Shown in pieces: positions 1 to 41,330 of a stretch of 41,330 nt of DNA; position 1 is the stretch's first letter, and each line of letters begins with the position of its first letter. Position numbers and translations under genes: made by a program. Origin of the DNA: a filamentous cyanobacterium CCT1. Lineage in GTDB: Bacteria > Cyanobacteriota > Cyanobacteriia > Phormidesmidales > Phormidesmidaceae. Below the pieces are notes generated by a model. The model was not told the DNA's origin. It ran no database searches and saw only the letters and a list, made by a program, of their open reading frames with translations. The stretch spans positions 1-41,330 of the forward strand of contig PYER01000026.1 of the NCBI GenBank assembly GCA_003017855.1. The letters are read 5' to 3'.

Positions 1-89
1 CCCGGTCGCGCCAAAGGAACGCGGCTGACCCAGCGCGCTCCCTGTCCTATCGTCAAATTCCATCCCTCCAAAAAGCGCTGCCGCTGTAA

Positions 90-175
90 GGACTTGCAAG
101 ACGCCGCTTAGCTCCCTCGCTTTGACCTGAAAGCCCACCGAAATCTTCCGTGGGCTGGCGGCGTTTGTCCAAAGT
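90..175. repeat. Long imperfect hairpin upstream of an AT-rich gene
   Basis: Nested inverted repeats: ACGCCGC (101-107) pairs with GCGGCGT (158-164), and inside it AGCCCAC (132-138) pairs with GTGGGCT (150-156). The outer arm continues imperfectly (GGACTTG near 90-96 against TCCAAAGTC near 168-176). The element ends about 10 bases before the AT-rich gene at 186. It could be a cruciform, a transcription-attenuating hairpin or the end of a small mobile element. I found no integron-type GTTRRRY core. Confidence 0.5.
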
Positions 176-185
176 CAAGTAAAAC

Positions 186-656
186 ATGATTGATTTGTGG
201 CCAAATAACCTAGATATTCCAACTTCAAAACCACCTGTGACAATCTTAAGAGAACAGGCTGCTTTTCTAGGGCAAAAAACCGACAATATTGTCCAAGCTA
301 AAGTTAGAAATACAACACAGCAGGGTGGAGTAACTTTTGAATACCAACTTTTTCTGCAATCTGATGCCATCGGATATTCATATAGAATTTTAGCGATAGT
401 TTATACAATTGAATTCTATCCCGTTGCTTTTATTCTTGATACAGATATTCAGGAGGAACTATCAAACAAAAAAATATTGAAAAAATATGAAGTGACCCTT
501 GATGAAAGGATTTCAATTCGCGTTAACTCTGAAGAGGAATTTCTTGGTCTTCTTGCTGAGATCTTAAAAACAGAAAAGATAAGACAAATTATTGTTGCGC
601 TTCTTGCGCAAGCCAGTGATGCAAAATCTATGGCATATGAAGGTATTCCCTTTTAG
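186..656 (+). CDS. Hypothetical protein, AT-rich orphan
   Basis: A 156-residue soluble protein that I do not recognise. It has no signal peptide or membrane segment. The first ~55 residues are polar, residues ~60-95 are beta-like and aromatic-rich (EYQLF, SYRILAIVYTIEFYP), and the C-terminal half is acidic and helical (EEEFLGLLAEILKTEK). The ATG at 186 is the first start after the hairpin at 90-175. Base composition is clearly more AT-rich than all neighbours and the gene has no HIP1 octamers, which suggests recent acquisition. It stands alone, facing a decayed ABC-transporter fragment and a Uma2 gene. It could be a cargo or defence-associated protein, but nothing in the sequence proves it. 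Confidence 0.65.
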   Translation: MIDLWPNNLDIPTSKPPVTILREQAAFLGQKTDNIVQAKVRNTTQQGGVTFEYQLFLQSDAIGYSYRILAIVYTIEFYPVAFILDTDIQEELSNKKILKKYEVTLDERISIRVNSEEEFLGLLAEILKTEKIRQIIVALLAQASDAKSMAYEGIPF

Positions 657-664
657 AACCTGGT

Positions 665-687
665 AGTTTCTCCTACGGGGAGAACTG
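665..687 (+). terminator. Weak stem-loop after the orphan gene
   Basis: AGTTTCTCC and GGAGAACT form a stem with one bulge around a TACGG loop, just downstream of the stop codon of the gene ending at 656. There is no T-run directly after it, so a terminator role is only a possibility. Confidence 0.25.
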
Positions 688-693
688 CCCCAC

Positions 694-858
694 TTAGCAA
701 AAAAAGTCGGCGTAGGCGCTGCGTGTGTGACTTAGCTGTGGTCCCTGACCATAGGCTCGCTGAATGTTGTCGAAGGTCATGACAGCGGCGGGGGTATCGT
801 TGGCCAGCAGGCGGCGGTTGAGCAATAGCAGGCGATCGCAGCAGTGCAGTACATCGCC
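694..858 (-). pseudogene. C-terminal remnant of a metal ABC-transporter ATPase
   Basis: Read on the minus strand, one open frame of 54 codons ends at the TAA at 694-696. It contains CDRLLLLNRRLLA followed by MTFDNIQRAYG. This matches the end of the manganese/zinc family of ABC ATP-binding subunits (MntA/ZnuC type): the region after the H-loop with 'cD.v.lLnr.via.G.p.evlt.enl..aYg'. The Walker A, signature and Walker B segments are absent, and an in-frame TAG (859-861) lies directly upstream. This is therefore a decayed tail rather than a gene. No other transporter subunit is nearby. Confidence 0.55.
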
Positions 859-933
859 CTATTCACCTGGGGCAGCCGAAGCCCTTCAGAGCGACGAAGC
901 GCTGTTAGAGTAAAGGTCTCGGCAAGAAAAATC

Positions 934-1566
934 CTAGGCACCTTGCTGACGAATCCACTGCCGCAGCGACTTCACCACGGCGTTGTCGTCTTCCCCAGGA
1001 GTCATCTGCAAAAATGTCATCAGCATTCGCGATGACACTCGGGGAAACGTAGGGCTAAACTCGCGTTCTACGTACTGCCCAGCAACAAACGCATAAAAAA
1101 CCAGTCCTCGCCGCTGGGTATATTGCCACACCTCAGGAATTTGCAGCTGTTGGTAGATCGTAAATCGCAGTTGGGACGAGCTGGTAATGTCTACCTCTAC
1201 AGCGAGGTCAGGGGGTGGGTTGGTGCGCAGATCTAGTTGTAGGGTGCTGATCTGGTCGGCGTTTTGAATGTAGTAGCAGGAGTCAGGTTCGACCCCTTGT
1301 TCCAGCTCTTCTCGCTCTAGAGTGGTGGAGCCGTAGGCTTTGATTTTGAGGTCGAGTTCTTCGGTCAGGGCAGTGATGATGCGGTCTAGCAGTCGATTTA
1401 GCACTTCGTGCAGATCAGAGGGCATGATAATTTCTAGCGTGCCTTGGTCGTAGGCCAGCCGCGCGGCCCGATGGTCGCCCATGTCTTGCAGCAGGGCCTG
1501 GTACGTGCTCCACGACACGCATTGTAGGGTGATGTGCTGGCTAGAAGACTGCAGCAGGGTGGCCAT
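934..1566 (-). CDS. Uma2 family (DUF820) putative restriction-endonuclease-fold protein
   Basis: A 210-residue member of the Uma2/DUF820 family, expanded in cyanobacteria and built on the PD-(D/E)XK nuclease fold. Visible family marks are the strand LEIIMPS followed by a conserved His (DLHEVLNRLL, residues ~47-60), the GVEPDSCYYI segment (~90-100) and PPDLAVEVDITSSS (~116-130), which carries the acidic active-site residues, followed by a Tyr-rich region (EVWQYTQRRG). Length is normal for the family. The biological role of Uma2 proteins is unproven. The gene is monocistronic, and the ATG at 1566 gives the standard N-terminus. Confidence 0.85.
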   Translation of the reverse strand: MATLLQSSSQHITLQCVSWSTYQALLQDMGDHRAARLAYDQGTLEIIMPSDLHEVLNRLLDRIITALTEELDLKIKAYGSTTLEREELEQGVEPDSCYYIQNADQISTLQLDLRTNPPPDLAVEVDITSSSQLRFTIYQQLQIPEVWQYTQRRGLVFYAFVAGQYVEREFSPTFPRVSSRMLMTFLQMTPGEDDNAVVKSLRQWIRQQGA

Positions 1567-1707
1567 GGCCTTACTCTGAGTCCGTTTGTTTCAACTGTAG
1601 CGGAGTTTTCTCGCGACGCTAATTCAAGATTTACAACGTTGGCCAATTCGCTTAGGACAATACCCAGCTGTGACAGGGAATGGACAATGTTAGCTGATCT
1701 TTATCAA

Positions 1708-2400
1708 TTACTCTTCAGTCGGTGGTGTTGGCAAAACCACAAGTTCGCCAATATCAACAGTTGGTGGTTGCGAGAGCGCAAAGAGCACCGTTCGAGCTAC
1801 ATCGTCGGGCCGTAGAGCATCGGGCTTTGGGTCATCAAAGAATGGTGTGTCCACCATCCCCGGCTCGATCAGAGTGACACGCACCCCTGTGCCTCGCATC
1901 TCTTCTCGCAGGTTATAGCCGATCGCTGAAACGGCCCATTTTGAGACCGAATACATCGATCCTTTCAGCGTTTTACGCCCTGCGATCGAGCCAGTGATAA
2001 TGACATGACCTTTGGTTTTCTTTAGTTCTCCCAGGCTGGCCCGCAGCGTGTAGGCGACGCCCAAAATATTGGTATTGACGATGCGCTGCCAAGACTCAAC
2101 CGGAGCCCCCGAAAACCCACCCGGCTCACCGCCACAGCCTGCATTGGCAAACACGGCATCTAGACTGCCAAACGCCTCTACGGCATTGGCGACCAGCTTT
2201 TCTTGAGCCGCGTAATCCGTGACGTCACAGGCAAACGTCCGCACGTTGTCGGTACCCAGTTCTTTCGCCAATTTATCCAGCTTCTCAGTCGAGCGGGCGG
2301 CCAAGACAAGGTTGAAGTTTTGCGCTGCCGCCTGCCGGGCCGTAGCGGCACCGATGCCTGAGGATGCGCCGGTAATCAGCAGGGTTTTAGAATTTGACAC
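1708..2400 (-). CDS. SDR family NAD(P)-dependent oxidoreductase
   Basis: A 230-residue classical short-chain dehydrogenase. The nucleotide-binding motif TGASSGIG sits at residues 10-17, the NAG motif near residue 87 (FANAGCGG), the catalytic Ser in IITGSIAG and the catalytic YxxxK in YSVSK near 149-153. It is followed by EPGMVDTPF, typical of the clan. An Arg just before the adenosine pocket (AARSTEKL) favours NADP(H). The substrate cannot be told from sequence; the closest style is the YdfG-like serine/3-hydroxy-acid dehydrogenases. It stands alone between the Uma2 gene and the propeller protein, on the same strand as both. Confidence 0.9.
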   Translation of the reverse strand: MSNSKTLLITGASSGIGAATARQAAAQNFNLVLAARSTEKLDKLAKELGTDNVRTFACDVTDYAAQEKLVANAVEAFGSLDAVFANAGCGGEPGGFSGAPVESWQRIVNTNILGVAYTLRASLGELKKTKGHVIITGSIAGRKTLKGSMYSVSKWAVSAIGYNLREEMRGTGVRVTLIEPGMVDTPFFDDPKPDALRPDDVARTVLFALSQPPTVDIGELVVLPTPPTEE

Positions 2401-2513
2401 GTTGAGCCTCTCAATCGACTACAGGTCTCCACAGTAATCTTGCCACAGGCGCCCATGGGGCAAGGGCGGTTAGTTGCCCAATAGGCGCTAATTGAGCTAC
2501 ATCGAGACAAGGT

Positions 2514-3959
2514 CTAGGCAACCACTGGTTCAAGCGACTTGATCGTTACGACTAAGTCGTTGAAATCATTGTCAGTCAGGTCTTCAAAACTCCAGGTGTT
2601 ACCCTCACGCTTGACCCGCACGTTGCCCAGGGCAGCATCGTCGATGGTTGCCAGGTTAGTCGAGCTACCGTTGATAAGCAGCGCTGGTGCATAGAATACG
2701 CCCCCAGGCAGGGTGAAGTCGCTATCAACCGTAGTATTGTTCTTCACAAACAGCTGGCCATCGAGCAGGTGAGCAGCAACAGCGTTCTCATAGCCCACTT
2801 CACCGGGTAATAAACCGTCTACGGCTCCTGTAGCATCGGTTTCATAGAACTTCAAGATATTGTTGAAGTTGGCTTCGCGGGAAGCCGTAACGTTGATTAG
2901 AACGTCACTGTCAAACCCGGTCAGGTCAATCAGTTCTGGCGCAATAATCACGTCAGGCGTATTGTCTAAAAATGTGATGCCAATGGGGCGATTGAGTGAG
3001 GGCGTAACGGGTACTAGCAGCTCAAAGGGCGATTTCGGTGTGCCGTGGTCTTCTCCAAATAGCAAAACAGCACCTTCTTCGGTTGAAACGTCAAAGCCAA
3101 CCGTTAGCAAATCTCCTTTAGACGAAAAATCGAGGTTGCCGATGAAGTTATTACTGGGGGGCTCGTCGGTCGTGAAGTTTGTACTCAGACGCTCGATTAA
3201 GTCGCCTGTTTTAACATCAAAGCGCAGTATATCCCCAGCAAAGTCACTGACATATAGGTCGCCATCGATTGGCCCCACTTCCAAGCCCAACAAACTAACA
3301 AAGCCAAAGCTCTCTGGAGATGGATCGGGTGTCGCAAATACAGCGGGTGTCGTATCTGCTTCCAGGCTGTCATAGCGCAGGATTTGACTCGGCAGTCCAG
3401 CATCAAACGATGGAAAAATATCTCCAGTAATGGGATTTTCAGTTGCAATGCTGCCTTGGGTGGTAACGTACAAGCTACCGTTGACAAAAAGCAAGCCGTT
3501 GGGACCATTTAATCCGCCTGATCGGCCATTGCCTTTGGAATACACATCAATGAATGCTCCCGTTTTGCCGTTGTAACGGAGAATCTGATCGCTCAGGAAG
3601 CTGGCTACATATAGATTTCCATCTGGGCCAAAAGCAAGCTCATAGGGGCGAATGAGTCCCCCAGTTTCATCAATTTCAGTGGCAGGGTCGTCACTGACAA
3701 AAGCATCGATAAATTCTCCAGTTGTCCCATCAAATCGCAGGACAGAAGAGGTTCCAGAGGTTTTGCCATTGGTAACGTACAAATCTTTTAGGCGATCGCC
3801 ATTGGCATCGGGCCCAAAGAGCAAAGTGTCGGGATCATCTAGCAGATCACTCTCCGCAGCAATAAAATCGCCTAAAAGTTCCCCAGAAGAAAAATCGAAC
3901 AAAGAGACATTATTTCCCCTCGTATTGCCAACCAAGAAAAAGTTATCTGCTTTTGACAT
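2514..3959 (-). CDS. NHL/SMP-30-like beta-propeller protein with C-terminal DUF4114 domain
   Basis: 481 residues. The first ~330 contain repeated blades with the pattern 'LYV...ILRYDGKTGAFID' (for example near residues 65-95, 115-140 and 235-255), as in NHL or SMP-30/gluconolactonase-like propellers. Residues ~380-481 form a DUF4114-type domain ending in FEDLTDNDFNDLVVTI, an acidic, probably calcium-binding signature. There is no N-terminal signal peptide, no PEP-CTERM and no membrane helix. DUF4114 proteins are often large surface or exported proteins, so a signal-less route such as type I secretion is possible, but no secretion genes are nearby. The start at 3959 begins MSKADNFFLVGN. The ligand is unknown. 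Confidence 0.75.
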   Translation of the reverse strand: MSKADNFFLVGNTRGNNVSLFDFSSGELLGDFIAAESDLLDDPDTLLFGPDANGDRLKDLYVTNGKTSGTSSVLRFDGTTGEFIDAFVSDDPATEIDETGGLIRPYELAFGPDGNLYVASFLSDQILRYNGKTGAFIDVYSKGNGRSGGLNGPNGLLFVNGSLYVTTQGSIATENPITGDIFPSFDAGLPSQILRYDSLEADTTPAVFATPDPSPESFGFVSLLGLEVGPIDGDLYVSDFAGDILRFDVKTGDLIERLSTNFTTDEPPSNNFIGNLDFSSKGDLLTVGFDVSTEEGAVLLFGEDHGTPKSPFELLVPVTPSLNRPIGITFLDNTPDVIIAPELIDLTGFDSDVLINVTASREANFNNILKFYETDATGAVDGLLPGEVGYENAVAAHLLDGQLFVKNNTTVDSDFTLPGGVFYAPALLINGSSTNLATIDDAALGNVRVKREGNTWSFEDLTDNDFNDLVVTIKSLEPVVA

Positions 3960-4158
3960 TAGCGCACATCCTGTAGTTGACTGGTGCTTGATGAATACCT
4001 CGACTGGCCATGACTGCCGTGTCTAATGCATAATGGCAGCCGGTTGAATGTCCATACATTTCATCAAGATGCACCGAGATTGTAGCGGTTTTTATAACTA
4101 TAGGAAACACCAAAAGTCCTAAAATTTTTCTTAATAATTATGGCGTCCTAGCCAGTCT

Positions 4159-5583
4159 TTAAGCATGGATCATTTCTGCGTCTGCTAGGGGCAAGCACAC
4201 GGCAAAGCAGGTGTGGCCCGGTGCCGTGTCCAGACCAATCGTGCCGTGGTGGCGATTCTCCACAATGCGAAGCACCGTTTCGAGGCCGAGGCCCGAGCCT
4301 TTGCCTACCCCTTTGGTGGTAAAAAACGGCTCGTAAATACGCGATTTGATTTCCGGCGGAATGCCCGGCCCGGTGTCGATAATTTCTACCCGAGCGCTGC
4401 CCTGGAACTGGCAGGTGCGCAGGGTGAGGGTGCCGCTGTCGCCCATCGCGTCGATCGCATTGTCAATCAAATTCGTCCACACCTGGTTGAGCTCGCTGCC
4501 GTGGGCCATGAGCTTGGGCAGCGTAGTATCGTAGTGGCGCTCAACCTTGATGCCCTGCTTGAGCTTGAAAGCAAACAGCCGCAGGGTGTCTTCCAGCCCC
4601 TGGTGCAGGTCGACCATCTGCTGCGCGCCCTGATCCATGTAGCTGTACGACTTCATCGATTTGACCAGGGTGGCAATGCGCTCGGCCCCCGACTGGCCGC
4701 TCTGAACCATCGACATCATTTCAAAGGAGAGGGCCAGCCAGCGAATGCCCATGTCGCGCAGCTGGGTGGGGTTGTCGCGCCAGGAGGCCGTCAGCTTCTC
4801 CAGGGTGGGGATGTCGATCCCCGCCAGGGCCAGGGGTTCGGCCAGCTTCCAGGCCTGGGCCACGCCGTAGTCTTCGAGCCAGTCGAGCAGTTCGTCTTCG
4901 CGATCGCTCATCGTCACCGCATCGGCCCCGCCCTTGAGAATGGTGTCGTAGCCGGCGTCGCGCACCGACTGCCACCGCTGGGTATCGGCTTCGTCGGGCT
5001 GCTGCTGGCCGTAGAGCATGTTCATTTTCTCCAGCTCGCGAATGGCGGGCACCACTTCGCTCAGCGATCGCACCAGCGCCGCCGCAGGGTTATTCAACTC
5101 GTGGGCCAACCCCGCCGAGAGCGTGCCCAGGGCCGCCATTTTTTCACGCCCGCGCAGAAACGACTCCAGCCCCCGCACCCGCTGCTGCATCAGGCGAAAG
5201 ACCTGGCGCTCAAACTCGCGGCACTCGTGCAGCAGGGTGAGAAAGTCGGCCCCGGCAATGCTGTGGATTTCGCAATCCGACATCGCCTGTATTGTCACCG
5301 GGGCGGGCTCATCCGTCAGCACCGGAATTTCGCCAATGTAGCCGGGGCCGTCGTGCTGGCCGATGGGCATGGCCAGCCCCTCGCTCTGGCGGGTAATGCC
5401 CAGGCGACCGGAGGCGATGACGTAGATGGTGGTGGTCAGGTCGCCTTCTTTGACCAGGTAGTCGCCCTTGGAGAGCTGCAGGGAGGTGGCGCGATCGCAC
5501 ACCCACTCCAGCCGCTCCTGGGGCAGGTGGTTAAAGGGCGCGATCGCCCGCAAGTGTTCCATACACAGCGCTGAAGCACTCAT
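4159..5583 (-). CDS. Sensor histidine kinase with N-terminal cyclic-nucleotide-binding domain
   Basis: 474 residues. Residues ~10-130 are a cNMP-binding/CRP-like domain (GDYLVKEGD, PGYIGEIPVLTDEPAPVTIQA). The H-box SAGLAHELNNP puts the phospho-accepting His at 161. A helical segment follows, then the HATPase_c domain with N-box NLIDNAIDAMGD, G1 DTGPGIPP, the F-box PFFTTK and G2 GSGLGL. There is no transmembrane segment, so it is cytosolic. Its ATG overlaps the TGA of the upstream response-regulator gene by four bases (ATGA), so the two are translationally coupled and form a cognate pair. The cNMP domain suggests control by a cyclic nucleotide or redox/ligand input; the ligand is not known. 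Confidence 0.92.
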   Translation of the reverse strand: MSASALCMEHLRAIAPFNHLPQERLEWVCDRATSLQLSKGDYLVKEGDLTTTIYVIASGRLGITRQSEGLAMPIGQHDGPGYIGEIPVLTDEPAPVTIQAMSDCEIHSIAGADFLTLLHECREFERQVFRLMQQRVRGLESFLRGREKMAALGTLSAGLAHELNNPAAALVRSLSEVVPAIRELEKMNMLYGQQQPDEADTQRWQSVRDAGYDTILKGGADAVTMSDREDELLDWLEDYGVAQAWKLAEPLALAGIDIPTLEKLTASWRDNPTQLRDMGIRWLALSFEMMSMVQSGQSGAERIATLVKSMKSYSYMDQGAQQMVDLHQGLEDTLRLFAFKLKQGIKVERHYDTTLPKLMAHGSELNQVWTNLIDNAIDAMGDSGTLTLRTCQFQGSARVEIIDTGPGIPPEIKSRIYEPFFTTKGVGKGSGLGLETVLRIVENRHHGTIGLDTAPGHTCFAVCLPLADAEMIHA

Positions 5584-7253
5584 CGCACCGCCCCCAAATA
5601 CTGGTGCACAAACTGCACGCAGATCGACCCTTCGCCCACGCCCGAGGCCACCCGCTTGATCGAGCCGTGGCGCACGTCGCCCACCGCAAACACGCCCGGC
5701 AGGCTGGTTTCAAGCAAAAACGGGGGGCGATCGCGCGACCACACCTGGTGGGGCGGAATATCAGCGGTTTGCAAATCTGGCCCGGTGAGAATGTAGCCCC
5801 GACCGTCCCGCTGCACCAAATCCTCTAGCCAGCCGGTGTGGGGAATAGCGCCAATAAAGATGAATAGCGACTGGGCGGGCACGGTTTCGGTAACCCCGGT
5901 GACGGCGTTTTGCAGCACCAGCGCCTCTAGCTGCGTACCTCCCTTGGCTTCGATCACGCTGGTGTGAGTCTGCACCGTGATGTTCGGCATTGCCGCGATT
6001 TGGTCGATCAGGTACTGCGACATGCTCTTAGTCAGCGAATCGCCCCGCACCAGCATCGTCACCGATTTGGCATACTTGGCAAAGTTCATTGCCGCTTGCC
6101 CCGCGGAGTTGGCCCCACCAATCAAATACACATCCTCTCCTTCGCAGGCTAGGGCTTCGGTCTGGGCCGCACCGTAGTAGACCCCGGCCCCGGTAAACTG
6201 TTCCAGACCGGGAGTGTCGAGCCGTCGCCACGACACCCCCAGGGCCAAGATCACCGCCTGAGTGCTGATTTCGCTGCCGTCGCTGAGGGTCAGCAGCCGA
6301 TAGTCGTTGGCGGTTCGCAGGCTCTGCACTGACTGAGGTGTGAGAATTTCGACCCCAAATCGGCGGGCCTGAGTGACGGCGCGGCGAGCCAGGTCGCTGC
6401 CGCTCAGCCCGACCGGAAAGCCCAGGTAGTTCTCAATCCGGGAGCTGGTGCCCGCCTGGCCACCGGGGGCCTCGCGCTCAATCAGCACCGTGTGTAGCCC
6501 TTCGGACGCGCCGTAGACTGCCGCCGCTAGCCCAGCGGGTCCGCCCCCCACAATTACCAGGTCGTAGAAGGGTTTCGCTGCCGTAGTCTGGAGGCCAATG
6601 CGGTTAGCCAGCTCGGCGGTGCTGGGCTGGCGCAGGGGCTCGCCCTCGGGAAACAGCACCAGGGGCAGCTTGGCCCCATTTACAGAATCGGTGACGCAGC
6701 CCGCCAGGGTGCGGGCCTCCTCGCTACGCTCCACGTCCAGCCAGCGGTAGGGGATCTGGTTGCGGGCCAAAAAGTCTTTGATCTCGTGGCTGTGTGGATT
6801 CCAGCGATCGCCCACCACCCGAATGCCCTCGAAAGGGGGATGAAAATGGGCCTGCCAGTCGGCCAGCAAATCGTCCACCACCGGGTATAGCTTCTCCGCT
6901 GGCGGGTCCCAGGGCTTGAGCAGGTAGTAGTCGAGGCTGATGGCGTTAATGGCGCGAATGGCGGCATCGGTGTCGCTGTAGGCGGTGAGCAAGGCCCGTT
7001 TGGCGTCGGGCGCTAAGCGCACGGCCTGCTCCAGAAACTCTACCCCGCTCATTTCGGGCATGCGCTGATCGACCAGCAGCAGAGCTACGGGGTCTTGTCG
7101 CACGGTGATTTGCTGCAGGGCTTCGAGGGCCGCCGCCCCAGAACTGGCCCGCATGACGCGGTAGTGCTCGCCGTACTGCCGCCGCAGGTCGCGGGCGATC
7201 GCCTGTAAGACATCCGGGTCGTCATCGACGGTGAAAATAATTGGCTTGGCCAT
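5580..7253 (-). CDS. Response regulator fused to thioredoxin-reductase-like flavoprotein
   Basis: 557 residues in three parts. Residues 1-125 are a REC receiver with acidic pocket DDD (10-12), phospho-acceptor Asp62 (VDQRMPEMSG) and Lys113 (LLKPWDP). Residues ~143-215 resemble a glutaredoxin/thioredoxin fold, but WNPHSH stands where a CxxC is expected. Residues ~230-557 are a pyridine-nucleotide-disulfide oxidoreductase of the TrxR type: FAD motif GGGPAG (236-241), GGQAGTSSRIENYLGFP, NAD(P) motif IGGANSAGQA and the C-terminal FAVGDVRHG. The redox CxxC normally found before the second dinucleotide motif is replaced by GAAQTEAL, so disulfide-reductase chemistry is unlikely. First gene of a two-gene operon with the histidine kinase. 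Output is presumably a redox or FAD-dependent reaction controlled by phosphorylation. Confidence 0.92.
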   Translation of the reverse strand: MAKPIIFTVDDDPDVLQAIARDLRRQYGEHYRVMRASSGAAALEALQQITVRQDPVALLLVDQRMPEMSGVEFLEQAVRLAPDAKRALLTAYSDTDAAIRAINAISLDYYLLKPWDPPAEKLYPVVDDLLADWQAHFHPPFEGIRVVGDRWNPHSHEIKDFLARNQIPYRWLDVERSEEARTLAGCVTDSVNGAKLPLVLFPEGEPLRQPSTAELANRIGLQTTAAKPFYDLVIVGGGPAGLAAAVYGASEGLHTVLIEREAPGGQAGTSSRIENYLGFPVGLSGSDLARRAVTQARRFGVEILTPQSVQSLRTANDYRLLTLSDGSEISTQAVILALGVSWRRLDTPGLEQFTGAGVYYGAAQTEALACEGEDVYLIGGANSAGQAAMNFAKYAKSVTMLVRGDSLTKSMSQYLIDQIAAMPNITVQTHTSVIEAKGGTQLEALVLQNAVTGVTETVPAQSLFIFIGAIPHTGWLEDLVQRDGRGYILTGPDLQTADIPPHQVWSRDRPPFLLETSLPGVFAVGDVRHGSIKRVASGVGEGSICVQFVHQYLGAVR

Positions 7254-7376
7254 AGCAAAGACCTGAGGGGGGCAATTCGGTCTGGCCCTTGACGGCGAAG
7301 AGATCGTCGAGGGTATTGCCGCTTAGTGTAGCCGACCCCCCTGGCAAAATATGCGTGGGGCGATACCTGCGATCGC

Positions 7377-8021
7377 CTAGCGATCGACCGGGTGCTGGCC
7401 ATAGTAGGGCAGCACAGTAGACCAGTCGGGGCGATCGCCCCTCATCCAGCCCCGGTGCGCCAGATCCAACACCTGCACCACGGTCTCGGCCAGGTCGTCC
7501 CCCGCCGTGACCCGGTTGAGGGCCTCAGGATAGGTGGCCAGCACCGACTCCCAAGCTTCTAAACTCAGCACCTGATCGGCCTGCACGGCGATCAGCCCCT
7601 CCGTCGTCGCTTTGTAAATGGCGGTAAAGAGTTGCCCCCGCTGGGCCTGCATTTCCACGGCAATGGCTGAGTCCACTGGGGATTGTTCCAGCGCCCGCTG
7701 GGCGATCGCCGCTAAACTCGACACCCCAAACAGCGGAATCTCCAGCTGCTGGGCCAGAGTGCGGGCCGTCACCACGCCAATGCGGGTGCCCGTAAACCCA
7801 CCCGGCCCCTGGGCCACCGCCAAAAACGAGAACTCCTGCCATTCGTAAGGAGCCACAAACTCGCTTAGCAGGCTGTGCAGCTGAGTGGACAGATCGCGCC
7901 CCAGCGCCCAGGTTCGATGGCGCGTTTCGCCTTCAAAATCGCTCAGGGCCAGCCCCAGGGCGGGGCCGCAGGTGTGAATCGCTAGGGCTACCATCGGCTC
8001 GGGTTGGGTGTTCAAACTCAT
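7377..8021 (-). CDS. tsaB: tRNA threonylcarbamoyladenosine biosynthesis protein TsaB
   Basis: 214 residues, ASKHA fold. TsaB is the non-catalytic partner of TsaD in making t6A37 in tRNAs that read ANN codons. Visible marks are the first strand VALAIHTCGPALGLAL and the family motif GPGGFTGTRIGV (residues ~73-84). The end is the normal TsaB C-terminus without a RimI fusion. The listed start (MSLNTQPEP) gives a nine-residue extension; the internal ATG at 7994 (MVALAIHT) would match the usual TsaB start. Neither has a clear Shine-Dalgarno sequence. It lies 123 bases upstream of the response-regulator gene on the same strand. Confidence 0.92.
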   Translation of the reverse strand: MSLNTQPEPMVALAIHTCGPALGLALSDFEGETRHRTWALGRDLSTQLHSLLSEFVAPYEWQEFSFLAVAQGPGGFTGTRIGVVTARTLAQQLEIPLFGVSSLAAIAQRALEQSPVDSAIAVEMQAQRGQLFTAIYKATTEGLIAVQADQVLSLEAWESVLATYPEALNRVTAGDDLAETVVQVLDLAHRGWMRGDRPDWSTVLPYYGQHPVDR

Positions 8022-8170
8022 CCAGACTACAGGACAGAACTGACGCCGACCAGCCCGGGTCTGCGATCGCCCTCAGCGACTGGCCGACTGCAGATTTTGA
8101 GCCCGCTATCCTGAATGGTTCGCCAACGCTTGAAGAATGATTAGGCGCAAGCGTGAACCGGAAACAAATC

Positions 8171-8338
8171 ATGAAAAATAAGCTAATTTACCTTGGCCTG
8201 CACGGCCTTTTGGTCGCCCTCTGCTTTGCGGTAGGCGACATATTGGGCTGGCCCTGGTGGCCCAACGCAATAGGCTGGTTGTTTTTGGCTTTTTTGGGCA
8301 ATAAAGGGCTTTGGAATGTGGCCAGAAGTTTTAATTGA
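8171..8338 (+). CDS. Small two-helix membrane protein
   Basis: A 55-residue protein starting MKNKLIYLGLHG. An alternative GTG at 8153 would add six residues. Residues ~4-22 and ~28-45 are hydrophobic and Trp-rich (GWPWWPNAIGWLFLAFLG), giving two short membrane segments. The region is open for its whole length and has cyanobacterial codon use, but I do not recognise a family. It is divergent from tsaB with about 150 bases between the starts. It may be a real small membrane protein; evidence is limited to composition and start context. Confidence 0.5.
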   Translation: MKNKLIYLGLHGLLVALCFAVGDILGWPWWPNAIGWLFLAFLGNKGLWNVARSFN

Positions 8339-8727
8339 TCAGGCCATTAGAAAACACTGCTGGTAAAAAATACTACTGACCTCTCTCGGCTGGCATTTTG
8401 AGATAGACGTTTAAGTAAAAGTCCTGAAAGCTATGGGGAACTAGGGCTGACAAGTCGTGCGTTCCAAAACAGTGAGCCTATTTTAGCCTTCGGATACTAA
8501 GAATACCTGGCTGAGTAACGCAGCCCAAAGCTGTACTGCGACACTCTGTGGGAGGGTGGTCATTGGCCCGGTACCATAGTCGATAGGCAGTGATTTGGAA
8601 CTAATTCTGGACAGGCGATCGCCGGTTTAGCTCCGCTGATTTTCAAATTTGGGCCGGTGCGGTAGATTAATGAGGCCCATCTGGGCAGGGTTGATCTGAA
8701 ATTATCAGCGCATCTCCCCAATCTGCT
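8339..8727. other. Non-coding stretch before the TamB gene
   Basis: 389 bases with no convincing open frame. It contains one HIP1-type octamer and an AT-rich patch (8340-8420) but no clear hairpin or T-run. It presumably holds the promoter of the tamB-like gene. Confidence 0.4.
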
Positions 8728-11700
8728 ATGGCTAATCGGCCTGAATCAGATTCCGCACTCCAACCGCCGCTTTGGCCTCGGCGGCGCTGGCTCAGGGCGA
8801 TCGCGATCGCAGGCGGCAGCCTTACTTTTGGTGTTCTGGGGTTGGGCTGGTGGGGGTACGCCCTGGCCCGACGAGAGCTGCCCCGGTTTTTGCAGCGCAA
8901 CCTCAGTGACGCCCTGGGCCGACCGATCAAAGTCGGCGAGTTCGAGCGCTTTAGCCCGACTGGGGTGCGGCTGGGGCCGTCGATTGTGCCCCCCACCGAA
9001 GACGACTTTTCCTGGGTGCGTGCCCAGGCGCTAGAGGTCAACTTCAACCCCCTGACGCTGCTGTTCACCCGCACCCTGCGACCCAGCCTGGTCTTTGTCA
9101 AACCCCAGGTCTCGCTCAAGCAGGGGTTCGACGGCGAGTGGCGACTTGAGCCGCCCGAGTCGGTAGGGGAAGACGGATTCTTTAGAACTGAGCTGCGCTG
9201 TCTGCAAATTCGCAACGCCGACCTGACCATTGGCCCGCTGTCACGCACCTCGATTGTCGAGCTGCCGGAGGGGGTCACGAGTTCGACCCTCATCCTGCTG
9301 CAAAACGTCAATCTGCGGGTACGCTTTAGCGGTTCCGACAATCAAACCGTCGCGATGGTAGTGGGCGGGCGGCTTAACAGCGGCGCCTTTCAAATTCGCG
9401 GCGAGGGGCAGCTCGACACCCGCCAGGTCAATCTGGCGATGCAGGTGCAGCAGTTGCCCATCGAGTCGGTAAATCCGCTGCTGGGCGGAGGCCTGTTTGT
9501 GCGCAGCGGTTTGCTATCGTCTAACCTCGACCTCAGGTATCGCCCTGAGGCCGACGACCCGATCACCGTCAAAGGTACCGCCCGCCTGCGCAACGGCGAT
9601 ATTGTGGTCAGCGATCTGCCCTCGGCTCTGCAAGACATCAACGGCACCCTGCTGCTCAACGGCGTGGGCGGCAGTCTAGAGAATAGCTCCCTCAAGTTCG
9701 GCCCCATTCTGGTCAAGGCGGCAGGACAGGTGGATCGGCGGCGAGGGCACGACCTGGCGATCGCCATTCCCGCCGTCAGCCTTGAGCAGGTCGCTGAGGC
9801 TCTGGCTCAACCCCTGCCGATCGAAGCCGCCGGACAGTTTCGGGTGAATACCACCGTCACCGGCCCAATGGAGGATCCCCAGGTGGCTGGAGAGCTGGTG
9901 AACCTGGGGCTGGTCCAGGTCGATCGGCTGGGAATTGATAGCGTTACAGCTCGGTTTGGGGCCAACCTCGACGGCGCCACGCTGCACCAGGTTACCCTGC
10001 GCCCAACCACAGGCGGCACCGTCACCGCCCAGGGCAGCGCCATCCTGAGACAGTCGCTGCGGGGAGACGTCGAGAGAGCGCTCAAGCGGAGGGCTGGCGT
10101 CTCCAGACCAGATCCTCGTTCTGAGCTAGATCCCAAACGGTCTGCCAACCGCCCCGCCCCGTCCCGTCCAGACTCGCCAGAACTGACCCTCACCGCCCGG
10201 ACCGATCTGCCCCTCGACGGCATTGCGGCCCTCTACGGCCTCGCCCTGCCCGAAACTTGGCGGCTGGGGCCGCTGCTGGCCGAGGCCCGTCTGTCTGGCT
10301 CTGTCGCAGATCTGCAGGGCGCAGCCACCTGGCAACTGCCCCAGTCCACCTTTCCAGGGCAAGGGAAGGTGAACTATCGCGATCGCCTGATCACCGCCCA
10401 AGAGACAGTGTTTCAAGTAGGGGACGGCACGCTGCGGGCCGAGGCGATCGCCGATCTCAACCGCCGCGACTGGCAGGCTCAGCTGAGCGGTAACGCCCTC
10501 GGCCCCGGCCAGGTCTTGCCCCAGCTGCGCGGCACGTTAGATGCGGATTTAGATGTGTCGGGATCGCTGACCGCCCTGAGTCCACAGACCGTCCGCGCCC
10601 AGGGCCAGGCTCGCTTTTCCCATACGGTACCGCTGAATCCAGCGATCGTAACGGTGCCCAACGTCAATCTGGCGGCGATCGATCAGCTCTTGCCCGGTAC
10701 GCTCAGCACCCGCTTTGCCTGGACGGGTCAGCGGCTGGAGATTGCTGAGGCCACCACCCCCAATCTCTCCGCCCAGGGCAGCATCGATGTGAACTTTTTG
10801 CCTCAGAAAAGCTTGCCTCAGATCGGCGATATCGACCTTACCGCCCGTCTTGCCGACGTCGATCTGGCAGCGGCCTATGGGGTAGCCAATGGCCCCGCCT
10901 GGCTGCGCCCCCGAGGCTCCCTTGCCTTCGCTGGCACCCTGCGGGGCAATCTGGACGATCCTCAGCTGGCAGGCACCGTAGACCTGCACCAGGTGGGGAT
11001 GAATGAGTTCACCGTGGTGGAGAACGTCTCCGGGCCAGTGCAGGCATCGCGGGCCACAGGGGCGATCGCCAACCTGCAAGGACGCGATGAAGAACTTTTT
11101 GCCCACATTGCCCCTGATCTGCGCCCCCATGCTTTTCGGCTGGCCAGCGGGAAGTTTTGGGCCAGTGGTCAGCGGCGGGGCAACAGCTTAGATGCCGAAA
11201 TTCAGAACTTCGACCTGGCTGCGCTGGGGCTGAGCCCCATCCCCCGCCCCGATCTAGGGCAACTGGCCGGATTGCTGAATGCGATCGCCCAGATTGATCT
11301 GACCAGTTTGACCAACCCGGCTGCGATCGCCCAGTTCAGCCTCGATCGCCCGGCTCTGGGCGCAATTGGAGGCGATCGCCTCAGCGGCAATCTTCAGTAC
11401 CGCAACGGTCTGGCTCTGCTGACCGGAGGCGCCCTCCAGCTCACGCCCAACACCCAATTCCTAATTACAGGCAGCGGGCAGCTGTTGCCAACCTGGCAGG
11501 GTCAGGCCGAAATCACCACCGCCGGAGCCGACTTTCAAGATCTGCTGGGGGTGCTGAGCCTCTACAGCTATGCCGACCTGGGCCGCCTGCTGGTTCCCCT
11601 CACCAAAGGCACTGCCGCCGACCTGGCGGTGACCGCCGTGGGCGATCCCGATGCGCCCCTGCTGGAGCAGGCCGAACTGGCCCAGATTTTGCAGGCGGCA

Positions 11701-13731
11701 GGAGAAGAGCGCAAGCGCGCCCGAGCCACGGCCTTGCTGCCCGCCCTCGACCAGCTTGAGGGCCAGGTAGCCGGTACGCTGGGAGTCAAAGCCTCCAGCA
11801 CCGATGGCCTGGCCGCCGACTTTGAGTTCACCGGCCAAAACTGGGCCTGGGGTCGCTACGACTTTGACAATCAGTTCGTGGCGCGGGGGCAGCTGCGCGA
11901 TCAGAGTCTCTCCCTCGACCCCGTTGAGTTTCATGCCGGGGATACCCGCCTCAGCCTGGTGGGCAATATCAGCACACAGGACTCCAATCTGGCCGTCGCC
12001 GCCGAAAAGCTGCCCCTCACCGCCGCCACCACCCTGCTCGAAAGCCCCGTGGCTGTCACCGGGCTGCTCAATCTCAGCGCCCAGCTGACCGGCCCCTACA
12101 CCAATCCGAACTTAATTGGACAGCTCGATGTTACCGAGGCGAGCGTAAACCAGCAGCCTATCACCGAAATCAGCAGCGAGTTTCAGTACGAAAACGCGCT
12201 TTTCAGCGTCGATGGGCGGGTCGTTGGCTCAGCGCCAGAACCTCTGAGGTTTGCAGGCACCATTCCCTATGCCCTGCCGTTTATGGCTGTGCAGCCTGCC
12301 AACGACCAGATTGCGCTGCGGGCCACCCTCAAAGACAACGGCCTCTCCCTGATCAACCTGCTCACCCCGGCCCTGGCCTGGGGCGGCGGCAGCGCCAATG
12401 TAGACGTGCGGCTGGGGGGCAACCTGCAGCAGCCGCTTCTGTCAGGTATCGTCACTTTTGATGGGGCTAGCTTTCTCAGTCCGTGGCTGGGGGCCTCGCT
12501 AGACAATCTCAGGGGCGCGATTCAGCTTCGGGGTAGCTACATTCAAGTCGAGTCGCTGACCGGCGACCTGTACGACGGCACCTTTAGCCTGGCCGGGCAG
12601 ATCCCGCTGCTGCGTCAGCATGCCACCCCCGCTGACCCCGGCCTGTGGCTAGCCCTCTCGGATATCAACGTCAACTATGCCAACGAAGTGCGCAGCCAGG
12701 TCGATGGTGAACTGGCGCTCACCCAGGCGCTGCTGTCCCCCGTCCTGGGTGGCCAGGTGCGGCTACAAAATACCCAGGTCGCCGTCGGGCGTGAGCTAGT
12801 CGCCCAGGCCAACACCCTCTTGAGCAACATCGATCGCCTCAAGACCGCCCGTGCCGCTCTGGCCCAGACCAGCTCCCTGTTGCCGGTACAGATCGATGAC
12901 CTGCGCGTCACCCTCGACCCAGCGGAGATCAGGGCCATGCCGGTGCTCTCCCTGGGCCTGACCGGAGATGTGGCTCTCAGGGGTACTGTCCCTGACTTGG
13001 CCGCCGATGGTGCTTTCTATCTAACCAACGGCTGGATTAACACCGTCACGGCCGAATTTTTTCTTGAGCGAGGCCGCGATAATGTGGTGCGCTTTAGGCC
13101 TGAGGACGGCCTTGACCCCTATCTGGATATTGTCTTGGCAGCAAGCGTACCACTGCAGCGGCAGTATGCTATCAACACCCTGAATACAACGACGGGGGCC
13201 GCAGAAGTGCCCACCTTCGATCGCCTGGCCAGCACCACGGTGCTCGACGAACTGCAAATTGAAGCTCGGGTGGAGGGCTATGCGAGCCGCCTGATCAGCA
13301 ACCCCAACGCTCTCATCTTGAGCAGCACCCCCCCTTATTCACAAAACCAGCTGCTGGGAATGGTTGCCGGAGGCTACCTGACCGGGCTGGAGGGTGCAGA
13401 GCCTGGGCTGGCCCTGGGGTCTAACCTGCTGGGAGCTTTGACGGCCAACAGTCAGGATGCGATCGCTCAATCCCTGGGGCTACAACGGCTCCGGCTGATA
13501 GCCACCACGGTGCTGCCCACCGCCGGTAAAGATACCTTGGGCATTGGGGTCGGCGCTACCGCCGGAATTACCGAAAACCTCTCCGCCAGCCTGGTGCAGG
13601 TGCTCAACCAAAACCAGCCCGTGGCCCTCAATGCCCGCTACCGTCTGAACGAAAATTGGAGCGTCAGCGGCTCGACCAATGTCGGCGACGCCGGTCGAGT
13701 CTTTGTCGAATATCGGCTAAATCTTCGGTAA
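8728..13731 (+). CDS. tamB: TamB/DUF490-family inter-membrane bridge protein
   Basis: 1667 residues. An N-terminal signal anchor (~residues 22-50, AIAIAGGSLTFGVLGLGWWGYAL) is followed by more than 1300 residues of repetitive AsmA/TamB-type beta-strand sequence and the conserved C-terminal TamB domain (~1340-1667), ending in a short amphipathic strand VFVEYRLNLR. The C-terminal domain shows the usual VQVLNQ and GVGATAGITENLSASL motifs. TamB-like proteins form a long hydrophobic groove from inner to outer membrane and are implicated in lipid transport or outer-membrane assembly. Residues ~448-487 are an Arg/Pro/Ser-rich, probably disordered linker (PDPRSELDPKRS, PAPSRPDSPE) that interrupts the beta pattern. 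No BamA/TamA homologue is adjacent. Confidence 0.9.
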   Translation: MANRPESDSALQPPLWPRRRWLRAIAIAGGSLTFGVLGLGWWGYALARRELPRFLQRNLSDALGRPIKVGEFERFSPTGVRLGPSIVPPTEDDFSWVRAQALEVNFNPLTLLFTRTLRPSLVFVKPQVSLKQGFDGEWRLEPPESVGEDGFFRTELRCLQIRNADLTIGPLSRTSIVELPEGVTSSTLILLQNVNLRVRFSGSDNQTVAMVVGGRLNSGAFQIRGEGQLDTRQVNLAMQVQQLPIESVNPLLGGGLFVRSGLLSSNLDLRYRPEADDPITVKGTARLRNGDIVVSDLPSALQDINGTLLLNGVGGSLENSSLKFGPILVKAAGQVDRRRGHDLAIAIPAVSLEQVAEALAQPLPIEAAGQFRVNTTVTGPMEDPQVAGELVNLGLVQVDRLGIDSVTARFGANLDGATLHQVTLRPTTGGTVTAQGSAILRQSLRGDVERALKRRAGVSRPDPRSELDPKRSANRPAPSRPDSPELTLTARTDLPLDGIAALYGLALPETWRLGPLLAEARLSGSVADLQGAATWQLPQSTFPGQGKVNYRDRLITAQETVFQVGDGTLRAEAIADLNRRDWQAQLSGNALGPGQVLPQLRGTLDADLDVSGSLTALSPQTVRAQGQARFSHTVPLNPAIVTVPNVNLAAIDQLLPGTLSTRFAWTGQRLEIAEATTPNLSAQGSIDVNFLPQKSLPQIGDIDLTARLADVDLAAAYGVANGPAWLRPRGSLAFAGTLRGNLDDPQLAGTVDLHQVGMNEFTVVENVSGPVQASRATGAIANLQGRDEELFAHIAPDLRPHAFRLASGKFWASGQRRGNSLDAEIQNFDLAALGLSPIPRPDLGQLAGLLNAIAQIDLTSLTNPAAIAQFSLDRPALGAIGGDRLSGNLQYRNGLALLTGGALQLTPNTQFLITGSGQLLPTWQGQAEITTAGADFQDLLGVLSLYSYADLGRLLVPLTKGTAADLAVTAVGDPDAPLLEQAELAQILQAAGEERKRARATALLPALDQLEGQVAGTLGVKASSTDGLAADFEFTGQNWAWGRYDFDNQFVARGQLRDQSLSLDPVEFHAGDTRLSLVGNISTQDSNLAVAAEKLPLTAATTLLESPVAVTGLLNLSAQLTGPYTNPNLIGQLDVTEASVNQQPITEISSEFQYENALFSVDGRVVGSAPEPLRFAGTIPYALPFMAVQPANDQIALRATLKDNGLSLINLLTPALAWGGGSANVDVRLGGNLQQPLLSGIVTFDGASFLSPWLGASLDNLRGAIQLRGSYIQVESLTGDLYDGTFSLAGQIPLLRQHATPADPGLWLALSDINVNYANEVRSQVDGELALTQALLSPVLGGQVRLQNTQVAVGRELVAQANTLLSNIDRLKTARAALAQTSSLLPVQIDDLRVTLDPAEIRAMPVLSLGLTGDVALRGTVPDLAADGAFYLTNGWINTVTAEFFLERGRDNVVRFRPEDGLDPYLDIVLAASVPLQRQYAINTLNTTTGAAEVPTFDRLASTTVLDELQIEARVEGYASRLISNPNALILSSTPPYSQNQLLGMVAGGYLTGLEGAEPGLALGSNLLGALTANSQDAIAQSLGLQRLRLIATTVLPTAGKDTLGIGVGATAGITENLSASLVQVLNQNQPVALNARYRLNENWSVSGSTNVGDAGRVFVEYRLNLR

Positions 13732-13857
13732 CTTTTGTAAAACCTTTTTCGTCTAACAGAGTAATCCTGGAAGCACCCCCCCATAACCCATAAAATTAAC
13801 CAAGACACACCAGCCATAGCTCCGATTATTTGGTGTCTGCTGTTACAGGTCTCCTCT

Positions 13858-14055
13858 ATGAAGAAGCGCTGTCTTCCCACCTGCCTGATTTTTCGAAATG
13901 TTGCTTTAGTCCTTGCTCTAGTTGCCGGTAGCGTGATGCTAGGAGCAGAAATTCACGCTTCGGCTAACCACAACCAGCAAAACCAGGCCCTGCGCAAGCT
14001 GTTTGTCTACCAAATTTTGGTGGGCTTTGAGCAGCAGCAGATGCAACAGCAGTAG
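13858..14055 (+). CDS. Small secreted or membrane-anchored protein, unknown
   Basis: A 65-residue protein with a basic N-terminus (MKKRCLP) and a hydrophobic segment at ~14-30 (VALVLALVAGSVMLGA), i.e. a signal peptide or anchor with a possible cleavage site near HASA. A polar, Gln-rich tail ending in QQQMQQQ follows. It lies 126 bases downstream of tamB and 33 bases upstream of the TfoX-like gene, on the same strand, so it may be cotranscribed with the latter. No family recognised. Confidence 0.5.
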   Translation: MKKRCLPTCLIFRNVALVLALVAGSVMLGAEIHASANHNQQNQALRKLFVYQILVGFEQQQMQQQ

Positions 14056-14088
14056 ACTGTACCTCCTGCCGAGGCCAGCCAGCGCGAT

Positions 14089-14436
14089 ATGCCAAACCCA
14101 CAGGCCAAAGCGTTCAAAGATGCCGTGGTCAATCACCTTAACCAGGTAGCCCCGGTCACCGCACGTGCCATGTTTGGCGGCTACGGACTTTACTGCGAGG
14201 GCACTATGTTTGCCCTGATTGCCCACGAAACGCTCTATTTCAAGGTCGATGCCACCAACCAGGCTCGCTTTACAGAGGCAGGCATGGGGCCATTCACCTA
14301 CGATCGCAACGGCAAACCGGCAACCATGTCTTACTATCAACTGCCAGCGGCGGTGTACGACGATTTGGAGCAGCTCCAGGAGTGGGTAGAGGTTTCGGTT
14401 GCCGTTGCCCGTCAGGCTAAGCGCAAGCAGCGCTAA
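14089..14436 (+). CDS. TfoX/Sxy N-terminal domain protein
   Basis: 115 residues covering just the TfoX N-terminal domain. The signature AMFGGYGLYCEGTMFALI (residues ~29-46) is followed by LYFKVDATN and MSYYQLPAAVYDD, then a basic tail (AKRKQR). In gammaproteobacteria TfoX/Sxy regulates competence. Stand-alone N-domain proteins in other bacteria have no established role, so no competence function should be inferred. The start ATG follows the preceding small gene by 33 bases. Confidence 0.88.
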   Translation: MPNPQAKAFKDAVVNHLNQVAPVTARAMFGGYGLYCEGTMFALIAHETLYFKVDATNQARFTEAGMGPFTYDRNGKPATMSYYQLPAAVYDDLEQLQEWVEVSVAVARQAKRKQR

Positions 14437-14744
14437 CCTGACCAGTGCCAGGCCCACCGAACCACCTACAACACCATTTCCCAGTACTCATACTAAATCC
14501 TGCTTAGATACCCCCAATACCTCTGGGCGAATGCCATTCGCCCCTACAGGTTGGCCTTTTGAGAATCGGGGGTTTGTGATTCGGATTTGCTATCACAGTA
14601 TTCACCGCCCCTCGTTCCAATGCTCTGCATTGGGATGCCTGTCGGAGGCTTCGCCTCCTAAAATAGGCGGCAGAGCCGCAAAACAAGGTTGCCCAAAGCG
14701 GAGCTAGGGCACCAGGGAGGGGTGCTAGATGCTGTATCGGTGCC
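14437..14744. other. Repeat-bearing intergenic region
   Basis: 308 bases between two converging genes with no supportable gene. It holds the GTAGGG-type palindrome (separate entry) and a second hairpin, GGAGGC-TTC-GCCTCC (14644-14658). Either could act as a bidirectional terminator, but neither has a T-run. Confidence 0.5.
14525..14547 (-). repeat. GTAGGG-type palindromic repeat
   Basis: On the minus strand it begins GTAGGGGCGAAT and closes with ATTCGCCC. The arms GGGCGAAT/ATTCGCCC are an 8-bp perfect stem around GGC. It belongs to the short palindromes starting GTAGGG that recur in this window (17301, 32110, and the two elements near 34.1 and 35.6 kb). Such units are common as dispersed repeats in cyanobacterial intergenic DNA. 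Confidence 0.6.
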
Positions 14745-16301
14745 CTAGGCGCCAATCACTGAGGGAACAGGGTCTTTTTTGACCTTTTTGGGCCGATTGA
14801 TGGGGTCCATGTAGGCTTCGAGGCGCTTGAACGCGATCGAGGCCAGCGATGTCATAACCAGGTAGACGATCGCCACCGCCAGATAGACCTCAAAGGCGCG
14901 GTAGGTGGTGGCCACCGTCAGCTGTCCCTGGCGAAACAGTTCTTCAAAGCCGATTACCGCCGCCAAACTGGTGTCTTTGATCAGGGTAATGAACTCGTTG
15001 CCCAGGGGCGGCAAAATGCGCCGAAAGGCCTGGGGAAAGACCACATAGCGCATGGTTTCGACCGGGTTCATGGCCAGCGACTCGCCCGCCTCCCACTGAC
15101 CGCGATCGATCGACTGGATGCCACCGCGCAAAATCTCGGCCAGGTAGGCCGCCACGTTGAGGCTGAGGGCCAGCACAGCGGCAAAGATGCGGTTAAAGCT
15201 GAACTCAAAGCCCAAATTCTGGAACAGGGCGGGCAGGCCAAAGTAGATCATAAACAGCTGCACCAGCATGGGCGTGCCGCGAAAGAAATCGACGTAGATG
15301 CGGCAAACCCAGCGCAGAGGCTTAATCGGCGAGATCATGGCAAAGGCCACCAGCGCCCCGCCAATCAGGCCAAAGAAGAACGAAAACGCCGTCAGCAGAA
15401 TGGTAATCCACGCGCCCCGCATCAGGTTTTGAAACAGGCGTCCCCAGTCCAGACCTGTGGCGGTGCCTGCCTCGGCCAGCACCGGGGCCACCTTGGGCAG
15501 CGCTGGTGGGTCAGCCGAAAACCAGCGCTGGTAGATCTCGGCATAGGTGCCATCTTGCAAAAGGGTGCCGAGGGCGGCGTTAATATCGGCCAGCGCCTCA
15601 GAATTTTTTGGCAGGGCAATGCCGTAATACTCTTCGGTAACCAGCTCACCGACAATCTTGATGCCCTGCAGGTTGGCTTCGTTGATGGCGTAGAGCGTCA
15701 CCGGCAGGTCGTTGACCACCGCATCGACTCGACCGTTGAGCAGCTCCTGCAGGGCCAGGGGCGCGCTGTCAAAGGTGCTGATGGTGGCCCCTTCGACCTG
15801 AGCCGCCTGCTCGGCTCCGGTGGTGCCAATCTGCACCGCAATGCGCTGCCCCGCCAGATCCTCCAGCGAGTTAATGCTGGTGTTGTCTTCTTGGACGGCG
15901 ATCGCCAGGCCCGCCTCAAAGTAGGGCCGCGAAAAGTCAATGGTTTGCGCCCGCTCGGCGGTGATGGTCATGCCGCTGATCGCCGCATCGATGGTGTTTG
16001 ATTGCAGGGCAGGCACCAGGCCGTCGAAGGGCAGGCTGATAAACTCCACCTCGCGCCCGGCGGCTTCGCCGATCGCCTGCATCAGCTCAATATCGAAGCC
16101 GGTCAGGTTGCCCGTGGCGTCGTCCCGCATTTCAAAGGGGGGAAAGGCGGGTTCAGTGCCCACTTCCCACACAGGTGTCTCCTGGGCCAGCCCCGCAATT
16201 TGGGCCGTCCCGATTCCTAAAACCAGCCCCAGGGCCAGGGCCAGCGCCCGCTTCAACCATCGGTTGGCAAAGACACGAGTAGCAAACTTACGAGGAGACA
16301 T
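14745..16301 (-). CDS. Amino-acid ABC transporter, fused substrate-binding protein and permease
   Basis: 518 residues. A signal peptide or anchor (~1-40) is followed by a type 3 solute-binding domain (~46-270; GTEPAFPPFEM, GFDIELMQAIGE, AISGMTITAERAQTIDFSRPY). A HisM/GlnP-type permease follows with membrane helices from ~292 to ~500 and the EAA loop EAGESLAMNPVETMRYVVFPQA, which contacts the ATPase. This single-chain design is known from Gram-positive GlnP and from cyanobacteria. The binding domain resembles those for Gln/Glu and other polar amino acids, but specificity cannot be fixed. It is divergent from the ATP-binding subunit at 16478 and shares a 176-base regulatory region with it. Confidence 0.92.
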   Translation of the reverse strand: MSPRKFATRVFANRWLKRALALALGLVLGIGTAQIAGLAQETPVWEVGTEPAFPPFEMRDDATGNLTGFDIELMQAIGEAAGREVEFISLPFDGLVPALQSNTIDAAISGMTITAERAQTIDFSRPYFEAGLAIAVQEDNTSINSLEDLAGQRIAVQIGTTGAEQAAQVEGATISTFDSAPLALQELLNGRVDAVVNDLPVTLYAINEANLQGIKIVGELVTEEYYGIALPKNSEALADINAALGTLLQDGTYAEIYQRWFSADPPALPKVAPVLAEAGTATGLDWGRLFQNLMRGAWITILLTAFSFFFGLIGGALVAFAMISPIKPLRWVCRIYVDFFRGTPMLVQLFMIYFGLPALFQNLGFEFSFNRIFAAVLALSLNVAAYLAEILRGGIQSIDRGQWEAGESLAMNPVETMRYVVFPQAFRRILPPLGNEFITLIKDTSLAAVIGFEELFRQGQLTVATTYRAFEVYLAVAIVYLVMTSLASIAFKRLEAYMDPINRPKKVKKDPVPSVIGA

Positions 16302-16390
16302 GGGCCAGCGATAACCTCTAAGCAGACGATAACCCGGTGCATCAGACCAGGGTTTGAGGCACCATAGTCAATTCTATAGGGGTAAAAATG

Positions 16391-16447
16391 TTCTCTACAA
16401 TACAGATGCCCCAGAGTGTCAATGATTCTCTGTAGGGTACAGATGCC
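16391..16447. promoter_or_regulatory. Direct repeat in the divergent transporter promoter region
   Basis: Two copies of TTCTCT...TACAGATGCC occur at 16391-16410 and 16426-16447. The ten bases TACAGATGCC are identical, the TTCTCT half is identical, and the spacer differs by two bases. The copies start 35 bases apart, between the divergent ABC permease and ATPase genes. Their position suggests an operator or a duplicated promoter element; the binding protein is unknown. No perfect GTA-N8-TAC NtcA site is present here. Confidence 0.4.
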
Positions 16448-16477
16448 ATTCGCTTACCCATTACTGGCTTGGCCCCC

Positions 16478-17251
16478 ATGACAACAGCGACTCTGCCTGC
16501 GATCGATACCCCCGTTATTGCCTGCCAAAACCTGTACAAAAGTTACGGCCCAATTGAGGTGCTCAAGGGGGTAACCACGGCCTTTACCAAGGGTGATGTG
16601 GTGTCGATCATTGGCCCGTCGGGCTGCGGCAAGAGCACCTTTTTGCGTTGTCTCAACCGGCTAGAAGCGATCAACCAAGGCCACCTGGAGGTAATGGGAC
16701 AGGATGTTTCGGCTCCCAAGCTGCCCCGTCAGTCGCTCTACCATCTGCGCAGCCAGGTGAGCATGGTGTTTCAGCACTTCAACCTGTTTCCCCACCTGAC
16801 GGTGATCGAAAACCTGATGCTGGCCCCCCGCAAGGTGCTCAAGTTTCCGGCGGGCGACTGCAACGACCTTGCCAGACACTACCTAGATAAGGTGGGCCTA
16901 AGCGATCGCGCCGATGCTTACCCCGAACAGCTCTCTGGGGGGCAAAAACAACGGGTGGCGATCGCCCGCAGCCTCTGCATGAAGCCCGTCGCCATTTTGT
17001 TCGACGAGCCCACCAGCGCCCTCGACCCGGAGCTCGTGGGTGAGGTGCTGGGGGTGATGCGCCAGCTGGCCGAGGAGGGCATGACGATGGTGGTCGTCAC
17101 CCACGAGATGCAGTTTGCCCGCGAAGTCTCCAACCGGGTGCTGTTCTTCAACGACGGCGTCATCGAGGAAGAAGGCAGGCCGGGAGACGTGTTTACCAAT
17201 CCGCGCAGCGATCGCCTCAAGTCCTTCCTCAGCCGCCTGAGCCAAAACTAG
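16478..17251 (+). CDS. Polar amino-acid ABC transporter ATP-binding protein
   Basis: 257 residues from the ATG at 16478. An upstream TTG at 16469 would add three residues and is less likely. Walker [10 protein letters not shown]-loop [15 protein letters not shown], signature [15 protein letters not shown], Walker [14 protein letters not shown] and H-loop VTHEM are all present and intact. The sequence around the Q-loop and '[13 protein letters not shown]' is typical of GlnQ/HisP-type ATPases, which energise uptake of polar amino acids. It is divergently transcribed from its fused binding-protein/permease partner, so the two transcripts together encode a complete importer. Confidence 0.95.
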
Positions 17252-17672
17252 CGGTTGGGTGCGCTTGCTTCGGTCCTTGGCGAAGCTGGGGGCGCAGAAC
17301 GTAGGGTGGACCTGCCGCCACAGGTCAGAGTAGGACTTGGTCGTTGAACACCTCCGGCGATCGCGCTCTGAGGCATCACGCCCCTAGCTCTTCTTAATAA
17401 ATTGTGAAATGCGTAGCGCAGGGGTTTCACCAGCGTGGTCAAGATGCGCGGCCTAACGTTACAGAGCGTTCGGCAACTCAACTTGGCCTGTCATAACCCC
17501 GCGCCAGCCAAAAGCTTCTCTATCTCAGGAACCTATCGACGGCCTAATCGGTCAGCAGAAGCTTGGCTAGGGTTGTCCCTGTTTCGGGTTATGCCGCTGA
17601 GCGCTAACCCTAAGGGGGTTACCGGCATTCACTCAGTACCGTCTATAGTTCATAGATTGACTACTTTTGCCG
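17252..17672. other. Intergenic region between transporter and kinase
   Basis: 421 bases with only weak, composition-driven open frames. It contains the GTAGGG palindrome at 17301. The AT-rich stretch 17390-17410 (CTTCTTAATAAATTG) and the region before 17673 could carry the kinase promoter. Nothing else is identifiable. Confidence 0.4.
17301..17326 (+). repeat. GTAGGG-type palindromic repeat
   Basis: Begins GTAGGGTGGACCTG. The arms GACCTG (17309-17314) and CAGGTC (17321-17326) form a perfect 6-bp stem around CCGCCA. It starts with the same GTAGGGTG head as the repeats at 32110, 35631 and 35865. It lies 50 bases after the ABC ATPase stop codon. Confidence 0.5.
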
Positions 17673-19382
17673 ATGGCTATGACCGCTTCGTTTCGCAACT
17701 TTCAACCTGAGTCGAGACCGCTGGGGGGCCGCTACCGGCTGATTCAACCCCTGGGGGCTGGGGGGTTTGGGCAAACCTTTAGCGCTCAAGATTTGCACCT
17801 GCCTGGGCACCCGTTGTGCGTGGTGAAGCAGCTCCAGCCCCAGGTGAGCAGTGCTGAAGAGCTGCAAACGGCGCGGCGGCTGTTCGACACCGAGGCCCAA
17901 ACCCTCTACAAGCTGGGGTCGCATCCGCAGATTCCGGGGCTGCTGGCCCACTTTGAGGAAGACCAGGAGTTTTACCTGGCTCAGGAATATATCGAAGGTC
18001 ATGCCCTGGCCGATGAGTTGGGCGCACCTTGGAACGAGGCCCAGGTCACTACATTTCTCGGCGATCTGCTGGGGATTTTGGCCTTTGTGCACAGCCACGG
18101 CGTGATCCACCGCGATATCAAGCCCTCAAACTTGATTCGCCGGGCCAGCGACAACCGCATCGTGCTGATTGATTTCGGTGCGGTCAAGCAGGTCAGCAGC
18201 CAGGCCACTGCCCTGCGATCGCACCACAGCCACACCATTTCGATCGGCACTCAGGGGTACATGCCCAGCGAGCAAGTGGCCGGACGGCCCCAGTTCAGCA
18301 GTGACATCTATGCGGTCGGCATCCTGGGCATTCAGGCCCTGACCGGGTACCCGCCCACTGAGCTGCACCCCGACCCACACAGCGGCGAGCTGGAATGGCG
18401 ACACTATGCGCCCAAGGCCGACTCAGCCCTGCTGGAGGTGCTGGATACAATGGTGCGCTACGACTTTCGCACCCGCTATACCACTGCCGCCGAGGCGCTG
18501 GCGGCGCTGAGACGTTTACCGCCTCAGCTCAGTCGGTATGTTCCGGCGGCGGCCTTCTCCCCATCGCAGTCTTCCCGAACCACCGTCCCTACGGTGGCGG
18601 TCGGGCGTCGCCGCGAGCGCACTCAGCTTACCGCCCGCCAGACCTCGGCTCCCCAAACTCTGGCTCCCCAAGTTCAGGCCCCTCAGGTTCGGGCAAGGCG
18701 GCCAAAGACCGCTCTGCCGCTGTGGCTGCCGCTGGTGGCGGGGGCTGGGGTGGCGATCGCGGCCCTGCTGGGCTGGCAGACCTGGCGATCGGCCTCCTCA
18801 ATCGATGCCGAAACCCCTGTGGTGGCCTCGTCTCCTACAGACCCGACTGCGACTGACGCCGAACTGGAACCGGAGATCGCTACGACGCCCGCCGATGAGA
18901 ATACCGACTCGGTGGAGGAACCCGCTGCGATCGAGCCGGAGGAACCCGCCCCGCCGGAGCCAGAAGCACCTGCGCCGCCAGAGCCCGTTGCCGCCGAATC
19001 CTCTGAAGACGCTGAAGATGTCCCTGCGCCCTCTCCAGAATCGGGTGTTGAGCTGACGACCGGGGCGGCTCAGGCGACAGTGGCTAGCTTGTATAGCCAC
19101 GTGTCTAACAAATCATGGGATGCGGCGCGATCGCAGTTTAGCGGCCCTCTGGCGCAGCAGTTTGACCCCGGCTTTTTCGCCCAGTTCGACCGCGTCTCGG
19201 TCGAGAACCTGCGGGTGACTGGGCAAACCGCCGACACCATTGAGTTTGTGGGCGAGAACACCTACGTTTACCCCGATGGCTCGACCCAGCGAGAAGAGCG
19301 ATCGTTTACCGTGCAACTGCAGGACGGACAGCCCCGGATTGTGGGCTCCAGCTTTAGAGGGGTGTTGCAGTCTCGACAATGA
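17673..19382 (+). CDS. Membrane-anchored Ser/Thr protein kinase with extracytoplasmic domain
   Basis: 569 residues from the ATG at 17673. A Hanks-type kinase domain spans ~18-285: Gly-rich loop LGAGGFGQTF, catalytic loop HRDIKPSN (~147-154), DFGAVKQ and the activation segment GTQGYMPSEQ. The ATP-anchoring Lys is in CVVKQL. A juxtamembrane Thr/Gln/Pro-rich stretch is followed by one membrane helix (~350-370, LPLVAGAGVAIAALLGW). A Pro/Glu-rich linker of repeated EEPAPPEPEA units then leads to a ~105-residue C-terminal domain resembling NTF2-like extracytoplasmic domains (SLYSHVSNKSWDAARSQF). The layout is common in cyanobacterial kinases; the outer domain is a likely sensor. The lipoprotein gene follows 108 bases downstream on the same strand. 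Confidence 0.93.
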   Translation: MAMTASFRNFQPESRPLGGRYRLIQPLGAGGFGQTFSAQDLHLPGHPLCVVKQLQPQVSSAEELQTARRLFDTEAQTLYKLGSHPQIPGLLAHFEEDQEFYLAQEYIEGHALADELGAPWNEAQVTTFLGDLLGILAFVHSHGVIHRDIKPSNLIRRASDNRIVLIDFGAVKQVSSQATALRSHHSHTISIGTQGYMPSEQVAGRPQFSSDIYAVGILGIQALTGYPPTELHPDPHSGELEWRHYAPKADSALLEVLDTMVRYDFRTRYTTAAEALAALRRLPPQLSRYVPAAAFSPSQSSRTTVPTVAVGRRRERTQLTARQTSAPQTLAPQVQAPQVRARRPKTALPLWLPLVAGAGVAIAALLGWQTWRSASSIDAETPVVASSPTDPTATDAELEPEIATTPADENTDSVEEPAAIEPEEPAPPEPEAPAPPEPVAAESSEDAEDVPAPSPESGVELTTGAAQATVASLYSHVSNKSWDAARSQFSGPLAQQFDPGFFAQFDRVSVENLRVTGQTADTIEFVGENTYVYPDGSTQREERSFTVQLQDGQPRIVGSSFRGVLQSRQ

Positions 19383-19490
19383 GGTGTGGCTAGGGTTGCA
19401 AGCATAAAGAAATGAACGGCGGCCATGCGATCGCCAGGATTTGCCGTAGGCTGGATGGACTAGCTTATGTATCGTTAGCGACTTTTTTGC

Positions 19491-20111
19491 ATGCTTAGCT
19501 CAACCTTCCGTCTTTCTGCACTGCTGCCCCTGGGGCTCACCCTGCTGCTGACTACGGCTGCCTGTACCCGCACACCAGACGCAGCCGATGTCAACGGCAC
19601 AGAGTCGACCACCGATGCTGTCGACCCCGCCCCGGTTGATCCGGTTGAAGATACTGAGTCGCTACTGGCGCTCTCGGGCGAAGGGCTGCAGCTGGTGGGC
19701 GACCAGAGCGGCTCCACCGCTACCCTCCCCTTTGGCACCGAGATAGCCGTAGTCGAAGATGCCGTCACCGATCTGGTGGGAGAGCCCACCGAGTCGGGAG
19801 AAAATACCGAATGTGGTTCCGGCCCGCAGATGATTACCCAGTGGCCCAATGGCCTGGTTTTGCACGCTGCTGACGGTGAGTTTATCGGCTGGTCGGCGCG
19901 CCCTGATACCGACCCCGATCTGACCACCATCGCCGGGGTGGGCATTGGGTCGACGCGCGGTGAGCTAGAAGCCGCCTACACCATTGAGGTGACGGAGAGC
20001 ACCCTGGGTACAGAGTTTTCTACGGGCAACTTGTTTGGCATTCTCAGCTCTGCCGAACCCGATGCCACCATTGAGAATTTGTGGGCTGGAACCGTCTGTA
20101 ACTTCCGCTAA
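19491..20111 (+). CDS. Hypothetical lipoprotein
   Basis: 206 residues. An N-terminal lipoprotein signal has the lipobox LTTAAC with Cys25 as the lipidation site. It is followed by an acidic, Thr/Asp/Pro-rich spacer (~28-60) and a folded domain with two blocks: ~70-150 (GTEIAVVEDAVTDLVGEPTE, a Cys in TECGSGPQ, WPNGLVLHAADGEFIGW) and ~150-206 (IGSTRGELEAAY, ending GTVCNFR). The 'GxGIGSTRGELEAAY' element resembles a recurring motif in cyanobacterial exported proteins. No function is recognised. Its position after the kinase with a periplasmic domain makes a role in the same signalling unit possible but unproven. Confidence 0.75.
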   Translation: MLSSTFRLSALLPLGLTLLLTTAACTRTPDAADVNGTESTTDAVDPAPVDPVEDTESLLALSGEGLQLVGDQSGSTATLPFGTEIAVVEDAVTDLVGEPTESGENTECGSGPQMITQWPNGLVLHAADGEFIGWSARPDTDPDLTTIAGVGIGSTRGELEAAYTIEVTESTLGTEFSTGNLFGILSSAEPDATIENLWAGTVCNFR

Positions 20112-20148
20112 GGACGAGGCTAATGGGGAATAGCTGTCTCGGCTGCCC

Positions 20149-21786
20149 CTAGGCTAAGCAGCTCAGATCGCCCGCTTTCTGGCTGAACAGCAGGTTCTCG
20201 CGGTAGTCTACCGGGCAGTCGATCACCGCTGGCACTTCGTCTTCTAGCGCTGTTTTCAGGGTAGGAATAAAGTCTTCGGTCGACTCGATCCGGTAGCCCT
20301 TCAGGCCCATGGCCTCCGCCAGTTTGACAAAGTCGGGGTTGGTGAAGTGAATGTAGGTCGACTCGCCGTAGTAGTTCATCTGCTTCCACTCGATCAGCCC
20401 GTAGCCGCCGTCGTTAAAGATGATGGTGACAAAGGGCGTGCCCACCCGTAGGGCGGTTTCGAGTTCCTGGCAATTCATCATGAAGCCGCCGTCGCCGGTG
20501 ACTGCCACCACCTTGCGGTTGGGGTGCACCAGCTTGGCCGCCAGTGCCCCCGGCAGCGCAATGCCCATAGCCGCAAACCCGTTCGAAATCAGGCAGGTGT
20601 TGGGGCGCAGGCAGTGGTAGTTGCGGGCCATCCACATTTTGTGGGCACCCACGTCGGAGATCACAATATCCTCGGCGCTCAGCACCTGGCGCAGGTCGTA
20701 GATCAGCTTTTGGGGCTTGATCGGGAAGCCGTAGTCGTCGGCGTACTGCTCATAGTCGGCGCGAATTTCGTCGCGCACCTTGAGGCTGATGGGGTCGGGG
20801 TGGCCCTGGCGCTTCACCCGCTTGAGAATTTCTTCGAGCGAGTCCGAGATATCGCCAATCACCTCGACTTTGGGAATGTAACTGCTGTCAATTTCGGCGT
20901 GGGTGAGGTTGATGTGCAGAATGGGCAAATTTCCCTCAGGGTTCCACTTTTTGGGCGAATATTCCACCAGGTCATAGCCCACGGCAACAATCAAATCCGC
21001 CTGTTCCATCGCGCAGCTAATGTAGTCGCGCTGCTGCAACCCGATCGACCACAGCGCCAGCGGATGGGTGTAGGGAATCACCCCTTTGCCCATAAAGGTA
21101 TTGGCCACCGGAATGTTGAGCTGGGTGGCAAACTCAGTCAGGGCCTCACTGGCGCTGGCTCGAATCGCCCCGTTGCCCACCAAAATCATGGGGTTGCTGG
21201 CCTGGGAAATGGCCACCGCCGCCTGCTGAATGCTCTGCAGCGAGGCGTAGGTTTTCTCTTTGCTGTCCTTGCGCAGGGCGATGCCCTCAACCTCCATTTC
21301 AGCAATGTTTTCCGGCAGATCAATGTGCACCGCACCGGGCTTTTCGCTCTGGGCCAGCTTAAAGGCCTTGCGCACGATCTCAGGGGTAATGCTGGGCCGC
21401 ACAATCTGGGCATTCCACTTGGTGACCGGCGCAAACATCGCCACCAGGTCTAAATACTGGTGCGACTCAATGTGCATGCGATCGGTACCCACCTGCCCAG
21501 TAATGGCCACCAGCGGGGCGCGATCGAGGGTGGCGTCGGCTACGCCGGTCATCAGGTTGGTCGCCCCTGGCCCTAGGGTCGAAAGGCATACCCCCGCCTT
21601 GCCAGTCAGCCGCCCGTAGACATCGGCCATAAAGGCTGCCCCCTGCTCGTGGCGGGTGGTGATGAACTGAATAGACGATCGCTTCAGAGCCTGGAGCAGC
21701 TGCAAGTTTTCTTCCCCAGGCAGACCAAAGATGTACTCGACGCCTTCGTTCTCAAGGCACTGGACCAGCAATTCGGCGGTGTTCAT
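20149..21786 (-). CDS. ThDP-dependent acetolactate-synthase-like enzyme, probable 2-oxoglutarate decarboxylase
   Basis: 545 residues. A complete ThDP enzyme of the acetohydroxyacid-synthase fold: the catalytic Glu in TRHEQGAAFMADVYGR (~44-60), the central domain and the ThDP/Mg motif GDGGFMMN...FNDGGYG (~425-460). Automatic annotation would call it IlvB, but no small subunit is adjacent. It sits 59 bases downstream of a succinate-semialdehyde dehydrogenase gene on the same strand. Established knowledge: in Synechococcus sp. PCC 7002 the pair A2770/A2771 has this family make-up, and A2770 decarboxylates 2-oxoglutarate to succinic semialdehyde, closing the TCA cycle. Length and context fit that enzyme. 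True acetolactate synthase activity cannot be excluded from sequence alone. Confidence 0.85.
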   Translation of the reverse strand: MNTAELLVQCLENEGVEYIFGLPGEENLQLLQALKRSSIQFITTRHEQGAAFMADVYGRLTGKAGVCLSTLGPGATNLMTGVADATLDRAPLVAITGQVGTDRMHIESHQYLDLVAMFAPVTKWNAQIVRPSITPEIVRKAFKLAQSEKPGAVHIDLPENIAEMEVEGIALRKDSKEKTYASLQSIQQAAVAISQASNPMILVGNGAIRASASEALTEFATQLNIPVANTFMGKGVIPYTHPLALWSIGLQQRDYISCAMEQADLIVAVGYDLVEYSPKKWNPEGNLPILHINLTHAEIDSSYIPKVEVIGDISDSLEEILKRVKRQGHPDPISLKVRDEIRADYEQYADDYGFPIKPQKLIYDLRQVLSAEDIVISDVGAHKMWMARNYHCLRPNTCLISNGFAAMGIALPGALAAKLVHPNRKVVAVTGDGGFMMNCQELETALRVGTPFVTIIFNDGGYGLIEWKQMNYYGESTYIHFTNPDFVKLAEAMGLKGYRIESTEDFIPTLKTALEDEVPAVIDCPVDYRENLLFSQKAGDLSCLA

Positions 21787-21845
21787 AGCGTAATCGGGGG
21801 TAGAGGGTGGGAGAGTGGATGGGGGATGAGGAGGGAATGGAGTGT

Positions 21846-23237
21846 CTATTTAATCCAGACGGTTTTGATGTTGACAAATTCGTGAATGCCCTGGCGGCCT
21901 AGTTCTCTTCCATATCCTGAGCGTTTAATACCGCCAAAGGGCAGGCGCGGATCAGACTTTACCAAACCATTAATAAAGACTGCCCCGGCCTCTACCTCGG
22001 CAATCAGGCGCTCTTGCTCGGCGGGGTCCTGGCTCCAACCGCTGGCGCCTAGCCCAAAGGGAATGTCGTTGGCCCGCGCGATCGCCTCATCCAGATTGGC
22101 CACGCGAAACACTAGCGCCACCGGCCCAAAAAATTCCTCCTGCTCGGCGGGAGTACCGGGGGGAATCTGAGCCAGGATAGTGGGCGGAAACCAGTTGCCG
22201 TTCTGCAAGTCAGCAGGCAGTTTGGACTTCAGCGCCGCAATGTCTCCACCGATCAGGGTGGTGCCCCCTGCCGCCAAACAGGCGTTGACCTGCTGCTCTA
22301 GCTCGGCGGCAATGTCGGGAGTAGACAGGGGGCCGACGGTGACCCCGTCGTCGAGGGGGTTGCCGACCACCAAGGCGGCAAATTTCTCGGTCAGGCCCTG
22401 CTCGAAGCGATCGGCGATCGCCTCATGGACAATAAAGCGCTTGGCGGCAATGCACGACTGACCATTATTGAGCATGCGGGCGGTGGCGGCGGTGGCGATC
22501 GCCGTCTCCAAATCCGCACTGGGCATAACAATAAACGGGTCGCTGCCGCCCAGCTCCAGCACCGTCTTTTTAATCTGCTGACCGCAGGCGGCGGCCAGAC
22601 TGGCTCCGGCGGGCTCGCTGCCGGTCAGGGTAGCGGCTTTGATGCGGTCGTCGGTGACGAGTTTAGCAATGCGATCGCCCCCGATCAGCAGCGTCTGAAA
22701 CGCCCCCTCAGGCAGCCCCGCCTTCTGAAAAATTTCCGCGATCGCCAGGGCACACTGGGGCACATTCGAGGCGTGCTTGAGCAGGCCCACGTTGCCGGCC
22801 ATCAGCGCCGGGGCGGCAAAGCGAAACACCTGCCAAAAGGGAAAGTTCCACGGCATCACCGCCAGCACCGGACCGAGGGGCTGGTAGCGCACAAAGCTGC
22901 GGCTGGCGTCGGTAGTCGCAGGCTCGTCGGCTAAAAACTCGGCCCCGTGGTCGGCGTAGTAGCGGCAGACCAGGGCGCTTTTTTCGACTTCGGCCACGGC
23001 CCCGGCTAGGGGTTTGCCCATCTCCAGGGTCATGATTTTGGCGTAGGCGGCCTTGTTGTCGTCGAGCACCTGAGCCGCCTGGCGCAGCCAGATGGCCCGC
23101 TGGCTAAACGAAGTCTGACGATAGGTGAGAAAGGTTTTGGCGGCCAGGGCGAGCTTCCCTTCAAGGTTGGCCTCGCTCAAGGGTTCAAAGGTCTTGAGAA
23201 CCTCTCCGGTGGCGGGGTTAATACTGCTAATGGGCAT
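21846..23237 (-). CDS. gabD: NAD(P)-dependent succinate-semialdehyde dehydrogenase
   Basis: 463 residues from the ATG at 23237, chosen because a strong AGGAGGT stands just upstream; the frame is open to 23279. Aldehyde dehydrogenase fold: N-terminal SINPATGEVLKTF, cofactor region MPWNFPFWQVFRFAAPALMAG, general base Glu in LELGGSDPF, catalytic Cys in NNGQSCIAAKRF and C-terminal LPFGGIKRSGYGRELG. It converts succinic semialdehyde to succinate. The adjacent downstream decarboxylase would supply the substrate, so the two form the cyanobacterial TCA-cycle bypass operon. Confidence 0.9.
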   Translation of the reverse strand: MPISSINPATGEVLKTFEPLSEANLEGKLALAAKTFLTYRQTSFSQRAIWLRQAAQVLDDNKAAYAKIMTLEMGKPLAGAVAEVEKSALVCRYYADHGAEFLADEPATTDASRSFVRYQPLGPVLAVMPWNFPFWQVFRFAAPALMAGNVGLLKHASNVPQCALAIAEIFQKAGLPEGAFQTLLIGGDRIAKLVTDDRIKAATLTGSEPAGASLAAACGQQIKKTVLELGGSDPFIVMPSADLETAIATAATARMLNNGQSCIAAKRFIVHEAIADRFEQGLTEKFAALVVGNPLDDGVTVGPLSTPDIAAELEQQVNACLAAGGTTLIGGDIAALKSKLPADLQNGNWFPPTILAQIPPGTPAEQEEFFGPVALVFRVANLDEAIARANDIPFGLGASGWSQDPAEQERLIAEVEAGAVFINGLVKSDPRLPFGGIKRSGYGRELGRQGIHEFVNIKTVWIK

Positions 23238-23242
23238 GGGTT

Positions 23243-23249
23243 GACCTCC
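23243..23249 (-). promoter_or_regulatory. Strong ribosome binding site of the SSADH gene
   Basis: On the minus strand AGGAGGT precedes the ATG at 23237 by five bases. Few other genes in the window have a site of this quality, and it settles the start against the longer open frame that begins at 23279. Confidence 0.8.
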
Positions 23250-23537
23250 TGTGGTCACTGAGGTCGGCGGCCGATCCAATCGCGTCTACGGCACAGCTAT
23301 TCCCAGGGCGCGGCGGTTAGGTCGTGCCCATAGGCATTTGGGCTGGGTCTAAGTCTCGACAACCCAGCCTGCCTGGCTATGAATTGTATTGGCGTTTGGA
23401 ATGAGTGCAGCTTTGGTCGTCAACCTCTAAAACAAGTCTTTCTTAACTGTGCCCTGAAGCACAAAAAGCTACCCTCTCATCCTATTACTTCTGCACAAAA
23501 CATAGTGTTATGTAACGTTGACCAAATACCGCCGTTT
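23250..23537. other. Intergenic region between SSADH and the CHASE2-GGDEF-EAL gene
   Basis: About 290 bases with no open frame worth reporting. The distal half (23380-23530) is AT-richer and should contain the promoter of the SSADH/decarboxylase operon. I see no strong hairpin and no GTA-N8-TAC site. Confidence 0.35.
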
Positions 23538-26093
23538 TTAAGGGGTTGAGGCCTGGTTGGGAATGCTGGTCTGGGCCCAGGGCCAGGGGTTGGTCAGCAG
23601 AGCTGTCGCCGCATCGCGCCCTAGGGGTTGAGAAAACAAGTAGCCCTGTCCCCGCCGACAGCCCATCACCTGCAGCCGCTCCAGCTGGGTTTCAGTTTCA
23701 ATCCCTTCGGCCACCAGGTCCATATTCAGCTTTTGGCCCAGGGTAACAATGGTCTGCACAATCTCGCGATCGTCGTCGCTTTGGTCCATACGGCCCACAA
23801 AAGACTGGTCAATTTTGAGGGTGTCGGTCGGAAACCGATGCAGGTAGCTCAGCGAAGAGTAGCCGGTACCAAAGTCATCGATCGCCAGCTTCAGCCCTAG
23901 CTGCTTGAGCCGATGCATCAAGTCTACGGCGCCATCGACATCGCGCATGATCATGCTTTCGGTAATCTCAAGCTGCACCCGGTTGCCAACCAGCGCCAGC
24001 TCCTGCAGGGTATCGCGGAACTGGTCAACCAGATCGACTTGGTGAAACTGCCGCCGTGATAGGTTAATGCTCATCGTCAGCGGCTGGTCTGGAAACTGCT
24101 GCTGCCAGGCTTGGAGTTGAGTGCAGGCGGCCCGAAAGATCCACTGGCCCAGGTGCACAATCAGGCCCGTCTCTTCGGTGACCTGAATAAACTGCCCCGG
24201 CGACACAAAGCCCTCCTCGGGCCGGTACCAGCGCACCAGCGCCTCAAACCCGGCAATGCGGCCGCTCTGGAGGCAGACAATGGGCTGGTAGTGCAGCAAA
24301 AACTCGTTGTTCTCAAAAGCGTTGAGCAGATGACTCTCGAGCTCTAGACGGCGCACCGCCTCTTCGTGCATAGTGCTGGCAAATACCTCGTGGCGATACT
24401 CGTGCAGCGCCTTGGCCCGGTACATGGCGGTGTGGGCGTCGCGCAGCAGGTCTTGGGCGGTGGGCGGGTGGTCGCGGTGGGCCATGGCTACCCCCATGGA
24501 GCTAGTCACCGAGAGCCGTCGCCGCGCCACCGAAAAGGGGGCCGACAGCTCAGTCTGCAGGCGACTGAGCCACTGGTCTACCGCAGCCTGGTCGTGCACC
24601 GGCAGCAAAAAGGCAAACTCGTCGCCACCGACCCGCGCCAGCTGAGCCGAGGTGGGCAGAAACTGCCGCAGCCGCTGACCGATCGTTTTGAGCACGCGAT
24701 CGCCCGTCAAATGGCCAAAGGACTGGTTGATCAGCTTAAAGCGATCAATATCTAAAAACACCACCGTCACCGCTGTACCGGGGTGGTGCTGCAGCGCCCG
24801 CTGCACCTGCAGCAAAAACATGTCGCGCCCTGGCAGCATGGTGAGCTGGTCATAGCTGCTGCGGTACAGCGCTTTTTGGGTGAGCACCAGCCCCAGGGCC
24901 AGCAAAAAGGCGGCGACGGGCTCGACTGTGGGCACCCAGACCAGCTGAGCCAGGGCCAAGCTGCTGAGGCCCCAAATGCCCAGGACAATACCGCCGCTGA
25001 GCACCAGCAGAAACGCAGGACGGCGCACGGTCCACCCGGCTACGCCAGCCACCACAGTCCAGCCCAGCAGCCAGAGAAACTCGCCCCACTGCGGCAAAAA
25101 GCGGTAGAGGGCTGGCTGGCCTGCGATCGCATCAAGCAGCTGGCTAATGCTCTGGGCGTGCATCTCTACCCCCGCCATCACAAACTGCGACGACTGATCC
25201 TGGCTAAAGGGGGTAAAAAACTCGTCCTTCAAACTAGAGGCCGTTGAGCCAATCAGCACAATGTTGCCCCGCACCCAGTCCGGGGGCACCGCCCCCGCCA
25301 GCACCTGGGTAATCGTCAGGCTGGGGGCCGTTTGGTAGGGGGTACGGTACTTCAATAGTACCTGATAGCCCCGGTTGTCGGCCTTGGCATAACCGCCATC
25401 GCCGGGCAGCAAAGCCGGAAATTCGACATCCCCAATACGCAACAGGTCGTTTTGCCGATCGACTTGAAACGGCAGATCGCGGTGGTAGGCCAGCACCACC
25501 CGCAGCGGAAACGAGAAAAACGGATTTTCTGGGTCGGATACGTACAGCAGATTGCGACGCAGTACCCCATCGGGATCAATAACTAAATCGTTGAAGCCCA
25601 CCTGGTCGACTGGCCAGGTGGCCGGGGCAGGCACCTCAATGCCATTCCCCTGCTTGCCCACATTAAAAATGCCAATCACGTTGGGGGCCTCAAAAGCCTG
25701 CGCCAAAGCAGCCTGGCCGGGCATATCCTGCGGGGTGTTGCGGTACAGATCTAACCCAACCACCGCCGGTTCGTGGCGCTGCACCTCAGCAATAACGTCA
25801 GCGATCACCTGGTCCGACAGGGGCCAGCCGTAGGCTTCGAGATCGGCCTCGGTCACTTCTATGAGCAGCAGTCGGGCATCGGGCGATTCTTGAATCTGAA
25901 GCCGGGTGAGCAGGTCAAAGCTCGACATCTCTAGAGTTTCAAACAGCTGGAGCCGCTTGCCCCCAGACACCAGCGCCAGCGCCAGCAGGCTAGAGACCAG
26001 CACGGCGCGACTGCCAAAATTAATGGGTTGAGAGAAATAGGCGGCCAAGCGACGAAACTGCTGCCCTAAGGGCCATGTCCGGAAATGCACCAT
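23538..26093 (-). CDS. CHASE2-GGDEF-EAL cyclic-di-GMP signalling protein
   Basis: 851 residues. A membrane helix at ~28-43 is followed by a periplasmic CHASE2 domain (~50-325; LLLIEVTEADLEAYGWPLSD, GLDLYRNTP, GNIVLIGSTASSLKDEFFTPF), three membrane helices (~335-410), a GGDEF domain (~420-580) and an EAL domain (~590-835). GGDEF is intact (489-493). The inhibitory RxxD site before it is absent (PTSA). The EAL side keeps EALVRW (617-619), the Asn in SINLSRRQF, EITESMIM, DDFGTGYSSL, KIDQSFV and EGIET, so phosphodiesterase activity is plausible. The protein should sense an external signal and set local c-di-GMP; net direction is not predictable. Confidence 0.93.
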   Translation of the reverse strand: MVHFRTWPLGQQFRRLAAYFSQPINFGSRAVLVSSLLALALVSGGKRLQLFETLEMSSFDLLTRLQIQESPDARLLLIEVTEADLEAYGWPLSDQVIADVIAEVQRHEPAVVGLDLYRNTPQDMPGQAALAQAFEAPNVIGIFNVGKQGNGIEVPAPATWPVDQVGFNDLVIDPDGVLRRNLLYVSDPENPFFSFPLRVVLAYHRDLPFQVDRQNDLLRIGDVEFPALLPGDGGYAKADNRGYQVLLKYRTPYQTAPSLTITQVLAGAVPPDWVRGNIVLIGSTASSLKDEFFTPFSQDQSSQFVMAGVEMHAQSISQLLDAIAGQPALYRFLPQWGEFLWLLGWTVVAGVAGWTVRRPAFLLVLSGGIVLGIWGLSSLALAQLVWVPTVEPVAAFLLALGLVLTQKALYRSSYDQLTMLPGRDMFLLQVQRALQHHPGTAVTVVFLDIDRFKLINQSFGHLTGDRVLKTIGQRLRQFLPTSAQLARVGGDEFAFLLPVHDQAAVDQWLSRLQTELSAPFSVARRRLSVTSSMGVAMAHRDHPPTAQDLLRDAHTAMYRAKALHEYRHEVFASTMHEEAVRRLELESHLLNAFENNEFLLHYQPIVCLQSGRIAGFEALVRWYRPEEGFVSPGQFIQVTEETGLIVHLGQWIFRAACTQLQAWQQQFPDQPLTMSINLSRRQFHQVDLVDQFRDTLQELALVGNRVQLEITESMIMRDVDGAVDLMHRLKQLGLKLAIDDFGTGYSSLSYLHRFPTDTLKIDQSFVGRMDQSDDDREIVQTIVTLGQKLNMDLVAEGIETETQLERLQVMGCRRGQGYLFSQPLGRDAATALLTNPWPWAQTSIPNQASTP

Positions 26094-26143
26094 GAATTAA
26101 ACCGACAACGGTAGACGTAACAATGGCAGGCATGGACTCAAAT

Positions 26144-26223
26144 CCCTGAATATAAAGATATACAGGGCAAATCGGCGCTATCCGGACACAGTGGGGGACT
26201 GAGGCTGTCCTCAGGTACCCCAC
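26144..26223. other. Two adjacent stem-loops upstream of the CHASE2-GGDEF-EAL gene
   Basis: CCCTGAATAT (26144-26153) pairs with ATATACAGGG (26158-26167) with one mismatch. GTGGGG (26191-26196) pairs with CCCCAC (26218-26223), enclosing CTGAGG-CTGT-CCTCAG (26199-26214). They lie 50-130 bases upstream of the start at 26093, where a 5' leader or operator would be. No T-run follows either on either strand, so terminators are unlikely. Confidence 0.4.
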
Positions 26224-26254
26224 AGAAGGATTTGACCCGCCAAGGTCACAAACG

Positions 26255-26461
26255 TTACGCCATACTGTCATGGTGCAGAGGATTAACCCAGTGGGTGCCG
26301 CCCCCCCGCCGCTGGCCCGGGAACTCATCTCGGGGGCCGTTAGCCTGGCGATCGCCATCCGGGTTGGGCCAGTGCAGCAGTAGCAAACTTAACACGCTGA
26401 CCCCCAGCAATATGGCCGTGCCGCTGGGCCAGATAAATACTCGTATGAGCGTTGCCTTCAT
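26255..26461 (-). CDS. Possible small single-helix membrane protein
   Basis: A 68-residue open frame from the ATG at 26461. Residues ~6-30 are a convincing membrane helix (FIWPSGTAILLGVSVLSLLLL), followed by a polar Gly/Arg/Asp-rich tail. It could be a small membrane protein cotranscribed with the CHASE2-GGDEF-EAL gene 161 bases downstream. An overlapping frame on the plus strand has no such features. Evidence is only the hydrophobic pattern, so this may be spurious. Confidence 0.35.
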   Translation of the reverse strand: MKATLIRVFIWPSGTAILLGVSVLSLLLLHWPNPDGDRQANGPRDEFPGQRRGGGTHWVNPLHHDSMA

Positions 26462-27266
26462 GGCTAAAACCAACTTCAGGACAGTGACAGAACTCCTGCC
26501 GCTCCGCTGATCTGGGCTCGCTGCTGCGGCTCTGATGCTCTCGGGGGCATAGTGTGATTCTTCACGTTTGAAGTTTCATTCGATACCTAACTATCTAGGC
26601 TTTCACTGAAGCTTTATGAGACTATAAAGCCGATAAACTTCTCTTAATTCCGTGGACGACAGCCAGATCGCCCTTGTCTTAGCTTTGGCCCTGGCGCAGG
26701 CGATCGCAAAGGTGAGCCAGGCCAAGGCATTAAAAACTTGTTAAGGGAAGGCTCTACCACCCCATTCCCCAGATATGCTTGACGCAAGATACCTCCTAAC
26801 TGCGTCTCCAGCCCCGTCTGACCCCTCTGTTGGTGTCACTAAGATGGGGCTGCTACTTTATGAAAGGGCTTCGTTAAGGGCGAGATGCGTGGCGTAGCTG
26901 ATCCACGAGAACCTGAGGAGCGGCCACATGGTCTCAGCAGCTAAACCCCAGCAAGTTTTCAACGTTTTTTTACCAGCCCCGCAACCCTAAGCCTGAGATT
27001 TTATATCAGTTGCCAAAAAACTTTGGGTAGGTACTGTAAAGACTCTCTAAAGAATGTCGTTGCATATACAAATTTTAGATGTTACGCTGAAAAATCATTC
27101 GCTTGTTTGCGAATAACTCGAAAGTTAGCTTTTTTTGCCCTGGTAGCTGAGCAAGCGCTGTTACCGGGGTTGCTGCTTTCTATTGCCCTTGGCTGCAGCT
27201 TGTCGCTAGGTCTACCGTCGGGTAGAGCTACGGGGGCTGAGGGCGTTGATCTCAGCGCACGCACAA
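26462..27266. other. Long non-coding stretch upstream of rlpA
   Basis: About 800 bases without a confident gene. It contains an AT-rich zone at 26570-26650, a block of four successive stem-loops (26781-26937, separate entry), a T-run at 26965-26971 and, from about 27105, a hydrophobic signal-peptide-like frame that is not in phase with rlpA. Confidence 0.5.
26781..26937 (+). ncRNA. Candidate structured RNA: four consecutive stem-loops
   Basis: Successive perfect inverted repeats are GACGCA/TGCGTC (26781-26786, 26801-26806), CAGCCCC/GGGGCTG (26809-26815, 26846-26852), CGTGG/CCACG (26888-26892, 26903-26907) and CTGAG/CTCAG (26913-26917, 26933-26937). A run of seven T follows at 26965-26971. 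No protein frame overlaps. It may be a free small RNA or a leader of the rlpA transcript. The strand is assumed from the T-run and the downstream gene. I could not match it to a riboswitch or 6S-type consensus. Confidence 0.35.
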
Positions 27267-28304
27267 ATGACGTTATTTGGATTTCTCTGGGCTGCAGTTT
27301 TACCGCATCATTTCAATCAACCCGTTACGCTGCAAGCCGCTAACTCCCACGCGGCTGCTCATTGGCAAGATCAATCGACGGTAGATCTCAGCGTTCGGCC
27401 TTACCCACCTCTATATCTACAGGCGTCGGCTAATCAGCCTCTATCGCTGCAGCCTCAGCTCACCTGGCCGCAGACTGGCGCGATTTGGCCCCACTGGGTT
27501 GCTACTGCGGCAGTGACCGTAGTACATCAGGGTAGCAAAGCCCACGTCAGCAGCGGTGTTAGCCAGATTACACCGACCTCTCAGGCGTGCGGCAGCGCTC
27601 CTACCGCCGGAGTCGATGGCTCGGCAGCGGGGTTCACCATTCAGGTCAAAGATGTGCCCATCGGTCAGGTCCTCTCTCGTCAGGTGGCAGACCGGATTGC
27701 CAATCAGATTCGGCAGGCAGTGCCTGTTTTAGAGACCAAGCCAGAACGGCTTACCCCCAGCTTGAGTCAGCACCAGGCGGCAGCCCAGGTGGACGGCAAA
27801 ACGGTATTTGTGCTGCCTGAACCAGCCCAGAGCGAGGGTTCCAAAGACGCCCTGCCTGCACTGCAGGCCACCCAGTGGGTCAATAACCTGCGTCTGGCCT
27901 TTGGGGCGACTCCCCTCGACTCTAGCCAGGTACATATGGTGGCGGCGGGGCTGGGAGAAACCAATCAGACCTTTGGCGGCATCGCCTCCTGGTACGGGCC
28001 GTATTTCCACGGCCGACAGACGGCCACAGGCGAGACTTTTAACCAGTACGCTCTCACTGCGGCCCACAAAACGCTGCCCTTTGGCACCTATCTCAAGGTG
28101 CGCAATCAGCTCAATGGCAAGACTGTGGTGGTACGCGTTAACGATCGTGGCCCGTACATCGGCGATCGCTCTCTCGACCTCTCCTACGCTGCCGCTCAGT
28201 GCTTGGGCAGTGACGCAATTGGGGTAATTCCCTATCAGGCCACCATTCTAGCTCCGGGATTTCCCAATGCCTGGCGCGAGGACGTGGTGGCAAAGCTGCC
28301 CTAG
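27267..28304 (+). CDS. rlpA: RlpA-like septal ring lytic transglycosylase family protein
   Basis: 345 residues from the ATG at 27267 (a TTG at 27246 is also in frame). The C-terminal ~95 residues are a double-psi beta-barrel of the RlpA type: [19 protein letters not shown], the Asn in [40 protein letters not shown]. The catalytic-type Asp and the conserved Asn/Asp region of active RlpA are present. The ~240-residue N-terminal part is Gln/Ala/Ser-rich and poorly conserved. The N-terminus has only a short hydrophobic stretch ([10 protein letters not shown]). A much better signal peptide lies just upstream in another frame (from ~27105), suggesting a frameshift or misassigned start. The gene converges on and overlaps the Rieske gene by four bases. 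Confidence 0.85.
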
Positions 28305-29353
28305 GCTCGCCACTTAAGCAGCTGCGTCTTGACGGGAGTAACAAACTCACGACCCTCAGTTTGAGAGCGCTGATACTCTTTTTTAAGCTGGTAATACCAG
28401 CGGGCCAGGGTATCGGAATCTTTGATCAGCCGTAGCACGGTTTCATGCTTGAGTCCTTCCTGCTGCTTGATCACCACGTCGCGGTCTTGGCCAAGGAAGG
28501 AGCGAATCATCAGCGGCAGAATAGGCTTGAGCAGAGCGCCCCAGGGCAGATCCCAGTACAGCTCAAAGGTGACATCGGTTTGGTCGTCGGTGAGCGGTGT
28601 GACGGTGGTTAGATTCACCACGCGGTGCTTTGCGGTCGTAGTTTCTTCGGTGCGCACGCCGGGCAGGTAAAAGATGATCTCGTTGTCGGGCACGCCGCCA
28701 ATCAGCCAGTAGCCGTAGCCCATATTCTCGCCCATGCGGTGTTTGCGCATGGTGAAGCCATAAGTAGAGGGGTCAAACCACTTGATCTCGTCGCTGAGGG
28801 TAGCTCCGCGCCACCACCAGGAGCGGTGCACAAAGGGCGAGTGGGCCGGGTCCATTAGCCCCACCACGGCGTGGTCGATGTAGCAGGGAAAGCGCATGGT
28901 GTAGGTGACGTTGGGCCGCACATCGTCGCCAAAGCCCGGTACGCGCGGTAAATCGAAGCGAGGAGGCTGGGGGTTGGCAGGGTCGGCCATGTAGACCCAC
29001 AGGTTGCCCTGCACCTCTTTGACATCGTAGCTACGCACGTCAAAGCGACTGAGATCCATCTGCTGTTCAGGCATGAGCGAGGGAATCTCCGTGCACTGGC
29101 CGTTTTCGTTGAAGCGCCAGCCGTGGTAGCAGCACTCCACCTCAGTACCGTCGAAGCGACCGCAGCTGAGAGGCACCGCCCGGTGAGGGCAAATGTCGCG
29201 AATGGCAAAGGCTTTGCCTTGCTCGGTGCGGCCAAACAAAATCGGCTCGTTGAGCAGGGTTTTGGCTACCATTTTGCCCGCCTTCAGCTCATGGCTGGGC
29301 ATGGCGTGGTACCAGATGTTGCGCAGCAGGTAGATGTCGTTAACAGCAACCAC
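28301..29353 (-). CDS. Rieske non-heme iron oxygenase
   Basis: 350 residues from a GTG at 29353. The N-terminal Rieske domain has ligands C55-x-H57 (CPHR) and C74-xx-H77 (CYHGW). The catalytic domain has the mononuclear iron motif around residues 166-176 ([10 protein letters not shown]) with the bridging Asp nearby. It resembles the alpha-only vanillate demethylase/phenoxybenzoate dioxygenase-type oxygenases annotated as aromatic ring-hydroxylating dioxygenases. It lacks the C-terminal extension of plant-type PaO/Tic55 proteins. No reductase or ferredoxin gene is next to it, so it would borrow electrons from a housekeeping ferredoxin. Substrate unknown. Its stop overlaps that of rlpA in a tail-to-tail arrangement. 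Confidence 0.9.
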
Positions 29354-29523
29354 AGGGTTTCAGGGAGTTTAAGAATTGAGGCGATTAATACTGTAGCAGA
29401 GGCTTGGTAGTGGCGAAGATCTAGCGTAGGCCAGTTCGGAGTACATCCCGCAGGTGCGCCGCTACCCGCGGCGGGAACCATAGCGTTAAAGGTTTACTCC
29501 ACGATTTACCTTGGCGATTCTCT

Positions 29524-29832
29524 ATGCCCTCTGACGAACAGCGTGCCAAACTTGAGGAAAGCATTACCCAAAACGCTCGACATATTTTTCGCCAGGCTCT
29601 AGGTCACTTTTCTGAAGATACGCCTGCTACGCGTCAGCTCATAATTGAAACAGCCCTTAACCCACTTTTTTACCAGGGGCAAGACAAGTACAAAACCCAT
29701 TGGTACAGCAAAACCCTGGACACGGGAAGTCAGGTCTGGGTTCAAGTCAGAAACGGCAAGATTCGCAATGCTGGCATTAACTTAACGGCAAGACCTTGGA
29801 GACCTGATACCGGGTTTGCGGGCTTACCATAG
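29524..29832 (+). CDS. Orphan polymorphic-toxin-like C-terminal domain
   Basis: A 102-residue soluble protein. From residue ~18 the pattern NARHIFR...GHFSEDTPATRQLI...WYSKTLDTGSQVWVQVRNGKIRNAGIN recalls the C-terminal toxin domains of CdiA/RHS-type polymorphic toxins (inference from remembered sequence style, not a search). Here it stands alone without the large filamentous or RHS carrier and with no signal peptide. The gene just downstream (24-base gap) looks like the matching immunity protein. Alternatives are a domesticated or decayed toxin module, or a small two-gene toxin-antitoxin unit. It is AT-richer than neighbouring genes. Confidence 0.55.
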   Translation: MPSDEQRAKLEESITQNARHIFRQALGHFSEDTPATRQLIIETALNPLFYQGQDKYKTHWYSKTLDTGSQVWVQVRNGKIRNAGINLTARPWRPDTGFAGLP

Positions 29833-29856
29833 GAAAACTACTCACAATGTAACCCC

Positions 29857-30060
29857 ATGGAAAACCTAACCGAGCGGCAAGCGTTTGACGCCATGGTGCT
29901 GTTTCTAGAACAAGTTTATGAACGCACTGAGTCTGATGATATTGCGGGTCTGCTATCTGACTTAATGCTTGCTGCCGATAATCAAACCGCCGACCCTGCC
30001 GCCTGGCAAGACTGGTTGGCTTGCCTTCAGAGGGTTACGCCGGTTCACCTTTCTCAGTAA
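29857..30060 (+). CDS. Probable immunity protein for the adjacent toxin-like domain
   Basis: 67 residues, acidic and helical, with no membrane segment. LTERQAFDAMVLFLEQVYERT...DDIAGLLSDLMLA...DPAAWQDWLACLQ matches a widespread small family usually found immediately 3' of CDI/RHS-type toxin domains and regarded as cognate immunity proteins (established as a contextual pattern; I cannot name the exact family). Its position and spacing after the 29524 gene support the pairing. If the toxin is inactive, this could be a retained orphan. Confidence 0.6.
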   Translation: MENLTERQAFDAMVLFLEQVYERTESDDIAGLLSDLMLAADNQTADPAAWQDWLACLQRVTPVHLSQ

Positions 30061-30163
30061 ACCCTTGCACGAACCATTTTTTCAGCTGCAAACGCTTGAA
30101 GATTGCCCCAGCTTTACAACCTGCTGAGGCAATCTTCGTCAACTGTCAACTACTCAGTAGCCC

Positions 30164-32032
30164 TTAGGCCACCATCTGGGGTTCCTGCACCTGCTTGAGC
30201 TGTTCGCGCAGGGGTGGGCCTTCGATCACCTCGGCCTCTAGCAGCTGCTGGGCCAGGGTTTCGAGTAGCTCACGGTTTTGCTTGAGAATGTCGAGGGCGC
30301 GCTGGTGGCCTTCTTCGACAATGGCTTTCACCTCTTCGTCGATCGCCTTGGCCGTCTCTTCGCTGATCGGGCGGCGGGCGTTGGGCATGCCGCCTTCGAG
30401 GAAGGCGTTGCGCTGGGCGCGATCGTAGGCGAGGGGGCCGAGTACCTGGCTCATGCCGTAGGTGGTGACCATTTGCTCGGCCAGGTCGGTAGCCCGCTGG
30501 AGATCATTTGACGCTCCGGTGGTGATGCTGCCGAAGATGATTTCTTCAGCCGATCGCCCGCCCAGCAGGGTGGCAATTTGCCCCTTCAGCTCGGCCTCGT
30601 CGCGCAGGAAGCGGTCTTCGGTGGGCAGCTGCAGGGTGTAGCCGAGGGCGGCCATGCCGCGCGGCACGATGGAGATTTTTTCGACCTCGTCGGTGCCGGG
30701 CATCATCGCCCCGACCAGGGCGTGGCCGACTTCGTGGTAGGCGACAATTTTCTTCTCTTTTTCGTTGAGCACGCGGCTCTTTTTCTCTAAGCCAGCGACC
30801 ACGCGCTCGATCGCTTCAGCAAAGTCTTCTTGCTCAACCACAGCGCTGTTGCGGCGGGCGGCCAGCAGAGCGGCTTCGTTGACCAGGTTGGCCAGGTCGG
30901 CCCCGGCAAAGCCTGGGGTGCGGGTAGCGGTCTGGCGCAGATCGACGGTATCGGCCAGCTTCACATCCTTGGCGTGGATTTTGAGGATGGCTTCGCGGCC
31001 CTTGAGGTCGGGGCGATCGACGAGAACTTGGCGATCGAAGCGACCGGGACGCAGTAGGGCAGGATCGAGGGTTTCGGGACGGTTGGTGGCGGCCAGCACG
31101 ATCACGGTGGTAGCCCCCGCATCAAAGCCGTCCATTTCGGTGAGCAGCTGGTTGAGGGTTTGCTCGCGCTCGTCGTTGCCGCCGTAGAAGCCGTTGCTGG
31201 AGCGCGACTTGCCGATCGCATCCAATTCATCGATAAAGATAATGCAGGGCGACTGCTTTTTGGCCTGCTCGAACAGGTCGCGCACGCGGGATGAGCCGAC
31301 GCCGACAAACAATTCGACAAATTCTGAACCGGAGATGCTGAAGAAGGGAACCCCCGCCTCACCGGCAACGGCCTTGGCCATCAGGGTTTTACCCGTGCCC
31401 GGAGGGCCGACCAGCAGCACACCCTTGGGAATTTTGGCCCCCAGATCGGTGAAGCGCTTGGGCGTTTTAAGGAAATCGACCACTTCTACCAGCTCGGTCT
31501 TGGCCTCTTCGACCCCGGCGACATCGTCGAAAGTAACTTTGCCCTCGTCGCCTTCGACATAGACCTTAGCCTTGCTCTTGCCAATAGAGAGTGCCCCTTG
31601 AGGGCCACCGCCGCCGCGAGCCAAAAAGAACCGCCACACGCCAATGAAAATCAGCGGCGGAATCACCCAGCTCAACAAGCTGCCAAACCACTGGCCCTTG
31701 GGCGGCGGCACGGCGGCAAACTCGACGCCGTTGTCTTCGAGCAGCTGCGGCAGCTGTAGGTCAAAGATGGGGGTCGTGGTGTAGATATCCCCCAGTTCGC
31801 CTGTGGTCGGGTCTTTGACCTGGTAGCGAATTTCGTTTTGGCCCACCGAGGCCCGCACCACCTCCTGCTCCTGAATGCGGTGAATGAACATGCTGTAGGG
31901 TTCGCGGGAGGTTTGATTACCAAACACCCCAGAAAACACAATATTTAGCAATAGGAGGCCAGTGGCGGCCCAAAGGACAATGTTGGCGATCTGGCGCGAT
32001 CGCGGCGTCTGAGGGTCTTTTTTAACGGGCAT
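30164..32032 (-). CDS. ftsH: ATP-dependent zinc metalloprotease FtsH
   Basis: 622 residues. Membrane helices at ~18-38 and ~115-137 enclose a ~75-residue lumen/periplasm domain. The AAA+ domain has Walker A GPPGTGKT (~209-216), Walker [12 protein letters not shown], the pore motif FVGVG and the second region of homology [18 protein letters not shown]. The zinc site HEVGH is at 433-437, with the third ligand Asp in TDLAEQMV. The N-terminus ([20 protein letters not shown]) and the [18 protein letters not shown] loop resemble the cyanobacterial FtsH1/FtsH4 branch more than the FtsH2/3 photosystem II repair pair. It degrades membrane and short-lived proteins. Confidence 0.96.
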
Positions 32033-32109
32033 AGCAATTCTTTGGCAATTTTAGATTGGCGATTTTAGATTTTGGCAGAGCGATCGCCCAACCCAAAAGT
32101 GGGGCGACC

Positions 32110-32175
32110 GTAGGGTGGGTTAGGCTTTTCCAGGCTTGGTGATATTCAGCAGCCTTGGGGGCCGTAACCCACCAT
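32110..32175. repeat. GTAGGG-headed inverted repeat
   Basis: Starts GTAGGGTGGGTTAGGC. GGTGGGTTA (32114-32122) pairs perfectly with TAACCCACC (32165-32173) across a 42-base loop that contains smaller complementary stretches. It lies between ftsH and the DUF1232 gene and looks like a small non-autonomous hairpin element sharing its head with the other GTAGGG repeats here. Confidence 0.6.
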
Positions 32176-32188
32176 TAGAAAATCTCAC

Positions 32189-32476
32189 TTAATTGAAATC
32201 CACATCCACGGTGGCATCAGTAGCATCGGGCGTATCGGAGCGCAGCCCAGAACGCTTGTTGGTCAGACCCGACAGCACGATCTGCGACATGGCGGTAATA
32301 AAGATAGAGGCTACCGCCGCGTCATCGATCCAGCCGATGATAGGGATGAAATCGGGAGAAATATCGATGGGGCTAAGCAGGTACAGCAGCGTAGCACCAG
32401 CCAGCAGCCAGCGGTATTTGGGATGCTCTAGGGTGCGCTTATACCAGTCGTAGAAAGCCTGAATGGGAGAGTCCAT
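32189..32476 (-). CDS. YkvA/DUF1232 family membrane protein
   Basis: 95 residues. It contains the family hallmark LYLLSPIDISPDFIPIIGWIDDA (~31-53) inside a hydrophobic hairpin, with a second hydrophobic stretch at ~55-70 (AVASIFITAMSQIVLSGL). The tail is acidic and short. DUF1232 proteins are small membrane proteins of unknown function, often with SPxDLxPD-type motifs, as here. Its ATG is 167 bases downstream of the aldehyde dehydrogenase stop on the same strand. It may be part of that transcript or of ftsH's. Confidence 0.88.
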   Translation of the reverse strand: MDSPIQAFYDWYKRTLEHPKYRWLLAGATLLYLLSPIDISPDFIPIIGWIDDAAVASIFITAMSQIVLSGLTNKRSGLRSDTPDATDATVDVDFN

Positions 32477-32643
32477 GGGGCAAGGTTGAATGCAATGGCT
32501 TTATGGTGCCACGGAACCCCTGGGTTGCTCTGTGGCGGATAGCCGCCCGCCAACCGGGCGAGGGCCGAACTTGGGCGATTTTGGACTGCAAATCATACCT
32601 GAGGAGGACTGAGTCCTCTGCACGCCGTCTCGAAAATCCAAAA

Positions 32644-34044
32644 TCATCCCGCTCGCAAATGCCAGGCCCGGGGCTGCAAAAACGTAGAGATTCCCGCCAG
32701 CGACAGCGTTGCCCCCAAACCCGAGTGGCCTCGACCGCTCCAGGGCAAGCGAGGGCTGACGCGATCGCAGCAGTTCCAATACGCGCTCCCAGTCTTAAGC
32801 TGGTGCAGAATGCCCACCGCCCGCTCCCGATCTGTTCCATACACCGCCGCCGTCAGCCCGTAGGGCGTATCCTGCATCAGAGCCACGGCTTCCTCATCGC
32901 TGGCCACTCGCTGAATGCCGATCACCGGGCCAAAGGTTTCTTCTTGCATGACGGTCATGGTGTGGTTGACTTCGGTGAGCACCGTGGGGGTAAAGTACCA
33001 GCCGGGGCGATTGAGCCTTTCGCCGCCGCAGCGCAGGGTAGCCCCCTTAGCCAAAGCATCCGCCACTTGATCCGCCAGGATACTGAGCTGAGGCTTACGG
33101 CTCACCGGGCCAAGGTAGGTGTCTGGATCAGTGGGGTCGCCCAGTTTAAAGCTCTTCACCGTGGCCATGAACACCTCAAGAAACTCGTCATACACATCGA
33201 TATGGACGTAGATGCGCTCCACCGCGCAGCAGCTTTGGCCATTGTTATAAAACGCCCCATCCGCCAGCCCCGCTGCCGCCGCCGCCACCTTTGCATCGGC
33301 GCAGACATAGGCTGGGTCTTTGCCGCCCAGCTCTAGCTGAGTGCGGATCAGTTTTGGGGCGGCTGCGATCGCAATCTTCTGCCCCGTCGCGTAGGAGCCC
33401 GTAAAGAATACTCCATCAATCGGCTGCTCCAGCAGCGCCGCCCCGCTCAGCCCCGAGCCAATGATGGGGATGAAAATGTTTTGAGGAATGCCGGACTCGT
33501 GGAGAAGGGATACGATCGCCCCTCCCGTAAGCGTGGCAAACTCCGACGGCTTGTACAGCACCGCATTACCCATCAGCAGCGCCGGAATGAACACATTTCC
33601 CCCCACGAAATAGGGGTAGTTCCACGCCGAAATATTGGCGATCACCCCCAGCGGCTCCTGAGCGATCGCCTCCTCCAACACTCCCATCCCCGGCAGCGCC
33701 ACCGCTGGCTCAGCATAAACCCGCTCTGGAGCCAGTACCTGAGCCGCATGCTCCACAAAGAAATCAATTCGCCCCGGCACCGCCAAAATCTCATTGCGCG
33801 CCTGGGTAATCGGCTTACCGGTTTCTGCGGTGAGCAGCGCCGCCAGCGCATCGACCCGCTCGATCAGCAGCTCCCGAAACCGCAGGATGCACTTGATGCG
33901 ATCGGCCAAAGGCAGCGCCGCCCACCCCAGCTGCGCCGCCCGCGCCCTGGCATATTTTTCGGCGACAGTAGCGCGATCGTCCACCGGAATTTCTTGAATG
34001 AGCGCTTCAGTAGCGGGGTTAATAATGGAAAGAACGTCAGCCAT
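32644..34044 (-). CDS. Aldehyde dehydrogenase family protein
   Basis: 466 residues. N-terminal IINPATEALIQEIPV, cofactor region SAWNYPYFVGGNVFIPALLMGN, general base in LELGGKDPAYV, catalytic Cys in NNGQSCCAVERIYV (~264-277; two adjacent Cys) and C-terminal NCCDRVSPRLPWSGRGHSG. This last block is characteristic of a subgroup with broad specificity whose substrate is not fixed. Transcribed on the same strand as, and following, the iron alcohol dehydrogenase, so alcohol to aldehyde to acid is a natural reading. The 370-base gap between them is largely occupied by a structured inverted repeat. It could oxidise a gamma-glutamyl-aminoaldehyde (see findings), but this is inference. Confidence 0.92.
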   Translation of the reverse strand: MADVLSIINPATEALIQEIPVDDRATVAEKYARARAAQLGWAALPLADRIKCILRFRELLIERVDALAALLTAETGKPITQARNEILAVPGRIDFFVEHAAQVLAPERVYAEPAVALPGMGVLEEAIAQEPLGVIANISAWNYPYFVGGNVFIPALLMGNAVLYKPSEFATLTGGAIVSLLHESGIPQNIFIPIIGSGLSGAALLEQPIDGVFFTGSYATGQKIAIAAAPKLIRTQLELGGKDPAYVCADAKVAAAAAGLADGAFYNNGQSCCAVERIYVHIDVYDEFLEVFMATVKSFKLGDPTDPDTYLGPVSRKPQLSILADQVADALAKGATLRCGGERLNRPGWYFTPTVLTEVNHTMTVMQEETFGPVIGIQRVASDEEAVALMQDTPYGLTAAVYGTDRERAVGILHQLKTGSAYWNCCDRVSPRLPWSGRGHSGLGATLSLAGISTFLQPRAWHLRAG

Positions 34045-34106
34045 AGCGATTAAGAAATACTGGAACTGAGGAGCAATTCAAGTGATGGGGTTGTTTATAC
34101 CTTGGG

Positions 34107-34389
34107 TGGATGGTGGGCAATGCCCACCCTACAGCAGCTTAGGTCGATCGCAGAGTAGGACAGATTACTTCGCAGAACAGAGGTTTAAACCGATGATCGA
34201 TAAGTCCTTTCCGTGAGGTGAAGGACGGCGGAACGTCCTTCTCGATGGGGGGCTGGGGCCAGCGAAATGGCCCCAGCGGTAGATTTGGCTTCAGCTCAGA
34301 TTGTGCGCCGCGATCGATCTCCCATAGGCCAAGACAATGGTGCATTGCTTCGCGTTGGCGGAGCCTCGCCTTAGCGTTATGCACCCTAT
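34107..34389 (-). repeat. Structured inverted element, copy A
   Basis: A 283-base non-coding element that is the inverted counterpart of 35631-35890. On the plus strand it begins with the GGTGGGCA/TGCCCACC palindrome (34111-34128), then a 74-base core (34141-34214) with only three differences from copy B. Stem-loops follow: GAAGGAC/GTCCTTC (34220-34226, 34235-34241; loop GGCGGAAC), GCTGGGGCCA/TGGCCCCAGC (34252-34261, 34268-34277), TTGGC/GCCAA (34285-34289, 34328-34332) and GGTGCAT/ATGCACC (34339-34345, 34379-34385). It ends in the head ATAGGGTGCAT read on the minus strand. Stem arms differ from copy B in paired, compensatory fashion. Confidence 0.8.
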
Positions 34390-34414
34390 AGTCGAACAGA
34401 AAACCGCAAGGTGA

Positions 34415-35599
34415 TCAAAAAGCATCTTGATAGATAGCGTGGAAATCTCTCTCCGTAACGGCTCTAGGATTCAACGGGTGACAACCATCCTTAATCGCCA
34501 CTGCCACCAGCGGCCCTAACCTATCGGACGTCACCCCTAAAGCCCCTAACGACGCCGGAATCCCAATCGCCCCCGACAGCCCCACAATCCACTCCACAAA
34601 CTCCCGCCCATCGGTCGCCCCTGGCTGCACCACCCGTGCCATCCGCAAAAACCGCTCCGGCTCCGCCGCCAAATTAAACCGCATCGCCGCCGGCAGCATA
34701 ACGCCATTCGCCAACCCATGGTGCGTGTCGTACACCGTCGACAGCGCATGGGCGCAAGAGTGAGTCACACCAAGCCCCTTTTGAAACGCGATCGCCCCCA
34801 TCATCGACGCATTCAGCATCCCTCCTCTGGCCGCTAGGTGTGCCACCGCCGTCGCTTCATCAAACCGTTCCCCCGCCTGTAACCGCTGAGCAAAGTCCAC
34901 GCAGGCCTTCAAGTTCTGCGCCACCAGGTGAATGCCCTCCAGGGCAATACCGTCGCAGAGTGGGTTAAAACCCTTCGCCAAAAACGCCTCAATTAGATGC
35001 GTCAGCGCATCCATCCCTGTCGCGGCAGTAATTTTGGCCGGTAGCCCCAGCAGCAGCTCCGGGTCAGCCAGCACCACCTTTGGCAACAGCTGCGGGTCGA
35101 AAACAATCTTTTTAGCGTGGGTGTCGTCGTCCGAAATTACCGCACTGCGGCCAACTTCGCTGCCGGTGCCCGCCGTGGTGGGGATAGCCACAATCGGCGG
35201 AATCGGCTGATCGATCGCGCGGGTGCTGTGGCCGTCTTCGTAGTCGAAGAGGTGGCCGGGGTGGTTGGCCATGAGGGCGATCGCTTTGGCTACATCCATG
35301 GGCGCACCGCCGCCAACCGCGATAATGGCATCGGCCCCGCTGGCTTTCCAGGCGTCAATTCCGGCATTAACTTGGGAGACGACGGGGTTGCCCCAGACGC
35401 CGCTAAAGGTGGCGGCATGGGAGGCGACGAGGATGGTTTCTAGTTCTGGAAACCAGGGTAGCTGGGCGACATCTTTGTCGGTGACGATCAGGACTCGCTG
35501 AATGCCCAGAGCGGTGAGTTCGGTGGGGAGTTCGTGGCGTGCCCCTGGGCCGAAGCGAATGCGGGTGGGGAAGTTGTAGGTGTGAAGCGTAGAAGCCAT
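34415..35599 (-). CDS. Iron-containing (type III) alcohol dehydrogenase
   Basis: 394 residues. NAD-binding GGGAPMDVAKAIALM (~95-109), metal ligands Asp and His in MDALTHLIEAF (~195-205) and two further His in THSCAHALSTVYDTHHG (~277-293). All expected ligands of the Fe-ADH family are present. These enzymes interconvert alcohols and aldehydes with NAD(P); lactaldehyde/ethanol/1,3-propanediol-type members are alike and the substrate is not resolved here. Upstream AAGGAC is a plausible ribosome binding site for the ATG at 35599. The gene sits exactly between the two inverted structured elements (ends 25 and 31 bases away), so gene plus elements form a composite-looking unit. Confidence 0.93.
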   Translation of the reverse strand: MASTLHTYNFPTRIRFGPGARHELPTELTALGIQRVLIVTDKDVAQLPWFPELETILVASHAATFSGVWGNPVVSQVNAGIDAWKASGADAIIAVGGGAPMDVAKAIALMANHPGHLFDYEDGHSTRAIDQPIPPIVAIPTTAGTGSEVGRSAVISDDDTHAKKIVFDPQLLPKVVLADPELLLGLPAKITAATGMDALTHLIEAFLAKGFNPLCDGIALEGIHLVAQNLKACVDFAQRLQAGERFDEATAVAHLAARGGMLNASMMGAIAFQKGLGVTHSCAHALSTVYDTHHGLANGVMLPAAMRFNLAAEPERFLRMARVVQPGATDGREFVEWIVGLSGAIGIPASLGALGVTSDRLGPLVAVAIKDGCHPLNPRAVTERDFHAIYQDAF

Positions 35600-35630
35600 T
35601 CAGAATTTACGTCCTTAAAAATCAAGAACT

Positions 35631-35890
35631 GTAGGGTGCATCCGCGCAGCGATGCACCATTGCCTTTGGCTCAAAACCCTGCACGCCCACAAGATTTTGG
35701 GTTGAGAGCCAAACCTGCTGCTGGGGGCGTTCCGATTGCCCCCAGACCCCGTCGTCCAGGGCCGTTCCGCCGCCCTGGACCCAACGGAAAGGACTTGCCG
35801 ATCATCGGTTTAAACCTCTGTTCTGCGAAGTAATCTGTCCTGCTCTGCGATCGACCTGAGCCGCGTAGGGTGGGCACTGCCCACCATCCA
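35631..35890 (+). repeat. Structured inverted element, copy B
   Basis: 260 bases, non-coding. The head GTAGGG is followed by stem I GGTGCATC/GATGCACC (35635-35642, 35651-35658), stem II TTTGGCTC/GAGCCAAA (35665-35672, 35706-35713), stem III CTGGGGGC/GCCCCCAG (35721-35728, 35738-35745) and stem IV GTCCAGGGC/GCCCTGGAC (35754-35762, 35772-35780). A 74-base core (35784-35857) includes GGTTTAAACC and the palindrome CCGATCATCGG. The element closes with a GTAGGGTGGGCA palindrome at 35865-35890. Core identity with copy A is 71 of 74 bases in opposite orientation. It occupies most of the space between the GS-like and alcohol dehydrogenase genes. Confidence 0.8.
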
Positions 35891-35952
35891 CACTGGCCGC
35901 CGGCTGATCAACCCGATCGCCGGACGAACGAACGTTTGCTCCTGCGGGTCTT

Positions 35953-37278
35953 CTAAATATTCACGTATTGGTTCATCTCCCAGGCGGTGATTTGGGCGTT
36001 GAAGGCTTCCCATTCCTTCGCTTTCATTTCAAGGAAGGTTTTGGCTCCGAGTTCGCCCATCATGCCCATTAGCAGGGGGTCCTGCTTGAGGGCGGCCATG
36101 GCCTCATAGAGGTTGTGGGGCAGGGTTTGCAGGTTGGGAAACTCGTCGCCGCGGGCAAACAAGTTTTCGTCGATGCGCTGTCCTGGGTCGGCCTGGGTTT
36201 TGATGCCTTCGAGGCCAGCGGCGAGAATGCCTGCGGTGGCCAGGTAGAGGTTGACGGCGCCGTCAATCATGCGGCACTCGAAGCGGCCTGTATCGGGAAT
36301 GCGGATCAGGTGGGAGCGGTTGTTGCCGCCGTAGGAGATGTAGCGAGGGCTCCAGGTGCTGCCGGAGGTGGTGCTGCTGGCACCTAAGCGGCGGTAGGAG
36401 TTGACCGTAGGGGCGCAGAGGGCCGCTAGCCCTTTGCCGTGGGCGAGCACCCCCCCGAGAAAGTTGTAGCCCAGGGGCGAAAGGCCGCCGCTGTCAGCTC
36501 CTTCGGCAAAGAGGTTGGTGTCGCCCTGCCACAGGCTGTTGTGAACGTGGCCGCCGTTGCCGGTGATGTGGCTAAAGGGCTTGGGCATAAAGGTAGCGGT
36601 AAAGCCGCGCTGCTCGGCCAGGGTTTTGACCATGTACTTGAAGAACACGTGGCGATCGCAGGTCGTTTTGGCATCGCTGTAGGTCCAGTTCAGCTCAAAC
36701 TGGCCGTTGGCGTCTTCGTGGTCGCACTGGTATGGCCCCCAGCCCAGGTCTTCCATATAGGTGACCAGCGTTGAAATCAGGTCAAACTGACGCATCAAGT
36801 TGAGCTGGTCGTAGCAGGGGCGCTCGGCGGTGTCTTTGGGGTCAGCAATTTCGTACCCTGTCTCGGTCTGGCGCAGCAAAAAGAACTCGGCCTCTACCCC
36901 AGTCTTGAGGCTGTAGCCCAGCGCTGCAGCCTGGTCAATTACCCGGTTCAGCATCATGCGAGGCGCAGCGGGGAAGGGTTCGCCTTCGTAGTACACATCG
37001 CTGGCTACCCAGCCCACGGTTGGCTCCCAGGGCAGCTGTATCAGCGAGTCGGGGTCGGGCACGGCGGCAATTTCTGCCGCCTCTGGCCCCAGGCCCAGGT
37101 TGGAGGCAAACGAGCAGAAAAATGCGCCGTCTTTTTCTACCCCAGCCATTTGCGACGCGGGCACCAGCTTGGCCCGGGTACCCCCCAGCAAGTCGGTGTA
37201 GGAGACTAAGAAAAACTTGATGCCGAGGGCCTTGGCCCTTTCTGCCAGGCTCTGCACCTGAGTCAACATGCCGACCAT
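35953..37278 (-). CDS. glnT: GlnT-type (type III-like) glutamine synthetase / gamma-glutamylamide synthetase
   Basis: 441 residues, beta-grasp plus GS catalytic fold. Key marks: FFLVSYTDLLGGTRAKLVP at the N-terminus, VEAEFFLL, GPYQCDHEDANGQFELNW, the ATP/metal segment NGGHVHNSLW (~241-250), NSYRRL, GNNRSHLIRIP and FECRMIDGAVNLYLA. Length (~440) and the DHEDANGQFE block match the rhizobial GlnT/TIGR03105 branch, which also includes gamma-glutamylmethylamide synthetases, rather than the 470-residue GlnA or 720-residue GlnN of cyanobacteria. It therefore probably ligates glutamate to ammonia or to an amine. A perfect NtcA-type site lies upstream at 37332. Start is the ATG at 37278; MLTQ at 37269 is an alternative. 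Confidence 0.88.
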   Translation of the reverse strand: MVGMLTQVQSLAERAKALGIKFFLVSYTDLLGGTRAKLVPASQMAGVEKDGAFFCSFASNLGLGPEAAEIAAVPDPDSLIQLPWEPTVGWVASDVYYEGEPFPAAPRMMLNRVIDQAAALGYSLKTGVEAEFFLLRQTETGYEIADPKDTAERPCYDQLNLMRQFDLISTLVTYMEDLGWGPYQCDHEDANGQFELNWTYSDAKTTCDRHVFFKYMVKTLAEQRGFTATFMPKPFSHITGNGGHVHNSLWQGDTNLFAEGADSGGLSPLGYNFLGGVLAHGKGLAALCAPTVNSYRRLGASSTTSGSTWSPRYISYGGNNRSHLIRIPDTGRFECRMIDGAVNLYLATAGILAAGLEGIKTQADPGQRIDENLFARGDEFPNLQTLPHNLYEAMAALKQDPLLMGMMGELGAKTFLEMKAKEWEAFNAQITAWEMNQYVNI

Positions 37279-37607
37279 AGAACGACTCCGGACGTTTCAG
37301 CCTAGTAAAACAGGCTGACGAAGACGCTTTTGTAGCTGTAGATACGGCCACTCAATCTGCAATTTCACAGCCGTTCAGTCAAAGTGGCAGGCTCTTGAAT
37401 CAGTTCTTTCTCTGGTCACGTCAGGATTGAAGCGACAACGCAACGACTCCACCGCCACAGCAAGAACTCTTCCTTGAGGCAGAGGAATACCCCCGCCCTG
37501 TAGCGGAACAGACTAGGCCAGTCCACAGATATCCTGTTAAAACGACTTTTATAGGCAACTGACCCTCAGCTTCAGTAAAGTGCCGCTTTGACGTTGGATA
37601 AACCACC
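37279..37607. other. Divergent intergenic region, GS-like gene and glycine-zipper gene
   Basis: 329 bases between divergent starts. The NtcA-type site is at 37332-37345 on the GS side. No stable hairpin or extra frame of note; the weak minus-strand frame at 37421-37708 overlaps the glycine-zipper gene and is not supported. Confidence 0.4.
37332..37345. promoter_or_regulatory. Candidate NtcA-binding site
   Basis: A perfect match to the palindromic consensus GTA-N8-TAC (GTA at 37332-37334, TAC at 37343-37345), 53 bases upstream of the GS-like gene's ATG at 37278. On the gene strand a TTTACT box lies 22 bases further on, near the place a -10 element would occupy in an NtcA-activated promoter, although it is not the canonical TAN3T. 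NtcA is the global nitrogen regulator of cyanobacteria, so nitrogen-controlled expression is likely. The short consensus occurs by chance, so position is the main support. Confidence 0.55.
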
Positions 37608-38189
37608 ATGAACAGCGATAACGACGTAAACCGAACTGGGCGAGCCGTGAATCGCAATCCCAATGCCCATCCTGTTCCCTCAATGAGGCAGCCGATTGAG
37701 CATTCCAATCATGCTTCTGCCAATGGTGAGGCTACCAATAGTGAGGACAGTGGCGTTGGCGCCGCTGGAGCCAGCGTAATGGGTACGGCCATTGGCGGGA
37801 TTGCCGGCGGCCCAGTGGGGGCCGTAATCGGGGCTGCTGTAGGAGCTGTCGCAGGCGGGCTCGCAAATGAAGGCATGACCACCGGGCACGCCGATCCTGC
37901 CCTTGAAGAAAAGTACTGGCGCGACAACTACCGCCAGCGGCCCTACGCCAGACCAGACTATGGCTACGACGACTACGGCCCGGCCTACCGCACTGGCTAC
38001 GAGGGCTATCACCGCTACTCCAGCCAGGGTCTAAATTTTAGCCAGGCAGAACCCCACCTGCGCCGAGACTACGATCGCCACAACCGCTCAGGCCGACTTG
38101 CCTGGGACCAGGCTAAGCATGCTATTCAAGATGCCTGGCAGCGGCTGCAGTCTACGGTTACAGACGACTCTCAGCGGCATCGGCGCTAG
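37608..38189 (+). CDS. Glycine-zipper domain protein, unknown function
   Basis: 193 residues. A polar N-terminus is followed by a glycine-zipper membrane segment at ~52-90 (IGGIAGGPVGAVIGAAVGAVAGGL). A soluble Tyr/Arg/Asp-rich C-terminal region has YWRDNYRQRPYARPDYGYDDYGPAY (family pattern of paired YxxDDYGPAY), then a helical end LAWDQAKHAIQDAWQRLQS. Proteins with this layout occur widely and are annotated as hypothetical, sometimes linked to envelope stress. There is no signal peptide. It is divergent from the GS-like gene. Confidence 0.85.
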   Translation: MNSDNDVNRTGRAVNRNPNAHPVPSMRQPIEHSNHASANGEATNSEDSGVGAAGASVMGTAIGGIAGGPVGAVIGAAVGAVAGGLANEGMTTGHADPALEEKYWRDNYRQRPYARPDYGYDDYGPAYRTGYEGYHRYSSQGLNFSQAEPHLRRDYDRHNRSGRLAWDQAKHAIQDAWQRLQSTVTDDSQRHRR

Positions 38190-38538
38190 CGCGATTGCAA
38201 CTCCAGAGTTCGCCGCCTGAGTTCTTCAGGGGCCACTCGTATTGCCATCCGTGCCTTTCGCCCAGATGGCTAGGTTAGGTGGGGCGGTGGGCTGCGATCG
38301 CATCCACCAGTCGTTCCCACCTTGAAGTCCTTCCTGAGCGGCTGTCTGCGCAGAGCGAAATGCGAGTAGTATATAAAATCACACTCCAACGAATTATTTG
38401 CCAATCTCGAAAAATTCTGAGATAACTTGATATAACAAGTTTGATGTACGCCAGCCGAATCGCCCTAACCAGGCTTGATCGCTACGGCTGAACAAGATTA
38501 CCCCTGAGCACATATCTAAAGGCTAGGTCCAACACCCT
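38190..38538. other. Intergenic region before the amidotransferase gene
   Basis: 349 bases without a supportable gene. The AT-rich part (38366-38450, with TATATAA and GATATAACAAG) is the likely promoter region of the amidotransferase. No hairpin of note. Confidence 0.35.
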
Positions 38539-39267
38539 ATGGATATTTTGGTTGTTCAACATGTCGAGGCCGATCCGGTTGGCATCTTGGGCCGCTACCT
38601 GGAAGTGAATGGAGCCTGGCTGCACACCTGGCTGGTACCCCAGCGCTCGACCCCGCCCCAGGGCCACTACGACGGCTTGATTGTGCTGGGTGGCCCCATG
38701 AACGCTTGCGAAGATGAAGCCTTTCCGCACCTGGCGCGGGTAGTGGCGCTCATTCGGGACTTTCACAGCCAGGGCAAGCCGGTTCTGGGCATTTGTCTGG
38801 GTGCGCAGCTGATTGCTCGGGCCTTCGGCGGTCGCGTCTACCAAAACGAAATACCGGAGCTGGGTTTCACGCCCCTGTTCCCGGTAGCGGAGGCCACAGA
38901 GCCCTGGATTCAGGATTACCCACCTGGCATGCCGATGATGCAGTGGCACTTCGACTCCTTCGATTTGCCCGCCGGGGCTAGGCTGCTGCTGACCAATGAG
39001 GTCTGCGCCAATCAGGCGTTTCGCCTGGGGAGCCACACCTATGGTTTGCAGTTTCATCCCGAAGTCACGCCCGAGATTGTGATGAGCTGGATTGCCTTTA
39101 AAACTGACTGGATTGAGGCCCACTACCCTCACCTGTCTGAGCAACTGCGGGAGCAGCTGGTCATGCACTGGGTGCAGTCGGCTCAGTTTACCGAAAAGCT
39201 GGCCAATGCCTGGTATAGCCAGGTGGTGGCCTCGGCCCAGACAGGTTCGCTGCTGCGCCAGGGATAG
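38539..39267 (+). CDS. Class I glutamine amidotransferase-like hydrolase
   Basis: 242 residues, a single GATase1 domain. The nucleophile elbow GICLGAQLIARAFGG (Cys near residue 94), the GGPMNACED oxyanion region and the His-Glu pair in GLQFHPEVTPE (~173-183) complete the triad. There is no synthetase domain, so it acts alone: GMP-synthase-like GATase1 proteins hydrolyse gamma-glutamyl bonds or deglutaminate small molecules. The long helical C-terminus (~190-242) is typical of the stand-alone form. It lies 1.3 kb from the GS-like ligase, separated by the divergent glycine-zipper gene. It could release the product from a gamma-glutamyl intermediate, as PuuD does, although it is not a close PuuD relative in motif layout. 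Confidence 0.9.
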   Translation: MDILVVQHVEADPVGILGRYLEVNGAWLHTWLVPQRSTPPQGHYDGLIVLGGPMNACEDEAFPHLARVVALIRDFHSQGKPVLGICLGAQLIARAFGGRVYQNEIPELGFTPLFPVAEATEPWIQDYPPGMPMMQWHFDSFDLPAGARLLLTNEVCANQAFRLGSHTYGLQFHPEVTPEIVMSWIAFKTDWIEAHYPHLSEQLREQLVMHWVQSAQFTEKLANAWYSQVVASAQTGSLLRQG

Positions 39268-39593
39268 GCGGCGGCGGCGAGAGCGCGCTGGCCGGCTCAA
39301 GCATCGGAGTTTCTTGAGGGCATGACCAATTTTTTACCCAAGGGTGCTGCTCGATGCCAGCGTCAGGGGGAGCATAGGTAATTTAACCGCCGTCAGCGCC
39401 ACAATTGCTACATGGCGACTTCCCTGAGGCCATTGCGCTCGAATCAGATGGCTATGATAGTCAAGCTATATCAACCATCAGATCTCTCAATGGATTGAGT
39501 AATCGAGCCCCGATCGCTAACAGCGCCTATCTGGCCTCAAGAACTACGGTACGGGGCAACTTTTCGGGACGAAGATCGTGGTAAAAAATACAC
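39268..39593. other. Intergenic region before the FecR gene
   Basis: 326 bases with no gene I can support. The AT-rich part 39450-39500 (ATAGTCAAGCTATATC) is a plausible promoter. I see no strong hairpin. Confidence 0.35.
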
Positions 39594-40478
39594 ATGATCA
39601 AACCCCTTCCGCAGCCAGTGGCCCATGCTCGAAAGCCGCGTCACCGACGGCAGCGGTGGTTAGTTTTGACGAGTATCAGCACGGTTACGGCGCTGTCTGT
39701 GGCATTTGCGGTCTATGCTCTGCCCGTGCGGGTCGAGCGAGGGCTGTCGCTGCGCCAGAGGCAGGGGGAGGTCATGGTGCTGCGCCCTAGCGGTTCTGCC
39801 CCAGCTGCGGTGGGCGATCGCCTCGATGCGGTCGGCGACGGCCTGCGCACGGGTACGCGATCGGCGGCGGTACTGGAGGTCGATACCGACGTGGGTTTTT
39901 TAGATGTTTCTGAGCGCACCGAGCTGCGCATTCGCACCCTGGAAATGGCTGCCGACGGTGGGCGCATTACCCACCTCAGCGTGCCGCGCGGGCAGGTGCG
40001 CACCCGGCTGCGGCGCTTTACTAACCAGGGGTCGCAGTTTGAAATTGAAACCCCGGCCGGCATTAGCGGTGTGCGCGGCACCGAATTTGGCGTCAGCGTG
40101 CAGGAAGACGGTAAAACCGGCATTGCCACTCTGACCGGAGCCGTAGACACGACAGCCGTCGGTGAAACCGTGGCCGTGCCAGCGGGGTTTCAAAACCTGA
40201 TCTGGCCAGGCGAACCGCCCACCCAGCCCGTGCCCCTGCGGGATGACCCAGGACTGGAGTATGAGCGGCGGGTGTTCTTTGAGAACAACACCCGCTATGT
40301 CACACTGACGGGTCGAGTTGACCCGGTCAACACCGTGTTTGTGGATGGAGCCCCACAGACCGTCGATCGCCAGGGCGAATTTCGCCTCACCCGCCTGGCG
40401 ACGGCCCGATTGCGAGTCGAGGTTGTAGTGATTACTCCCCTTGGCCGCCAGGAAACCCATGCAATTTACCTCCTCTAG
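39594..40478 (+). CDS. FecR domain-containing membrane protein
   Basis: 294 residues. A basic N-terminus and one membrane helix (~23-45, LVLTSISTVTALSVAFAVYAL) precede a FecR domain (~60-205) with RTGTRSAAVLEVD, ELRIRTL, GQVRTRLRRF and the hallmark FEIETPAGISGVRGTEFGV. A ~60-residue Ig-like C-terminal domain (~232-294; YVTLTGRVDPVNTVFVDGAP) follows. Unlike E. coli FecR it is not next to a sigma factor. In cyanobacteria this type is typically followed by a CHASE2 protein, as here: the next gene starts inside its last 20 bases, implying translational coupling. It probably senses a periplasmic ligand or binds peptidoglycan. Confidence 0.9.
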   Translation: MIKPLPQPVAHARKPRHRRQRWLVLTSISTVTALSVAFAVYALPVRVERGLSLRQRQGEVMVLRPSGSAPAAVGDRLDAVGDGLRTGTRSAAVLEVDTDVGFLDVSERTELRIRTLEMAADGGRITHLSVPRGQVRTRLRRFTNQGSQFEIETPAGISGVRGTEFGVSVQEDGKTGIATLTGAVDTTAVGETVAVPAGFQNLIWPGEPPTQPVPLRDDPGLEYERRVFFENNTRYVTLTGRVDPVNTVFVDGAPQTVDRQGEFRLTRLATARLRVEVVVITPLGRQETHAIYLL

Positions 40479-41322
40479 CGCATTTTGGCGAGGGCTAGAA
40501 TCGCTGTTAACCCTGGGCTTTGCCTGCCTGATCGTGCTCAGCGCCAGCGAGCTGGGCCTGCTTTTGCCCCTGGTGCAGGCCGAGTACCGGCTGCGGTTTC
40601 GCCTGCGCGGCCAGCACTCCTGGAGCGATCAGGTCGTGCTGATTGCCATTGATGCCCCCAGTCTGGATGCCCTGGGAGCTTTCCCCTGGCCGCGACGGCG
40701 CTATGCGGAGCTACTGCAACAGCTGCAGGCGGCCCCGCCCCGGGTGATTGTGTTTGACCTGCTGTTCAGCGACAGCAGCCCCGACGACGAGGTGTTCGCC
40801 GAGGCGATCGCCGCTTACCCTGCCGTCATTCTGGCCTCGGCCTGGGATCGCGACGGGCAGCCCCTGGGGCCAAACTCCACTCTGGCCACGGCGGCGCTGA
40901 CCAGCGGCCACATTTTGCAGCAGCACCAGGGCGGCTACCTGCACAGCGTTGAGCCCCTGGTGGGGGGACAGCCCGCCCTAGCGATCGCCACCGCAGAAGC
41001 CCTCAGCCTAACCCAGCAGACCGTGCCGCCGCCGCCGCTCGATCGCCCCCTGTGGGTCAACTGGCCCGGTTCAGCCGCCGCCATGCCTACCTACGCGTTT
41101 GTTGATGTGCTCGAAGGACGGGTTTCACCCCAGGCATTTGAAGGCAAAGTGGTGCTGATTGGGGCAACTGCCCTGGGCCTCGACGATTGGGTTACCCCCT
41201 TTGACACCGACCCGCCCGCCAGCGGCGTATATTTGCACGGGGCGCTGATCGAAAATCTGCTGCATCAGCGCTGGCTCAGACCAGCCCCTGGCGGCTGGAG
41301 CGCGGCGCTGGGGCTGGTCTGA
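40459..41322 (+). CDS. CHASE2 domain protein, possibly truncated
   Basis: 287 residues from the ATG at 40459, overlapping the FecR gene by 20 bases. A membrane helix (~17-37, LTLGFACLIVLSASELGLLLP) precedes a CHASE2 domain (VVLIAIDAPSLDALGAFPWPRRRYAELLQ, VFDLLFSD, FEGKVVLIGATALGLDDWVTPF, SGVYLHGALIENLL). CHASE2 is normally followed by three membrane helices and a cyclase, kinase or GGDEF output. Here the frame stops with TGA at 41320-41322, exactly where the first of those helices should begin (GGWSAALGLV), eight bases before the window ends. It may be frameshifted or interrupted, or the output may lie in another frame beyond the window. Confidence 0.85.
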   Translation: MQFTSSSAFWRGLESLLTLGFACLIVLSASELGLLLPLVQAEYRLRFRLRGQHSWSDQVVLIAIDAPSLDALGAFPWPRRRYAELLQQLQAAPPRVIVFDLLFSDSSPDDEVFAEAIAAYPAVILASAWDRDGQPLGPNSTLATAALTSGHILQQHQGGYLHSVEPLVGGQPALAIATAEALSLTQQTVPPPPLDRPLWVNWPGSAAAMPTYAFVDVLEGRVSPQAFEGKVVLIGATALGLDDWVTPFDTDPPASGVYLHGALIENLLHQRWLRPAPGGWSAALGLV

Positions 41323-41330
41323 GCCAGCGC

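Follow-up and report, generated by a model that had tools for sequence, protein, structure and literature searches.

Two inverted copies of a small repeated element flank the gene for an iron-containing alcohol dehydrogenase (ADH) in the window, i.e. the whole 41,330-nucleotide stretch of cyanobacterial DNA that we analysed, and we lean towards interpreting these copies (hereafter A and B) as old, now immobile members of a MITE-like family (non-autonomous DNA transposons) of Nodosilinea and relatives with a twin-hairpin DNA core. The inverted pair reported by the initial annotation is indeed present and goes far beyond chance: comparison of the window with itself yields arms of 105 nt at 34134-34238 and 35760-35864 that are 90% complementary, and outer arms of 27 nt at 34106-34132 and 35865-35891 that are 96% complementary. 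The 74-nt stretch 34141-34214 differs from 35784-35857 at three positions, as claimed, and stem IV does read GAAGGAC/GTCCTTC in A (34220-34226 and 34235-34241) and CCAGGGC/GCCCTGG in B (35772-35778 and 35756-35762, minus strand), with three of the seven pairs altered on both arms. The loop of this stem, described as identical in both copies, is GGCGGAAC in A and GGCGGAACG in B, the latter having one additional G. The stretches proposed as a unit of ~260-285 bases exist, but they are composite, consisting of an element of 134-135 nt and separate palindromic repeats on either side of it.

Copy A occupies positions 34157-34290 on the plus strand (134 nt, the unit common to 17 aligned copies of the same genome) and copy B positions 35707-35841 on the minus strand (135 nt), both matching with 148.2 bits a covariance model (R1) built from the 17 own-genome copies. 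The twin-hairpin core of A, at 34206-34276 on the plus strand, matches a model of the core (R2) with 93.8 bits. It comprises, on the same strand, hairpin IV (34220-34241, GAAGGAC-GGCGGAAC-GTCCTTC) and hairpin V (34253-34276, CTGGGGCCA-GCGAAA-TGGCCCCAG); the counterparts in B, on the minus strand, are hairpin IV at 35756-35778 (CCAGGGC-GGCGGAACG-GCCCTGG) and hairpin V at 35721-35745 (CTGGGGGC-AATCGGAAC-GCCCCCAG), all four being delimited by sequence and covariation. A ~21-nt insertion of the GTAGGCCG... type separates the hairpins in two copies of the own genome (L010, L016) and at site A of loci L191 and L194.

The accompanying palindromic repeats are of two kinds. REP1 is GTAG-tagged and was recognized from the inverted arms, on the 5' side of A at 34106-34132 (GTAG on the minus strand) and on the 5' side of B at 35865-35891 (plus strand). 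REP2, a palindrome of the GGTGCATTGC...GCACCCTA type, lies on the 3' side of A at 34339-34388 (delimited by own-genome matches) and on the 3' side of B at 35628-35671 (window self-comparison). The two kinds of GTAG-type repeats thus stand outside A and B in matching relative order. Among the matches listed, at least 18 further short matches to REP1 and at least four to REP2 occur in the same genome without the element. The combination of a GTAG tag with a multicopy palindrome of 20-40 bp, which defines GTAG-type REPs, characterizes these flanking repeats only and is not found in the core.

The ADH gene itself (34415-35599, minus strand; Pfam PF00465) is part of a conserved neighbourhood that includes genes for an aldehyde dehydrogenase (32644-34044, minus strand; PF00171) and a glutamine synthetase-family protein (35953-37278, minus strand; PF00120). 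ADH was found at E <= 1e-120 in 15 of the 26 genomes of the genus. All 15 loci have the glutamine synthetase gene next to ADH, and 13 have the aldehyde dehydrogenase gene on the other side, the latter not being found in L197 and L203 within the bases remaining to the contig end. The gene order glutamine synthetase-iron ADH (15 loci), extended by aldehyde dehydrogenase (13 loci), suggests a linked function. Copy A is present in 12 of the 15 loci, copy B also in 12, and both in 11, always in constant orientation. L195 lacks B, L203 lacks A together with the aldehyde dehydrogenase gene, and L199 and L202 are without full copies but with apparent remnants at site A (recognized by eye; the L202 remnant scores 18 bits). 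Since the copies recur at orthologous ADH loci in the same orientation, the pair is an old inherited arrangement, i.e. two old insertions passed on together. In L197 and L198, two of the 11 loci in which both are present, A and B of one genome are alike in both hairpin types, possibly as a result of gene conversion across the ADH gene. The idea of an ADH-specific cassette or composite transposon was rejected: the convergent pairs encountered in L074 and L113 (1.5 kb apart) turned out to be the ADH locus of other species, and further copies adjoin other genes. The two copies do bracket ADH, as initially described, but they represent sites of family members that are not special to this gene.

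A search with R1 retrieved 19 matches in the window's own genome (Nodosilinea-like, 6.85 Mb in 546 contigs), and the alignment of 17 of these copies has 57 invariant columns out of 157, which is not attributable to chance. Further copies were found in other genomes as well, giving 36 of 96 genomes with matches (the own genome included), distributed as 20 of 26 genomes of the genus (with 1-34 matches each), 16 of 32 other genomes of the family and none of 38 outside it. The hosts retrieved by a pattern scan were, among the matches listed, Nodosilinea, Leptolyngbya, Phormidium tenue, Tildeniella and similar taxa, and no stretch of a viral collection scanned with the same pattern matched, so no viral carriers were seen there. 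The genomic context was evaluated for 26 of the 40 R1 matches of genome G025 and for the copies of G008 (21), G012 (21) and G011 (15). For 55 of these 83 copies, a copy with the same two flanking regions exists in at least one of the other three genomes, and much of the family is therefore old and immobile. Literature searches at the level of titles and abstracts, with subscription literature mostly outside their coverage, returned no description of the element; within these searches, the proposal of an undescribed multicopy structured element is borne out, with hairpins that covary in many copies.

To describe this covariation, we calculated mutual information with average-product correction from 205 distinct copies. 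Three pairs of stem IV occupy ranks 1-3 (z 23-28) and are paired in 94-100% of the copies; pairs of stem V score lower, and no further helix appears among the 70 best column pairs. A stem III with a changed but still paired position, included in the original description, is thus not evident. The column pair 89/98 reaches z 22.8 yet does not base-pair, and because such non-pairing columns also score high, linkage within subtypes must add to the covariation signal. An alignment of the core alone (71 nt, stems IV and V; 43 sequences from several genera) was compared with 500 shuffles, none of which reached the observed proportion of paired cells (92.6% against 81.0% in shuffled alignments), the number of double-change cells (84 against 25) or the covariation score (0.324 against 0.125; at most 0.133 when the partners were slid). 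Two weaker measures discriminated less, with nine pairs showing a double change against 6.8 in shuffles (19 of 500 shuffles reaching this value) and with 19 pair types against 18.7 (283 of 500), the latter not being above shuffles. Stems IV and V hence covary in both analyses, and their fold is well supported.

Across genera the 5' half of the element varies, with the core CCUUUCCGYGRGGUC-stem IV-UCGANGGGGUCU-stem V being retained; the unpaired stretches TTTAAACCGATGATC and TCCTTTCCGT are conserved as well. An outer stem TTTCCGT/ACGGGG was considered and discarded, as it shows no covariation. A candidate third pairing connects CCG with CGG in the loop of stem IV, paired in 97.7% of the 43 sequences with one double change, a second one being discernible by eye in L332. 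It is the persistent part of a potential pseudoknot in which TTCCG further upstream would pair with CGGAA of the loop; the two outer pairs of that helix are lost in other genera. The CCG/CGG pairing may represent a pseudoknot and, if real, would favour a role of the core as RNA.

Indications of mobility come from young copies in two genomes. Intact ones are bounded by imperfect terminal inverted repeats (~16-20 bp) and have TA at both termini, as do MITEs of the IS630/Tc1-mariner type, and most measure 258-261 bp or ~310 bp. In G025, identity between copies reaches 96% over 262 bp; such copies open with CTAGAGCACCGGTTCAGTAT and close with an imperfect inverted version of it. When both terminal repeats were demanded with at most five mismatches each, they were detected in 10 of 26 copies examined, nine of the 10 having TA at both ends, with lengths of 258-261 bp in seven cases and 228, 276 and 289 bp in the others. 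In G033, belonging to another genus, copies are up to 98% identical over 315-327 bp and the carrier of 286-312 bp has different termini (TAGGGCTGATTCATTC and its inverse), found in nine of 21 copies, eight of the nine with TA. No termini were detected in shuffled flanks. The carriers in G025 and G033 thus share the same core and differ in their termini. Copies A and B are without these termini, and in the main subtype, to which they belong, both ends were detected in one of 16 own-genome copies (16 of the 19 having enough flank), one of 21 in G012, one of 21 in G008 and none of 15 in G011; a degenerate terminal pair can be seen by eye in the own copy L013. Because the terminal repeats are absent from them, A and B are classed only as relatives of MITEs of the IS630/Tc1-mariner type.

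One insertion could be compared with unoccupied sites. In L301, the G025 copy starts precisely where the stop codon of the upstream gene has its TA, and the two relatives that could be aligned that far, one of them the window's own genome, read AACTAAC with no element. No element was found at this locus in 14 other genomes matching the upstream flank either (best score 8.3 bits), 11 of them compared with both flanks. The insertion point thus lies at a TA, and since the 3' flank of the site has diverged, a duplication of TA is a candidate only. No ORF longer than 120 amino acids lies between the paired termini (17 of 35 Nodosilinea matches, 10 of 30 G033 matches), and no autonomous partner or transposase gene was found between the matching termini examined or recognized by eye beside the 83 copies. 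Short core-less elements whose terminal repeats are of the same kind (CTAGAGCAYCGGTACAGTAT-type) were also seen, of 162-170 bp in the own genome (C72:12430, C119:1650 and C446:59205; L463, L466, L472) and of 105 bp in G012 (L452, L456, L464, L467); these are separate small MITE families.

The element tends to lie in gaps on the 3' side of genes. With ORFs from a simple in-house caller and orthologous sites counted separately, the 71 element-bearing gaps comprise 51 codirectional, 18 convergent and two divergent ones, as compared with 118, 32 and 74, respectively, among 224 other gaps of the same loci, and divergent gaps are thus depleted of elements (2/71 against 74/224, p 1.6e-8). Relative to codirectional genes, the element points either way about equally often (32 against 27). 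At orthologous sites, a 105-nt part of the element is identical at a proportion of 0.80 for A (55 pairs from 11 of the 12 A copies, L200 with its incomplete 5' side being left out) and 0.83 for B (66 pairs), whereas the four-fold degenerate sites of ADH reach 0.60 and 0.58 in the respective comparisons; the element scores above them in 54 of 55 A pairs and in all 66 B pairs. With the same aligner, the 70-nt flanks reach 0.62-0.71, so part of the excess over four-fold sites is alignment optimism, and the element surpasses its two flanks in 41 and 51 of 55 pairs (A) and in 61 and 66 of 66 pairs (B). A and B of different genomes are 0.81 identical, i.e. as alike as orthologs, which leaves room for homogenization by conversion.

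Does the core then act as RNA or as DNA? The initial annotation took the compensatory changes as a sign of selection on a folded functional RNA. A transcript under such selection is expected to tolerate G.U pairs above A.C mismatches; 105 distinct aligned copies have 1608 Watson-Crick pairs, 16 G.U and 15 A.C among 1664 lettered cells, and no such tolerance is apparent in this comparison, which rests on 31 cells, i.e. small counts, and has a control of six tRNAs that is too small. Both strands fold alike as RNA (z-scores of -3.6 and -3.2 for A, -2.6 and -4.2 for B), and folding as DNA gives z-scores of -2.7 to -3.1. The loop of stem V is inverted in three of the 105 copies (91 forward, 11 unclassed), and the loops of L406 and the L202 remnant also look inverted. 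Orthologous sites display a few hairpin types that switch wholesale between sites; in the window, A and B are of different types, and both types recur at either site in other species. As whole types swap in the way that gene conversion or template switching would produce, the compensatory changes that distinguish A from B are in themselves no evidence of selection on an RNA fold, and the original argument is not supported in view of the G.U counts, the similar folding of both strands, the inverted loops and the swapping types. A guide or omega (HEARO-class) RNA is likewise not upheld. Searches of Rfam at gathering cut-offs gave no match for the window or for eight loci with relatives, copy A obtained at E <= 10 only a weak miRNA match far below the cut-off of that family, and inspection by eye of the ORFs beside the 83 copies from four genomes revealed no recurrent nuclease or transposase gene family. 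A role of the core as DNA is somewhat better supported than a role as RNA, which is weakened.

It is nevertheless worth weighing what a functional RNA would explain, namely a family of small regulatory or guide-type genes transcribed from one strand, with stems kept by selection on the transcript. Strong covariation, conserved loops and the conserved unpaired TTTAAACCGATGATC and TCCTTTCCGT, conservation in place above four-fold sites, significant folding and the possible CCG/CGG pseudoknot with its one double change among 43 sequences and another seen by eye would all suit such a gene. We still consider it unlikely, as G.U is no commoner than A.C, both strands fold comparably, three of 105 loops are inverted, the orientation to neighbouring genes is even, Rfam at gathering cut-offs is silent, hairpin types are exchanged between sites, and young copies bear terminal repeats. 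Several of the same observations fit a structure devoid of function, in which matching arms would arise in palindromic DNA through template switching and gene conversion, and covariation would follow in the absence of selection on the fold. The arms are near-perfectly Watson-Crick with few G.U pairs, loops are inverted in three of 105 copies and apparently in L406 and the remnant of L202 as well, the hairpin types of A agree with those of B in L197 and L198 (two of 11 loci), and template switching accompanied by loop inversion has been described for hairpins in the available part of a published account (PMC8794818). Such a process alone would leave the conservation of loops and linker across genera unexplained, as well as the ortholog identity of 0.80-0.83 against ~0.6 at four-fold sites unless all of it is due to gene conversion, and we regard it as a possibility to be entertained with some scepticism.

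The location of the element invites yet another reading, a bidirectional 3'-end module used by the host, with hairpins ending or stabilizing transcripts arriving from either side and hence kept on both strands. In 69 of the 71 gaps the element follows the 3' end of one or both neighbouring genes, its position is shared in 55 of 83 copies and it is strand-symmetrical; avoidance of promoters alone, however, predicts the same placement, neither A nor B has a T-tract after hairpin V, distances to neighbouring genes vary widely, and the conserved 5' half is left unaccounted for, which makes this reading improbable. Least plausible, to the point of being very doubtful, is a single-strand element of the IS200/IS605 or REP/RAYT type recognized by a Y1 transposase, with the GGT found before the stems in many of the 43 copies aligned acting like a GTAG tag. 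IS200/IS605 elements have subterminal hairpins and are not known to bear terminal inverted repeats. The derivation from this group suggested by the initial annotation is not supported, because intact copies do have terminal inverted repeats, with TA at both ends in the young ones. GTAG-type repeats do flank A and B, and cyanobacteria carry such REPs according to the part of the source available (PMC3733652), but these repeats are also found elsewhere without the element, and no transposase family was recognized beside the copies.

We therefore return to the MITE-like family as our working interpretation. Its members would have been moved in trans by a DDE transposase of the IS630/Tc1-mariner type at TA, often within CTAG, and the core may act as DNA, as a hairpin or cruciform extruded from either strand. 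It could be a cis module aiding movement or persistence of the element or, alternatively, a promoter-avoiding module on the 3' side of genes that is tolerated or used by the host. Gene conversion between copies, together with repair of the palindromes, would keep the arms matched and so may have produced the seemingly compensatory pattern of A and B.

Matches to the core model extend beyond the family of hosts. R2 has matches in 40 of the 63 genomes of the family and in 53 of 388 genomes sampled from the class (a sample drawn from a larger group, with 12 candidates scored in each genome), 13 of these lying outside the family. Twelve of the 13 were searched again, 11 yielding several matches at E <= 0.05 and one a single match. 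The outside matches, at ~27-50 bits, consist of GC-rich hairpins arranged in tandem whose stems and loops are different ones; they are likely homologous to the core. In G294, nine of 17 copies, picked by score, were examined; seven of them have an identical 69-nt core, from which an eighth departs by an inverted loop. Identity among the copies is 87-94% over 158-280 bp, and their flanks are of two kinds. At loci L399-L407 of this genome, two sorts of repeat carrier contain the core, and a ~45-nt direct repeat lies on both sides of one of them. Within the window's family, carriers of the core have two terminus types; in G294 there are two flank types. It is conceivable, though we would not count on it, that the core predates the genera, being perhaps class-wide, and constitutes a DNA module capable of transfer, which several MITE families whose termini are unrelated have acquired because hairpin extrusion aids movement or survival or because hosts use it. 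Were the core such a shared module of unrelated MITEs, it would point to selection on a gene-less part of a transposon. In any case, the family provides a natural case of hundreds of copies, many of them orthologous, across genera, with strong covariation that does not have the appearance of RNA selection, and so offers a means of telling RNA function apart from maintenance of palindromes at the DNA level.

Some features of the element are reminiscent of known systems. The HEARO or IscB omega RNA is also a dispersed structured element in cyanobacteria; the element described here differs in having no Rfam match at gathering cut-offs and no recognized nuclease. The GTAG-tagged REPs, as far as the available part of their description goes (PMC3733652), are likewise palindromic repeats occurring in cyanobacteria, and two kinds adjoin A and B, but our core consists of two tandem hairpins without a GTAG tag that are embedded in a larger unit. 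The MITEs of Anabaena sp. 90, 77-541 bp long (PMC3542288), and Nezha (cited in PMC3049150 and PMC10969869) are similarly short, mostly intergenic, multicopy and equipped with terminal inverted repeats; the accessible parts of these sources, which allow comparison by description only, make no mention of a core shared by elements with unrelated termini. A further parallel is offered by RUP and BOX of Streptococcus pneumoniae, small interspersed repeats that are now slow-moving, the terminal repeats of RUP being like those of IS630-Spn1 and BOX being modular with predicted stem-loops, according to the portion of the source at hand (PMC3049150). Unlike in those repeats as presented there, no partner insertion sequence was identified for the element reported here, the termini differ between its carriers, and an internal, covarying twin-hairpin core is common to them across genera.
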